Assembly: GCA_018902845.1 (NCBI GenBank)
Contig: JAHIPV010000012.1
Span: 1-60,925 of the forward strand
Origin: Patescibacteria group bacterium
GTDB taxonomy: Bacteria > Patescibacteriota > Microgenomatia > UBA12405
Direction of reading: 5' to 3'
DNA length: 60,925 bases
In this document: piece after piece, positions 1-60,925 of the stretch
Position numbering within the stretch: position 1 is the stretch's first letter
Layout of the letters: the number at the start of each line of letters is the position of its first letter
Made by a program: the position numbers and the translations under genes
The notes under the pieces: model-generated
Told to the model about the DNA's origin: nothing
The model's input: only the letters and a program-made list of their open reading frames with translations
Databases searched by the model: none

Positions 1-140
1 ATCAATTCGTACGACCTCTCCGACGTTACGTCGGAGCGCTCTTACCAACTGCGATTCCGACTTAAGTCGGATGAGTCCCGAAATTCGATTTATCGAATCA
101 TCGGGAAGCTACCCTGCCAACTACCCTGCCAAAGCTACAC
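1..140 (-). other. tRNA-like/hairpin-rich noncoding segment, truncated by window edge
   Basis: Minus strand has a TATAAT box, then GTAGCTTTGGCAGGGTAGTTGGCAGGGTAG, several perfect hairpins, then CAGTTGGTAAGAGCGC...GAGGTCGTACGAAT resembling tRNA D-arm, anticodon arm and variable loop. Confidence 0.4.
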
Positions 141-242
141 GATTATACCAAAAAATCCACTCCGGTATTCATCCGTCATTAAAAACCGCCATTTTTTCAC
201 TCAAACTATAAGATATACACTAGATATGTATATAACCCTATC

Positions 243-290
243 ACAAAACAACAAAAACCCTCTTTGTAAAGAGGGTTTTTGTTGTTTTGT
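243..290. terminator. Bidirectional rho-independent terminator
   Basis: Perfect 23-bp inverted repeat acaaaacaacaaaaaccctcttt-gt-aaagagggtttttgttgttttgt with A-rich and T-rich flanks. Confidence 0.85.
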
Positions 291-359
291 TGCGGAGCCA
301 GGAGTCGAACCTGGTCTGTAAGATTATGAGCCTCACGTGCAGCCGTACACTACCCCGCA
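291..359 (-). tRNA. tRNA-Met (CAT)
   Basis: Minus strand TGCGGGG...CTCATAA...GGTTCGACTCC...CTCCGCA; acceptor ends pair, T-arm consensus, CAT anticodon. Confidence 0.85.
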
Positions 360-378
360 CATAATTACAGCATAAATT

Positions 379-729
379 CTACCACAAAAGCATCCATTTT
401 TTCCAATTACTTATCTTTTCCTCTGTTGTTAATTTTGGGTGAACCTGGCTGAAATCAATTTCAGGCAAAACAAGCCAGTAGTCATCTTCACCGCCTAATC
501 CAAATTTGTCTCGCAACTCTTCAGCCACAAAAGCAGAACTGCTGGCGTATTTTAATTTCTGTTTTAGTAAAATATTTTCTTCTTTTAAAAACTCCAATCT
601 ATTTTCTAAATTCTTGTTTTCTTTTTTAGCTTCTGATAATATCAATATCTGTTTTATACTGTTTCTAACAGATGATATAATAACAAATCCAATGACTAAA
701 TATAGGGCTATTTCTCTTGTTTTTTTCAT
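379..729 (-). CDS. Septum formation initiator-like protein (FtsB/DivIC family)
   Basis: Short protein with N-terminal TM helix followed by coiled coil and a compact C-terminal tail. Confidence 0.65.
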   Translation of the reverse strand: MKKTREIALYLVIGFVIISSVRNSIKQILILSEAKKENKNLENRLEFLKEENILLKQKLKYASSSAFVAEELRDKFGLGGEDDYWLVLPEIDFSQVHPKLTTEEKISNWKKWMLLW

Positions 730-771
730 TGACTTGTAAGCTATCCCTGTTTATGTTACTATAAGACCAAT

Positions 772-1638
772 ATGAACACAACTTTTGAAAAAGCACTAAA
801 TTTGTTTACCAAGTCCCTCTCAAAAGCAGGGAAATCAACCAATACCATTATAGCCTACAAAGGAGATATTAATCAGCTTTGTAACTTTTTAATTAGCACA
901 GGATCGGCCAACGATGTTACAAAAATCACCACTCAGCACATTGAAGAATTCAAAAAAAGTCTGCAAGACAAGAATTACACCGCCAAATCAGTTTCCAGAA
1001 AAATCAATTCTATAAAAAATTTCTTTGTCTTTTTAAAAAACGAAGGGGTTACTGACAAAGACCCTTCCGTGGGTATCAAGCATCCAAAATATGAAAACGG
1101 CCTGCCAAGAATTCTAAAGCCTTTAGAGTACAGATCGTTACGCGATGCTTGTAGAAACGATCTCCGGGCCACGGCCATTGTCGAGCTTATGCTCCAATGC
1201 GGTCTCAGAATTAAGGAAATAGAAAACCTAAAAATAGATAATATCGCCGACAATGAAATTGTCATTCAGGCTTATGAAAGCCACGGGGAACATACAGTTC
1301 CTCTAAATAATTCGGTTAAATCCGCTCTCAAAAATTATCTAAAAGATTCTCGCTTCCAAAGCAAAAACAAAAATGTGTTTGTCACAAAAACTGGCAGGGT
1401 ATTGCTAGCCAGAAATATCAGAAGCCTTTTAAACAGATATTTCAACAAAGCCGATATCCAAAATGTAAAAGTAAACGATCTTAGAAATACTTTTATTGCT
1501 TTTCAGCTTAAAGCCGGTATACCAATTGATATCGTTTCACAAATTGTTGGTCACAAAAGAATTTCTACTACCGAAAAATACCTCCAACTGATCGAAGGCA
1601 AAGAGGAAAGTCGTGGGATCAAATTAAAAGAGTTATAA
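772..1638 (+). CDS. Tyrosine recombinase/integrase (XerC/D-like)
   Basis: SAM-like N-terminal core-binding domain; catalytic signatures LQCGLRIKEIENL, NDLRNTFIAFQLKAG, VGHKRISTTEKYLQL. Confidence 0.85.
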   Translation: MNTTFEKALNLFTKSLSKAGKSTNTIIAYKGDINQLCNFLISTGSANDVTKITTQHIEEFKKSLQDKNYTAKSVSRKINSIKNFFVFLKNEGVTDKDPSVGIKHPKYENGLPRILKPLEYRSLRDACRNDLRATAIVELMLQCGLRIKEIENLKIDNIADNEIVIQAYESHGEHTVPLNNSVKSALKNYLKDSRFQSKNKNVFVTKTGRVLLARNIRSLLNRYFNKADIQNVKVNDLRNTFIAFQLKAGIPIDIVSQIVGHKRISTTEKYLQLIEGKEESRGIKLKEL

Positions 1639-1640
1639 AA

Positions 1641-3974
1641 CTAAAACTTTGCTCTTTTGGCTATATCAGATTCCACAATAGCTCTAGGCTTACCATATTT
1701 TAAAGAAGATAGTTTTTTGATCATTTCCGCCATTTTTCGATTTCCCGGTGCCTGTCTTTCCTTGGCTGCTACCTGTAACGAAAAAGGAGTTTTGGGTATA
1801 CCGTTTATCATAGTTTTCATATAAATCTCTCCCACCGGCAGGTTCATCAAGTCCTGTTCCCCAAAAGTTGGCTGATATTGTCTTACCAGGAATCCGGCAT
1901 CGGCAATACCGGTTCTAAAACTGCATATAGTACCTACATTTCCAAACACAGCATTTTTTACCTCTTCTTCCATTTGAGATATAAACTGGTTAGCCACAAT
2001 CAAGTTCAAATGATACTTCCTTGCTTCGCTCATGATTACGGCAAAATCCTGCGTGGCAAAATTTTGGAACTCATCGACATACAAATAAAAATCTCTCCTC
2101 TTTTCTTCCGGCACATCCTGCCTGCTCATGGCTGCGATCAAAATTTTTGGAATCAAAATCAAACCCAAAAACGACGAATTCTCCTCACCAATAGTACCTT
2201 TAGCTAAGTTGATGATCAAAATTTTACCTTCATCCATGGCTGTTCTAAAATCAAAAGATGACTTTGATTGGCCAATGATATTTCTCATCATTGTATTGGT
2301 AATAAAACGGCCAAATTTTGACACGATATAGTCCAGTACCTCAGATTTGTGGAATTCGTTTGTTTGGGCAATCTGATCTGTCCAATATCTCTTAACCATC
2401 GGATCTTTTACTTTCGGCAACATCTGTTGTACATAAGATTGATCGGTCAAGCAACGTACAATTTCGATAAAAGTTGCCCCTGGTTCACTCATTACCGTCA
2501 GCATTATATTTCGGATACTATGTTCAAATCTTGGCCCTACAATTCCTGTTTTGTAAGGGTCATAAAGTTTATACATCAAATTTATAATTGATGAAGTTAC
2601 AAAGTCTTTCTGGTCTTCTCTCTCGCACTCCATCACATTAAAACCCATTGGCCTATCCGTTACCGAAGGATCAAAATAAATTACATCCTCCACTCTTTCG
2701 GGCGGGATTCTTTCCAAAATGCTTTCAAATGTATCGTGTGGATCAATAAAACAAACCCCTTTTCCTGCTTTTATATCTTGCAGAGCCATATCAGCCAATA
2801 ACCATGATTTACCCACACCAGTCTGTCCGATGATATAAAAATGTCTTTGTCTGTCCGATTCCCCCATACAAAACTTTTTTGATACACCTCGATACTTATT
2901 ATCACCGATATACAAGCCTTCCTGTGGAGAATCAGCCGGCGCCGCCGCTTTTTTTGCCTTCAGCCAATATATGTTTGGTGTTTCAACCGTTCTATTGGGT
3001 AAATGAAAAACCGAAGCTATTTCATCAGACGACAAAATGGTTTTTCCTTTATGCCAAAAAATCAGTGGATATTTATAAATAAAATCAGTCATAAAAAAGC
3101 TTTTCAATCTTATTTTTCTTCCAGAAAACTTGTTCCACGGTGATTCAAACTGAGTAAAACAAGATTTAATGTTAGACAAATTACTTTTAGCCGATCCTTC
3201 GTCCTTGGCTACCGATACTATCCTGATGATAGTTTCAAAACCAACATTACCGGATTTAATATCAATTGCTTCTAATTGTTTAGCATCAATCTTGTAAGAA
3301 GCTTTTTCTGGATTAGCTTCAGATTTTTTAGTATCAGAAATAAAATTCTTACCCTCTTTCGACCAGCTTCCGTCTGTAGCCGACAAAATTATTTGTATTG
3401 CCGCCGATTCGTTTTCTCTCAATTTAGATAAAGTAGAAGTTAAGGAAGACAACGGATCAACCGGTATTTCTCTGTAAGTCTTAATTGGATAAAAACTGGA
3501 TTTTTTTGTCCCCAAGGCCGCATATTCCACCTTTCCCTCGGCAATAAAAATATTTGGATCTTCTACTTCTTTTATATCTGCACCAGGATAAACGCTATAT
3601 AATTGCTTTTCAATCATATCTTGATATTTCTTTGGTACCGAAATATAAAATCTGATATCTTCACTAGTCCCAATAATTTCCAAAGATAAACTTGGCTGGG
3701 CCACAAACGCTTGCAATAATTTAATCTTGGCTTTTTTATACATATTTCCAAAAGAAGATATCACCTGTTCCATTGAGTCAATTTTTATCTCATTATCATC
3801 AGGAACAGCCAGTAACAAGGTAACTAAATCCAAAGATCTTTTTTCTCTGTCTCTCCATTTACACCACAATACAAAAACATAAAAACAAAAACCTAGTAAA
3901 ATCAACACCAAGGTTAATATCACCAGCAAAAACACCCCTCTGCTTATTTGATCTGCAATATTTTCACCCATCAT
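1641..3974 (-). CDS. HerA/TraD/VirD4-like ATPase, membrane anchored
   Basis: N-terminal TM; Walker A GQTGVGKSWLLADMALQ; FIDPHD; Walker B FYLYVDEFQNFA. Confidence 0.8.
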   Translation of the reverse strand: MMGENIADQISRGVFLLVILTLVLILLGFCFYVFVLWCKWRDREKRSLDLVTLLLAVPDDNEIKIDSMEQVISSFGNMYKKAKIKLLQAFVAQPSLSLEIIGTSEDIRFYISVPKKYQDMIEKQLYSVYPGADIKEVEDPNIFIAEGKVEYAALGTKKSSFYPIKTYREIPVDPLSSLTSTLSKLRENESAAIQIILSATDGSWSKEGKNFISDTKKSEANPEKASYKIDAKQLEAIDIKSGNVGFETIIRIVSVAKDEGSAKSNLSNIKSCFTQFESPWNKFSGRKIRLKSFFMTDFIYKYPLIFWHKGKTILSSDEIASVFHLPNRTVETPNIYWLKAKKAAAPADSPQEGLYIGDNKYRGVSKKFCMGESDRQRHFYIIGQTGVGKSWLLADMALQDIKAGKGVCFIDPHDTFESILERIPPERVEDVIYFDPSVTDRPMGFNVMECEREDQKDFVTSSIINLMYKLYDPYKTGIVGPRFEHSIRNIMLTVMSEPGATFIEIVRCLTDQSYVQQMLPKVKDPMVKRYWTDQIAQTNEFHKSEVLDYIVSKFGRFITNTMMRNIIGQSKSSFDFRTAMDEGKILIINLAKGTIGEENSSFLGLILIPKILIAAMSRQDVPEEKRRDFYLYVDEFQNFATQDFAVIMSEARKYHLNLIVANQFISQMEEEVKNAVFGNVGTICSFRTGIADAGFLVRQYQPTFGEQDLMNLPVGEIYMKTMINGIPKTPFSLQVAAKERQAPGNRKMAEMIKKLSSLKYGKPRAIVESDIAKRAKF

Positions 3975-4357
3975 TATTCTTCAACCTTTTTAAAGGACAC
4001 CTCGCCTTTATTTTTTTTAATAATTCTAAACACAAAAACTGACAACCATCTACCAGCCTCACTTAGCCCCTTTTTAAAACCAGTCACAAACGTTTTTCTG
4101 TCTATTGGCAATTCCACCTTAACTTCTTCATCGTCTACGGCGGTCAAAACCTTTTGCCCCGTATCGTCACTTACACTTTTTTGCTGACTTGGGTCAAGCT
4201 CAAAATCTTCCATCCAGCTTTTAACCTCTCTTGGCAGGGTAACATCTTTTCTTGTTTCAACCAAGCCTTGCCTTATTCTCTTTTCAGGTTGTTCAACGCC
4301 ACCAGCTTCAATTCCCACCTTTTCCGACCCAACACCTTTTTCTTTAATTTCAGCCAT
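3974..4357 (-). CDS. Hypothetical protein, 1-bp overlap with the downstream ATPase gene
   Basis: ORF in operon with 1641..3974. Confidence 0.6.
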   Translation of the reverse strand: MAEIKEKGVGSEKVGIEAGGVEQPEKRIRQGLVETRKDVTLPREVKSWMEDFELDPSQQKSVSDDTGQKVLTAVDDEEVKVELPIDRKTFVTGFKKGLSEAGRWLSVFVFRIIKKNKGEVSFKKVEE

Positions 4358-4421
4358 GCTAAAAGTATATATCTAAAATCGTTTATAATCACTATATGGC
4401 CATTAAATAATCTATAAACCC

Positions 4422-5579
4422 ATGAAACAAAGCCAATCCATAAAAAAAATTTATCAAATCGACAATTCCATAAAGTGGCTTCCTATGCTCACTACTGTAT
4501 TGTTTCTAATTATTATTTTTTTATTTATTTGGTTTTTTCGCGGTGGCAGTTTCAAGCTCTATGCTAGCTTGTTTTTCTCCCTTTATTTTCTGACTCATCA
4601 AATTTGGCTTTCTGTAATTCTTATCGGAGTTATCCAAAATCTGGCGTTTCTACCTCTAAGATTTATTGGTCTCAAACTTTCTACCTCCCTAAAAGCATTT
4701 GAAGAAAATCTGGATCAAACCAAAGAATCAGATCAATATTTTCTTTTTACAAAAAAAGTAAAAGAAGGGGATACTACCGTTCTTTTTTATATCTTTAATT
4801 TTATTGTTAACGCCATTGCCTTTTTTTCAGCTGGTCGAATATTTTTAATTGATTTTTATAGTTCTCAAATAAGCACAAAATATCTTTACGATTGGGTGCC
4901 TTACCCCAAATACCCCTTAAATGGAACAACCTTCAATTTTCCATTTCTTAATATAGACAAAACTTTTTCTCTTCCATGGAAAAATATCATTACTGTTTGG
5001 GTTTTTATTTTAATTGGTCTGATTGTCCCAAGACTAATATGGCGTTTTCTAAAAATTTTTCTTCATAAAAACAAAGAAATCCTAAAAGCCCGCATCAGTT
5101 ACAACAAAATTCTCCTTTATATCGGCGGTTTTACCGGTACTCTATTTGTCGTTTCGCTTTTTATTCTTCGCCATATTCCAACTGTAGCTCATGCCATCAC
5201 TTTGTCGGTTGATCTTACCAAACCAAGTCCGGCTATGAACTTGATTACCGCCATTGGTACTTTTATTACTACCCTTCACGCCGGTTGGAAACGAAACAAA
5301 GAAACTGTCAAAAAAGCTCAGCAAGCCAAAATTCCTCAAAAAGTAATAGAAACAGTCTCAAAAGACAATCTTTCTAATAGTTTTAGAAATGCTGTTATAT
5401 TGGGCATTGGTGCTTATGTAGTCACTTCTCAAATTCCTTCGGCCTTTGAATTATCTGTTCTAGTCTTCGAAGTTCTCTATATTCTGTCTCCCTACACCTT
5501 CGACCTAATCTTGAAAAAACAAGTGAATACGCAGTCCGCCCGTGGCGGATCAACCAAACCTGTCATTGCGAGCGAATAA
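4422..5579 (+). CDS. Hypothetical multi-pass membrane protein
   Basis: Several hydrophobic helices; C-terminus SARGGSTKPVIASE is encoded by palindromic repeat DNA. Confidence 0.7.
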   Translation: MKQSQSIKKIYQIDNSIKWLPMLTTVLFLIIIFLFIWFFRGGSFKLYASLFFSLYFLTHQIWLSVILIGVIQNLAFLPLRFIGLKLSTSLKAFEENLDQTKESDQYFLFTKKVKEGDTTVLFYIFNFIVNAIAFFSAGRIFLIDFYSSQISTKYLYDWVPYPKYPLNGTTFNFPFLNIDKTFSLPWKNIITVWVFILIGLIVPRLIWRFLKIFLHKNKEILKARISYNKILLYIGGFTGTLFVVSLFILRHIPTVAHAITLSVDLTKPSPAMNLITAIGTFITTLHAGWKRNKETVKKAQQAKIPQKVIETVSKDNLSNSFRNAVILGIGAYVVTSQIPSAFELSVLVFEVLYILSPYTFDLILKKQVNTQSARGGSTKPVIASE

Positions 5580-5597
5580 AAACGAGCGCGACAACCA
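5559..5597. repeat. Palindromic repeat TGTCATTGCGAGCG...CGCGACAACC
   Basis: Matches the second copy at 11604-11648 in the GTCATTGCGAG and GNGGCAACC-type arms. Confidence 0.55.
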
Positions 5598-5722
5598 CAT
5601 TTATCCATCTTCTTCCAAAACAAACACCACCACAATACTCAGAATCAAGCCCTCCTGTATTTACCATAAATAAATTATATCACATTTTTTCAATAACACT
5701 AAATTTTCTGTTAATCTAAATT

Positions 5723-6901
5723 ATGTCAATCAGCAAAAACAAAAACCCTCCCACTATAGTACTTGGCGGTTGGTATCAAAGAACCACCCTACATTTAAGC
5801 GAAATTTATGATTTTCTGGCTCTGGCTCACTCAAGACTGCCACTTTCTACCCAAAAATTAACAGCCTTACACCAAAAACTAAACATAAATTCAGTCAGCC
5901 GCCAAGCTGATTATTTGGAATTTGTCCAAGCTCAAACCAAGGACAACATAGAAATCAGGTACTACGAAGACGGCCTCTACATTCTCAAAATAAAATCATC
6001 AGATATCAAAAAAGCCCAAAAAAAACTCCAAAATTATTTTGATAATTTTTTCAATCCAGCCATTTCTTATATTTTTTCTCTCGGTGCCCCCACCCCAAAA
6101 ATTTTAGCTAATATCAAAATTCATAATCCTCTTGCCGTTTTGATAAACAAAGACCAAGTCAAAAAAATCAAATTTGACAAACAAAACTTTGGTGAAGTTT
6201 ATAGCAAAATCAGCTCAAAGGATCTTACTGTTTACAAAACTCCCCAATATATTTTTATTGAGTCTCCCCAGGCAAATCAAAATGCTATGAATCTTGTTGA
6301 AACTCAAATCTTTTTTAGGGAATTCAAAGACCAACTTGAAAAATATCTAAACATTCACCGCCAAATCTGGGAAGATATCTCACAAATTAAGGAACAGCGT
6401 TTTATAAAAGGCAAACAAGTTGAATCGGTTCGCCAAAAGCTTGATGCTCAGCAAAAAACCGTCAACCTTATCAACAGTCGCATCACTCAAATGTCATCCT
6501 ATGTCAAAACTCGTGCTTCCATCGCTCAAAAATTTAATTTAGAGCAAGACTTGCTTGCTATTTTTCAATATAAATTCGAAACTCTTTCCAACACTCATCT
6601 TTATATCAAGGAAATTTGGAAAATGACCAGTGATTATTTATCCACTGCCATTGGAGTTATTGTTGAAATAAAAAACCAATCAACCACTAACAATATAAAA
6701 TCACTAAGTTTTATAACCGCCATCGGAGTTCTTAGCGGAATAACCAATTACTTTACCAAAAATGAATTTCCTGTCTTTACGTCAGTAGGTTTTCTCTATT
6801 TCGTTTTTCTTGTTATTTGCGCCTTTTTGGTTAATCAAATTATTAGCCTAGTTTACCAGCACATCAAATACGAACTCAAATTTTCTAAAGACAAAAAGTA
6901 G
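5723..6901 (+). CDS. Hypothetical protein with C-terminal TM helices
   Basis: Long ORF abutting the permease gene. Confidence 0.7.
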   Translation: MSISKNKNPPTIVLGGWYQRTTLHLSEIYDFLALAHSRLPLSTQKLTALHQKLNINSVSRQADYLEFVQAQTKDNIEIRYYEDGLYILKIKSSDIKKAQKKLQNYFDNFFNPAISYIFSLGAPTPKILANIKIHNPLAVLINKDQVKKIKFDKQNFGEVYSKISSKDLTVYKTPQYIFIESPQANQNAMNLVETQIFFREFKDQLEKYLNIHRQIWEDISQIKEQRFIKGKQVESVRQKLDAQQKTVNLINSRITQMSSYVKTRASIAQKFNLEQDLLAIFQYKFETLSNTHLYIKEIWKMTSDYLSTAIGVIVEIKNQSTTNNIKSLSFITAIGVLSGITNYFTKNEFPVFTSVGFLYFVFLVICAFLVNQIISLVYQHIKYELKFSKDKK

Positions 6902-6903
6902 CA

Positions 6904-7986
6904 ATGCCCTCAAAATTTACCAAAGCTATATTTCTTCAATTTTCCGGCATGGTCGGAGCCGGGATTTTTTCCCTGCCTTTTGTTTATAGTCAGTCAAGTT
7001 TTAATTTAAGCATACTTGGTCTTATTTTTTTAACCTTAATCACCGCCTTCATTAATCTTCTTTATATAGACATCATCAACGCCACCCCTGGAGATCATCA
7101 ACTCCCTGGTTACGCCCAAATCTATTTAGGCTCTTTTTTCAAAAATATTTCTATCTTAAATATTTCCCTCACTTCACTTGGAGCTACTTATGCTTTTACT
7201 ACCCTAGCCTCCGGTTTTTTGACTGTTCTTTTTCCTTATCTTTCTGTCTATCTTGCCACAGCAATTTTTCTCATTTTCTTATTTTTAATCCATATAAACA
7301 ACAATAAATTTTCTAATAAATTATCAGATATTATCCCTATTTTATTTTTGTTTCTTCCTATTTTTTTCTTCTCTTTTATTTTTCAAAACAGGCTTCCGTC
7401 CATAGTCATCAACAATCCATCCCTTGTCTTTTTTGGCCCCACTATTTTTGCTCTTTCCGGTTTTACTATTCTCCCCGAAGTCGAAGAAATTTTGAGAGGT
7501 CAAAAAAATTACAAAAAGCTTTTCAAAAAAGCTTCTTTAATTGGTCTATTTTTAGCTTCTTTCCTCTATCTCCTTTTTTCTTATTCGATTCTAAAAATCA
7601 GCGGCCCTTTTTTAACCCAAAACTTGGTAGACGGCTTGGTACAAGTTTCTCCTTTTTTAAGCAAAATCCTTGCTATCTTTGGTCTTTGTGTTACTTTCAG
7701 TGCTTCTCTTATTTTTTTAAATATTTTCAAAGAAGTCTTTTATCGCGACCTTAACATAAAACAAAATCTAGCCAGGTTTTTACCCATACTCATACCAATT
7801 ATCGCCATCACAATTATAAAAACATCTTTTATTTCGGTTATTTCCCTAATTGGCTCTCTTTCCGTTTTCCTTTCAGCTATTATTATCTCTTTAATTCGTC
7901 TCAAACTCCCTCACAAAAATTTTCACAAACTCCAAATCCTAGCCGTTCTTGTCACCTTCCTCCTCGGCCTCCTCTCGCTTTTTTAA
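6904..7986 (+). CDS. Amino acid permease-like transporter
   Basis: N-terminal GMVGAGIFSLPFVY motif and about 10 hydrophobic segments. Confidence 0.75.
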   Translation: MPSKFTKAIFLQFSGMVGAGIFSLPFVYSQSSFNLSILGLIFLTLITAFINLLYIDIINATPGDHQLPGYAQIYLGSFFKNISILNISLTSLGATYAFTTLASGFLTVLFPYLSVYLATAIFLIFLFLIHINNNKFSNKLSDIIPILFLFLPIFFFSFIFQNRLPSIVINNPSLVFFGPTIFALSGFTILPEVEEILRGQKNYKKLFKKASLIGLFLASFLYLLFSYSILKISGPFLTQNLVDGLVQVSPFLSKILAIFGLCVTFSASLIFLNIFKEVFYRDLNIKQNLARFLPILIPIIAITIIKTSFISVISLIGSLSVFLSAIIISLIRLKLPHKNFHKLQILAVLVTFLLGLLSLF

Positions 7987-8029
7987 CTATACACTTGACA
8001 ATACACTAAAGTGTATACATAATTAAAGC

Positions 8030-8293
8030 ATGAACTTCATGTCAACTACCGATTTAAGAACGAAATCATCACAACTAATAAAACTGCTTTTAGCAGGGGA
8101 TTCTGTTTCTTTGCTATACAGATCTAAAATAGTAGGTCAAATAATACCTCAGGAAGATCAACTAGAATCAGAAAAGAAACAACCACTTTCCTATCTTCTA
8201 AAAAAACTTAGACCTACAAAAAACTTTCCACAAGACTATCGCAAAGCTTACAGAAAACGTTTAAAAAAGGAATATGGCAAATATTTTTCTTGA
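8030..8293 (+). CDS. Phd/YefM-like antitoxin
   Basis: MSTTDLRTKSSQLIKLLLAGDSVSLLYRSKIVGQIIP; overlaps the PIN gene. Confidence 0.7.
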   Translation: MNFMSTTDLRTKSSQLIKLLLAGDSVSLLYRSKIVGQIIPQEDQLESEKKQPLSYLLKKLRPTKNFPQDYRKAYRKRLKKEYGKYFS

Positions 8294-8642
8294 TACTAAC
8301 TATTTTATCGGTCTTATCCAAAAAAAAATTAAAATTAAACAATTATTGGATTTTCATAAACTTTTTATTTCACCACTTAGTGTTCATATTTGGGCTTATA
8401 TTGGAAAAGAAAAAATACCAAGTAAAAAACTTAATGAATTTTTAGAAACTTTTTACTTTGTTAATTTTGATAAAGACATTTTAGAAAAATCACTAAAAGG
8501 CCCCACTAATGATTTCGAGGACAATGTTCAGTTACATTCAGCTCTTTTAGTCAACTGTCAAATTTTCCTTACTTTAGACAAACAACTCCTAAAAATGGCC
8601 TATTTCGGCCAGACGGAAATAAAACAAAATATCCAAGACTAG
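8274..8642 (+). CDS. PIN-domain toxin (VapC-like)
   Basis: IFLDTNYFIGLI start, NDFEDNVQLHSALLVNCQIFLTLDKQLL acidic motif. Confidence 0.75.
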   Translation: MANIFLDTNYFIGLIQKKIKIKQLLDFHKLFISPLSVHIWAYIGKEKIPSKKLNEFLETFYFVNFDKDILEKSLKGPTNDFEDNVQLHSALLVNCQIFLTLDKQLLKMAYFGQTEIKQNIQD

Positions 8643-8657
8643 TGCTAAAATCCATCA

Positions 8658-10448
8658 ATGGATAATCAGGTCGAAGAAATCAAAAACAAGCTTGATATTG
8701 TCAATGTAATCAGCCAATATCTAACACTCAAAAAACGCGGTCGTCACTTTTTGGCCTGCTGTCCTTTTCATGGCGAAAAAACTCCTTCTTTTACAGTTTC
8801 TCCCGAACTTCAAATTTTTAAATGTTTTGGTTGTGGCAAAGGCGGGGATATTTTTACTTTTCTCCAAGAATACGAAAAAATTGATTTTAGAGAAGCTTTA
8901 GAGATTTTGGCCAAACAAGCCGGAATCACTCTAAAAAGATCAGCCGAATTTACCCAATCTTACGATCAAAAGAAAAAAATACTTGAAATCAACAATCTGC
9001 TTTCTCATTTTTACCACTTTGTTTTGACAAAACATGATCAAGGCAAACAAGCTTTAAATTATTTAAACAAACGGCAAATCTCCTCAAAAACTATCAACAC
9101 ATTTAAAATCGGCTATTCGCCTCAAAATTCAAACAGCCTTTTGAATTTTCTATCAAAAAAAGGCTATAAGCCCCAAGAACTAATAGCTTCTGGTACTTTT
9201 GGTCAATCCTATAATCGTTTATATGATCGTTTTCGTCATCGGCTGGTTTTTCCTCTTATAAACCACCGTGATCAAATTGTCGCTTTTTCCGGTCGTATAT
9301 TGCCATCATCCGGCGATCAAAAATTAGCCAAATATATAAACTCACCGGAAACAGATCTATACCACAAAGGCGGTATGTTTTTTGGGCTCAATCTGGCCAG
9401 AAATCATATTCGAAAAAAAGACTCAGTCATTGTTGTCGAGGGTGAGTTCGATATGATTTCACCTTTCCAAGCCGGTATCAAAAACATTGTTGCCCTAAAA
9501 GGCACCGCTTTTACACAAGATCAACTTCGGCTTCTAAAAAGATACACAGAAAATTTAGTTTTAAGTTTTGACTCGGATTTTGCCGGTACTCTGGCCGCCA
9601 GAAAAAGCATAGAATTGGCCGATTCTATCGGTTTTAACATAAAAGTTTTAGATTTAAAAAATAAGTACAAAGATCCCGACGAAGCTGTTTTAACCGATCT
9701 GCCTTTTTTCAAAAAACAAGTCAAACACAGCCTGTCTATTTGGGATTATTTAATCCGTAGTGCCGTTTCCAATTTTGGTATAGACACGGACAAAGGCAAA
9801 AAACAAATTCTTTCTTTTACTCTACCTTTCTTAGCCAAAATCGACAATTCTGTTATTAAATCAGATTATCTTCGCAAGCTGGCCGCAGAACTTGGGGTTG
9901 ACAAAAATGCTGTCGCTCAAGAAGCCGATAAACTCAGTAAGCCTAATGCTAACAATAATTCTGTTGCTTCAATTTCCTTCATCCACAAACCCAGTCAGGA
10001 AATACTTAGGACAGAAAAATTGGAAGAATATTTATTGGTTTTGCTTTTTTCTGCCCAAAATCCTATCGAATTACTCAAAGAAATCAGCCCCGAGACAGAT
10101 TTGGATCAGATTTTAAGCATGGTCAAATTCAAAACCGTCCTAAACTTGCTTTCAAAACAAAAAAACTTCATCGCCATTTCATTTTCAAAAAAACTGCCAC
10201 CGGAATTAAAAGATATATTTGCCTCCATCTATATCTCCGCCACCGCCAATCAATTCGACCAAGAAAAAATACTTTTAGAGATAAACAAGGTAATCAAAAA
10301 CATCAAGTTGGTTAATCTCAAAACGACACTAAAGGAGTTAAGTCTAAAAATCGCCCGTCTGGAAAATCGCGGACCTGGCGATGAGTTAAAAAAAACCGAA
10401 GAAGAGTATAATCTGACTATTGGAAAGTTATCAAAACTTCAATCATAA
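8658..10448 (+). CDS. dnaG: DNA primase
   Basis: CPFHGEKTPSF...CFGCGKGGDIFTF zinc-binding domain; Toprim VVEGEFDMI. Confidence 0.95.
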   Translation: MDNQVEEIKNKLDIVNVISQYLTLKKRGRHFLACCPFHGEKTPSFTVSPELQIFKCFGCGKGGDIFTFLQEYEKIDFREALEILAKQAGITLKRSAEFTQSYDQKKKILEINNLLSHFYHFVLTKHDQGKQALNYLNKRQISSKTINTFKIGYSPQNSNSLLNFLSKKGYKPQELIASGTFGQSYNRLYDRFRHRLVFPLINHRDQIVAFSGRILPSSGDQKLAKYINSPETDLYHKGGMFFGLNLARNHIRKKDSVIVVEGEFDMISPFQAGIKNIVALKGTAFTQDQLRLLKRYTENLVLSFDSDFAGTLAARKSIELADSIGFNIKVLDLKNKYKDPDEAVLTDLPFFKKQVKHSLSIWDYLIRSAVSNFGIDTDKGKKQILSFTLPFLAKIDNSVIKSDYLRKLAAELGVDKNAVAQEADKLSKPNANNNSVASISFIHKPSQEILRTEKLEEYLLVLLFSAQNPIELLKEISPETDLDQILSMVKFKTVLNLLSKQKNFIAISFSKKLPPELKDIFASIYISATANQFDQEKILLEINKVIKNIKLVNLKTTLKELSLKIARLENRGPGDELKKTEEEYNLTIGKLSKLQS

Positions 10449-10505
10449 AATCATAAAATTGCCAAAAGCTAGATTATTCCCTTCTTTTTTTATACAATAC
10501 AACAC

Positions 10506-11591
10506 ATGAACACCGTTCTCGATTTCCAAAAGATCAAAGAAAAATTATTTCGCCTAGCCAAAAAAAATAACTATCTGACCAACGATGAAATCCTGGAACT
10601 GATTTTAGAACCATACAAATATATTAACGAAATAGACGATATTTTTGATTCGCTTTTTGATAAGGGTATCAATGTTTTCGACAAAATTGCCGAAGAGAAA
10701 GATATGTCTTCCGATTTAGAAGGTCCTCGTAGCATCAATTTAGCCACTCTTGTCAATCCAAAGGCCGGAGTTGATTCCGTTCGTATGTATCTTAAGGAAA
10801 TTGGCAAAATCGACCTTTTGACTTTTAAAGAAGAAATAGAATTAGCCCAAGCTATCGAAAGAGGCTCAGAAGCCGCCAGAGAATGGCTTACCAGCGCCAA
10901 TCTTAGGCTAGTTGTTTCTATTGCCAAAAAATATATCGGTAGAGGCCTAAGCTTTCTTGATCTTGTACAGGAGGGGAATCAAGGTCTTATGCGGGCTGTA
11001 GAAAAATTTGACTGGCGCCGTGGTTTTAAATTTTCCACTTATGCGACTTGGTGGATTCGTCAAGCTATCACCCGTGCTATAGCCGATCAAGCCAAAACCA
11101 TTCGTATTCCTGTTCACATGGTTGAAACTATCAACAAAGTTTACAAAGCCACCAGAGCATTAACCCAAAAACTTGGCAAAGAACCGACTATTGAGCAAAT
11201 AGCCGAAGAAGTTGGTGTGACAGTAGAAAAGGTAGAAGAAATTTACAGAATATCTCAAGACACTACCTCGTTATCTACTCCAGTAGGGGACGACGAGGAT
11301 TCTTTTCTGGGTGATTTTATCGAAGATACTACTCAGGCATCTCCATACGAAGAAGCCTCAAGAGATTTATTAAGAGAATCGGTAGAAGACGTATTGGATT
11401 CTTTAGATGAAAGAGAAGCAAAAGTATTAGGATACAGATTTGGTCTTTTTGGAGAAACCCCTAAAACTTTAGAAGAAGTTGGCAGGGTTTTTAATGTTAC
11501 CCGCGAACGCATTCGTCAGATAGAAGCCAAAGCATTACGCAAACTCCGCCACCCCTCCCGTCGCAAAAAACTCCAAGACTATCTAAACTAA
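10506..11591 (+). CDS. rpoD: RNA polymerase primary sigma factor (sigma-70)
   Basis: [79 protein letters not shown]. Confidence 0.95.
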
Positions 11592-11603
11592 AGGGAAAAC
11601 CCT

Positions 11604-11648
11604 TGTCATTGCGAGGACTCCGATTAATCGGAGGACGTGGCAACCTGT
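11604..11648. repeat. Palindromic repeat TTGTCATTGCGAGGACTCCGATTAATCGGAGGACGTGGCAACC
   Basis: Related to the copy at 5559-5597; contains internal palindrome CTCCGATTAATCGGAG. Confidence 0.6.
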
Positions 11649-11758
11649 CCGCCTCTGGAGGATCCCGTGGGAGTTTAAACTCTTTTTTCTGGATTATTTC
11701 CAAAAACTAAACTATAATCAAGCACGCCTTTGCACCTTAAACTCTTAATTTTTTATTT

Positions 11759-11893
11759 TCAACTCTCATTGAAAATTGGAATTTGAAAATTCTTTAGTCC
11801 GCCTTTGGTGGAGAAAATTAGCCAAGCTTCAACTCTCATTGAAAATTGAAAATTGCGTAGCAAAGCGAAGTCCGCCTTTGGCGGAAAAATTAG
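11759..11893 (+). repeat. Two imperfect direct repeats (TCAACTCTCATTGAAAATTG...GTCCGCCTTTGGYGGARAAAATTAG)
   Basis: Copy 1 about 11759-11821, copy 2 about 11829-11893. Confidence 0.7.
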
Positions 11894-11905
11894 AAATTAA
11901 TATAA

Positions 11906-11977
11906 TCCCCTGTAGCTCAATGGTAGAGCATTCGACTGTTAATCGAAGGGTTCGTGGTTCGAGTCCACGCGGGGGAG
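11906..11977 (+). tRNA. tRNA-Asn (GTT)
   Basis: TCCCCTGTAGCTCAATGGTAGAGCATTCGACTGTTAATCGAAGGGTTCGTGGTTCGAGTCCACGCGGGGGAG; paired acceptor, anticodon GTT. Confidence 0.95.
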
Positions 11978-13525
11978 CCTAGTCGTACTTAATATAACAG
12001 TATTGGCCTGTTGAAGCACATCAATAATCGGTTGGAATTTAATTTCAGCTATTTTTTTGTCTTTTATCAAAAACTCCTTAAAGAAAAAATGGAGATATGC
12101 CTTCTTAAGGTAAATATCTGCCTCTTTGTAGGCTTTTGCAATGTCTTGAGTAATAGCCATAACTTCTTCAATAAGATTTATGTCAACCGTTCTCACTTTG
12201 TCAATTTCCAATAGTTCTGTCTGAATATCTAGGAGGTCAGAATCTATTTTGGTAATAAGTCGTTTGTAGGTATCTCTATCAAACGTTCCTTCAAGCAATT
12301 CTTCCTCCAGTTTATCTCTCTTTAATTCAATTGCCACCTTTCGGTTGTTGATGGCCTTTTTAGATGCTTGAACTCTTTCTGTTGTATTGCTGTATACCTG
12401 ACTGATATTTCTTTTTACCGCTTCAATAAATTCGGGTTTAAATTGCAGTTTTTCTATTTCCTGTTCAACTTGTCCTTCTAGGTTCTCTAACAAGACATAT
12501 TTCTCCTTACAGCCTGTCCCACGTTTACCAAGACCTGAGCAATGATAATACCCTATCTTTCCACCTCGTGATTTAAACCTAGGGCCGTAATGCCATTCAG
12601 CTACAAACCTTCTGCCACAATTCTGACAAAACACGAAACCGTTTAATAAGAAATTATGCTTTCTTTTTCGGATACCGTAATCACCTTTACCTGCCAAGAT
12701 GTTTTGTACAATATCGAATATCGGTTTAGTAATTAATGGCTTATGTTTACCCATAACTTCTAGCCCTTTCCAACGCATTAGGCCGTAACAAAACGGATTA
12801 GTCAGAATCTTATAAACAGCCGAATAGTGAAGTTTTTTACCCAATCTGCCCTCAACCCCATTTTTTGTTAGAAATTGTGTAATTGAATAAATACTGTGGT
12901 CCCCAGTCGCATACATCATATAGGCTTGAGTAATAAATGGGGCTGTCTTTTCATCTTGGACTACTATCCTTTGGTCATAGCTTCCTGTCGGATTAGGATT
13001 AATGATATTTTTAAAACCCAATGTTGCAAATGCGGGCCAGATACCACTTTTAAGCTTTTCTCTAGCAGTTTGTTTTACTTTATAAGAAGTGAGTTTTGGT
13101 TGGATAGAATTTACCACTGCCAATAACTCGTCAATAGCTTCAGAAAAAGGATTGTTTTCATCAACCACCATTCCTGTTAGGGGAATGGTTTTAACCCCAT
13201 ACTTTTCTAGCTGTTTTTTTATAAACAAATATTCGAATGTATTTCTGGAGATACGGGAAGAATCCTGGACAACTAAATAGGATATATCGCCTTTGGAGCA
13301 ACGTACTAGCATCTCTTGAAGGGCAGGGCGGTTCATACTTGTACCACTTATTCCATTTTCCATATAAATATCTTCCGCTAGTTCACCACCTATTTCCTGT
13401 ATCTTTTCGAGAATTTTTGTTTTTTGAACATCGAGAGAAAGACCATTCTCCGCCTGGGAAATCGTACTTACCCTGTCGTACCCCAGGCACAAAGGAATAC
13501 TATTTTTTTCATTCTCTATTTTCAT
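11939..13525 (-). CDS. Large serine recombinase (int1), C-terminus reading into tRNA-Asn
   Basis: Resolvase N-terminus GYDRVSTISQAENGLSLDVQ, SRISRN; recombinase zinc ribbon CQNCGRRF...YHCSG. Confidence 0.9.
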   Translation of the reverse strand: MKIENEKNSIPLCLGYDRVSTISQAENGLSLDVQKTKILEKIQEIGGELAEDIYMENGISGTSMNRPALQEMLVRCSKGDISYLVVQDSSRISRNTFEYLFIKKQLEKYGVKTIPLTGMVVDENNPFSEAIDELLAVVNSIQPKLTSYKVKQTAREKLKSGIWPAFATLGFKNIINPNPTGSYDQRIVVQDEKTAPFITQAYMMYATGDHSIYSITQFLTKNGVEGRLGKKLHYSAVYKILTNPFCYGLMRWKGLEVMGKHKPLITKPIFDIVQNILAGKGDYGIRKRKHNFLLNGFVFCQNCGRRFVAEWHYGPRFKSRGGKIGYYHCSGLGKRGTGCKEKYVLLENLEGQVEQEIEKLQFKPEFIEAVKRNISQVYSNTTERVQASKKAINNRKVAIELKRDKLEEELLEGTFDRDTYKRLITKIDSDLLDIQTELLEIDKVRTVDINLIEEVMAITQDIAKAYKEADIYLKKAYLHFFFKEFLIKDKKIAEIKFQPIIDVLQQANTVILSTTRLPRVDSNHEPFD

Positions 13526-13527
13526 AA

Positions 13528-13722
13528 TTATCTACTATTTAATAACCCTATAACATTATTATAAGAACTATCTTTGTGGGAAACGACTGGTGCATTCTTT
13601 ATTTGTTTCAGTACCATTTCAACCCATAATTTAGCCATCTCATTTATATCAACCTCACCTCCAATAGGGGGGTGGGTAGGATTGCATTGTTCTTTGATTG
13701 ATATTGATTGGCTGGTTGTCAT
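13528..13722 (-). CDS. Small hypothetical protein
   Basis: ORF immediately upstream of int1, same strand. Confidence 0.4.
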   Translation of the reverse strand: MTTSQSISIKEQCNPTHPPIGGEVDINEMAKLWVEMVLKQIKNAPVVSHKDSSYNNVIGLLNSR

Positions 13723-13728
13723 AGTCGT

Positions 13729-13917
13729 TCAGTGGGAAAAACATATCTCCCCATATAATTTCAAGAGGGCGGACGTGACCTCTAATAGGTCATCACTTAC
13801 GAAATTAATAAGACTCTTTTGACTTAGCTTTAAAAGTGCCCTTTTAACTCTTCTAAAAATAGAATGTCCTATTACTTGAGAAGTTATATTTTTAATAGTC
13901 ATTTCAATGTTTTTCAT
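13729..13917 (-). CDS. Small hypothetical protein
   Basis: ORF packed between neighbours on the same strand, overlapping 13904..14407. Confidence 0.4.
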   Translation of the reverse strand: MKNIEMTIKNITSQVIGHSIFRRVKRALLKLSQKSLINFVSDDLLEVTSALLKLYGEICFSH

Positions 13918-14407
13918 ATTCGTTTAACTTGGGTTTAATTACGACAGTGGTATGTTCTTTAAGTCCCATTTCTTCAAGTTTTCTTCGACACTTTTCCAGA
14001 CCTTTTAAGCTTCTTTTACCTTTTCCTTTTAGATAAGTATTAATAGATGGAACTACAGTTTCGTTATGGATAGGAACTTTCTTTCCTGACTGAGGGGGAC
14101 TTGAGGTTTGTGATGGTACGGAAATAAGCTTCCTGTCGGTATCAAGAAGTTTTTGAACATGATAGGTGTTGCTTCTATTCCATCCACTCCTTTTCCTTGA
14201 TACCAGCCCAGCCCCTATAAGCTCGTTCAATAACGTTCTTATGTGCTTATCGGTGTAGCCAAGAATTTTTCCTAAAGTGATTTGGCTAGGGAAACAATAT
14301 TCATCTTTACCACAATATTTCAACAGGACACAGTAGAGAAATCGAGCCGGGACAGGCAACTGCGATTGTCCAAATATTTGGTTAGGAATAATTGTAAAGT
14401 TTTTCAT
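13904..14407 (-). CDS. Helix-turn-helix (replication initiator/MarR-like winged helix) protein
   Basis: LLKYCGKDEYCFPSQITLGKILGYTDKHIRTLLNELIGAGLVSRKR. Confidence 0.7.
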   Translation of the reverse strand: MKNFTIIPNQIFGQSQLPVPARFLYCVLLKYCGKDEYCFPSQITLGKILGYTDKHIRTLLNELIGAGLVSRKRSGWNRSNTYHVQKLLDTDRKLISVPSQTSSPPQSGKKVPIHNETVVPSINTYLKGKGKRSLKGLEKCRRKLEEMGLKEHTTVVIKPKLNEYEKH

Positions 14408-14525
14408 GCTTCTAAAGAAAATGTTTATTACTGACTACATTCTCTCTAGAAACAAACAGGCAAAATATACCAATTGAAAGACTTGTTTATGGGATATGCA
14501 ATATAGAAGCCTCTAGGTTGCAGGG

Positions 14526-15329
14526 TTACAAAGCCAGCCGTTTTTCGTAAGTCTTGACTGCCTTGAGTATATCAAGATAGGTTGTAGTTTCGTTTTCAAA
14601 TTTTTCTACCCACTCATCAGCTATTACTTGATATGTTTTTCCTTTTATTCTTTCCCAATACCATTCTCTATATTTTCTGATATTCGGAGCAATATCTACT
14701 CGTGGCCGATAATAAGAGAGCCTTTTATCAGTGCTGTATAAATCATTTATTTTGCGTAGAGCATCTTTGACATTCTCGTAGGTACTGGTTGGAGATATAA
14801 AAATAGCCGCTTGAGGTAACTTAAAATAACTTGCGGTTACGTAGGCATTGCTACTCTCTATAATTTCTGTCGATGTTGGGTGAAATGATTCATCCACTGC
14901 CATTCCGCAGTAAATTGCCTGTCTTATTGCTTCACCAAAATATGGGGGACGGTTAAACCGAATACAAACAAGGTCGATTTCAGTGGCAACCAACCGGTAC
15001 ATGTCCATTTCTTTCTCTATCCCGCCGGAACCAAAGAATGATTCGTTTTTTTCAATAAATTCTTTAATTTCTTCTACCTCTTTATATTTTGAAAGGTTAA
15101 TTTTCTTTTTCTCTTTACTGTTAAATGGTTTATCATAGGCTTCGTCTATAAATTCTTCAGGACCGACAATTTCTCTTATTCCTAAGTCATTTCTTAAAAT
15201 AGGAAGCAAATCGAGAAACTCTGGTTTGTCAAAAAGCAAGCAAAGTTCCTGAAAAGAGGTGTCACTTTTAGCCCCAATTTCAATTTTTAAATCCAAAAGA
15301 TAAACCTTATCATTTTTTTTAATTCTCAT
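14526..15329 (-). CDS. Element-conserved hypothetical protein, family A
   Basis: C-terminal homology to 38424..39104 (WYWERIKGKTYQVIA vs WYWKVRKGMTYRQIA). Confidence 0.65.
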   Translation of the reverse strand: MRIKKNDKVYLLDLKIEIGAKSDTSFQELCLLFDKPEFLDLLPILRNDLGIREIVGPEEFIDEAYDKPFNSKEKKKINLSKYKEVEEIKEFIEKNESFFGSGGIEKEMDMYRLVATEIDLVCIRFNRPPYFGEAIRQAIYCGMAVDESFHPTSTEIIESSNAYVTASYFKLPQAAIFISPTSTYENVKDALRKINDLYSTDKRLSYYRPRVDIAPNIRKYREWYWERIKGKTYQVIADEWVEKFENETTTYLDILKAVKTYEKRLAL

Positions 15330-15434
15330 AATTCTCTTTTACTATCAGTTTACCAAAAAAGAACCGTCAGTTATGACGACTCCTATTGATTGAGAATATC
15401 TATTTATTACGAAACTTTTTCTTCAACGAATTAG

Positions 15435-16320
15435 TTAATCTTTTACATTAACAACCGACCCCCCTAGCCAAGAAGAACCACCAACATTATTCCCATTCAA
15501 ATCAACAAGTTCCATGCGACACTTATCTTTCTCATCTTCTAAAAAATAACTCTGAGACCATAATGACCAGAGATTTTGAGTTGCTTGCAGTCTTACTTGT
15601 TTAAGCTGAGAATGCCACGTGTTTCTGACTTTTACGACAATAGAACACTCATTTGTACTAGCGTATTTATAACTGATTGACTCTATAAATTGATTCATTC
15701 CTGTATCGTCTAATTTTTTTATGTAGTCTTGAAGGATTTTTTTCCTGTTTTCAATAAGATTTTTCACTTGTCTTTCCTCGTTCTCTTGAGCAATTTTGCT
15801 ATTTCTTTGTTCCTGATATTCGGTGTTGGATAGCACTAAAACATAAATAGCTTTAAGTTTTGGGATAGAGATACTGTATTTTTTAGCAACCTCAGTATTT
15901 ACAGCTTTCTCATCGGTAGATTTGCCGGGTAGGGTATTATCAATGGCTTCGTCCAACTTTGTCTCATATGTTTCATAAATTTCTATCTCTTTTGTTGTAG
16001 GTCTTGCTTTCGTTACTTTATCAACTATTTGCTCGGCTTGTTCAGTTGATATTTGGAATTGTTCAGCAGTTAAAGAAATGGCGTTTTTGTGTAAATTTTT
16101 GTCTATGATTTGTGCTACATTCAATACCTGTCGGTAATTTTCATCATATTTATAAAAAATCTCTCTTTCGTTTTCTGTAACAGCAATTACTGGTTGTACT
16201 GTGGTGGTTGGAATTGGAACAGCAGAGTCGACACTTTTATCGGTTGTTTTGCTTGCTTTTGAACCAACAAAACCTATAAAAATAATTATTCCAATTACTA
16301 TCAAGAATACCTTTTTCATA
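15435..16320 (-). CDS. Hypothetical single-TM protein
   Basis: Likely start is internal Met MKKVFLIVIGIIIFIGF rather than the ORF start at 16454. Confidence 0.6.
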
Positions 16321-16412
16321 ATTCTCCTTAAATATATCTTAGTATTTCTTAGAGAAGAAAACAAGGGATATTTGAGGCTAAATCTATAATTGTGGTTTAT
16401 TAAAATTTCAGT

Positions 16413-16658
16413 ATGGATATACCACAATGTCATGGTATGCCAAAAACTAGTCAACAGACACTACAAGCATTAGGAAAAAAACTTAAAAAACTGAGAAAAG
16501 AACGTGATTTAACACAAGAAGAATTAGCTGAACAACTAAGGATTTCTACGGTTTATGTGGGGTTTCTTGAAGCAGGAAAGGGAAGTCCTTCCCTAAAGCT
16601 TCTGATGAAAATATCTCGTAAGTTTAAGGTAAAGGTAGAAGATTTGTTTCATAGGTAA
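16413..16658 (+). CDS. XRE-family regulator, possible R-M controller
   Basis: LGKKLKKLRKERDLTQEELAEQLRISTVYVGFLEAGKGSPSLKLLMKIS; just upstream of the R-M genes. Confidence 0.75.
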   Translation: MDIPQCHGMPKTSQQTLQALGKKLKKLRKERDLTQEELAEQLRISTVYVGFLEAGKGSPSLKLLMKISRKFKVKVEDLFHR

Positions 16659-16761
16659 AGTATGATTTCTAGGGCTATTTATTGGTGAATGTACGGGGTA
16701 AATCGTGTCAAAAAGTGCTAGAATAAGACTGTTTAGGTAGTAGAAAATTTAGAAACATTTC

Positions 16762-19029
16762 ATGAAATTAACAGATAACGAAAAACGTGACGTAATTAAG
16801 TATTTAGAAGCGAGTAAGCCACTTCCTGAAAAATATCGTTTTCTCTTATTTGATGGTGACCGAGAGGTTGAGCTTTTGTGGAATGGAAAGACTAATGAGG
16901 TCACAAATGTGGTTTTACCTTTTCAAGTAATTGAGCAAATCGATGAACCGAGAAGTGACGCCAAATTTGGTATGCAGGAGACACTTTTTGATACTTCTGG
17001 TAGACAGTTAACAGGTTGGACAAATAAACTTATTTGGGGTGACAACAAACTTATTCTTTCTTCATTAAAAAATGGTCCACTTCGAAAAGAAATTGAAGCA
17101 CAAGGTGGACTAAAACTTGTCTATATTGACCCTCCATTTGATGTTGGCGCAGATTTTTCAATGGATATTGAAATAGGCGAAGAAAGTTTTACAAAGAAAC
17201 CATCTGTTATTGAAGAAATTGCTTATCGTGATACCTGGGGTAAGGGAGCAGATAGTTTTATCGCCATGATTTATGAAAGATTGAAATTAACATACGGACT
17301 TCTAGCAGAAGATGGAAGTATTTATGTACATTGCGACGAAAGAGTTTCCTCCTACACTAAATTAGTATTGGATGAAATCTTCGGAAGTAAAAATTTTCAG
17401 AACGAAATAATCTACAGAAATACAGACCCCAAAAATAATACTACAAAAAAATATAGTCGTATTCATCAAACGATTTTCTTTTATACAAAAAGTAACAATT
17501 ACTTTCTGAATAACAAAGGTATCTCAAGTGATTCAGCAATTAACGAATACTCATATTTAATGTGTACTGACGGAACTGTAAGGTCAGCAAGTGAATTTAA
17601 TGGCAATAATGGTAGATTATTTAAACTAGAAAATACAACTGCTCCTAAATACACACCATCTAGAAAATTTGAGTGGTACGGATATACACCAAAGAATGGG
17701 TGGCGCTACAACAAAGAGAAAATGGATGATTTATTTAAGGAAGGGAAAATATTGTTAAAAAACAACAAAGCGAGTTCAAGGTGTCATGTTAAATTTTTAG
17801 ATACTGTTTCAGGTTCGGTGAAATCTTCTCTTTGGACTCAAGAAGGAAATGTAAAAGGTGGAACGATATATCCAACACAAAAACCTGAAGAGTTGTTGGA
17901 GCAGATAATTAGTGCTTCTTCGAACGAAGGAGATATCGTGGCAGATTTTTTCTGTGGGTCGGGAACTACTTTGGCCGTTGCAGAAAAACTTGGCAGAAAA
18001 TGGATTGGGTCTGATTTGGGTAAGTTTGGTATACACACTTCACGAAAAAGACTAATTGGTGTCCAAAGAGAACTTAAAAAGGCAGGTAAAAACTTTCGGG
18101 CATTTGAAATATTAAATGTTGGAAGATATGAGAGAGAAAATTATTTAACAGTAAACGGTGATTTACGTGCCGAAGAAAGAGCTAAGCAAGCGGAAAGAAA
18201 AGAAAAAGAATTTGTCAATCTTATTATTTCCGCTTATAAAGCCGAACCAGTAGAAGGTTTTATAAATATTTCAGGTAAAAAACGAGATAGGTTAGTTGGA
18301 GTTGGTCCAATAAGTACCCCTGTATCTTCAAAGCTTATCCAAGATATTGTAAATGAGTGTAAAGACAAGAAGCTCACAAAGGTTGATGTGCTTGGTTTTG
18401 ACTATGAAATGGGCATGGACTTACAGGAATATAAAGACCAGGGGATTGATATTGCCTTCCGTATGATTCCAAGAGAAGTGTTTGACAAAAATGCTGTCGA
18501 AAAAGGTCAAGTTAGGTTTTATGACGTGGCTTATATAGAAGCAAAACCAATTGTAAAAGGAAAGGTAAATAACAAAGAGCTATCCATTGAGTTAACAGAT
18601 TTTTCAGTCTTTTATAACCAAGATGCTACCGAAGAAACATCAGAATCACTTCGACCAGGTGGAACTAAAGTTGTTGTTGAAAATGGACAGGTAGTTAAAC
18701 TTTCCAAAGATAAAGTTTCCGAACTAGTATCAAGAGAGATATTAACCAAAAAATGGAGTGATTGGATTGATTACTGGGCGGTAGATTATAATTTTGCCGA
18801 CAGAAAGGAAATTATTAGTGAAACCGATAAGGATGGAAATGTTGTTGAACGGTGGACAGGTGATTATGTCTTTGATAATGAATGGCAAAGTTTCAGAACC
18901 AAGAAAAATAGAAATCTTGAGTTAGTATCGGCTCCAAAGATAGTTATAAAAGGAATTTATAAAGTTGCCGTCAAAATTGTAGATATTTTTGGCAATGACA
19001 CAACCAGAGTTATCGAGGTAAATATATGA
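16762..19029 (+). CDS. Type III-like DNA methyltransferase (Mod)
   Basis: [40 protein letters not shown]. Confidence 0.9.
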
Positions 19030-19586
19030 ACTCTAAAAATAAAAAAAAGGTTCTACTCACAAAACCATTTGTACACGAAAATCTAGAATTTAAAAATGCT
19101 CTTCTTGAATATGCAAGACAATTAAAAAAGAATCCTAAAGATAATTTTGAATCCCAATTAATATCCGCAGTCTTGTATGCACAATTAGCAGAATACATGG
19201 CAAGTTTTCTTTTAGAAAGTTTAAGGCACTTAGTTTATGATATTACTTATTCTTTTAGTCAAGCCTTTGCTTTTATTGACACTCGAAACAGAGTTGGTGT
19301 TTCACTAGATAGAATAATTGAAGGGCTAAAGGAATTTTCTTTTTCAGATAAGCCAGACATATTAAGTCTATTAATTGAAGTAAAAGATGCAAGAAATGAC
19401 TTATTTCATAATTTAGTATCCAAATCTCAAGAAGACTTAAAAGAAATTGGAGAAGATATCATTACGATACAGGAAAAAACGGAAGTTATTATCCAAAAAT
19501 TGAATGTTGTTATACCAGGACTACAAAATGTATTCTATCCTGCTAACTTAAACAACAATCAACCCGAAGCAGATAAAACAAAATAA
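19026..19586 (+). CDS. HEPN-like protein between mod and res
   Basis: Helical protein with [12 protein letters not shown] (RNxxxH-type motif); overlaps mod stop and abuts res. Confidence 0.5.
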
Positions 19587-19588
19587 AT

Positions 19589-22276
19589 ATGGCATTACAC
19601 AAAGATTTTCCACGAGACCCATATGCAATACTTGACCCCAGTATTCGATGGTTTCCAGCCGATGAGGACTTGCGAGAAAAAGGATACGACAAACTGTTAC
19701 CTCCCCTTGTTGCCGACCTTAGAAATAAAGTAAAGGAATGGCGAGACAAACATTACGAAGGTGCAAGTGATACTTCCAAAGCCTTGTTGAATTGGTGGTT
19801 TAAAGAAGAACATATTTTATATGACCAACATGGTGTTTCTTCACCATTTCGATATTATTTTTGTCAAAGAGAAGCACTCGAAACTGTTATCTGGCTTTAC
19901 GAAGTAGCAAAAGTAAAAGATAAATACGACCTTATTAGATATAACTCGACAGGAGTATTGAGTGCGGGAATGTTTACTGAGGACTGGTTGCGTTTTGTAA
20001 TTAAAATGGCGACCGGATCAGGTAAAACAAAAGTAATGAGTTTAATGATCGCTTGGGCATATTTTCACAAGAAATATGAGCAAGATTCGCAACTCGCAAA
20101 GAATTTTCTTTTGATTACGCCAAACGTTATTGTCTTTGAAAGAATCAAGAACGACTTTGAAGGATTAAAAATCTTTTTTGCTGATCCTATTTTGCCAGAT
20201 AACGGATACCAAGGACAAAATTGGCAAGATGATTTTCAGATGACATTACACTTACAGGATGAATTAAGGACTGTTTCCGATACAGGTAATATCTTTTTAA
20301 CCAATATTCATCGAGTCTTTGAAGGAAATATCAAAGATGCCAGTTTAGAGGATGAAGATACATCTGCCTACTTTTTGGGTCACAAACCAGTTACTAAAAC
20401 AAATGATTCAACAGTCGACTTGGGAATGATTGTTAGGGATATCGATGAACTGATAGTAATAAATGATGAGGCGCACCACATTCACGACGAGAATATGGCT
20501 TGGTACAAGTCAATCCTAGATATTGATAATAGATTAAAACAAAAAGGCTCTGGATTAGCTTTACAACTCGATGTTACAGCAACACCAAAGAAGAATGACG
20601 GCTCGATATTTGTGCAAACGATAACAGATTATCCCCTTGTTGAGGCAATTCATCAAAGAATAGTTAAGAATCCCGTTGTTCCTGATGCTGCAAGTCGAGG
20701 AAAACTGAAGGAAAATCAAAGCGCACTATTTAGTGAGAAATATCGTGATTATATTAACCTTGGTATTGAAGAATGGCGTAAAACATACGAAGCACTAAAG
20801 CCGATGGACAAAAAATCAATTCTATTTATCATGACTGATGACACCAAGAACTGTGATGAGGTTGCTGAATATATAAAAACCAACTTTGCTGATCTAAGTA
20901 ATGCCGTTTTAACCATCCACACTAATAAAAGTGGTGAAATATCAGAAAGTGTTACAGGAAAAAATAAAGAAGAATTAAATTTATTGAGAAAACAGGCAAA
21001 TGAAATAGACAGCTGGGAAAGTCCTTTCAAAGTAATAATTTCTGTCATGATGCTTAAAGAGGGTTGGGACGTTAAGAACGTAACCACTATTGTTGGGCTT
21101 AGACCATATGCCGCTGATTCAAAAATACTTCCTGAGCAGACTCTCGGTAGAGGTCTAAGAAGAATGTTCTTTGGTCGTAATGATATTGAAGAATATGTTA
21201 GTGTGGTTGGCACCCCAGCCTTTATGGACTTTGTAGAGTCAATTAAAGGAGAGGGAGTTATTTTGGATAAGAAAGCTATGGGAGAAGGATCAAAACCGAT
21301 TGCTCCTACAGTTATTGAGGTAGATAAAGACAATCCTCATAAAGACATTGAAAAGCTCGATATCGAATTACCAGTTATGACACCAAGGATTCAAAGAGAA
21401 TATAAAAATCTTGCTGAGTTAGACGTATCCTCATTTGGAAACCAAAAAGTAAAAGTCAAAGTTTTCTCCGAAGAAGAAAAAAGGGAAATTGTATTTAAAG
21501 ATGTCGTTGATGAACAAACACATCACACCACTATTTTAACTGGCGATATTGAACCAGATTATAGAAGTGTTGTTGGTTTCTTCGCCCAGGCAGTAATGAG
21601 AGAACTAAGACTATTCGGTTGCTATGATATTTTATTTGGGAAAGTAAAAGAATTTCTTCAGAGCTATCTGTTTGACACGCCCGTAGATTTATCAGACCTA
21701 AATGTGTTAACAAATTTATCGGAAGTTGAATACATAAAACTGATTAAAGACTCATTCAAAAAAGCTATTAATGAGCTAACGGTTCAAGATAAAGGTGATA
21801 CTGAAATAAAAAATTACATCAAAATCAGCGATGCCCGACCTTTTGTAGTTAATGATAAAGCTTATTTATTACCTAAAAAGTCAGTATTCAACAAGATTGT
21901 CGGCGATAGTGATTTCGAGCTTACTTTTGCTGATTTTATTGAGAACTGTGAAGACGTAATTTCATTCTCTAAAAACTTTCAAAATAAGGAAGCCAGTGCT
22001 CTCCGAATTGAATATAAAAATTCCGAAGGCTTTATTGCCACCTACTATCCCGACTTTTTTGTTAAAAAAGACGACAAAACGGTTTACATTGTCGAAACAA
22101 AAGGTAGAGAGGAAGAAGATGATAAGTTGAAGTTTGAACGGTTACAAAAGTGGTGCGAGGATGTAAACAGTCGTCAAACCAGAATGGAATATAAAGCACT
22201 TTACATTAAACAAGAAGAATGGGAGAAATATACACCGAAAAACTTTGATGAGGCCGTAAGATTGTTTAGCAAATAA
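19589..22276 (+). CDS. Type III-like restriction subunit (Res): SF2 helicase plus nuclease
   Basis: KMATGSGKTKVMSLM; VINDEAHHIHDE; ATPKK; C-terminal YYPDFFVKKDDKTVYIVETKG (PD-(D/E)xK). Confidence 0.9.
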   Translation: MALHKDFPRDPYAILDPSIRWFPADEDLREKGYDKLLPPLVADLRNKVKEWRDKHYEGASDTSKALLNWWFKEEHILYDQHGVSSPFRYYFCQREALETVIWLYEVAKVKDKYDLIRYNSTGVLSAGMFTEDWLRFVIKMATGSGKTKVMSLMIAWAYFHKKYEQDSQLAKNFLLITPNVIVFERIKNDFEGLKIFFADPILPDNGYQGQNWQDDFQMTLHLQDELRTVSDTGNIFLTNIHRVFEGNIKDASLEDEDTSAYFLGHKPVTKTNDSTVDLGMIVRDIDELIVINDEAHHIHDENMAWYKSILDIDNRLKQKGSGLALQLDVTATPKKNDGSIFVQTITDYPLVEAIHQRIVKNPVVPDAASRGKLKENQSALFSEKYRDYINLGIEEWRKTYEALKPMDKKSILFIMTDDTKNCDEVAEYIKTNFADLSNAVLTIHTNKSGEISESVTGKNKEELNLLRKQANEIDSWESPFKVIISVMMLKEGWDVKNVTTIVGLRPYAADSKILPEQTLGRGLRRMFFGRNDIEEYVSVVGTPAFMDFVESIKGEGVILDKKAMGEGSKPIAPTVIEVDKDNPHKDIEKLDIELPVMTPRIQREYKNLAELDVSSFGNQKVKVKVFSEEEKREIVFKDVVDEQTHHTTILTGDIEPDYRSVVGFFAQAVMRELRLFGCYDILFGKVKEFLQSYLFDTPVDLSDLNVLTNLSEVEYIKLIKDSFKKAINELTVQDKGDTEIKNYIKISDARPFVVNDKAYLLPKKSVFNKIVGDSDFELTFADFIENCEDVISFSKNFQNKEASALRIEYKNSEGFIATYYPDFFVKKDDKTVYIVETKGREEEDDKLKFERLQKWCEDVNSRQTRMEYKALYIKQEEWEKYTPKNFDEAVRLFSK

Positions 22277-22278
22277 AT

Positions 22279-23019
22279 ATGATTGGAATTTTTAACAGAG
22301 AAGAAGTTGTTATCGAGAATTCTTTTTTGACTAAATTTAAGAGCGAAATAAATTGTTTCAATAAATTATTGGGAGTATATACCGCCTTTCTTGAGGCTAC
22401 TTCTAATAAAATTAAGGATAATGAATATCCAAATTGGACTATCCTTATGCTTCTATCTCAGACCGTGTCGTTGATGGAGAATGGAATTAAGTTGCTTGCT
22501 ACTGGTTATTTGAGGTCTTCAGAAATAATGATACGTGTATGCGCCGAAGCGATTATCCTATCTACCTATTTTAAAGAATTCCCTGATTTTGAAATCGAAT
22601 ATAGGACCACAAACTACCGAGAATTTTTTAGAAATCACAGTATTGATAATATGCTCAAGAAAGTTGAAGAGGATGGAACGATATTTATTAAAGATAAAGA
22701 CAAAGCAAAACAAGTTAAGTGGAATAAAATTGTTTTCACTAATTTATTTAAGGAATCATCAAGATTTGTGCATAATAACTCAGATTTAATATATGATTTG
22801 TCAAAAAATAACTCAAATCAATCTGGTGATATACAGTTGATAATGGGACCCCAAAATTATTCTGATGAAATACTTTCAGTGGGGATGAGAAGATTATTTA
22901 ATACTCTTTTATTTTCTTTAGTTGTGCTTGGTGTTTCATTAAATATAGTTCCTGATGAAAACGAAAAAGAAATTATGACTCAAGCATCAGCTATTACTGA
23001 GATATTACTTAAAAAGTAA
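22279..23019 (+). CDS. Hypothetical, family B (DUF5677-like?)
   Basis: Homologous to 48172..48957: IGIFNREEVVIENSFL vs IGIFSEQEIIINNKFF; ATGYLRSSEIMIRVCAEAIILSTYFKEFP vs ANGYLGVSQIILRTVLENTCLSMYFFEFP. Confidence 0.6.
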   Translation: MIGIFNREEVVIENSFLTKFKSEINCFNKLLGVYTAFLEATSNKIKDNEYPNWTILMLLSQTVSLMENGIKLLATGYLRSSEIMIRVCAEAIILSTYFKEFPDFEIEYRTTNYREFFRNHSIDNMLKKVEEDGTIFIKDKDKAKQVKWNKIVFTNLFKESSRFVHNNSDLIYDLSKNNSNQSGDIQLIMGPQNYSDEILSVGMRRLFNTLLFSLVVLGVSLNIVPDENEKEIMTQASAITEILLKK

Positions 23020-23242
23020 AAGTTTTTTGTTATTAAACATTTATTAAATCGTATTGTAATTTCATGTATTGAATGGTTTATGGGCTAAAAGAAGACTAGT
23101 GTCACTTGCCCTAATTACTGCATTTTCGACTATACTATATATAGTTTTGTAGTTTTAGGCCACCTTGGAAAGTTAAGAGAAATAGGTTAAGTGAATTTCG
23201 AAAATAGATATATCATTTATTGTTTTTATTGGAGGTCTGATT

Positions 23243-23803
23243 ATGTTAATTAAGCAAATAGATATTCTTGTCCATCCTGATTTTTCACAAATGCCAGTAC
23301 CAAATTGGCCACTTCATGAAAGCCAATTAGTCCTTCGAAAAAAATGGGAGGAAAGGTTCGAACTACTAGAAAAACAGGAAGATGCCATACTTCTATATTT
23401 CTCATACCTAACTATCAACGAAGTTGACCGAGGCTTAGAAGATTTATCAACTATTACAAACAAAATTAAACGAGACGAAATTGAACGAATTAAAAAAGTA
23501 AAAGCAATGCTTGGTAATCGAATCATTGTATTTGGATGGTTAGCCATGCCCAATTTTGAAAGTTTTGACAAAATATTCACCTCTTGTGGTTTTACTTATG
23601 TTCCCAAAGAAACCAAAATTCATGCCTATGGTGAAATATTAGGGATGTGTGTCTGGGCAAATGCTAATAATGTTGCGCAATCTCTTGGTATACCCAATTC
23701 CAACATAGAATACAATCTTGAAAAGTCATTAACAAATAACGGCAGTCAAGAAATATTAAATTGGCAGGTTTTTAAGATGGATAAGTCGTTCCTGTTTGCT
23801 TGA
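23243..23803 (+). CDS. Hypothetical protein
   Basis: ORF preceded by GGAGG-like site. Confidence 0.55.
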   Translation: MLIKQIDILVHPDFSQMPVPNWPLHESQLVLRKKWEERFELLEKQEDAILLYFSYLTINEVDRGLEDLSTITNKIKRDEIERIKKVKAMLGNRIIVFGWLAMPNFESFDKIFTSCGFTYVPKETKIHAYGEILGMCVWANANNVAQSLGIPNSNIEYNLEKSLTNNGSQEILNWQVFKMDKSFLFA

Positions 23804-23947
23804 TAATAAAAGCAATTTTTGTCTAATTTTAAATTACTGTTTAATAATAATAATAATTTAAATTATTTTGTCTCACTTACGAGCCCAGTGTTGAATAAGT
23901 AAGTGGTCAAAAAGATGTATAATTCGGATAGTTAGAATAAAAAGAAG

Positions 23948-24280
23948 ATGAAAAAGATTATTGATTCACCTTTTAGTGAAATTGAGGATGAGGTTTATGG
24001 ATATCAATGGTCAGCCATTTTAGATGCTAATACTTGTAATTATTGTGCCAGTATAGACGGCAAAGTAATCAGTGTTAATGACGAGGCTTTTCATAAATAT
24101 AAACCTGGAAAAGTACACCCTGGTTGTCGATGTATTTGGGTGGCAATTATGAAAGACGAAATTAATCCACCTCCCATTACAGGTATTCCTAAAAAATTAA
24201 AACCTCAATCGGAAGTCCCAGCTTCAGAGTTTAAAGACTTGAAATTTCCTTTAGTTGGGGCTGGAAAAAGAAAAATGTAA
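23948..24280 (+). CDS. Phage Mu F/SPP1 gp7-like C-terminal domain protein
   Basis: YQWSAILDANTCNYCASIDGKVI...VHPGCRCIWVAI. Confidence 0.65.
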   Translation: MKKIIDSPFSEIEDEVYGYQWSAILDANTCNYCASIDGKVISVNDEAFHKYKPGKVHPGCRCIWVAIMKDEINPPPITGIPKKLKPQSEVPASEFKDLKFPLVGAGKRKM

Positions 24281-24319
24281 ATATTTTTATCAGAAAGCAA
24301 TTATTTCTTAGAAAAAAAC

Positions 24320-25024
24320 ATGTTTAAAAAAAATTTTCCACCAATTGAAACTGTTCTAGATATGGAACCTTCTGAACTTGCTCCTTTTGTATTAAAGGAT
24401 TTAAATGAAATAAGTCAAACAAATCAAATAAACAGATACAACTACACATTAAGTACCAGTAGTGATATTCAAGATTATGCAAGAAAACATGTAAAAGATT
24501 TTCAAAAACGACTAATGGAAGCATATATTTGGCTCGAGAGAGAAATGTTTATAGCTCCTGAACCAGATTCACAAGGAGAGTGGCGGTTTATAACAAGAAG
24601 TGGTGAAAAAGTTTTACAGAATGAAGACTTTACAGCATACAAGCAAGGATTATTATTACCATCAGAAAATTTACATCCAATCCTTATAAGAAAAGTTAAA
24701 CCACTTTTCTTAAGGGGTGATTATGATACATCAGTGTTTCAGGCTTTTAAGGCAGTTGAAATACAGGTCAGAAAAGTCGGTGGATACACAAAGGGTGATT
24801 ATGGTGTTGATTTAATGAGAACGGCATTCCATCCACAAACAGGTAAATTAACCAATACCCATTCATTAAACTCTGAAAAACAGGCTATGAGTGATTTATT
24901 TGCCGGTGCCATAGGATTGTTTAAAAATCCAGTTAGTCATAGAGACATCGAAATTATGTCTTCTGAAGAAGCAGTCGATTATATTATGGTTGCAAATTGT
25001 TTATTGAAAATGGTTAGTGAATAA
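24320..25024 (+). CDS. TIGR02391 (Ymh)-like protein
   Basis: FLRGDYDTSVFQAFKAVEIQVRK...DLFAGAIGLFKNPVSHRDI. Confidence 0.75.
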   Translation: MFKKNFPPIETVLDMEPSELAPFVLKDLNEISQTNQINRYNYTLSTSSDIQDYARKHVKDFQKRLMEAYIWLEREMFIAPEPDSQGEWRFITRSGEKVLQNEDFTAYKQGLLLPSENLHPILIRKVKPLFLRGDYDTSVFQAFKAVEIQVRKVGGYTKGDYGVDLMRTAFHPQTGKLTNTHSLNSEKQAMSDLFAGAIGLFKNPVSHRDIEIMSSEEAVDYIMVANCLLKMVSE

Positions 25025-25092
25025 AGAGTAACTATAGTCTCTCATAAGAAATTCAACTACCCAAAACAGTTTAAAATTTATTTTTTGTAAAT

Positions 25093-25770
25093 ATGTTAAA
25101 TATAGTCAAAAAAATGTTCAAACCTAAAAATTTCACCGATACGGTAACTATGTCAGATAATCTTAATATGATATTACTGGATAAGTCTGGAAAAACAAAG
25201 GCTATTAGAGATGTTTCAGACATTCATGAACTTGCCGTAAATTTTGACAAAAAAAGCGACGTTGTTAAAGAAAAGTTCACTCTTAAACAAAAAAATAAAC
25301 AATCAAATAATAATCAAGAAAAAGAAATTATAGTTGTAAACAGGTTTTTACCAGTATTTAATAAAGAAAATAATACACAATTTATTCTTTCTCAAAATCA
25401 ACCACTCACGGATAGTCATATAGATATACTCATCAGTGATGGGTCAAAAGAAATAGAGTTACAAGTGCGAGTTTCAGATGATGAACCATGGGGAAAACTA
25501 TTTAAGAATAAATTTTTTGAGCGTTCAGGAAAGGGCTTTGAAATATCTCATAATGCTATAAAACGAGCAATTGAGACTAAAATAAAAAAGTATCCCTTAC
25601 AAATTCGCAACGACTTAATACTTTTACTTGATGGATGGTTAGCCGTTAGACCAGAAGATTTAGAAAATTTTATCACTACCGAAAATGAATTTATGAAAAA
25701 TTCCGAATTTAAGGAAATTTGGTTTGTAGGGGAAATTCAAAAGACAATAATCAAGCTATATCCCTATTAA
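25093..25770 (+). CDS. Hypothetical protein, possible nuclease fold
   Basis: HIDILISDGSKEIELQVRV suggests a restriction-like strand pattern; weak. Confidence 0.45.
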   Translation: MLNIVKKMFKPKNFTDTVTMSDNLNMILLDKSGKTKAIRDVSDIHELAVNFDKKSDVVKEKFTLKQKNKQSNNNQEKEIIVVNRFLPVFNKENNTQFILSQNQPLTDSHIDILISDGSKEIELQVRVSDDEPWGKLFKNKFFERSGKGFEISHNAIKRAIETKIKKYPLQIRNDLILLLDGWLAVRPEDLENFITTENEFMKNSEFKEIWFVGEIQKTIIKLYPY

Positions 25771-25807
25771 TTTAAATTTACTTTACTAATCAATAGACAA
25801 ACTTTAT

Positions 25808-26557
25808 ATGTATAAAAAACATCCTGTATTTGAAGAACCATCAGACGAAAATTCAACCATATGGAGATATCTAGATTTTACAAAATTTGTTTCTTTACTG
25901 GATAAAAAATCATTGTGGTTTTCAAAATCAGACAAACTAGGCGACCCATTTGAAGGTTCTTTCCCAGAAGTAAACATAAATTTGAGACCTAGCCTTTACA
26001 AAAAAATACCAGAAGAAATTATTAAAAAAGTTCTTCCTGATTTTTATAAAAATGTTAGAGAACATACATTCTTAAATTGTTGGCACGAAAATGATTGTGA
26101 ATCAATTGCAATGTGGAATATGTATCTTAAAAGTAACGAAGGAATTGCTATTAGGTCTACATATAAAAGATTAAAAGAATGTTTGAATAAAACTACAGAA
26201 GACATATTTATAGGAAAAGTTAAATATATTGACTATAAAAAAGAATGGATGCCTGAAGGTAATTCTCTTTATCCATTTGTACACAAAAGAAAGAGTTATG
26301 AATATGAAAAGGAGATTAGAGCAGTTATTCAACATTTTAGTATTGACAAAAAAACAAACACCGTTAAGTTGGCTTTAGAAAAAGTATCTGACGGCATGAG
26401 TGTACCAATTGAAATTGAAACATTAATAGAAAGTGTATATGTTTCTCCTGAATCCCCAGAATGGTTTTCCAAGCTTGTTGAATCAGTAGTAAAGGAATAC
26501 GGATTTGCACAAATAGAAGTAATACAATCCAGTCTAAAAGACGACCCAGTATTCTAG
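25808..26557 (+). CDS. DUF2971-like protein
   Basis: IWRYLDFTKFVSLLDKKSLWFSKSDKLGDPFEGSF; NCWHENDCESIAMWNMY. Confidence 0.75.
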   Translation: MYKKHPVFEEPSDENSTIWRYLDFTKFVSLLDKKSLWFSKSDKLGDPFEGSFPEVNINLRPSLYKKIPEEIIKKVLPDFYKNVREHTFLNCWHENDCESIAMWNMYLKSNEGIAIRSTYKRLKECLNKTTEDIFIGKVKYIDYKKEWMPEGNSLYPFVHKRKSYEYEKEIRAVIQHFSIDKKTNTVKLALEKVSDGMSVPIEIETLIESVYVSPESPEWFSKLVESVVKEYGFAQIEVIQSSLKDDPVF

Positions 26558-26741
26558 TTATAAAATTAACACACAGAAATTCTAATCTCTTTCAAAACTC
26601 AATTCTTAGCACCTTAGATTCGAGTAAACTAACGAAACATCCAAAAAAGTACATTTATTAGCTTTGAAATTGTCGTTCGTTTTAAGTGGTTGTCTAATTT
26701 CGTATCACCGGTAAATTAGGTTCAAATAAACAGTTTCCTAA

Positions 26742-26800
26742 TTAATCATTGATATTGCCTATCATGGGCGCTAAAGTAATCGGATTTTTTAATTTATTTT
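26742..26800 (-). pseudogene. Remnant C-terminus of a serine recombinase
   Basis: Minus-strand ENKLKNPITLAPMIGNIND* matches int2 tail LDKLKNPMTLLPTTSMTNQ. Confidence 0.65.
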
Positions 26801-26869
26801 CTCGAGGATGAGGAAGCAAGACGCAGAAGGCGGCAGTCCAGCGAACGAAGTGAGTTGGAAATCCTCGAG
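26801..26869. repeat. 69-bp GC-rich segment bounded by 9-bp inverted repeat CTCGAGGAT/ATCCTCGAG
   Basis: Direct reading of sequence. Confidence 0.7.
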
Positions 26870-26965
26870 GGGGGAGCATCATAGACTCGGACTTACTTTG
26901 AACCTAAAATAGGTTCTCACCAACCCGTAACCCGCCGTGAAGGCCGGAACTATATATAATCTGTT

Positions 26966-27382
26966 ATGGAGATGAAGACATACTATGTAGGGGGCAATGA
27001 AACCGGCGACTTTGAACTATTTTCAGTTTTAGAAAGACCAAATCCTGATGACTCAAAATACAAGGATTTGCAACTGCATTTTCCTGGAAAAGGACTATTT
27101 TTTACTTCTCAAGATTTTAGAGAAGTGCTAAAAACTGACGATGAGGAGAAATACGACAAGGCAGATAGTCCTCACATCTCAATTCATTACAACCCATCCC
27201 AAAGTTATCTCCTAATTAAGAAGACACTTGTGGCCAAAAAGGTTTTTCAAGTATCAAGAGTAAAGGATGTGCGTGACAAAATGCTTTTTGCCCCCGTTAT
27301 TCTCAAGATATATGGAGATACTAGCCAAGACTGCTTTATACCCCCCAAAAAACACTTAAATAGTAGCTCTAGGGTAATATAA
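26966..27382 (+). CDS. Hypothetical protein
   Basis: ORF in co-directional block; TATATAAT upstream. Confidence 0.5.
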   Translation: MEMKTYYVGGNETGDFELFSVLERPNPDDSKYKDLQLHFPGKGLFFTSQDFREVLKTDDEEKYDKADSPHISIHYNPSQSYLLIKKTLVAKKVFQVSRVKDVRDKMLFAPVILKIYGDTSQDCFIPPKKHLNSSSRVI

Positions 27383-27408
27383 ATTACAACCCCAAATCCG
27401 ACACACTG

Positions 27409-27690
27409 GTGGCTTTTTTCTTAGTAACAAGAAAGGGGAATGAAATATATAAGGACCCTGAATATCCAGCCAACTTCTATGAAATTGATTTTGGTGACTT
27501 CCGTTTAATCGTAATCTACCGATATTTCAATCGTCCATCCCTAAATCAGACAATAAATTTATTTATTCCGACTCCTGATGGCTTTGTCATGAAAGGTTTG
27601 GAATGGTGGCAAGCCTGCAATCTACTTAATGACTTACAAACTCCCCATATGGCCGAGTATTTCAAGCTATATCCTGATAGGGCCCATTAA
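27409..27690 (+). CDS. Hypothetical protein
   Basis: ORF in co-directional block. Confidence 0.45.
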   Translation: MAFFLVTRKGNEIYKDPEYPANFYEIDFGDFRLIVIYRYFNRPSLNQTINLFIPTPDGFVMKGLEWWQACNLLNDLQTPHMAEYFKLYPDRAH

Positions 27691-27699
27691 TAGTATTAC

Positions 27700-28533
27700 T
27701 TGGTTCCATATTTCCACAATAGTGAGGAGTTTTGTAGGTTAGAATTTAATAAATATCACAAAAGGCAAATCAAACATATGACTGAATTTAACCCAAACCA
27801 ATTTAGTGACCGAAGAATTTTTATCTCAAGTAATAAAAAACAGTATTATCAAATGTTTCATTTCACTCAAGATAAAGATGGAAGCATTTATGCCAGTTGG
27901 CCTGACTTTCCGAACACAAGTTGGTTATTTCCAGTGGTAGACATTGATGGTAATCCCAAAATGGGTGTAATTGATTTTGCTGAGGAAGGTAAGTTAAGTA
28001 TTCATGGTACGGGTATGGGGACTTTTAGGTCACACAACAATCCCAATAATAGGCCAGCAATTATAAAGGGAAATAAGTTATTAGATTTGGGAAAAGGTGA
28101 AAGTGGTGCCAGACATCTTTTTACTGCTTTTATGAAAGAACCTGTTTATTTACCTAATTCTCCTGCCTTAAATAGACAAAGCGATTATCTTATTAACAAC
28201 GCAGAAAAGATGGAACCATTTGTTATTATCTTTTTTGCAATTCCGCAGACAGGTAAAGGACTTGAACTAAATTTCCAAACGAGTTTTCACATTGACGATG
28301 TTGATATACCACCTCGCGGTGGATGGGGAGTTATTAATTTAAGGTTTCACGATGTTTTTTGGTATGTTTATTGTACTCACAATATGGATAAGTGGCCAAA
28401 AAAATATCAAATTATTTTTCATGATGGTTTTGTCGTCCCTGTAATTATCGGTACAAGATTAGGTCAATTTCGTCTTGAATTTAGAACACCAAAATACTTG
28501 TTGGAAAATAATAAACTTACAGTTGAATTTTAA
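27700..28533 (+). CDS. Hypothetical protein
   Basis: 277-aa ORF; true start may be the internal Met MTEFNPNQFSDRR. Confidence 0.55.
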   Translation: MVPYFHNSEEFCRLEFNKYHKRQIKHMTEFNPNQFSDRRIFISSNKKQYYQMFHFTQDKDGSIYASWPDFPNTSWLFPVVDIDGNPKMGVIDFAEEGKLSIHGTGMGTFRSHNNPNNRPAIIKGNKLLDLGKGESGARHLFTAFMKEPVYLPNSPALNRQSDYLINNAEKMEPFVIIFFAIPQTGKGLELNFQTSFHIDDVDIPPRGGWGVINLRFHDVFWYVYCTHNMDKWPKKYQIIFHDGFVVPVIIGTRLGQFRLEFRTPKYLLENNKLTVEF

Positions 28534-28632
28534 CTATAACCCACTCACCGCCTTCCTAATTTCTTTCAAGGCAGGAAGGCTAGTTACACAATTTAACACA
28601 TTATCCCAAATAGAACATATAATCCTTAATAT

Positions 28633-29199
28633 ATGAATATGGATAAATCAAAATATTTAGATTATTTGCAAATTACAGAGTTCTTTCTTAATAATTTTGA
28701 AAAAATAAAAAGTGTTGAAGAGATAAAAAGAAATTTTGATTCAAAAATTGTAGATATAACAGAAGAAACAGAAAATCTATCTCCTGAAATACTTGTTGAA
28801 AATCATCAGTTTATTGGTCAAAAACATTATGATTTCAAGTTTTTCGAAAATAATAATTATTGGGGGGAATTAAGTGTAGATTTTATTGATGGTGTTTTAA
28901 GAAACGTAAGGTGTCAATTATTTGCACTGGGTTTCATCCAAAATAGTTGGGGTATTGGTAAGAAAATTCAATATATATCAAAGTTGTTTTCAGACAATTT
29001 TGGTAAAGCTAATGAATTAGACTACAGTATAGTTGGTGTAGCAATGCCACCAGGTGTAAAAAATATCGGATGGATTGATAAAAAAGAAAATATCTTTATT
29101 ACTTTGAGAAGTAGTATAAATCAGCCAAATATAAGAAATTACATATCTATTGCGGTGGAGTATTTGATTGAGAACCACAAGCTACTAATAAAAAAGTGA
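28633..29199 (+). CDS. Hypothetical protein
   Basis: ORF overlapping the next gene by 4 bp. Confidence 0.5.
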   Translation: MNMDKSKYLDYLQITEFFLNNFEKIKSVEEIKRNFDSKIVDITEETENLSPEILVENHQFIGQKHYDFKFFENNNYWGELSVDFIDGVLRNVRCQLFALGFIQNSWGIGKKIQYISKLFSDNFGKANELDYSIVGVAMPPGVKNIGWIDKKENIFITLRSSINQPNIRNYISIAVEYLIENHKLLIKK

Positions 29200-30158
29200 A
29201 GTTTATAAAAAATTTTAAAAATATAATTTTTTTATTTGTGTTTGTGGCTTTAATTCTAGGTGTCATTTTAATTTATCTTGTTCAAATAAAAAAAACAAAA
29301 GAGATAAAACAATCTGAATTGGTTATCTCCCAATCAGTTTGTGATGAACTAATAAAGCAAATGGAATTAATTCCGGTAAAAAAGTTTGACGGCAAACTGG
29401 CCAAGGTAGATTTTTTAACAAATCCTGATGCAAAATCGTTTTATACTTCAATTACTACTCAAGCATCAGAAGGGCCAAATTTTGCAGGACATTTCAATTT
29501 TGCAAGTTGGGGGTGTGGTACTGATTGTGTTGGTTTTGCGGTAGTGGATTCAAATACCGGTAAAATCGTTAGATATGTTCCATTTGATGAGGATGGTAAT
29601 AGTTATTCTTATGACATAAATAGTCGGATATTAGTCTTAAACCCAAAAAAAGATTTTGAAAAATATCAAGGAAAAACACTTGAGGAAATATCGCAAAATG
29701 ACGATTTCCTAACTGGTCATATTCGAAAATACTACGAACTTGTTGAGGGTAGTGATGGTGAAATTTGGTTGGATAAATTATGTACAGAAAATGTTCTTGA
29801 TGGTATTTATTCTTTAGGAGAAAAAACTGATGAGCAAATTATTTATTATGCAAAATTAAAAACGGTCTCAACTGCTAGAGAAGCTAGATTCTACTGGTAC
29901 GATACGGAACTAAGAATGGTCAAGGCTTCCGATGATAAATATGCATGGTTTTGGGCAATGCCACAGAAATTTTTTGACGACACAAAAATAACAGACAGGT
30001 GGTTCAAGTTTATGGACGAAAATAATGATGCAGTTTTCAAAATAACCGGTACACGGCTTAAAGACGATTGTGATTACTATGGTCCAGAACATTGTATTGA
30101 AGATATTGATGTTAAAAGCATTGAAGTAGTGGGTACAAATTTAAAAATGAAATTTTGA
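29196..30158 (+). CDS. Hypothetical membrane-anchored protein
   Basis: N-terminal TM followed by extracytoplasmic-looking region WGCGTDCVGFAVVDSNTGKIV. Confidence 0.6.
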   Translation: MKFIKNFKNIIFLFVFVALILGVILIYLVQIKKTKEIKQSELVISQSVCDELIKQMELIPVKKFDGKLAKVDFLTNPDAKSFYTSITTQASEGPNFAGHFNFASWGCGTDCVGFAVVDSNTGKIVRYVPFDEDGNSYSYDINSRILVLNPKKDFEKYQGKTLEEISQNDDFLTGHIRKYYELVEGSDGEIWLDKLCTENVLDGIYSLGEKTDEQIIYYAKLKTVSTAREARFYWYDTELRMVKASDDKYAWFWAMPQKFFDDTKITDRWFKFMDENNDAVFKITGTRLKDDCDYYGPEHCIEDIDVKSIEVVGTNLKMKF

Positions 30159-30170
30159 TATTCTTAACTT

Positions 30171-31319
30171 ATGTCTAACCTTCAACACAAAAAAATATTA
30201 ATAACTCAAGCAAAAGAAATTTATACAATGCTGGATGAGTATCTTACTATCCATAATAAAGTAATTAAATCGACAGGTACAGTCACAAGTCTTTTTAAGG
30301 ACCATGATTACTTGGCAATGTACAACGAAATAGACAAGGTTAAGACTAGTTTTGACAATAAAGTATTAGAGTTAAAGGAAATTAAGGGAAAATACTATGC
30401 AAGTTTTACAGGCGTGTCAGCCGATTTCTTTGATGCTCTTGATGGCTATTTTAATGCTCTGTATGAGGCCGTAAGGGAATTTCATTTATTTATCACAAGA
30501 TTATACGAAACGAGCAAGGGTATTATCAACAATAAGCAGAAATTATCTTGGTTAGAATATTCTCAGTTGACAAAAGCATACGACAAAAAGGTCAAGGCAT
30601 ATCAGGAGTTAGGGAGTAAACTTAATGAAATGTACCAAAAACTTGAAGGTGAAAAGACAAACTATATAGACGAAAAAAATATCGAGACAAAGATGCTTGA
30701 TGAATTGGAAAAAATTAAGTTAATAAAAATTAAAATTAATTCTTTTGAGAGATACCCGATACTTTATACGTGTTTAGTGCTCCTTTGCTTATTTATAACC
30801 CTTGCGGTGTTGCTTAATGGTTTTCTAAGCATTATGTTTTGGATAGTTACAGTAATTGTTGGTTTCTTTACTTTCTCAATTATGTATGTACGTTTATCAA
30901 CCAAATGGAGACGAATACACTATCCATTAATGGTGAGATATGCAAGTGCACTAGGTTTTGCACAAGGACAAGATGAATCCATAACAATTGATGAAAAGAT
31001 GGATTTTGCCTTGTTGTTTTTATTGCAATCTGTCTACCCTACGATATCTCCGGATATTCTTAAATCATACTACAGTAGTTTGTTGGAAGAATTTCCCTTA
31101 TTTATGGGTTATGAAATGTTATGTATTGTTTTAAAAAAGAAATTGTCAAGCGCATCAACTGAAGATATTGAAAAATTGGCAAAACATTTTACAGACAAAG
31201 TTAAGAATGAAAAATTTAAGAAAGTTTGGCTCGTTATGTCAAACTTAATTAAAATAAAGTATGGTGAAGAAGAAAAATTTGAATATCTATTCTCAATTAT
31301 CAATGGAAAAGCGACCTAA
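30171..31319 (+). CDS. Hypothetical coiled-coil protein with two central TM helices
   Basis: YPILYTCLVLLCLFITLAVLLNGFLSIMFWIVTVIVGFFTFSIMYV. Confidence 0.6.
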   Translation: MSNLQHKKILITQAKEIYTMLDEYLTIHNKVIKSTGTVTSLFKDHDYLAMYNEIDKVKTSFDNKVLELKEIKGKYYASFTGVSADFFDALDGYFNALYEAVREFHLFITRLYETSKGIINNKQKLSWLEYSQLTKAYDKKVKAYQELGSKLNEMYQKLEGEKTNYIDEKNIETKMLDELEKIKLIKIKINSFERYPILYTCLVLLCLFITLAVLLNGFLSIMFWIVTVIVGFFTFSIMYVRLSTKWRRIHYPLMVRYASALGFAQGQDESITIDEKMDFALLFLLQSVYPTISPDILKSYYSSLLEEFPLFMGYEMLCIVLKKKLSSASTEDIEKLAKHFTDKVKNEKFKKVWLVMSNLIKIKYGEEEKFEYLFSIINGKAT

Positions 31320-31374
31320 ATAAAAAATGAAAAAATCATATTTTAAATTATTAGTTGTCGTTATCTATTAAACT

Positions 31375-32934
31375 ATGGCCTATTTTGAAAAACACATCAC
31401 CAACCAAAAGACAGGAGAGACGAAGTTAATAAAATCAAATGATGCCACTACCTTTAATTCAAAAGTTCAAAGACAATTCGAGGTGTGGGATAGATTGAAT
31501 CAAAGATTAGACCAACAAGCAGAGAAAGAGCATTCAATATCAGAAGCACAAAGGCAGACAAAAGAAGCTACTAAAACAATTGAAGATTGTAATAACATTC
31601 TAAAATACACCCTAAAAATTGACGACAAAATCAACTGGGAAGAACTGCAGGATAATAAGCTATTTCAAAAGTATAAAGCTATATCAGAACCGGTAAAAAA
31701 AGAAGTAAAAAATAGTTTTTTTGAAATAATTCCATACCTCAAGAAAAAGAAAGATATCGACAGAAATAAAGCAGAAGAACAATACCAAAAAGATTTACAA
31801 AAATACAAAAAGACAGAAAAAAAGCTTAAATCGGAGTATGAAAAAGAAAAGGCCGAGTTTTTAAAGAAGCAAAATCAGTTCAATGCTAGCCTGGAATCGA
31901 ACAAACAGAAATATGAAAAAGGTGAAGTTGAGGGCGTGAAGAAATACGTCGGTATGGTTATGGAGAGGTCAAAATATCCGGAAGTAATTAGTGTGTTTCC
32001 CGAAGTAAATTACGAACCGAATGCAAAAGTAGCTTTGGTGGACATGGAATTACCAAGTGATAAGCAAGTACCGTCTGTCAAAGAGTACAAATATGTTACC
32101 AGCAGAAAAGAAATTGATGAGATAAAAATGGGGTTAAAAGAATTTGAAGCCTTTTACAATAATCTTATTTTCCAAATTTGTCTTCGCACAATTCACGAAG
32201 TATTTGAAGCTGATTATGCCAAGGTTGTCGAGGTGGTTGTTTTTAACGGTTGGGTACAAGGAATTGATGGTCGAACCGGAAAAGAATTTAATAACTGTAT
32301 CGTTTCTTTGCAGGTAACCCGCGATGAATTCGGAGAAATCAATCTTGAAATGATAAACCCCAGGGATTGTTTTCAACATTTGAAGGGTGTCTCTGCCGGT
32401 TCTTTGATAAATCTGTCGCCAATCAAACCAATAATGGAGATGAACCAGGAAGATAAGCGTTTTATTGTCGCCGACAATGTTTTAGATAGTCTTGATAAAA
32501 GCACCAATCTTGCCATTATGGACTGGCAGAAGTTTGAAGTATTAGTTAGAGATTTAATTAAAAAAGAATTTTCTCGTGAAGGGTGTAAAGTTGAAGTTAC
32601 CCAAGCCTCACGCGACCAAGGAGTTGATGCTATTGCCTTTGATGAAGACCCAATTCGGGGTGGAAAATATATTATTCAGGCTAAACGCTACAATAATTTA
32701 GTCCCTGTCAGTGCCGTTCGTGATTTGTATGGAACAGTTCATGCGGAAGGGGCTGTCAAAGGGATTCTAATAACCACCAGTTACTATGGGCCTGAAGCCT
32801 TGAATTTTGTTAAAGATAAACCATTAAAGCTAATTAATGGCGAGGAGTTAATCTATATGTTCAACAAACATGGCTACAACTATAAAATCGAGTTGACCAA
32901 AAAGCAAAAAGCCGCATCATCCTTAACCTATTAA
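31375..32934 (+). CDS. Mrr-like restriction endonuclease with long coiled-coil N-terminus
   Basis: FEVLVRDLIKKEF...VTQASRDQGVDAIAFDEDPIRGGKYIIQAKRYNNLVPVSAVRDLYG. Confidence 0.85.
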   Translation: MAYFEKHITNQKTGETKLIKSNDATTFNSKVQRQFEVWDRLNQRLDQQAEKEHSISEAQRQTKEATKTIEDCNNILKYTLKIDDKINWEELQDNKLFQKYKAISEPVKKEVKNSFFEIIPYLKKKKDIDRNKAEEQYQKDLQKYKKTEKKLKSEYEKEKAEFLKKQNQFNASLESNKQKYEKGEVEGVKKYVGMVMERSKYPEVISVFPEVNYEPNAKVALVDMELPSDKQVPSVKEYKYVTSRKEIDEIKMGLKEFEAFYNNLIFQICLRTIHEVFEADYAKVVEVVVFNGWVQGIDGRTGKEFNNCIVSLQVTRDEFGEINLEMINPRDCFQHLKGVSAGSLINLSPIKPIMEMNQEDKRFIVADNVLDSLDKSTNLAIMDWQKFEVLVRDLIKKEFSREGCKVEVTQASRDQGVDAIAFDEDPIRGGKYIIQAKRYNNLVPVSAVRDLYGTVHAEGAVKGILITTSYYGPEALNFVKDKPLKLINGEELIYMFNKHGYNYKIELTKKQKAASSLTY

Positions 32935-32950
32935 TATTCCAAATATAAAT

Positions 32951-33529
32951 ATGAAATATAAAATCTATTTGGCAATAATTTTACTATTAGTAGTAGCTGG
33001 ATTATTTTTATTTAATTACAAAAACAACAATAAAAAGGTTGTTGTTGACCAAATTCAAACCACCAAACCAGAAGAACCAACGCCAACAAAGATAGAACCA
33101 ATTGTCTTTACCCAAGAACAATTAAATGATTATTACCAAACAACTAAAAACCCATTTGTACTTCATATCCGCAAAGCCCTTAACGGATATTTAAACGGAA
33201 CAAATGTTGGGATGGATTCATCAGACCTAGTAATTGAAAAAGATGAAATTGACGGTTCACCTACAGGTTTATCTTCATTCGATAAAGATTATTACAAAAG
33301 TAAATTTGTAGTTTTCATGATAGACGACAGTATCGCTGGTGGCAAATTTATCAGAATTATTTTTCAAGATAAACCAGACAAAGTATTTATTGCCTGGGTA
33401 TATAAATTAGCGGGCGGTGAGTATGATTTTAGAGGTTTTAGTCAAGACTCAACCTACACCGAAGAAAAAATGAAAGAAGTACAAGTATTATATAAAACAA
33501 TCCTTGAAGATAAGTTTCACTCAATTTAA
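32951..33529 (+). CDS. Hypothetical secreted or membrane-anchored protein
   Basis: N-terminal TM/signal segment IYLAIILLLVVAGLFLF. Confidence 0.55.
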   Translation: MKYKIYLAIILLLVVAGLFLFNYKNNNKKVVVDQIQTTKPEEPTPTKIEPIVFTQEQLNDYYQTTKNPFVLHIRKALNGYLNGTNVGMDSSDLVIEKDEIDGSPTGLSSFDKDYYKSKFVVFMIDDSIAGGKFIRIIFQDKPDKVFIAWVYKLAGGEYDFRGFSQDSTYTEEKMKEVQVLYKTILEDKFHSI

Positions 33530-33540
33530 ATTTACACACC

Positions 33541-33771
33541 ATGGTTCTAGTTCCTTCCAATAACTGGTTAACAAATAAATTAAAAGAAGAAGTCATCGAG
33601 CTTTTTCAACCTTTATATAAACACACCCTTACTGAGACTGAAATAACCAATATCGCCAACACTCTAGCCAACGCCGCAGAACTATGGATTAAATTTAATT
33701 GGAGGATTAAACACCCACTATTTAAAGATAGGGTTATAATTCGTACAGTTGGAATAAAAGATAAAAATTAA
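33541..33771 (+). CDS. Small hypothetical protein
   Basis: ORF within co-directional block. Confidence 0.4.
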   Translation: MVLVPSNNWLTNKLKEEVIELFQPLYKHTLTETEITNIANTLANAAELWIKFNWRIKHPLFKDRVIIRTVGIKDKN

Positions 33772-33785
33772 AATTCAAAAATAGT

Positions 33786-35594
33786 ATGTCTAGATATAAA
33801 CTTATTAATGAATTGTTCGACGAAGCAAAACAAAAGAATATTTTAGAATATATCTTCACCCTTGTGAGGGCAGGCCCCATAGATATTTATGATAAGGATG
33901 AATTATTGTTACTTCAGGAAAATTCAAAGCTAAGTGGATTTAAAAAAGAGAATATATTGTCTTCACAAGCCTTCTGGCAAGTGTTGGGCAATTTACTATT
34001 AGTAAATACTGGCCAAAGTTATAAACCATATCTTTTATTTGGTTCCAGTGGATTTATCAAAACAATACTGCCGTTAACCAGCGGGGAACTTAAAGAATTC
34101 CTAGATAAGGAATTTGTCCAAGGTGATGGCAAAAGCAATGAATGGCTAGCATTTACAAGGGCATTATTGGATAAATATTTTTTTGAACTATCTTCATTTA
34201 AACATGCACCTAACTTCTATAAACTCCCAAGATTCGAGGTATTGGAAACATTAGTTGATGACATTGTGGGACTTTACGGATTTAAGATGTACTTTTCTAA
34301 TGGCTCTAATGCTGAATTCACAAGAGATGAAAAAAGTACTTCAGCTATTAACTTAATGCTTGATGATTCAGGTGTTGGTTTTCAGGTTGGCTTTATTGAT
34401 AAATTGATTGATGAGTGGAAGGTTGGAGATAAACGATTATATGAATTGGGTCTTAAGGGAAAATATAACAAAACTGGGGAATGGAAACCCATTCTTTACC
34501 CTGGAGATTTTGGGAAACTTGAACAGGAAGCGATGTTTTTATCAAAAGACGAAAGAGTTCAGGGAATTTTGTTTTACGTGTTTTGTACAGGCTATCGGGT
34601 TATTGAATTTGTAGCCAAAATGTCCATAAACCTTCCTGACAAACATACTGTTTTGGCAGGTGACGTGCATTTGGAAAATTTAACCCACACTGATACCGAA
34701 CTGGAGTTTACTAACGAACACATGTACGACGGTTGGTTAGAACTTGCTAATGGCTCTATAGAAACAATTAAAGAGGGAGTAGGAACTATCCAACGTGCCA
34801 TGCAAGGTTTGGCCTTTTCTCTTGATAATGAGGTTAGATGGAATTTAAAGTACACAATCGCCAGTCATAAACCCGGAGCAGGAGCTCCTAAAAGAAAAGA
34901 CGTGAAGTTTCTAAATCAAATTATTGAAGAAACTCAGAAAGTCAGAGACCCCATTATTGATACTGCGGTCAGTTGGTATCAGCTTGGTATATTAACCCAG
35001 AACCCACTAAATGCCTTCCTTTGTTATCACATAGCTATCGAGGGCTTGGCCATGAAACTAGCTAACGGTGAATTGGAAGTTAGTAAGATTTATGGGTTTA
35101 AACCAGAAGATAAAGACTTAAAAAACAAGAGGCTGTCAAAGTGCTTTAAAGAATATTATGACAAATATTATTCTACAGATTTGGAAAAAATGGTTAAAGA
35201 AATTTACTTTGAAGGTGTTGTTTCTCTTAAGTTTCATTTAAAAAAAGCATTAGAAGGGGTATTTGGTGACCAGCATCCATTTATTAAGGAATATTTTCAG
35301 GGTAAAGAAAGCATATGGAGCCTTAGGGGCGAACTGGCTCATGGAGAATATTCTAACTGGCATGACGATAAATATATGATGGTTTGGAAAAAGTTGGCTA
35401 CAATGCAAGACATTTCTAAATCATTCTTAACTAGAGTGATTCTCAAAGTCGACTCAGGGAAAAATCCTCCAGGATGGACTAGAGAACACACCTTTTCAAT
35501 TGGTATGGATGACCCGAGAAGTACCTTAGCTGTTAGCAGTTTAGATGTTTTACCTCGCCAAGATTGGTCAATAAGACCAGAGTGGATTGATTAA
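33786..35594 (+). CDS. Large hypothetical protein with C-terminal HEPN-like domain
   Basis: FLCYHIAIEGLAMKL ... SIWSLRGELAHGEYSNWHDD (RX4H-type motif). Confidence 0.55.
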   Translation: MSRYKLINELFDEAKQKNILEYIFTLVRAGPIDIYDKDELLLLQENSKLSGFKKENILSSQAFWQVLGNLLLVNTGQSYKPYLLFGSSGFIKTILPLTSGELKEFLDKEFVQGDGKSNEWLAFTRALLDKYFFELSSFKHAPNFYKLPRFEVLETLVDDIVGLYGFKMYFSNGSNAEFTRDEKSTSAINLMLDDSGVGFQVGFIDKLIDEWKVGDKRLYELGLKGKYNKTGEWKPILYPGDFGKLEQEAMFLSKDERVQGILFYVFCTGYRVIEFVAKMSINLPDKHTVLAGDVHLENLTHTDTELEFTNEHMYDGWLELANGSIETIKEGVGTIQRAMQGLAFSLDNEVRWNLKYTIASHKPGAGAPKRKDVKFLNQIIEETQKVRDPIIDTAVSWYQLGILTQNPLNAFLCYHIAIEGLAMKLANGELEVSKIYGFKPEDKDLKNKRLSKCFKEYYDKYYSTDLEKMVKEIYFEGVVSLKFHLKKALEGVFGDQHPFIKEYFQGKESIWSLRGELAHGEYSNWHDDKYMMVWKKLATMQDISKSFLTRVILKVDSGKNPPGWTREHTFSIGMDDPRSTLAVSSLDVLPRQDWSIRPEWID

Positions 35595-35705
35595 TAATAG
35601 AGAAAAATAATTTTCAATTACAGGTATTACACTTATCCAATTAGCTTCAATCGTTTGTTAAATCGCCTTATACAAGCTCTGTATCGCTTGCCCGTTAGGT
35701 TCAAA

Positions 35706-37355
35706 TCAATAGTTCCCTAATTGATTAGTCATTGATGTAGTAGGTAACAGAGTCATCGGATTTTTTAGCTTGTCTAGCTCTTGTCTTAGTTCTGCCATTA
35801 ACTTGAAGTTTTCGAATATTTGGAAGGTTTGGGCTAAATAACTAGTTATATTAAGCTTACGGTCCTGGAGCTGATTGTCCGCTAATATAACCCCTTTATT
35901 TTCCCGTAAAATAGCGAAAATAGGGGTTGGCTGAATTCTACTAATCTTCTTATTTTCCACAAAAATCTTCTCATAAAAGAACCGTAAATAGTGACGTTTC
36001 AGAAACTTCGGTGCCTGTTTGTAAGTTTTGTAGATATCTTTGGTAAAAGATAAAACTTCCTCAATTAAATTAATATCAATATTACTCTTGTGTTCAAGGC
36101 CTTGGATTCTTTCATTTATTTTATGAATTTTGTTTTGAATCCTAACATACAATCTTTTAAAAACGTCCGATTCAATTGTTTCATCTAACAATGAATCTTC
36201 AAGCTTGTTTCTTTTTGTCTCTAGTGATGTTTTTTTGTTTATTAGCTTAATTTTTTCCGACTTAAAGTAAAGTCGGTTTTCTTCTAAAATTTCCTTAGTT
36301 TTTTTAACTACAGTAGCAACAAATTCTTGACTAAATTGCATTTTTTTAAAAGTTTTTTCAACTTGAAGTTCAAGATTTTTGAGCTCGACATAAGGAGCAG
36401 GACAACCATTTCTGTTTTGTTTAGGACAATGATAATAAGCAATTTTGTCTAATCTCGAGGATTTAGGTAAATTATGCCAATCAGCCGTATATCTTTGTCC
36501 ACACTCTTCGCAATATATAAACCCTCTTAACAAAAAGTTATATTTACGCTTTCTAATTAAAAAGCTTCTGTGTTTAGCTAAAACATACTGACAAGTATCA
36601 AACAAGTCCTTGTCGATAATTGGTTCTTGCTTCCCATTTTTCGACCTCCCTTTCCATCGAATACGCCCATAATAAAAGGGGTTGTTTAAAATGTTATGAA
36701 CAACTGAATGTCCTGGCGGATTACCGTTTTTGGATACAATATCTTTATCGCTTAACTGTGTTTGTAAATCCGAAATGGAATAACTACCTGTAGCGTAAAG
36801 TTCGAAAAGCTCTTTGATAACAGGGGCTACATATGGGTCTGGTTCGCAAGTTTTTCTTTCTTTTTCACCACCAACACTTTGGTATCCCAACGGTGGCGGG
36901 GTAGGTTGCCAACCACCGCGAAACTTTTGTTCTAAAGCGTCTTTAGTTCGCTTACCGTTGACTTCTGACTCCCATTCGGCAACCGAAGCAAAGATATTAG
37001 CTATCAAGCTAGAGCCATTAGACAAATCACCCTCCATAACCGAGTGAAACTCAATGTTAGATTCCACGAACTCTTTCCTTATCCTTGAAAAGTCAGTTAC
37101 ATTTCTGGCGAAGCGGTCAATTTTGTATATAACTAAGCATTCAACCTCTTTGTTTTTCAGTCTTTTAAGCATTTCCTGAAATTCAGGACGATTGGCCGTT
37201 CTTCCAGACTTGCCATCATCAATAAAAACTTCCTTGGGATGATATCCCCTGTTTACTGCGTATTCCTTGCAAGCTCTTTTTTGGTTATCTAAAGAGTAAC
37301 CCTCAGTAGCCTGCTCATCGGTCGAAACACGAATATAAATGTAACAATTTTTCAT
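35706..37355 (-). CDS. Large serine recombinase (int2)
   Basis: CYIYIRVSTDEQATEGYSLDNQ; KIDRFARN; CEECGQRY...YHCPKQNRNGC. Confidence 0.92.
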   Translation of the reverse strand: MKNCYIYIRVSTDEQATEGYSLDNQKRACKEYAVNRGYHPKEVFIDDGKSGRTANRPEFQEMLKRLKNKEVECLVIYKIDRFARNVTDFSRIRKEFVESNIEFHSVMEGDLSNGSSLIANIFASVAEWESEVNGKRTKDALEQKFRGGWQPTPPPLGYQSVGGEKERKTCEPDPYVAPVIKELFELYATGSYSISDLQTQLSDKDIVSKNGNPPGHSVVHNILNNPFYYGRIRWKGRSKNGKQEPIIDKDLFDTCQYVLAKHRSFLIRKRKYNFLLRGFIYCEECGQRYTADWHNLPKSSRLDKIAYYHCPKQNRNGCPAPYVELKNLELQVEKTFKKMQFSQEFVATVVKKTKEILEENRLYFKSEKIKLINKKTSLETKRNKLEDSLLDETIESDVFKRLYVRIQNKIHKINERIQGLEHKSNIDINLIEEVLSFTKDIYKTYKQAPKFLKRHYLRFFYEKIFVENKKISRIQPTPIFAILRENKGVILADNQLQDRKLNITSYLAQTFQIFENFKLMAELRQELDKLKNPMTLLPTTSMTNQLGNY

Positions 37356-37508
37356 TTTGTCCTCCCTTAATTAACTAATTATACTTAATTATATAAAATT
37401 ACTTTTAATTAAGCAAAAGAATATGTTTTGTTGTAAAATTCTGACACTTTTCTGACATTACAACAATACTCAAAATCTGTTTCAATCTCAGACCAGCTCA
37501 TTTTTAAT

Positions 37509-37910
37509 TTAGTCATAATTTCTGTTTTTAAATAAAAATCCCTTTCTTTTTAAAATACCTACGTAATATTTAGGTAGTGAAGTCCTAATCATCCTCATTC
37601 TCTTGGCATTTAAGGCTAAGCTCAAACATTCAAATAATACTTCTGCTTTATAGTTTTTCGCCATTTTTATATGAAAATTTAAATTACTTTCATCGTCACC
37701 CAATTTCTTCATAATTTCTTCGGCAACAACTTTTGGTTTATTTTTTTGTTCGTCTAGTAAATTCATGAGATTGTTTAAGGCATTTTCTACTTCGTTATTA
37801 ACGTTACTTAAGTAATTATTTTCGTTAACAACGTTTACGTTGCTAACGTTATCCCTTTTAAAGAATTTTTTATTATTAATTACTTCCGAAATTTTAGAAA
37901 CTTTTTTCAT
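37509..37910 (-). CDS. Small hypothetical protein
   Basis: ORF in recombination module. Confidence 0.45.
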   Translation of the reverse strand: MKKVSKISEVINNKKFFKRDNVSNVNVVNENNYLSNVNNEVENALNNLMNLLDEQKNKPKVVAEEIMKKLGDDESNLNFHIKMAKNYKAEVLFECLSLALNAKRMRMIRTSLPKYYVGILKRKGFLFKNRNYD

Positions 37911-37935
37911 TTATATTTTTATTTTTGACAATTAT

Positions 37936-38202
37936 TTAGTTATCGACGGGAAAACTTTGGTCATATAAAAAAGTTTTAAGCTCACGTTGAGCAATACAAA
38001 AACTTCTCGGCTCAACTAATCCTTTTCCACTCCAAAACTTTCTTGTTAAAGCTTCCCTTGTTGAGTCATCCTCGAAGCCAAAAAAGGCATGTTTGGGGGT
38101 TTCTCTGGTGATGTGCAAAAGATTGCAACCTTTGGTCTTTAAAAATGTAGCCAGTGGTAGATTGTCAGTATGGAAAAATGGTTTTTTATTTTGAGTATTC
38201 AT
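37936..38202 (-). CDS. DUF5659-like small protein
   Basis: FFHTDNLPLATFLKTKGCNLLHITRETPKHAFFGFEDD; likely internal start MNTQNKKPF. Confidence 0.6.
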   Translation of the reverse strand: MNTQNKKPFFHTDNLPLATFLKTKGCNLLHITRETPKHAFFGFEDDSTREALTRKFWSGKGLVEPRSFCIAQRELKTFLYDQSFPVDN

Positions 38203-38423
38203 AGTCAGTATTTTTATTTTGATATTTTTGATAAATATGGAACAAACAAATTCGAACCCAAGCATTGGCAACATTTTCAAGCTCATTTCTCTTTAATTTT
38301 TGTTTATGTTTATTTTTGGCCTTCATGTTCTTAAGACATATTCGTCTTAAGAGTAGGTTAGCCGTTAAGAGACACCGAAAAAATGGAGGGATAGGGTTTG
38401 GTAAAATTCCACCCTAAAATTTC

Positions 38424-39104
38424 TTAAAAAAGGTTTTTTCTGTAGGCCTTGACTGCTTTTACGATTAAATCTTTTACTGAGCGGTTAAAATCATCCCCAC
38501 TTATTCCATCTTGTCTGGCAATTTGCCGATAAGTCATCCCTTTTCTTACTTTCCAATACCATTTTCTATCCCTATCAACCTCTTTCCTAATTTTATTGTA
38601 TTCATCTGCCCTATAATGAGTGTCTGGAGACGCTTGTACCTTTCTCATTGCCTCTTTGTATTTACCGAAAGCTTCAAGAACATCTTTCTTTTTTGTTTGA
38701 GAAGTAATTAAGATAGCCCAAATAAAATAAGGTTTGTATGTAACAAAAGACGGCAATTTAGAGAAATTAATTAGTTGAGTTGCTACATAATCCACATCTG
38801 TTATTTCACAACCTAATACCGCTTTTTCAAATACATCTTGATAATTAGTTTCCAAGCCCATGGACATTCTCAAGTCTTTTATTTTTTTATAAAACACTCG
38901 AATCGTCTTTTTCCCCAAATTTGTAATTAACCAATGTTGGTAATTATTGAGCCCAAAGGGTTTGCTGATTCCGTACTTCTTTCTTATTTTTTTAGCTTCT
39001 TTGATAAATATCGGACTATCAATTATGAAAGCAATATCAGTATATTTCTTAAAATCTTTTATCTTTATTTTTGCGGGCTCAAAACCATATTTATTTTTAT
39101 TCAT
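38424..39104 (-). CDS. Element-conserved hypothetical protein, family A
   Basis: C-terminal homology with 14526..15329. Confidence 0.65.
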   Translation of the reverse strand: MNKNKYGFEPAKIKIKDFKKYTDIAFIIDSPIFIKEAKKIRKKYGISKPFGLNNYQHWLITNLGKKTIRVFYKKIKDLRMSMGLETNYQDVFEKAVLGCEITDVDYVATQLINFSKLPSFVTYKPYFIWAILITSQTKKKDVLEAFGKYKEAMRKVQASPDTHYRADEYNKIRKEVDRDRKWYWKVRKGMTYRQIARQDGISGDDFNRSVKDLIVKAVKAYRKNLF

Positions 39105-39166
39105 TCGTTGTAGATATTATTTATCTTATGTATAATTTAGCATAATTAAACACAGTAACTGAAAAA

Positions 39167-39361
39167 ATGAACAATCAAGACAATAGCTTGCCAAGACTAA
39201 TAGGAATAAAAAAAGCGGCAGAAATGCTTAGTGTCCATCCTGCCACTTTGAGGCGTTGGGATAACGAAGGTAAACTAAAAGCAATAAGAATTGGAAGCAG
39301 AAAAAAAGTAGGGGACAGGCGTTATCGCTTGGAAGATGTCCAAAAATTAATGCAGGGCTAA
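39167..39361 (+). CDS. MerR/excisionase-like HTH protein
   Basis: LIGIKKAAEMLSVHPATLRRWDNEGKLKAIRIGSRKKVGDRRYRLEDVQ. Confidence 0.8.
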   Translation: MNNQDNSLPRLIGIKKAAEMLSVHPATLRRWDNEGKLKAIRIGSRKKVGDRRYRLEDVQKLMQG

Positions 39362-39394
39362 CCAAATAAAACTCGCATCTGTAAATATAAAAAT

Positions 39395-41182
39395 ATGAAT
39401 AAACAAGATAAAGCACAAACAGTTTCCAAAGCAAAAGGTCGACCAATGCTTACTTGGGTTGGGAAAAAACCTTTAGATAAAATCGAATACTTTCCCGCTC
39501 AAGAAAAAGAGGTCTATGGCGATAAATCCTCAAAAGAATTTAACAAGCTATTCTGGGGCGATAATCTTCAAGTTCTCTCTCATCTCCTAAAAGAATACCG
39601 AGGAAAAATTGACCTGATTTATATTGACCCTCCTTTCGATAGTAAGGCTGATTATATTAAGAAGGTAAAAATTAAAGGCGAAAAAACAGAAGGTACACAA
39701 CAAAGTATTTTGGAGGAAAAGCAATATACCGACATTTGGGAAAACGATGAATACCTCCAATTTATGTACGAAAGATTTCTTGTGATAAAAGAGCTTCTTT
39801 CCGAAACAGGAAGTTTATATGTTCATTGTGATTACAGGAAAGATAGCTACCTGAGAATTATACTTGACGAAGTTTTCGGGGAAGAGAATCTGGTGAATGA
39901 AATTATTTGGGGGTATAGAACGGGTGGTATATCGAAGGGCACCTTTGCTCGTAAACACGACACAATACTTTTTTATGCTAAATCAAATAAGTTTAAATTC
40001 AATACGCAGTTTTATAAATCTTATCAACAAAAAAAGTACAATTTTAGTGAAAAATACCCAGAGCTTTATGACAAAGAAAAACAAAAATGGTACCACAATT
40101 CCGTGTGCAGAGATGTCTGGGAGGATATCTTTCCAATCGGAACAGAACCTGGAAACATGGAAAGGGGAGATTATCCGACCCAAAAACCAGAGGCTTTACT
40201 GAAGAGGGTAATTGAGGCATCTTCAGATCCAGGGGGCATCGTGATGGATTGTTTCTGCGGAAGCGGAACAACATTAGCTGTGGCTCAGAAATTGGGCCGA
40301 CGATGGATTGGATGCGATATTAACATTGGAGCCATCCAAACATCTTCTAAGCGTTTAGCAAGTATTATCGAGGCCCAATTGGGGAAGGTGTCGGCAAAGT
40401 TAATTAAAGACGATTTTAAGAGACTACACGCCTTTAAAGTACTGAATGTTAACGACTATGACATTTTCAAAAATGAAATTGAAGCCAAAGAGATTGTTAT
40501 GGACATGTACGGGGTTGAACCGATTAAAAGAAGCAGTTTTGACGGGATTTTGGACAACAACTTTGTCAAAGTAATGCCCCTTAATCGAGTACTTAACAAA
40601 TTGGATATAAAAAATGTTCTAAAAAACATAAATGACAGTATCGATAGTTTTACTGCCAAGTCAACCTCAAAATCTGGAGAAGAAGTCTATCAAGAGGGTG
40701 TTATCTTAATTTGTTCAGGTGCAGAACTCGATACCGAAAATTATCTTAAAAAAGAAAACAACACAGGAGTAAAAGTCACCATTCGAGATATTCTTAACGA
40801 TAAGAAAAACTTAATCTTCAAAAAGAAGCCGGAGGCCAAAATTGAGGTTAAAGCAAAAAACAGTGAGTTATCGGTTGTCATTAAGGAATTTTACTCACCA
40901 ATTTTGATGAGAAAACTAGAGCTTGAGAACGAGAAGATGATTGATAAGAAAGCTCAAGCTAAAGTGGAAGACTTTAAACAAATCATTGAAAGTGTAGCAA
41001 TTGATGTTGACTACGATTCCGAGCTATTTAACGCCGAAATTATCGACTTACCAGACAAAAAAGAAATTATCAAATCGAAATATAAATATCACTATCCCAA
41101 AAAAGGAAAATATACTATAGCAATTAAAATTGTTGATGTTTTGGGAGAAGAATATTTTGAAACGTTTAATGTTACAGCGTAA
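39395..41182 (+). CDS. Type III-like DNA methyltransferase (Mod)
   Basis: [40 protein letters not shown]. Confidence 0.9.
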   Translation: MNKQDKAQTVSKAKGRPMLTWVGKKPLDKIEYFPAQEKEVYGDKSSKEFNKLFWGDNLQVLSHLLKEYRGKIDLIYIDPPFDSKADYIKKVKIKGEKTEGTQQSILEEKQYTDIWENDEYLQFMYERFLVIKELLSETGSLYVHCDYRKDSYLRIILDEVFGEENLVNEIIWGYRTGGISKGTFARKHDTILFYAKSNKFKFNTQFYKSYQQKKYNFSEKYPELYDKEKQKWYHNSVCRDVWEDIFPIGTEPGNMERGDYPTQKPEALLKRVIEASSDPGGIVMDCFCGSGTTLAVAQKLGRRWIGCDINIGAIQTSSKRLASIIEAQLGKVSAKLIKDDFKRLHAFKVLNVNDYDIFKNEIEAKEIVMDMYGVEPIKRSSFDGILDNNFVKVMPLNRVLNKLDIKNVLKNINDSIDSFTAKSTSKSGEEVYQEGVILICSGAELDTENYLKKENNTGVKVTIRDILNDKKNLIFKKKPEAKIEVKAKNSELSVVIKEFYSPILMRKLELENEKMIDKKAQAKVEDFKQIIESVAIDVDYDSELFNAEIIDLPDKKEIIKSKYKYHYPKKGKYTIAIKIVDVLGEEYFETFNVTA

Positions 41183-41187
41183 ATATA

Positions 41188-43731
41188 ATGGACAACACTT
41201 TGCTTCAAGCCATACAAAAACAAGTCGAAGATTGGCGAAGTGGTGAGTATAAAGGAATCAAAAAAGAAACGCTCAATATTCTCAGGTACATAAAAAGGAT
41301 TGGATTTCTCCACCAACCCCAAGTTGAAGCTCTTGAAACATATATTTATCTTAAAGAAATATATGGCAATAAGCCATTTGTAGATATTGTTCGAGATATT
41401 TTTGAAAATGAAAAAGACTTGATTCTATCTTTGGGGTTAAGTGAGAAAGAGGCTCTTGAACTGGCTTTTGATAAAGAAAAAGAAAAGAAAATTGATGCTT
41501 TACTCCACAAACAATACAACAGCGTTGACTATTCCAACCAAGTATATGCCCTTACAATGGGAGCGGGTAAAACAATCTTAATGGGAACAATGATTTTATA
41601 TGATTTTGTTTTATCTTACTATTACCCCGAAGATGCTCGTTTTGGTAAAAACGCCCTCGTTTTTGCTCCAGACACGACCATTATTGACAGTTTAAAAGAA
41701 ATAAAAACATTTGATTACGCCAAGGTATTGCCCAGAGAGTATCGTTTGATTATTTTAAACATTAAATATCATTACCTTGAAAATACAGAAACATCAGTAT
41801 CGGCCATTGGAAATTACAACATTATCGTTTCTAATTCACAAAAAATTATCCTTAAAACCCGCCATAAAGAAAATAATAATGCCAAGCTGTTTAGAGACGA
41901 GCGGTTTCTCAAAAGTAAAGCAATCGAAAACAAAAGATTACATGCAATTCGAGAGTTACAAAGTTTGATAGTTTTTGTTGACGAAGCTCACCATTCTTTC
42001 GGTACCACCTTGGAGGGAACGCTTAAAAAAACCAAAGAAACGATTAATTTTATTCATAAGGAAGGTAAAACCCCACTTGTGGCTGTAATCAACCTGACAG
42101 GAACACCATATATTAAAAACAAAATGATTAGCGATGTGGTTTGCCATTTTGGACTAAAACAAGGGATTGAGAAGGGAATTTTAAAGCAAGTTAGATTTTT
42201 TGAATATGACAATGTTAAAACAGAAGGTTTCATCGAAGACATAGTTAAAAAATTTTGGGGGGAGTATAAGGAAAATAGGTTAGAAAATAAACTACCCAAA
42301 ATTGCTTTTTATGCCTCAAATATTGACGATTTACAAAAAGAATTAAAACCTAAGTTAGAAACAATTTTATTAAAACACGGAATTCCTCAAGACAAAATTC
42401 TCGAATATCACACAGAAGCAGAAAAAAGCAAAGAAGAATTTCAAAAATTAGACACCCCAGATAGCACAAAGCAATTTATCCTTTTGGTTGGCAAGGGTAC
42501 GGAAGGGTGGAATTGTCGTTCTTTGGTTGCTTGTGCTTTGTATCGTAAGCCCAAAAGTTCAATTTTTGTTTTACAATCTTCGACAAGGTGCTTAAGAAGC
42601 ATTGGTGACAATTCAACAATAGCCTCAATCTTTTTATCTCAGGAAAATTACCAAATCTTAGATAGGGAACTAAAAAACAATTTTGCTACGACAATTGAAG
42701 AACTTAATAATCAGGAACAGAAAAGTGTTGAGCACACTCTCACAGTTGAAAAAAAAAGGAAAATCAAAGTAAAAAAGGTATTAAAAGAAATTATTTCCGT
42801 AACAACTAAAGACGCAGAAGAGATTAATATCGATTGGGATAACTTTAAAGCAAATGACTATCTTCCTTATTTATCAGAAAGTGGAATTTTACTAAATCAA
42901 GAGAAAAAAGCCGAGTATCTTAAGTCTCACGCCAAAAAACAATTATCAATAAAAAGCGACCTAACATTTTATGAAATAGTCGAAATCATTAATAGATACA
43001 CTCTTCTTCCTTGTTTAATTATCGAGAAAATATTGTTAAACGAAAAAAGTAGAGACTCAATTACTTTAAAAGTGAATAGCAATACGGGATTGTTACCGTT
43101 TATAACAGAAAACATACTTAAAAAAGCTTATCAGTATGAAGAAAAAACAGACATTGTTGAAGAAGAACTGGAACTTACAAAAGAATATCCATTCAAAATT
43201 AACATCGACGAGAGAAGAAATGATTTAGTTGTTTACAAACAAGACTCCGATAAAAGCAGATTAGGGTTTCATATCAATCCTTATAATTTTGACAGTCGAG
43301 ATGAAAAAAGTTTGTTTTCTTATTTAAAAGAAGTTCTAGATGAAGATGAGGTAATTGTCGATATTTACTTCACAGGTGGGGTAACTGACGCAGTCCACAA
43401 TGACTTCTTCTTTGAATATTATAGTCCGACAGCTAAAAAAATTGCTCGTTACTTTCCAGATTTTTTAATCGAAACAAGCAAGGGAAGATTTTTGGTAATT
43501 GAAGTTAAATCAAATACCGAGAAATTAAGCTACGAACATAACAAAAAGGAATATAAAGGCGATAGAGAACATTTATTTGACGAGGTTTTTTCTAAAGAGC
43601 TTGGATTTCGACAATTTCAAAATATAAACAAAAATTTCGACTATCACATAATTTTTGACGCTGGTTTACAAGCACAACAGAAAGAGTTACTTGGAATAAT
43701 CAACAAAAAGTATGAATCGAATTTTAACTGA
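41188..43731 (+). CDS. Type III-like restriction subunit (Res)
   Basis: LTMGAGKTILMGTM; VFVDEAHHSFG; LTGTPYIK; YFPDFLIETSKGRFLVIEVKS. Confidence 0.9.
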   Translation: MDNTLLQAIQKQVEDWRSGEYKGIKKETLNILRYIKRIGFLHQPQVEALETYIYLKEIYGNKPFVDIVRDIFENEKDLILSLGLSEKEALELAFDKEKEKKIDALLHKQYNSVDYSNQVYALTMGAGKTILMGTMILYDFVLSYYYPEDARFGKNALVFAPDTTIIDSLKEIKTFDYAKVLPREYRLIILNIKYHYLENTETSVSAIGNYNIIVSNSQKIILKTRHKENNNAKLFRDERFLKSKAIENKRLHAIRELQSLIVFVDEAHHSFGTTLEGTLKKTKETINFIHKEGKTPLVAVINLTGTPYIKNKMISDVVCHFGLKQGIEKGILKQVRFFEYDNVKTEGFIEDIVKKFWGEYKENRLENKLPKIAFYASNIDDLQKELKPKLETILLKHGIPQDKILEYHTEAEKSKEEFQKLDTPDSTKQFILLVGKGTEGWNCRSLVACALYRKPKSSIFVLQSSTRCLRSIGDNSTIASIFLSQENYQILDRELKNNFATTIEELNNQEQKSVEHTLTVEKKRKIKVKKVLKEIISVTTKDAEEINIDWDNFKANDYLPYLSESGILLNQEKKAEYLKSHAKKQLSIKSDLTFYEIVEIINRYTLLPCLIIEKILLNEKSRDSITLKVNSNTGLLPFITENILKKAYQYEEKTDIVEEELELTKEYPFKINIDERRNDLVVYKQDSDKSRLGFHINPYNFDSRDEKSLFSYLKEVLDEDEVIVDIYFTGGVTDAVHNDFFFEYYSPTAKKIARYFPDFLIETSKGRFLVIEVKSNTEKLSYEHNKKEYKGDREHLFDEVFSKELGFRQFQNINKNFDYHIIFDAGLQAQQKELLGIINKKYESNFN

Positions 43732-44428
43732 GGGTTTTGGTGCGTTTGCTGGGGCATTTTTTGCTTTCCTGTTTCTACGACTTGCCGAGTTTTTAACAAA
43801 GCTATACCAGAGAGAGGTTAAACACTATAATTCTCTAGTCCATCTTGAGACGCAATTAAACGAGATTATAGGTATTATTCACGATAATCTATATATTTTG
43901 CCAAATTTTATAAGAGTAATTAAGTCTGGGAATATTTATTTCAATAATCTGCAAACTATTCCGATAGACAAAAGCCATTATGACAATTTATACAATTTAG
44001 AATTAATGAATACTTTGTTTTCTTATCAGTACCAAACACGGAAGCTAAATGACGATATAGCAACCGCTACTCTTGGATACACAGATATTAAAAATGCATT
44101 AATTCAAAAAAACCTTGAAAAACCCGATTATATTATTAACGCAGAATTAATGGCTAAAAACTTGAAGCATATAGAAGTTTTCTTAGCAGAATTACAAAAT
44201 GAAACGATAGACCTACTGGCAAAAATTCGAATTCAGATAGCTTATGACAAGCCTCTTGGCACCAAACTACAATCATTTTTTATTCGTTCTTCCAGTAAGA
44301 AAATTAAAAAGAAAGAGATTGAGAAAGAAAAATCAAAACTTTTGAAGGAAATTGAAGAAACAAAAACTCAAAGTCAAAAACAAATTGATGAAATCATCAA
44401 AAAATATGAAAAAGATAGACAAGACTAA
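43712..44428 (+). CDS. TM plus coiled-coil hypothetical protein, overlapping res
   Basis: 20-bp overlap with res; N-terminal hydrophobic segment GAFAGAFFAFLFLRLAEFL; C-terminal charged coiled coil. Confidence 0.6.
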   Translation: MNRILTEGFGAFAGAFFAFLFLRLAEFLTKLYQREVKHYNSLVHLETQLNEIIGIIHDNLYILPNFIRVIKSGNIYFNNLQTIPIDKSHYDNLYNLELMNTLFSYQYQTRKLNDDIATATLGYTDIKNALIQKNLEKPDYIINAELMAKNLKHIEVFLAELQNETIDLLAKIRIQIAYDKPLGTKLQSFFIRSSSKKIKKKEIEKEKSKLLKEIEETKTQSQKQIDEIIKKYEKDRQD

Positions 44429-44545
44429 GATTCCAGCTAGTGAAAAAGTTGCAACGAAACCCACACCACCAGACAACCTGGCCTCCGATTTTCAGGAACT
44501 TATAGACGATAAACCAAAAAATAACGAAAAAAAATAGGGGAAAAA

Positions 44546-45073
44546 ATGACTGACGAACAAAAAAAAGGAGCATTAAAAGAAAGAATACTTATTGAACAAC
44601 TACGTCGCTTTGTAAAAGAACATCATTTTACTCGAACAAATCTGGTGACTGAGGAAATTAACAAAATTGAATCAGGCTTAAGGAATTTGTTATTTACTCT
44701 AGCAATTTTTCTTTTTACTTTCACTTCACCCATTTTTATCGAATCAAAAGGTTTACCAGAAATAGTAAAATTACTTCTTTTTCTTTCATGGATTTTTCTA
44801 TTTTCCTCAATGATATTCGGCTTAATTCAGATAGTAATTGATATAAAATTTCTTAGTAAAAGTGGGGAAATAGAAAATAAAGCTGAAAAGCTATGGTCAA
44901 CGGCATTTATAGGCTTTGACGAATACGAAAAGAGGGCAAAGGAAGGAGAAGAGTTGTTTGAAGATTTCGATACCCACTCTCCCTACATTCCATTGATTCA
45001 ACAAGTAGTCTTTCTCTTGATAGCGTTTTTATTGATTATGAGTGGAGCAAGCCTGCTATTATTTGGAAAATAA
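44546..45073 (+). CDS. Hypothetical membrane protein
   Basis: Three or four hydrophobic segments. Confidence 0.6.
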   Translation: MTDEQKKGALKERILIEQLRRFVKEHHFTRTNLVTEEINKIESGLRNLLFTLAIFLFTFTSPIFIESKGLPEIVKLLLFLSWIFLFSSMIFGLIQIVIDIKFLSKSGEIENKAEKLWSTAFIGFDEYEKRAKEGEELFEDFDTHSPYIPLIQQVVFLLIAFLLIMSGASLLLFGK

Positions 45074-45098
45074 CAATTCGTTTTTAGTTTGTAAATCT

Positions 45099-45659
45099 TT
45101 ATTCACCGCACTGATTTTTGAGAGTTAAATAGCGAGACCTTAATTCTTTAAGATTGTCTACTTTTTCGTCCATATGATACTTTTTATAATTTTCTTCACC
45201 CAAGTATTCTAATTTACTTTCCAATTCTTCTATGCACTCATCTGTTCCTGGGAACGGCTTTACGTCACAAGCTTGTTTTATTTTTAAAAAAAGGTCATTT
45301 GCCTGCCTACAAACTTCTTCTTTATCTGCTTGGGTGTTATGTTCCACAATTTGCTTATTTTGTACCCCAAGGATATGTGAAAACTCTTCATCTTGTTTTG
45401 ACAAGTTGTTTGTAACCGTCTCTAACTCCTCTGTCTTACTATTAAGTTTACTGTTAAGATTTTTCACCTCACTTTTGAGAGAGGAAACTTCTTGTAAAAG
45501 TTTATTTTTTTCCTCCTCTTGTTTGTTGTAAAAAGTATAACCCGTAAAGCCAATCAGCACGAAAATGCCCATAATAAGGGTTATTGCTAGCCATCCCCAT
45601 ATGGAAATCCGTTTATTTAACGACTTATTTTTCATAAATATATTACCCCCTAACTTCAA
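45099..45659 (-). CDS. Hypothetical TM plus coiled-coil protein
   Basis: TM segment near N-terminus then coiled coil; likely start at MKNKSLNKR. Confidence 0.55.
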   Translation of the reverse strand: MKLGGNIFMKNKSLNKRISIWGWLAITLIMGIFVLIGFTGYTFYNKQEEEKNKLLQEVSSLKSEVKNLNSKLNSKTEELETVTNNLSKQDEEFSHILGVQNKQIVEHNTQADKEEVCRQANDLFLKIKQACDVKPFPGTDECIEELESKLEYLGEENYKKYHMDEKVDNLKELRSRYLTLKNQCGE

Positions 45660-45736
45660 TTATAAATAATTTCTCCCATAAAGTCTATGTTTACTGCGTT
45701 GTCGTTTTCTAATGGTTGTTCAAGAATTAAACTATT

Positions 45737-45958
45737 ATGTTAACCAAGAGTGAATTTACCGCTGAAGTCGGCAAGGGAATCAAAAAATGGAGGATAAAGA
45801 GAAATGTCTCCCAAGAGGAGCTAGCTCACCGTGCAGGGCTCTACAGGACCTATGTAGGGCATTTAGAAAACTTCAAGTATTCTCCCAGTGCTTATGTTTT
45901 GTATAAAATTGCAAAGGCTCTAAAAGTTCAGATTTCTGATTTTTTCCCTGAAACCTAA
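45737..45958 (+). CDS. XRE-family regulator
   Basis: GIKKWRIKRNVSQEELAHRAGLYRTYVGHLENFKYSPSAYVLYKIAKAL. Confidence 0.8.
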   Translation: MLTKSEFTAEVGKGIKKWRIKRNVSQEELAHRAGLYRTYVGHLENFKYSPSAYVLYKIAKALKVQISDFFPET

Positions 45959-46084
45959 ATTGCTCAAGAGCAGGGTGAAAAAATTCTTCCCGCCTTCTTT
46001 TCCAACGAATATCCTTGTCATTAAACTTGTAATGGGTATGTAGTGTTTGAGAAACCCGATAGTTCATGTTATACTAGAACCATC

Positions 46085-46636
46085 ATGATAGATTACAATA
46101 GATTTCCACTGACCCAAATGAAAATTCTTTTACGTCTCTGGGATAGTCCAGACAAGATGGGATTTGCTGAAGGTCGAGATGAAGGAGGAAGCGTTAAAGA
46201 ATTGTATAAAAAGGGATTTTTGGAACCGACAGGGAGGGACAGGCGCAGAATAAGGTGGAGATTAGTAAGCGGTAGATTAAGAGAAAATGACGTTATCTCC
46301 ATGAGGAAACTAGTAATACTACAATACTCAGGTTATGAAATAATTAAGTGGTCTGATGGTTTCAAGTTAGTCCCCAATAGCCTTAATATCGTTGCTTCTT
46401 TTATTGTTAAAAAGGAAAACTTTGTAGCTGGATTTGCTTTTAGGGTTGGGTACCTTGATTGGGTTGCGAAACAGTTGAGGGAAAAGAAAGAAGAAACAAT
46501 TAATAAAGCACTAAAAGTTATTGAGGATTATTTAACCAACAAGGAAGTAAAAAATCTGGAAGAATATACTTTTGAGTACTATTTTCCTGATTTTGTTAAA
46601 GTAGACAATCCAAAATGGTGGATAAAATCAAAATAA
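46085..46636 (+). CDS. Hypothetical protein
   Basis: TATACT -10-like box at 46069-46074 just upstream supports the internal ATG at 46085. Confidence 0.5.
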   Translation: MIDYNRFPLTQMKILLRLWDSPDKMGFAEGRDEGGSVKELYKKGFLEPTGRDRRRIRWRLVSGRLRENDVISMRKLVILQYSGYEIIKWSDGFKLVPNSLNIVASFIVKKENFVAGFAFRVGYLDWVAKQLREKKEETINKALKVIEDYLTNKEVKNLEEYTFEYYFPDFVKVDNPKWWIKSK

Positions 46637-46648
46637 ATTGAGATAAGT

Positions 46649-48154
46649 ATGAAAGCAAAAGATAAGCCTAAATTTGTTAAAGAAGCCCGTACGCTATTAG
46701 GAGAATTAGATGTTGAAAAGTTAATTAGCGACCCCAATGATTTAAAAATCTTATCAAAAATTAACCGCCTTATTGTAATTTTTACGGATTTTTCTTCGAA
46801 TGATGGGCAAGAATTGGAAAGGTTGTTAGCGGAGTATCAGAAATGGGGAAGAAGAAGCACAAGAGTAGGGCATATTAAAAATAGAGTTGTGGATATGTTG
46901 AGGTTCATTGACCAGAAAATTGGACAGATGGCTCTTTATGTTATCGAGGATGAAACTAGCAAATTGGTAAAATCCGCCGTTACTCAAGATGAAAAGTTTG
47001 ATGTTGCCTTCTCATTTGCAGGCGAACAAAGAGATTATGTGGCACAAGTTGCCCAACATGTTGAGAATAAAGGTAATATAAGTGTTTTTTATGATGATAA
47101 TTATGAGTTGGATATGTGGGGGAATAACATGGTCGATTATTTTAAGGATATTTTTGAGAACAGAGCAAATTATTGTGTAATGTTTATTTCAAAGGAGTAT
47201 GCCAATAAAACTTGGCCAAACTTTGAGAGACAAATTATTCAGGCAAAATCATTATTTCAAGAGGGGTATTTATTGCCAGTTAGGTTTGATGATACTCAAA
47301 TAAAAGGGGAAGTTTCTACGGTTAAGTATTTGAGTATTAAGGGCATGAAACCAGAAAATCTCGGTGAGAGAATAATCAAGAAGGTAGTTGGAAGTGACAA
47401 ATATACAGTAAAAAAAGAAACCAAAGTCGTAACGGTTACGAGTAAGGCAAACATTGCGACCCCAGAGGAAATACCACTTTTATACATAAAACCGAATGTC
47501 GGCAAACAGGGTGGCCCGAAAGGACACTTTCTTCATTTTACTGTAAAAAATATGTCTAATCAGGTGCTGTTTGACATTAATTGGGGCATGCGTGGTTTTA
47601 ACTATGAATGGAGACCTAAAACTGATTTTTTTGAGTTGGAACCAGAAAAAGAAAAAGAGTTGACATTTCCCCTTTCAAGTGAGGCGATATTTAAAGAAGA
47701 AATTCCTGAGTTAAATGTTTTTGCTGAATATAAAGACTTAGAAAATCGTCATTTTTTTGCAAGAAGAGAGCTCAAACAAGAAAAAGTTCCATCAGGAGCA
47801 TTTTTTGCTTTTAAAGCAGCTGAGTTCCATAAACCAAGCTTATTAAGGGATGATGGTTTAAAGTTATTATCAGGTCCAAACCTTATTGGAGATAGATACG
47901 AAATCGAGTTTGAAGTAAAGACTTCTAAAGGTATTGAAAAAGCAAAGATTGGAGTTAGTAAGACTTTTTTGTCGGTTTGGGATATGACTGAAGAAGATAA
48001 AGTTAAACAAGTTTTGGTTGAGTTGGGTCATAGGCAAATGAGAAAAATGACGAAAGAAGGTAGGGTGGGAGATTATGTGTTTGTAACAACAAGTTATCCG
48101 TTGGAATACCAAAGGGGGTTTGAAGGTTACAAAAAACTTAGAGACGCAATTTAA
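46649..48154 (+). CDS. TIR-domain protein with extra N- and C-terminal regions
   Basis: DVAFSFAGEQRDYVAQVAQHVENKGNISVFYDDN...CVMFISKEYANKTWPNFERQ. Confidence 0.8.
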   Translation: MKAKDKPKFVKEARTLLGELDVEKLISDPNDLKILSKINRLIVIFTDFSSNDGQELERLLAEYQKWGRRSTRVGHIKNRVVDMLRFIDQKIGQMALYVIEDETSKLVKSAVTQDEKFDVAFSFAGEQRDYVAQVAQHVENKGNISVFYDDNYELDMWGNNMVDYFKDIFENRANYCVMFISKEYANKTWPNFERQIIQAKSLFQEGYLLPVRFDDTQIKGEVSTVKYLSIKGMKPENLGERIIKKVVGSDKYTVKKETKVVTVTSKANIATPEEIPLLYIKPNVGKQGGPKGHFLHFTVKNMSNQVLFDINWGMRGFNYEWRPKTDFFELEPEKEKELTFPLSSEAIFKEEIPELNVFAEYKDLENRHFFARRELKQEKVPSGAFFAFKAAEFHKPSLLRDDGLKLLSGPNLIGDRYEIEFEVKTSKGIEKAKIGVSKTFLSVWDMTEEDKVKQVLVELGHRQMRKMTKEGRVGDYVFVTTSYPLEYQRGFEGYKKLRDAI

Positions 48155-48171
48155 AAAATTAAAATATTACG

Positions 48172-48957
48172 ATGAACAATATTGGAATATTTTCCGAACA
48201 GGAAATAATCATAAATAATAAATTTTTTGTGTTATGCGCTAAAGAATATGAATTGCTTGTGAAGCTATTGCAACACAAGGAAAGTCTTGTTATGCAACTT
48301 AGTGGAAAGATTAAGGACACAGATAAACCTGATTACTCAATTGAGTTGATGCTTGCATACAACCTTCCTTTATTGAATGGCGCTGTAGAAAACTTAGCTA
48401 ATGGATACTTGGGGGTTTCTCAAATAATATTAAGGACGGTGTTAGAGAATACATGTCTGTCTATGTATTTTTTTGAATTTCCTAAAGATGAAAAGAAATA
48501 TAGGAAAAACAGAAAGTCATTTAATTGTAAGCTTAATGAATTGGGGTATGATACTTGGATAGAGGGGTGGTTAAATCGAATAGACAAAGAAGGTGAGAAA
48601 TTTTCAAAGCTGAAGGGAGAAGATAATGCTTGGTATCGGAGAATTTTCACAAACATTGTCAGCGAAGCTAGTTCTTTTGTGCATGTAGATATAGATTTTA
48701 TCTATGGTTTGGTTTATATAGATACTGGTGAAGAAAAATCTGATTACGCTCTTGGTCCAAACTGGTCAGATGATTTATTGGTAAAAAATGCATTATGGAA
48801 AATTATTGAAACATGTTTATATAGTTGTGCTGTTTTAGACAGAGTTTTTAAGAAATACATAACTGTCATTGATATGGCTTTATATAAGGATGCAATTAAC
48901 CAGTTAAACAATTGGAAAAAATTTTATGATAAAACAAATAGGAAAAAAAATAATTAA
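48172..48957 (+). CDS. Hypothetical, family B (paralogue of 22279..23019)
   Basis: See 22279..23019. Confidence 0.6.
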   Translation: MNNIGIFSEQEIIINNKFFVLCAKEYELLVKLLQHKESLVMQLSGKIKDTDKPDYSIELMLAYNLPLLNGAVENLANGYLGVSQIILRTVLENTCLSMYFFEFPKDEKKYRKNRKSFNCKLNELGYDTWIEGWLNRIDKEGEKFSKLKGEDNAWYRRIFTNIVSEASSFVHVDIDFIYGLVYIDTGEEKSDYALGPNWSDDLLVKNALWKIIETCLYSCAVLDRVFKKYITVIDMALYKDAINQLNNWKKFYDKTNRKKNN

Positions 48958-49519
48958 AAAAACCTCTTCGAGTGTACAAAGTAAACCTAATGAATATTTG
49001 ATAATCGACGAAGAAAGCAATGCAGTTGATTACTTAGTTCAATCTTGTGAATTTTTAGATAAAATTGAGAAAAATCGTTTATATATAAAGTGGTTTATTA
49101 TCGCTTTTCATGGCGCTATTTACTCCTTCATGATGTTGGCTTTATTAAAAGTAAATTCAGCTCAAATTTTTAGAGATAAAAAGAATAGCAAGCATCCGAT
49201 TGACCGTGATTTATTAAGTTTTTTGCAAATATACTTTTTACTTAAGAATAAAGACAATATGGGACAAAATCCGTTTATTTCAACAAATTATCATGATGAT
49301 TGTATGCAAGAACTGAATGATGAATTAAGGAATTTGATGATGCATTTTAGACCAATGGTGTGGGCAACAGAACCTTGGTATCCAGCCAGTGTTTGCTATC
49401 CTTTGCTTGATATTTTGAAATTTTGTATAAACCAAATACAATTTCGGCATTCAGATAATGCAACATTGCTAGCATACATAAATAGAGTCAGGGACTTATT
49501 AAGTAAATATAAAAAGTAG
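48926..49519 (+). CDS. Hypothetical protein
   Basis: Overlaps 48172..48957 by 32 bp. Confidence 0.5.
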   Translation: MIKQIGKKIIKKTSSSVQSKPNEYLIIDEESNAVDYLVQSCEFLDKIEKNRLYIKWFIIAFHGAIYSFMMLALLKVNSAQIFRDKKNSKHPIDRDLLSFLQIYFLLKNKDNMGQNPFISTNYHDDCMQELNDELRNLMMHFRPMVWATEPWYPASVCYPLLDILKFCINQIQFRHSDNATLLAYINRVRDLLSKYKK

Positions 49520-49602
49520 ATAAAAGCAATTTTATATTCTGTTTTGGACACGAGAAGAATGGGTGGTAAAATTCATAAATATAAAAATGTCTGAATCAAA
49601 AA

Positions 49603-49998
49603 ATGAATATTGAAGTAAAAAACCAAAAAATTTGGATTGGGTTGATTTTTGTAGCCTTAATTTCTAGTCTTTTGTCGGTTTTTATAAGTTTAAAACCAAC
49701 ACAACAGGCAAAAACTAATTTTCCTGCCAACGACAATCTCTGTAGTACAAATGACCTTTTAGAAATAAAAATGAAACTAATTTCAAGACAAACTTTCAAT
49801 CAAAGGTTGGTTTTTTCAGAAGGAATTTATAGTCTCACCGAAGAGGAATTAAACAACAAATGTATTCCAGAAAATTTCAGAAAAGAGTATAAAATTGCAC
49901 GGGACTGTTATTTGAGTAATAAAGGTTGTTCTCAGAACGGTTTTTTTGAGGAATTAAAGAAATTTCTCGAGATAACAACTCCAAGTAAAACTAATTAA
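49603..49998 (+). CDS. Hypothetical single-TM protein
   Basis: N-terminal TM IWIGLIFVALISSLLSVFIS. Confidence 0.5.
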   Translation: MNIEVKNQKIWIGLIFVALISSLLSVFISLKPTQQAKTNFPANDNLCSTNDLLEIKMKLISRQTFNQRLVFSEGIYSLTEEELNNKCIPENFRKEYKIARDCYLSNKGCSQNGFFEELKKFLEITTPSKTN

Positions 49999-50005
49999 AG
50001 CATAT

Positions 50006-51670
50006 TTACACCGTTGATAAAGCCAAACTAGGTTGCTTTGTTATTTTTTTAATTTCTTCCCATCTCTGTCTTAATACCCCAATATAAGCCACATTTTGAA
50101 AGCTTTCTAAGATTTCTTTGATGTTTATATCTTTTATATTAGTGCAAGGATTAGGGAGCACGTTTGACTTTTTTGGTCGTTTTGCGAGTATAAAATAAGG
50201 TTTTTTCCAGTCCCATAGGAGTTTTCCGTCTTTCCATATAAGGTTCTCACAGAAAATACTTACCATCTCTCTCTTATTCTCTGGTAAAGCCATTCGTAAA
50301 CGTTTAGTAACGTGTTTAATATTATCTAGAAAGCCATACATTAACTCGTTCAGTTCGTGAGCCACATCTTCACACTTCACAACAGTCTTTCTCAGAGATG
50401 CCTCTTTTTGGTAACTATCTTCTTTTAAACGATCATATTCACTTTTTGTCAGATCATCTTCAGCAAATTTTCGCCCCAACTTATTTTGTAGTCTTTTTTC
50501 CGTCCTAATTTGTCCAGTAAGACCCATAACTTGTCTTTTGATATTGATTCTTTCTGGCTGGTTTAATTCAGCAACATATTCACGAGCCACCTTCCACGTT
50601 TTCTGATCAATTTCTAAAAATTCAAAAGCTTTCATAAGCTCATCCTCAAGTTTCTTCTCAGGTACATAAGCTCGTTTAACCCCTTTACAGGGAAGTTTTC
50701 TTTTTCCACACCGATAATAGGTAATACCTTTCTTGTGAGTACCAGAGAGCATTTCACCACAAAACTCACATTTAACAATCCCTGAATAAGCATAATCTAG
50801 ACGTGCCCTTTGCGGATGTTTACGTTCATTTATCACTTCTTGTACCTGGTAAAATAACCCTGAAGTAACTAAATCCTCGTATTTGCCCACAACCTTCTCT
50901 CCATCAGAATAAAAGATACTGGTATATTGGATATCACGCAACCGGTTACACCAAGTATTTTTTGCAATCTTTCCCGTAGTGCTCTTTTTACTCCTGGATC
51001 TTAATCCAATACTGTAAGCATAGTCAGTTATTTCATTAAAAGTGTACATACTTGACGCAAACTGTTCAAAAACTTGTTTGACTAATGGGCCTGTTTCAGG
51101 GTCTATAATCCATTTTTTTCTACCAACAGGGCCACGAGTCATATAGCCCAATATCGCCGGTCTAGCAGGATGTCCCATTATCCGAGCCTTAGTTTTCATA
51201 CCTTCCCTAGTTCTATAGCCAGTCTCATCACTTGATTTCTTAGACATAGCGAACTCAATTGCTACCATTAACTGGTCAGACGATGAGTCAGTGAATGTCT
51301 TTGTGGCAGTGTAGATGCGTTTAATAACCCCGCTTTGCATATACCACAAAAGTAAGCCCCCATCACCAAAATTACGGGCAAGGCGACTAATTTCTGTACA
51401 AACGATGCCATCTACTTCACCTTCGTGCTCTTCTAGATATTTAAGCATTTTATTAAAATCATCACGGACAAACGCTTCATATCCCGTCTTGTCATCTTCA
51501 AAAACAGGACAAACAAGTTCTAAATCGTGGTTCTTGATTGCCTCTTTAACAAAATTACGCTGGTATCGAATAGAATTAAGTTGTTTGTGCTCTTTTCCTC
51601 CTTTGTTGTCTTCCGATGATTTTCTTATATAGGCAACAACCTTGTTATATTTTTTTACATCATCCTTCAT
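50006..51670 (-). CDS. Large serine recombinase (int3)
   Basis: VVAYIRKSSEDNKGGKEHKQLNSIRYQ; EISRLARNFGDGG; CEFCGEMLSG...YYRCGKRKLPCKG. Confidence 0.92.
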   Translation of the reverse strand: MKDDVKKYNKVVAYIRKSSEDNKGGKEHKQLNSIRYQRNFVKEAIKNHDLELVCPVFEDDKTGYEAFVRDDFNKMLKYLEEHEGEVDGIVCTEISRLARNFGDGGLLLWYMQSGVIKRIYTATKTFTDSSSDQLMVAIEFAMSKKSSDETGYRTREGMKTKARIMGHPARPAILGYMTRGPVGRKKWIIDPETGPLVKQVFEQFASSMYTFNEITDYAYSIGLRSRSKKSTTGKIAKNTWCNRLRDIQYTSIFYSDGEKVVGKYEDLVTSGLFYQVQEVINERKHPQRARLDYAYSGIVKCEFCGEMLSGTHKKGITYYRCGKRKLPCKGVKRAYVPEKKLEDELMKAFEFLEIDQKTWKVAREYVAELNQPERINIKRQVMGLTGQIRTEKRLQNKLGRKFAEDDLTKSEYDRLKEDSYQKEASLRKTVVKCEDVAHELNELMYGFLDNIKHVTKRLRMALPENKREMVSIFCENLIWKDGKLLWDWKKPYFILAKRPKKSNVLPNPCTNIKDINIKEILESFQNVAYIGVLRQRWEEIKKITKQPSLALSTV

Positions 51671-51993
51671 TTTTTAGCCTTTGTTACCGTCCTATTAAAT
51701 TTGAGAATGGTTTCTATTAGAGGATACCTTTTCTTTTTTCCGTCAAGTACTTTTACTAATTCTGTAAGATCAGTTTTAATGACCCGTTGCTTTATTGTTT
51801 TCTCTCCAATTTTCCTATCTTTGTATATAATCTCGGCCTGAGGTTCAGTGTAAATTTTTCTAACCACATTGACGAACCTTCTGATCCCGTTCATTAGAAC
51901 CAAGACTTCTTTTTCGCTTAATTTTGAATCACGTTTTTTTAGATAGGAAATAAGTTTTTTCTGTGCTTGCGTTGGCTTGTTTTGTTTTTTCAT
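51667..51993 (-). CDS. Small hypothetical protein, 4-bp overlap with int3 start
   Basis: Stop codon overlaps the int3 ATG. Confidence 0.55.
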   Translation of the reverse strand: MKKQNKPTQAQKKLISYLKKRDSKLSEKEVLVLMNGIRRFVNVVRKIYTEPQAEIIYKDRKIGEKTIKQRVIKTDLTELVKVLDGKKKRYPLIETILKFNRTVTKAKK

Positions 51994-52013
51994 TGAAAAT
52001 AAACAAGGGTGAT

Positions 52014-52376
52014 TTACCTGTCAAGAAATTCACTCAATTTACAATAAACAGCATCAAAACACTTTCTTTTAGGGAATTTTTTCTCTTCTTTTGCCGAATA
52101 CAGCAAACATTTAACGTAATAACCATCTTGAGTAATAACAAACCACAATCTACAACCTTCTGAAGGTGACATTTTTGGGTTAGAAGTCCCCACTCTCTGT
52201 TTGCAAATTTTAAAACCCTGGTTTGTAGCTATCTGACACGATAAGTTGCCTCCGTTTCTAGCTTGGTTTTGATGATAGTTAAAATACTTTTTCAAATCTT
52301 CCTTAAGAGACTTAAGTTTTTTTAACCTCTTAAGGTCAGATAAAATCAAATCATTTCCACAATCAATGAGATCCAT
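52014..52376 (-). CDS. Candidate toxin downstream of Panacea antitoxin
   Basis: Compact 120-aa protein overlapping the Panacea gene; LWFVITQDGYYVKCLLYSAKEEKKFP. Confidence 0.55.
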   Translation of the reverse strand: MDLIDCGNDLILSDLKRLKKLKSLKEDLKKYFNYHQNQARNGGNLSCQIATNQGFKICKQRVGTSNPKMSPSEGCRLWFVITQDGYYVKCLLYSAKEEKKFPKRKCFDAVYCKLSEFLDR

Positions 52377-52974
52377 TTTTCAAGTTATCGCCTTTCAATT
52401 TTTCATTGATTTTTTTCATCAGGCTATAAAACTTATCACTTGAAAAAAACTTTTTCGCTTCACTATCTTCTAAATCTAGGTCTTCTTCACTAGATTCACG
52501 GTACTGGACTAAACCATAATCAATAACACCACCCATTTCAGGAGTTGCTAAATAAGGAAAATCTTGATGAGAAATATGGCTTATCTCACGTGGAGTCAAA
52601 TCTTGATATGCTTCGTTCACTTGATTTATTACTAGTAATTCTGAATCTGAAAATTGTTCCTCTGGAGAAATGTCAGCATTGCTAATCGAAAAAGTTTTTT
52701 GAGAAGTTCCATAGTAGTTCTTACCCTCCAGAATACAAATCAAATTCTGATCTTTCAATTTCTTCAAAACAGAAGGAAGGCCATAAATCGTCGGGCCAAA
52801 ATGATTTTTACGATACTTTAATCCGGTAATGGATTTCTCGCACTGTGAATAAAACCCAAAATCACAAAAATACAAAAGCTTCTGTAATTTCGTTTCAGTA
52901 AGCTTTGAATTATTGTAGTTACGCAATATATACAGTACTAACGCTCCCAATTTGCTATCTATTTTTTGACTCAT
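52363..52974 (-). CDS. Panacea (SocA-like/DUF4065) antitoxin-type protein
   Basis: LGALVLYILRNYNNSKLTETKLQKLLYFCDFGFY...HFGPTIYGLPSVLKKL. Confidence 0.75.
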   Translation of the reverse strand: MSQKIDSKLGALVLYILRNYNNSKLTETKLQKLLYFCDFGFYSQCEKSITGLKYRKNHFGPTIYGLPSVLKKLKDQNLICILEGKNYYGTSQKTFSISNADISPEEQFSDSELLVINQVNEAYQDLTPREISHISHQDFPYLATPEMGGVIDYGLVQYRESSEEDLDLEDSEAKKFFSSDKFYSLMKKINEKLKGDNLKNGSH

Positions 52975-53152
52975 TTATCCACCCTAGTTAAAGTATACAA
53001 CAATCATCACACCAGAGGTCAAGAAACTCAAGACCTTTGGTTTTAGATATTTCTTACAGTTTGTGCAGGTTGACAATAAGGTGTTTTTTTTGAACCTAAT
53101 CTGATCCGCAAAATCCGCATAACTTTCTTCATAAGTACATAAACACCGTCTC

Positions 53153-53404
53153 TTAAAAAGGGAACAAGTCTCGAACTTTCACTTCCAATGTTCTTGCTAG
53201 CCGGTAAATTGTTTTCAGTGAAGGTTTCCGACTGCCTGCTTCGATAAACTGAATATACTTGGTGCTCAGTTTTGTTTTCTCAGCTAATTGATCTTGGGTT
53301 AATCCAGCCAATTTCCGATATTTCTTTATCTTTTTACCAAGTCGAATATCTTTTTCTGTAACCATACCCATAGGGTATGAATAATATGGTGTTTGTAGAA
53401 CCAA
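53153..53404 (-). CDS. XRE-family regulator
   Basis: LGKKIKKYRKLAGLTQDQLAEKTKLSTKYIQFIEAGSRKPSLKTIYRLA. Confidence 0.8.
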   Translation of the reverse strand: MVLQTPYYSYPMGMVTEKDIRLGKKIKKYRKLAGLTQDQLAEKTKLSTKYIQFIEAGSRKPSLKTIYRLARTLEVKVRDLFPF

Positions 53405-53470
53405 CCGTGTGTATCTATTTAGCTACAAAAATGGCTTGTTTTTACACCAACTATTTGTTACCATCTCCTT

Positions 53471-54106
53471 ATGAAGAAATGGGAAAATAAGAAATGGGAA
53501 GAAATGACAAAAATTGAGAAGGCAATAGGTTTGTTTATTGTTTTCTCGATCATCTCCATTATCGTCTCCAAGGTTTTACCTTCAAAGACAGTAAATGTGG
53601 CAGAACTAGACACTACAGAAGTTTCTCCCAGTCCAACCGAAGTAGAAAAATCAGACGAGCAAGTGCTCGAAGAAAAACTAATTAACATTGTGAAAACCGA
53701 TGGAAGTAATATGAATTTTAGAAAACTAGACGCAGAAGAACCCAGTCTCGACAACCCAGAAGACAGCCAATTAACGAGAGTAAGTATTGATGTAAAAAGT
53801 TTTCTCAACAAAGACCACTTACTAAGAAGTACTGGTAAGTTATCATCATCTATTTTTCAGGCAATCTATGGTGCTGAGAATATAGAAACATACAATACTA
53901 CTATCTGGTATTACGGAGAAACAACCGATCGATATGGTAACACTAACAATAATGCTGTTTTAATCTACACCGTAAACAAAGATACCTATGAAAAAATAAA
54001 TTGGGATAACTTTAACCAGTATGACCTCTGTGATTTTCTTAAAAACGAGGAAATACTGACAGGTAAGAATAATACTAGATGTGACACACTGGTTAACATT
54101 GAATAG
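53471..54106 (+). CDS. Hypothetical single-TM protein
   Basis: N-terminal TM IGLFIVFSIISIIVSKVL. Confidence 0.6.
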   Translation: MKKWENKKWEEMTKIEKAIGLFIVFSIISIIVSKVLPSKTVNVAELDTTEVSPSPTEVEKSDEQVLEEKLINIVKTDGSNMNFRKLDAEEPSLDNPEDSQLTRVSIDVKSFLNKDHLLRSTGKLSSSIFQAIYGAENIETYNTTIWYYGETTDRYGNTNNNAVLIYTVNKDTYEKINWDNFNQYDLCDFLKNEEILTGKNNTRCDTLVNIE

Positions 54107-54142
54107 ATATTTCAAAGATTAGGGTCAGAAAAACCGAACCAA

Positions 54143-54568
54143 TTATGGCATCGTTGGCACTCCGTTCATGACTTGTTGTAGTTCTTTAAAACCAACTATT
54201 TCACTAAAATTACTCTCTCTTTCTAAATCATCACACAATTTATTAAGTTCATCATCTGTAGGTCTCATCTTAAGCTCTTTTCTTATTGAAAACTCATTTC
54301 TAGCCTTTCTTTCTAAATACCACTGAGAAATTCTAATGTCACCTTTTTCTAGAGCATTAAATATTGTCTTCTTTGCTAATAAAATTGGATTAGTTTTATA
54401 CTCCTCTTTTTGCTCCGAAAATTCAGGATTCTTTTTCTGATAATCATACAGAGTTTGAGATCCAATATTGGCGTAAATACAGGCCTCTCGATCGCTAAGA
54501 CCCATTAAAAAAGCCCCTTTAAGTCTAGCCAGAGTTTCCGTAGTCATTACTGTTGGCCTTCCGATCAT
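54143..54568 (-). CDS. Terminase small subunit-like HTH protein
   Basis: GLSDREACIYANIGSQTLYDYQKKNPEFSEQ...NPILLAKKTIFNALEKGDIRISQWYLERKARNEF. Confidence 0.6.
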   Translation of the reverse strand: MIGRPTVMTTETLARLKGAFLMGLSDREACIYANIGSQTLYDYQKKNPEFSEQKEEYKTNPILLAKKTIFNALEKGDIRISQWYLERKARNEFSIRKELKMRPTDDELNKLCDDLERESNFSEIVGFKELQQVMNGVPTMP

Positions 54569-54590
54569 AAATAATTATACCGAAACAGTG

Positions 54591-55796
54591 TTACCCTTTT
54601 ATCCACCCTGGCTTAATATCGATTGATTCTACAACCCCACTCCTTGTTTTAATAACTAGTTTTAGCGTGTCTCGATCTAAGTCTGGCATTTTCCTTGGAT
54701 ACCTTATCCCCTCGCTTTCTGTATCCGATACGTAAAATTGATAGTTACCCCTATCGTTCGCATCAACTTTTAGTTCCTGATCTAGTTTAAGTCCTTCAAA
54801 TAAAAAGTGACTGGTTTTCCAAATACCGTCTGTATCTTTAGCCTCGATCGCAATAGATGTTATAAAATCAGGTCGATTATTTTCGTAATTGTCTACTAAC
54901 AACACCGATGTAAAACTTGAACCATTATATGCGGCATAATTGTCCCAAAATATTTCATTGTTAACCAAACTAAACTGAATTTTTTGTTTTGTTTTTGTTT
55001 TTTGACCTTCGCTTTTAAATGCTTGATATTGCCGTAATTCTTTAACCGATCCTCCTTTTTCTGCACACTCCTGTAACAATCTGTTAAGGCAAATTGGTTC
55101 TGGTATGCAATCCATTTCTATTAGGTCATTACTAGTACCTATCTGTCGGTGCAAACCATCATCTGCTATATCTTTAAAGCTTAACAATTTTCTTAGATAA
55201 CTTTTGTCAGTTGTTCCCCAACGATGATTATTTACCACACCATTGAAATTAACCTGTCCCAATAGAGGAGGAATGTGATCTAGTATTGCTCTAATTAAAG
55301 CTGATGTGGTGTAGGGGTAGTTGTTTCTATAGCTTACATTAAGTTCGTTTAGTAATGATAACAATTTTTTATAGTTAAAAGGATCTTGTTTCTTCAAGAA
55401 TAAACCCACAACTTCTCCCTTAACATAGCCTCTTTTTTTACTATTAGCCACATCATTTTCTGGTGTGTTTACCTTTTTCCCACCGTGGTAAGCAACTGCT
55501 TTAATCAAATATTGTGGAGCCAATTTTAATAAATGAAAGGCTGTTGTCGAATTATATTCAGAATATACATTTTCAAAAACATCGATATTATTATGCCCAA
55601 ACATTGATACCGATGGAACTTGCCCGCCATTGGCTTTTACTATAAGAGTTTTCAATTCCTCGTACCTCTTTGCTAAATCTTCTCGATACTCACCAGCTTC
55701 TTTTGAATTAAAAAAGTCTCGGTTTGCAAAAAATTTCTCCTTGTAAGCTTTTGTTTTTTTAAGTAATTGTTTTAATCTGTCGATGTTGTTTCTCAC
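54591..55796 (-). CDS. Hypothetical protein
   Basis: 401-aa ORF, no family recognised with confidence. Confidence 0.6.
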   Translation of the reverse strand: MRNNIDRLKQLLKKTKAYKEKFFANRDFFNSKEAGEYREDLAKRYEELKTLIVKANGGQVPSVSMFGHNNIDVFENVYSEYNSTTAFHLLKLAPQYLIKAVAYHGGKKVNTPENDVANSKKRGYVKGEVVGLFLKKQDPFNYKKLLSLLNELNVSYRNNYPYTTSALIRAILDHIPPLLGQVNFNGVVNNHRWGTTDKSYLRKLLSFKDIADDGLHRQIGTSNDLIEMDCIPEPICLNRLLQECAEKGGSVKELRQYQAFKSEGQKTKTKQKIQFSLVNNEIFWDNYAAYNGSSFTSVLLVDNYENNRPDFITSIAIEAKDTDGIWKTSHFLFEGLKLDQELKVDANDRGNYQFYVSDTESEGIRYPRKMPDLDRDTLKLVIKTRSGVVESIDIKPGWIKG

Positions 55797-56077
55797 AATG
55801 TCTCAATTATATCTCACAATTAGATTCGTAAATTCGATCAACAAAATGAGTACCTGTACAATCTTGCTACTATATTTGGGCAAAATTCTGTGGCGAAGGA
55901 CGATTTTCAAAGCAACTAACTAAAACAGAAATGTCATATTCAGTAGCTGGAATAGGTGTAAGTAACTGTTTAACAAAATAAGTTCTCACAGCTTTCAGCC
56001 ATCGGAGCCAGCCATTCTTATCTACAACTTTTGTGTATCCCGCCGTGGAAGCCAGAACCTTTGGTAAAATCAGATCA

Positions 56078-56656
56078 ATGAAAAACAAAACAAAAATTCT
56101 GTTTACCACTCCGATTAAGGATGTCATTGCGAATTATAAAACTGGCGAAAAGTGTGTCCTAGTTTCAAATGAAGCCACTAACAAATTTACAAAGGCCGAT
56201 CTAATAAAAATAATTAAAATATGTAATCAACCTCCAGTCTATAATTTTTTATTTAAATATAGACTTAAAAGTAAACCATATGAACTTAATGATGCTAAAG
56301 AATTTACTAAATGGATTGTTGAAGGATGGAATAAACAAAAGTGGTTTGTCTTCTTAATTCGTAACAGTCAAGATAAAATTATTGGAGCAATTGACATAAA
56401 ATCAGACAATCTGGATTTGGCAGAAATTGGCTATTGGGCAGATGGTAATAGTTTAGGGATTATGACAAACGCCACCCAAAGATTAATTGAACTAGCAAAA
56501 AAAGCTGGTTATAAAAAACTGTACGCCACCACAATGCCAAATAACGATCGTTCTCAAAGTGTGTTAACAAGAAACGGTTTTATTCGTGACGGAGAGATGG
56601 AAAAATCAAGCGGTATGCGTTTTAAATTCACCAAGAATTTATCACCACAATCCTAA
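56078..56656 (+). CDS. GNAT-family acetyltransferase
   Basis: IGAIDIKSDNLDLAEIGYWADGNSLGIMTNATQRLIELAKKAGYKKLYATTMPNNDRSQSVLTRNGF. Confidence 0.75.
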   Translation: MKNKTKILFTTPIKDVIANYKTGEKCVLVSNEATNKFTKADLIKIIKICNQPPVYNFLFKYRLKSKPYELNDAKEFTKWIVEGWNKQKWFVFLIRNSQDKIIGAIDIKSDNLDLAEIGYWADGNSLGIMTNATQRLIELAKKAGYKKLYATTMPNNDRSQSVLTRNGFIRDGEMEKSSGMRFKFTKNLSPQS

Positions 56657-56742
56657 TTTCCTCCAAGGCGGGGAGCACAAAAAATCAAAAATCGCGCACA
56701 AAAAATAACTGATATAAAGGCTTTATCGTACCATATCAGTTT

Positions 56743-57711
56743 TTAACATCTTTTCATATTACCAAATATTGTTGCCAATTCCTGATAAGTCTCTGGACTG
56801 GCAATTTCCACTTGGCCAAGCATCATTAAAGCATCTTCGCGATCAATAACACCAAATCTGGCACGTTCCGCTAAATATTCAAGAATAATAGGATATCTTT
56901 CAATCACAGCCTCAGGATCCTGACTGGCTTGATGATCAAACGCATCAGCAAAAAATACACCCGGAACAAGACAGTCTGTGTCGTAACCTCCACAATTAGG
57001 GTCTATCCAGGGAACCTCATTCTCTAGTATAAAATTTTTGTTACCTCGTTTTGTTAAAGCAAAGGCATATCCACCACGAAAAATTATTATCCCACTAGGC
57101 TTTTCCCAATATAAAGAATATCTGCCATCAGAATTACGCTTAGGAGTGTCACCACCTGTTACTAACACCGTTACTCCTTCGTCTCTCATAATCTCCTTAT
57201 ATTTAGCGTCCATTATTGAGTTGCAAATCTTCCCGCAAGGCAGAGTTCCTTCCTGTCGACATTTTGCATAAACTTCCAAAGTCGACACAGGTTCCCCCGT
57301 AACACCCAGTACAGTGGAACTAGTCTGCAATTGATCTGCAATATCGATTAGCCTATGATTTTGCTCTAAATGTAAAAAAGATACAACACTTCTTATATTT
57401 TCAGCAGTTACTCTCCCTTTCACTCCAGTTTCGATTGTAAAAAGCTTCAAGTCAATTCCTCTCCTTCGACATTCATCGGCCAGCCTTACCAATACTACAG
57501 TACTATCCAACCCGCCTGAATAAGCATAAACAATTTTTGAGTTATTTGATAAAAAATCCTCCAACTCTTGATCAAATATCTCGCGGTTAGGCATTTCTCT
57601 CAATGCCTGTTCACAGGTTCCACATCTTGGTTGTATATCCGTAACCCCAGTTGGTTTTTCTAAACTAACAGGGTTGATACATATTTGACAATATACACGT
57701 TCATTAAACAT
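56743..57711 (-). CDS. PP-loop ATPase (N-type ATP pyrophosphatase) with N-terminal zinc ribbon
   Basis: YCQIC...RCGTCEQ; VYAYSGGLDSTVVLVRLADECRR; CGKICNSIMDAKYKEI; NCGGYDTDCLVPG. Confidence 0.75.
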   Translation of the reverse strand: MFNERVYCQICINPVSLEKPTGVTDIQPRCGTCEQALREMPNREIFDQELEDFLSNNSKIVYAYSGGLDSTVVLVRLADECRRRGIDLKLFTIETGVKGRVTAENIRSVVSFLHLEQNHRLIDIADQLQTSSTVLGVTGEPVSTLEVYAKCRQEGTLPCGKICNSIMDAKYKEIMRDEGVTVLVTGGDTPKRNSDGRYSLYWEKPSGIIIFRGGYAFALTKRGNKNFILENEVPWIDPNCGGYDTDCLVPGVFFADAFDHQASQDPEAVIERYPIILEYLAERARFGVIDREDALMMLGQVEIASPETYQELATIFGNMKRC

Positions 57712-57813
57712 CCAATAATACTCCCTATGTATTCTCTAAACTTTAAAATGATGATATCAAAAAATATCACGACCAATTAATAAAATCAATATGTGTGTGA
57801 CCCGTACAAATCA

Positions 57814-57842
57814 TTGACTTATTTCATACAAAGATCTACAAT
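57814..57842 (+). promoter_or_regulatory. Sigma-70 promoter for the peptide gene
   Basis: TTGACT, 17-bp spacer, TACAAT; ATG begins about 11 nt after the -10 box. Confidence 0.65.
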
Positions 57843-57852
57843 TTTTTTAATT

Positions 57853-58014
57853 ATGAATACACAAAAAGAAAATCCATCTGTCACTACTAGAGTAGCAACA
57901 GAAGCTACAAGGCCAGTTGTCGAAAGTAAAAAGCCTTCAGGATCACACAACCCGACTTGGAGAATGGTTGCCGAGGATGCATTTCGCGCCGGATGTTTGA
58001 TTAATGCAGATTAA
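57853..58014 (+). CDS. Candidate RiPP precursor peptide (53 aa)
   Basis: MNTQKENPSVTTRVATEATRPVVESKKPSGSHNPTWRMVAEDAFRAGCLINAD; own promoter; directly upstream of two radical SAM genes. Confidence 0.5.
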   Translation: MNTQKENPSVTTRVATEATRPVVESKKPSGSHNPTWRMVAEDAFRAGCLINAD

Positions 58015-58072
58015 ATCAACTTTCTAAATAGTTCTGTATTACATTTAGCCCATCCAGAATTTTTGGTACGAT

Positions 58073-59137
58073 ATGACATTTTTAGAAGATAATAAGCTTA
58101 TTTTTGAAAGGCCAGTTAAGGTTCAATTAGACATAACTAATAAATGTAATTTAAATTGCCTGTATTGCTATAACAAATCAAACTATTTTTCGTCAAAAGA
58201 CGACTTAGCTGACAAAGATTTATTCTTAATTGCCAAAAAGATAATAAAAGAACTCAAACCAATTGTATTATCACTGTCAGGTGGAGAACCGCTTCTAAAG
58301 AAAGAACTCACATATAAGATCTTAACGTATGCATCCAAAAAAAATACTGAAATATGGCTCACATCGAATTTACTTTTATTAGACAAAAATACCGCAAAAA
58401 AATTAAAAAAACTAGGATTAAAAAAAATATTTACAAACATTGACAACGTAAACCCCAAAATTCATGATCGACTTAGAGGAAAAAAGGGAGCATTCAATAC
58501 GGCAATTAAGAATCTTAAGCAGGCTAAAAAAATATTTGACCATGACAATATAACCATTACCTCAGTTATTACTAAACACAACTACAAAGACATTGACTTG
58601 ACTATCGACTTTCTCCACAAACACGGCCTTAGTAAACTGAAATTACTAGATATGATTCCAATTAATAATCAATCAATGAAAGATGTTTTAAACCAAAAAC
58701 AATGGCAAGAGTTTTATAAAATTTATAAAAAATCCAATATTAAAGCAAAAACATCTGGCATAACTATCACTCCCTGTCATGCATTATTATTTATGGGACA
58801 AAAATATCTAAAGATGAAATTACCCTTCTGTATGGCAGGCAGGCTTAATTTAGTTATCTTGGCTACCGGTGAGATATTGCCATGTAATCATTTAAAGTTT
58901 AAAGAATTCGGTTGCGGAAATGCTTTAAATGATTCATTATTGGAGGTTTGGCAACAATCTCCCATCCTTAATCGTTTTCGATATGACTTAGACAGCTATC
59001 ATGCTTGTACAAATTGTCCCAGATATACCAAATGTGCTGGTGGCTGTAAAGCAATGTCATACGCATTCTTTCAGAACGCATTTCAAAAAGATCCTTACTG
59101 TAGTACATACAAACTTAATCAACATAAATATGAGTAA
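58073..59137 (+). CDS. Radical SAM/SPASM maturase-like protein 1
   Basis: CNLNCLYC; LSGGEPLL; C-terminal C...C...CTNCPRYTKCAGGC...C. Confidence 0.9.
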   Translation: MTFLEDNKLIFERPVKVQLDITNKCNLNCLYCYNKSNYFSSKDDLADKDLFLIAKKIIKELKPIVLSLSGGEPLLKKELTYKILTYASKKNTEIWLTSNLLLLDKNTAKKLKKLGLKKIFTNIDNVNPKIHDRLRGKKGAFNTAIKNLKQAKKIFDHDNITITSVITKHNYKDIDLTIDFLHKHGLSKLKLLDMIPINNQSMKDVLNQKQWQEFYKIYKKSNIKAKTSGITITPCHALLFMGQKYLKMKLPFCMAGRLNLVILATGEILPCNHLKFKEFGCGNALNDSLLEVWQQSPILNRFRYDLDSYHACTNCPRYTKCAGGCKAMSYAFFQNAFQKDPYCSTYKLNQHKYE

Positions 59138-60125
59138 AAAAAATGTGGGATTACATATATTAGAACTCGAGTTGACAAATAAATGCAATTTAAATTGCAA
59201 GCACTGTTATGTTGACAAAAAACATACAAGTGAACTACCTTGCGAAACAGTCAAAGACATAATAAGTCAGGCAAAAGAACTTGATGTCTATAGATTGGTA
59301 TTTACTGGTGGCGAGCCGCTTATCTATTCAAAAATATTTAATGTAGCGACATATGCAAAAAAACTTGGGATAAAAAATCTATTTTTATTAACTAATGGTA
59401 TTCTCGTTAATAAAAAAAATATTAACAAGCTAAAAATATTTGATGGAATCCAATTAAGTTTAGATAATATACCTAACCAAAAATCATCATTAAGAAAAGA
59501 TTATTCAAATGTTCTTGAAAATGCTGTTTCATTACTCCAACAAAATAATATCAATATTAACTTTTACTGCACTTTATGTAAAAGTAACACTGATAAGATA
59601 GATCAAATAATAAAATACGCAAACAATTTAAATGTAAGAATTGGTTTCAATACCCTCATACCATTATATCCAAGTTTAGAAAATCAAACCCTATCTCCTC
59701 AAGAAACGAAAGAATCTTTGACAAAAATAATTAATTATATAAATAAAGGCTTTAACGTCAATTTATCTCACCATCTTAGATTTTTAGTAGACAAACAAAA
59801 GAAAGCAGATTATGAATCATTAATTAAGGAAAATCCGAATAAAATCCATGGTGGTTGTCTTGCGGGTATTGCTGCTTTATACATTTCTAGCGATGGCTCT
59901 GTACTGGCATGTCCATTTATAAAATATCCCTGTGATAATATTTTTAAAAATAATTTATACAATATTTGGGAAAACAACGAAATATTAAATGTATTAAGGA
60001 ATCGAAAAAATTTTGAAGGAAAATGTGGAAAATGTAAATACGTTAATGTTTGTGGCGGTTGTAGAGCACATAGTCTTCTAAAATATGGCAAAATAAACTC
60101 ATCAGAATTTGGATGTTTCCTTTAA
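59130..60125 (+). CDS. Radical SAM/SPASM maturase-like protein 2
   Basis: CNLNCKHC; FTGGEPLI; C-terminal CGKCKYVNVCGGCR; start at 59130 overlaps upstream stop by 8 bp. Confidence 0.88.
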   Translation: MSKKNVGLHILELELTNKCNLNCKHCYVDKKHTSELPCETVKDIISQAKELDVYRLVFTGGEPLIYSKIFNVATYAKKLGIKNLFLLTNGILVNKKNINKLKIFDGIQLSLDNIPNQKSSLRKDYSNVLENAVSLLQQNNININFYCTLCKSNTDKIDQIIKYANNLNVRIGFNTLIPLYPSLENQTLSPQETKESLTKIINYINKGFNVNLSHHLRFLVDKQKKADYESLIKENPNKIHGGCLAGIAALYISSDGSVLACPFIKYPCDNIFKNNLYNIWENNEILNVLRNRKNFEGKCGKCKYVNVCGGCRAHSLLKYGKINSSEFGCFL

Positions 60126-60132
60126 AAAACCA

Positions 60133-60732
60133 ATGATCAAAATACGCCCGGCATTAACTAACGATGCTAAAAAAATAGCCTACATAAAAAACACAACTTG
60201 GAAGGACACATATAAAAATCTAATAGACTCTTTTTACCTAGACAATCTCGAGATATCGCAAGAAATAATCAATAAATGGAAAAACAGAATCCTGGATACA
60301 AAAAGTAATCAAACATATTTTTGGGTTGCTCTTAAATCCAATCAAGTTGTCGGTTTTTTGTGGGGAGGTGGAGCCAGAGATCCTAAGATTGAAAAACTAA
60401 AATACGAACTGTACGCTTTCTATGTTTTACCTAAATATCAACACCAAGGAATAGGTAAGAAGTTGTTCTCTACGTTTGCAAACAATATAAAAAAAGATTT
60501 TTTTCTTTGGATGCTAAAAGACAATATGTCCGAGCTAATATACGAAAAATTAAAATGTCAGAAAACCAATTACGAGAATTTAATAGATATAGGAAATAAA
60601 CAATATAAAGAAATTGCGTTTATATATAAACATAAAAATATAAACCAATTAGACCCAAACTGTGCTTTTTGCGATCCGTCCGTAATTGAAAAACAGGGGA
60701 TTTACAAAAACGGTTCTGTTGTTGTGACCTGA
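60133..60732 (+). CDS. GNAT-family acetyltransferase with HIT-like C-terminal stub
   Basis: ELYAFYVLPKYQHQGIGKKLFSTFANNI; tail DPNCAFCDPSVIEKQGIYKNGSVVVT. Confidence 0.75.
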   Translation: MIKIRPALTNDAKKIAYIKNTTWKDTYKNLIDSFYLDNLEISQEIINKWKNRILDTKSNQTYFWVALKSNQVVGFLWGGGARDPKIEKLKYELYAFYVLPKYQHQGIGKKLFSTFANNIKKDFFLWMLKDNMSELIYEKLKCQKTNYENLIDIGNKQYKEIAFIYKHKNINQLDPNCAFCDPSVIEKQGIYKNGSVVVT

Positions 60733-60742
60733 CTTCCGCATT

Positions 60743-60898
60743 CTAGTGCCCCGGAATTTGTCGATAAATTGTTTTAGCTTCGTTGCTTAATTCTGAGTCA
60801 ATTATTGTTTTTAGTTTGCCAAAAACCACTTCACCTTGCCCAACTTTTCCCAGAATTTGGATGGCTTTGATTAATGAGATTTTGGTTGGTTCGAGCAT
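60743..60898 (-). CDS. Small hypothetical protein (51 aa)
   Basis: MLEPTKISLIKAIQILGKVGQGEVVFGKLKTIIDSELSNEAKTIYRQIPGH; GGAGG Shine-Dalgarno upstream. Confidence 0.5.
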   Translation of the reverse strand: MLEPTKISLIKAIQILGKVGQGEVVFGKLKTIIDSELSNEAKTIYRQIPGH

Positions 60899-60925
60899 TC
60901 TTTCCACCTCCTTCATCACTAAAAG

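Follow-up and report, generated by a model that had tools for sequence, protein, structure and literature searches.

A candidate RiPP-type maturation cluster combining two radical SAM/SPASM enzymes with a PP-loop enzyme in a Patescibacteria genome

Described radical SAM/SPASM RiPP systems with PqqD include mycofactocin, PQQ, SynChlorMet (ScmD/E/F), and GeoRSP. The locus analyzed here, at 56743-60732 of a 60,925-nt stretch of a Patescibacteria genome (contig JAHIPV010000012.1; hereafter the window), resembles them in having a small peptide and SPASM radical SAM enzymes, of which SynChlorMet, judged by its two NCBIfam models, likewise has two. The discrete PqqD of these systems is matched only in a second copy of the cluster, from Candidatus Roizmanbacteria, and the locus differs from them in its peptide, its additional PP-loop enzyme, and the lack of a chaperone in the window copy. 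The PP-loop enzyme itself resembles the archaeal/bacterial tRNA thiolases NcsA/TtuA and LarE, PP-loop enzymes with [4Fe-4S], in its Zn-ribbon and PP-loop fold, its three-Cys spacing, and its top Foldseek matches. However, identity to these enzymes is only about 12-15%, CX3C stands in place of CX2C, no C-terminal zinc finger was identified, and a peptide and a radical SAM pair lie alongside. With the N-acetyl sugar amidotransferase WbuX (TIGR03573, PDB 8wex) it shares the Zn-ribbon, the PP-loop, and a C-terminal helical motif, whereas the cluster enzymes have an extra conserved Cys motif and no sugar locus. In nitrilobacillin biosynthesis, PesC also activates the C-terminus of a RiPP precursor in an ATP-dependent manner, but it is of the asparagine-synthetase type and works with MNIO and HExxH enzymes, while the enzyme here is of the NcsA/WbuX type and accompanies radical SAM/SPASM enzymes (PMC13060819). 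RiPP-type loci have been published from Candidate Phyla Radiation (CPR) bacteria in the form of graspetide clusters, which differ in their ATP-grasp ligases, none of which was seen in the window cluster (PMC8939145).

We put at roughly 70% the probability that the locus is a RiPP-type maturation cluster of the radical SAM/SPASM kind with a new PP-loop helper, sulfur being the favored chemistry. The gene set, its motifs, the fold class, and the conservation of the set and of the peptide C-terminus in one distant genome are observed; the peptide as substrate, each bond formed, the division into leader and core, the product, and its role are what we infer. The five-gene layout of the preliminary description was recovered with every gene where it had been placed, including the divergent PP-loop gene with Cys motifs, which encodes SGGLDS and 11 Cys (Table 1). 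The peptide ORF is separated from rSAM1 by 58 bp, the two radical SAM genes overlap by 8 nt, and the ATG of the GNAT gene (60133) lies 7 nt past the rSAM2 stop in the same direction. The contig ends 193 bp past this GNAT. The GNAT itself has a Pfam match at 2.5e-10 and ends in a Cys-pair tail (NCAFCDP). It is absent from the Roizmanbacteria operon, and its place in the core set, where it had originally been counted, is not supported. A second GNAT gene, upstream of the PP-loop gene and convergent with it, is a doubtful member. The promoter described earlier as clean is present as a string, but such sites occur at chance frequency in the stretch (20 found vs 19.6 expected), and its use as evidence is not supported. 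Its last base lies 10 nt short of the start codon of the peptide, so that an mRNA made from it would have little or no 5' UTR. Neither an RRE or PqqD chaperone nor a gene for a protease, a transporter, or immunity was found in the window.

Table 1. Features of the candidate cluster and its surroundings (window positions)
Feature	Position	Strand	Basis
Second GNAT (Acetyltransf_3), doubtful member	56078..56656	+	Pfam; no Roizmanbacteria counterpart
PP-loop ATP pyrophosphatase gene, 322 aa	56743..57711	-	Motifs, profiles, fold, Roizmanbacteria homologue
Sigma-70-like promoter, TTGACT-17-TACAAT	57814..57842	+	String match
Candidate precursor peptide, 53 aa	57853..58014	+	Ungapped match to 34-aa Roizmanbacteria peptide
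Radical SAM/SPASM enzyme 1 (rSAM1), 354 aa	58073..59137	+	Pfam, NCBIfam, Cys motifs
Radical SAM/SPASM enzyme 2 (rSAM2), 331 aa	59130..60125	+	Pfam, NCBIfam, Cys motifs
GNAT acetyltransferase, 199 aa, accessory	60133..60732	+	Pfam; missing from Roizmanbacteria operon

Both radical SAM enzymes have the CX3CX2C motif and SPASM Cys set of maturases, with Pfam Radical_SAM matches at 2e-24 and 3e-17 and SPASM matches at 9e-12 and 2e-6. In rSAM1, CX3CX2C lies at 25-32 and a canonical SPASM CX2CX5CX3C at 312-325, with a last Cys at 343; an N-terminal RRE is absent. In rSAM2, CX3CX2C lies at 19-26 and the SPASM set is shortened (CX2CX5CX2C at 299-311). No cluster protein reached an NCBIfam equivalog cut-off. 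Against cut-offs of 400 bits, rSAM1 and rSAM2 scored 150.8 and 111.8 for GeoRSP (TIGR04303), 103/97 and 75/82 for SynChlorMet ScmE/ScmF; rSAM1 scored below its GeoRSP 151 bits for MftC and PqqE, far under cut-off. The literature that could be searched yielded nothing on PP-loop plus radical SAM RiPPs and no paper with this combination, in agreement with the initial impression of an unrecognized gene set. Anti-phage viperin (pVip) was considered and rejected: the PADLOC matches are partial, reach at most 78 bits, and cover the shared radical SAM core, SPASM is present, and the NCBIfam viperin score is 77 bits vs a 180-bit cut-off.

A distant genome, from a different family of the same class, also has the peptide, the radical SAM pair, and the PP-loop enzyme side by side, in another order; there are only these two examples of the set. 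On Ca. Roizmanbacteria contig JAAZNM010000004, the order is rSAM_A, PqqD, rSAM_B, a 34-aa peptide, and PP-loop, in a tight operon whose genes overlap or nearly touch. rSAM2 and rSAM_B (10775-11773) are best partners at 31-33% identity (138 bits), form sister rows (90/92), and have the shortened CX2CX5CX2C in common, and the rSAM2 profile had no comparable match in the other genomes searched. Orthology of rSAM1 and rSAM_A is not demonstrable, a question that the tree could not settle, and a degenerate scan of genome contigs gave no close rSAM1 relatives. Elsewhere in relatives, rSAM1-like loci (L025-L031) are without a PP-loop gene and without a peptide of the 53-aa type; certain of them carry Cys-rich or Asp-rich peptides of different kinds.

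The preliminary description had staked its proposal on the peptide being conserved beside the SAM genes in relatives, and it is, once, in Roizmanbacteria. The 53-aa peptide (MNTQKENPSVTTRVATEATRPVVESKKPSGSHNPTWRMVAEDAFRAGCLINAD) aligns with the 34-aa peptide without gaps over the C-terminal part (27-aa alignment), with the common motif W-x11-C-[LM]-[IM]-N-A and D as the last residue of both. Their Smith-Waterman score of 38 was equalled or bettered in 9 of 20,000 shuffles, and each is the other's best match among 236 small ORFs of the Roizmanbacteria stretch and 697 of the window. A motif scan gave 26 matches in about 85,000 species genomes and 3 in IMG/VR, of which only the Roizmanbacteria match adjoins radical SAM and PP-loop genes; the other 25 genome matches and all 3 from IMG/VR, with neither gene alongside, were judged to be chance. 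A short gene-encoded precursor conserved beside tailoring enzymes, as expected of a RiPP, is seen in one independent case.

Evidence for the PP-loop assignment comes from motifs, profiles, and fold. It has N-terminal Zn-ribbon Cys pairs (C8/C11, C30/C33), SGGLDS at 65-70, a three-Cys set (C159/C163/C247), and a C-terminal RxRFGVIDREDAL motif; Pfam ATP_bind_3 is sub-threshold (17.2 bits vs a cut-off of 27). The homologue beside the Roizmanbacteria peptide is 23-26% identical (E 3e-13), and no full-length match was found beyond these two genomes among several hundred searched. Neither tblastn against plasmids and phages nor a first IMG/VR scan gave a match. A phage PP-loop protein from a later IMG/VR scan (L118) was rejected, being without the Zn-ribbon and radical SAM neighbors, and matches in two genomes (G165, G020) are other relatives with no radical SAM pair alongside. 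With a weak AF2 model (mean pLDDT 60, TM ~0.4), the best Foldseek folds were NcsA 6scy and TtuA 5ztb/5gha, and 8wex and the nitrile synthetase ArtA were also matched; an AF2 model from a two-row alignment (pLDDT 42) was useless. C159 and C163 lie 88 and 84 residues from C247 (85/81 in the Roizmanbacteria homologue), and in NcsA the [4Fe-4S] ligands Cys142/145/233 lie 91/88 apart (PMC10067955). Spacing and fold agree with NcsA/TtuA, but the first Cys pair is CX3C where NcsA has CX2C, and the structure model is weak. The central pair C159/C163 is lacking in aligned true amidotransferases, and no sulfur carrier gene lies next to the PP-loop gene. The enzyme is intermediate between the [4Fe-4S] thiolases NcsA/TtuA and N-acetyl-sugar amidotransferases. 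From this position and the NcsA/TtuA-like spacing, we infer that it replaces an oxygen of the peptide by sulfur (or nitrogen).

In such a pathway, the 53-aa peptide would be the precursor, its N-terminal part probably the leader and its C-terminal ~18 residues (W..AxC[LM][IM]NA..D; presumed core W36..D53) the modified part. rSAM1 and rSAM2, made together as their overlapping genes suggest, may take hydrogen atoms from residues of the core and introduce at least one crosslink or desaturation, most likely at the lone conserved Cys (as a thioether) and the conserved Trp. The PP-loop enzyme would adenylate a core carbonyl or the C-terminal Asp carboxylate and then exchange that oxygen. Sulfur, brought in by way of an NcsA/TtuA-like [4Fe-4S] site with three Cys, is favored over nitrogen in the manner of N-acetyl-sugar amidotransferases. 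In the window strain only, the GNAT might cap an amine. The most specific version, a new RiPP class in Patescibacteria in which an NcsA/TtuA-like [4Fe-4S] PP-loop enzyme thiolates a ribosomal peptide already crosslinked by the coupled radical SAM/SPASM pair (as a thioamide or C-terminal thiocarboxylate), is speculative, and we consider it rather unlikely as a whole. If true, it would to our knowledge be the first case of a tRNA-thiolase-type enzyme acting on a peptide.

PP-loop relatives include amidotransferases and nitrile synthetases too, and it is possible, at clearly less than even odds, that the cluster makes a RiPP without sulfur chemistry, its PP-loop enzyme placing ammonia on the C-terminal Asp to form an amide, amidine, nitrile, or lactam. 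The Roizmanbacteria PP-loop protein matches the WbuX model TIGR03573 at 58 bits (1.1e-15), under the 203-bit cut-off; for that model, the window protein does not appear at E up to 1. The Zn-ribbon and a C-terminal R-x-G-x-I-x-R-x-x-A motif are common with WbuX-type proteins, the fold matches to 8wex and ArtA point the same way, Asp terminates both peptides, and PesC, which is asparagine-synthetase-like, makes a nitrile at the C-terminus of a RiPP (PMC13060819). However, the C159/C163 motif, retained in the two cluster enzymes, is missing from WbuX and glutaminase-fused homologues, and neither a gene nor a domain for a glutaminase lies alongside. It is improbable that the two SPASM enzymes and the PP-loop enzyme belong to a pathway without a peptide, tetrapyrrole-like or for tRNA modification, and that the small ORFs are incidental. 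AhbD heme b synthase (TIGR04545) is the best NCBIfam match of rSAM2, followed by NirJ2, and tRNA thiolases are the closest PP-loop folds, but every score is far under equivalog cut-offs (for AhbD, rSAM1 127 and rSAM2 163 vs 500 bits), the peptide C-terminus recurs next to the same genes in distant Roizmanbacteria, and the operon there contains a PqqD peptide chaperone. Very improbable is a chance neighborhood of unrelated accessory genes in a mobile island near the contig end, to which three serine recombinases in the window (one next to tRNA-Asn), restriction-type genes, the opposite strand of the PP-loop gene, and a GC contrast (PP-loop gene and peptide 39-43%, radical SAM genes 28-31%) would point, since the same four components recur, reordered, in a different family of the class, although the PP-loop family was missing from the rest of the several hundred genomes that were searched.

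Very small genomes and a life spent mostly on other cells are typical of Patescibacteria, yet several peptide-modifying loci are kept in this genome. If the RiPP reading with its PP-loop helper is true, a radical SAM pair with a thiolase- or amidotransferase-like PP-loop enzyme would bring a further kind of modifying enzyme into RiPP chemistry, and the four genes would be a compact target, with constructs ready from either copy, for testing small molecules that Patescibacteria use toward hosts or rivals. Other RiPP-like loci in the same genome, and the CPR graspetide clusters already published (PMC8939145), weaken the earlier idea that biosynthesis is in itself notable in this lineage. The other PqqDs of this genome sit in separate loci.

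All five genes of the RiPP-type cluster proposed in the preliminary description (a small peptide, a PP-loop ATPase, two radical SAM/SPASM enzymes and a GNAT) were present when the region was re-read directly, and both radical SAM/SPASM proteins, rSAM1 and rSAM2, were complete by Pfam and cysteine positions. A 141-bp divergent gap separates the PP-loop gene from the 53-aa ORF, which is followed by rSAM1 after 58 bp; the contig, C8 of a 1.06-Mb genome and in its entirety the window, ends at 60925. The promoter-like string is also present but carries little weight, because such sites are equally common in shuffled sequence. One rSAM1 match in the same class led to a second locus, L020, in Candidatus Roizmanbacteria AS27yjCOA_175 (genome G072; JAAZNM010000004.1), where five genes lie on a single strand, overlapping or nearly so, and rSAM_A and rSAM_B are SPASM enzymes by NCBIfam and Pfam. 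The peptide, both radical SAM enzymes and the PP-loop enzyme recur there but the GNAT does not, so the core has four parts. Searches of 186 related genomes with rSAM1 and the PP-loop protein found no full set in close relatives; it is the distant L020 that keeps a peptide beside the SAM genes.

Features of the window and of the Roizmanbacteria locus
Feature	Location	Coordinates	Strand	Remarks
PP-loop gene	window	56743-57711	minus	322 aa
Promoter-like string	window	57814-57842		TTGACT-17-TACAAT
Candidate precursor peptide ORF	window	57853-58014		53 aa
rSAM1	window	58073-59137		radical SAM/SPASM
rSAM2	window	59130-60125		radical SAM/SPASM; 8-nt overlap with rSAM1
GNAT	window	60133-60732
Large serine recombinase	window	11906-13525
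Large serine recombinase	window	35706-37355
Large serine recombinase	window	50006-51670
rSAM_A	L020	9463-10485
PqqD protein	L020	10473-10778		NCBIfam/Pfam, 1e-11
rSAM_B	L020	10775-11773
34-aa ORF	L020	11766-11870
PP-loop gene	L020	11892-12773

The window peptide KKPSGSHNPTWRMVAEDAFRAGCLINA and the L020 peptide KKANKVSKKAWKLNVKEFRYAACMMNA form a 27-residue gapless alignment; their presumed cores share W, A, C, N and A, and D is the last residue of each peptide. The alignment score of 38 was equalled in 9 of 20,000 shuffles, and the match ranks first among the 236 small ORFs of L020 and, in reverse, among the 697 of the window. At the DNA level, the motif was found once in the window, never in window shuffles, 26 times in approximately 85,000 species genomes and three times in IMG/VR; among these 26 and three occurrences, radical SAM or PP-loop genes adjoin it only on the L020 contig. 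On these two loci, we take the peptide to be real and to belong to the gene set.

rSAM2 and rSAM_B are reciprocal best matches (31-33% identity, 138 bits; runner-up outside the locus pair, 79 bits), group together in the tree (90/92) and have in common a shortened SPASM cysteine set, CX2CX5CX2C, while rSAM1 has the usual CX2CX5CX3C. Both rSAM1 and rSAM_A look like maturases; the tree resolved no pairing between them. The closest NCBIfam models were GeoRSP for rSAM1 (151 bits, cut-off 400) and the heme b synthase AhbD for rSAM2 (163 bits, cut-off 500), and neither enzyme belongs to these families.

The two PP-loop proteins are homologous (E 3e-13) and have in common N-terminal Cys pairs, the PP-loop, LPCxKIC and GYxxDCL. 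The G072 protein weakly matches the model of WbuX, an N-acetyl sugar amidotransferase; in a 12-row alignment, the broader family comprises true WbuX, glutaminase-fused and Cys-bearing forms, the first two lacking the central Cys pair. An AF2 model built with this alignment had a usable core (pLDDT 70-89 around the nucleotide site; mean 60), and its top fold matches were the [4Fe-4S] tRNA thiolases NcsA and TtuA, followed by WbuX (8wex). In NcsA, Cys142, Cys145 and Cys233 hold the cluster, leaving one iron site open (PMC10067955). The window counterparts are C159, C163 and C247, with spacings of 88 and 84 (85 and 81 in G072; 91 and 88 in NcsA), a correspondence that favours sulfur chemistry. 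Formation of an amide, amidine or nitrile is still plausible, however, because CX3C replaces the CX2C of NcsA and whole-protein similarity to NcsA/TtuA is weak. A C-terminal nitrile was reported in 2026 to be made in a RiPP by an enzyme related to PP-loop enzymes, of the asparagine-synthetase type (PMC13060819), so it is plausible that a PP-loop enzyme acts on the C-terminus of a peptide. Elsewhere, in the CPR genome G020, a WbuX-like PP-loop gene with a central Cys pair precedes aminotransferase-like and glutamyl-tRNA-reductase-like genes (L091, contig C96, 6519-10537), an unexplained combination. Loci L096, L097, L099 and L109 encode a class-II glutaminase (MCGIFG start) fused in one chain to a Zn-ribbon PP-loop amidotransferase, an arrangement that recurs in the window's class.

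Gene content, conservation and motifs are observed; each bond of the pathway proposed here is inferred. The leader would be bound by PqqD in Roizmanbacteria and, in the window, either by the modifying enzymes or by some other partner; the PqqD proteins encoded elsewhere in the window's genome (contigs C14 and C22) are parts of other loci. Two radical modifications would be installed on the C-terminal segment, followed by an ATP-driven exchange of O for S or N, perhaps on the C-terminal Asp, and in the window strain the product may be acetylated. The C-terminal tail of the GNAT (60640-60732; DPNCAFCDPSVIEKQGIY) resembles the start of a HIT-family protein; no profile matched it. At odds with the proposed pathway, no gene for a chaperone, a protease, an exporter or immunity was found in the window cluster.

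Radical SAM/SPASM RiPPs are a well-known class. CPR bacteria are known to hold RiPP clusters, namely graspetides (PMC8939145), and no paper in the literature searched brought a PP-loop enzyme together with RiPPs of the radical SAM kind. We therefore read the cluster as a variant of radical SAM/SPASM RiPPs, with a minority chance of new chemistry. The window's genome holds another RiPP-like locus, L023 (contig C9, 6838-8411), with a 53-aa Cys-rich peptide (..NSQCGDCGDCACAEGKIKASNKADCDCAC) immediately 5' of a radical SAM/SPASM gene. L022 (C22, 8224-12056) encodes a 55-aa peptide with C-terminal ATACACKAGDDNPWPQ and a GNAT, and has two radical SAM genes, one fused to PqqD and the other on the opposite strand. 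L116 (C14, 3444-5870), with a 55-aa peptide containing a KWIKPKITVKEL stretch, PqqD, an HPr-kinase-like ATPase and an S24-peptidase/nucleotidyltransferase-like gene, is reminiscent of lasso-type helper genes. Two tandem minus-strand radical SAM genes, one apparently truncated at its start, lie amid housekeeping genes in L021 (C3, 8422-10377). In related genomes, short Cys-rich or Asp-rich ORFs adjoining radical SAM/SPASM genes (L026, 2463-2630; L027, 4339-4458; L117, 2601-2741) are probable further peptide substrates.

Across the 186 related genomes, rSAM1 matches reached at most 30% identity and the PP-loop gene had no further match. With a two-protein PP-loop profile, full-length matches were confined to the window genome and G072 among overlapping sets of 380 phylum, 116 G072-neighbouring, 374 class and 44 order genomes; an rSAM2/rSAM_B profile gave the same result. 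This patchy distribution over two families, in which the genes are ordered differently, points to horizontal movement. In the window contig, three large serine recombinases, one of which adjoins tRNA-Asn at its end, represent stacked mobile elements; restriction-type genes are also present, and the cluster may have arrived on such an element. Close to the cluster, a terminase small subunit-like gene (54143-54568; phrog_4102, 1e-17) is read as a phage remnant or satellite.
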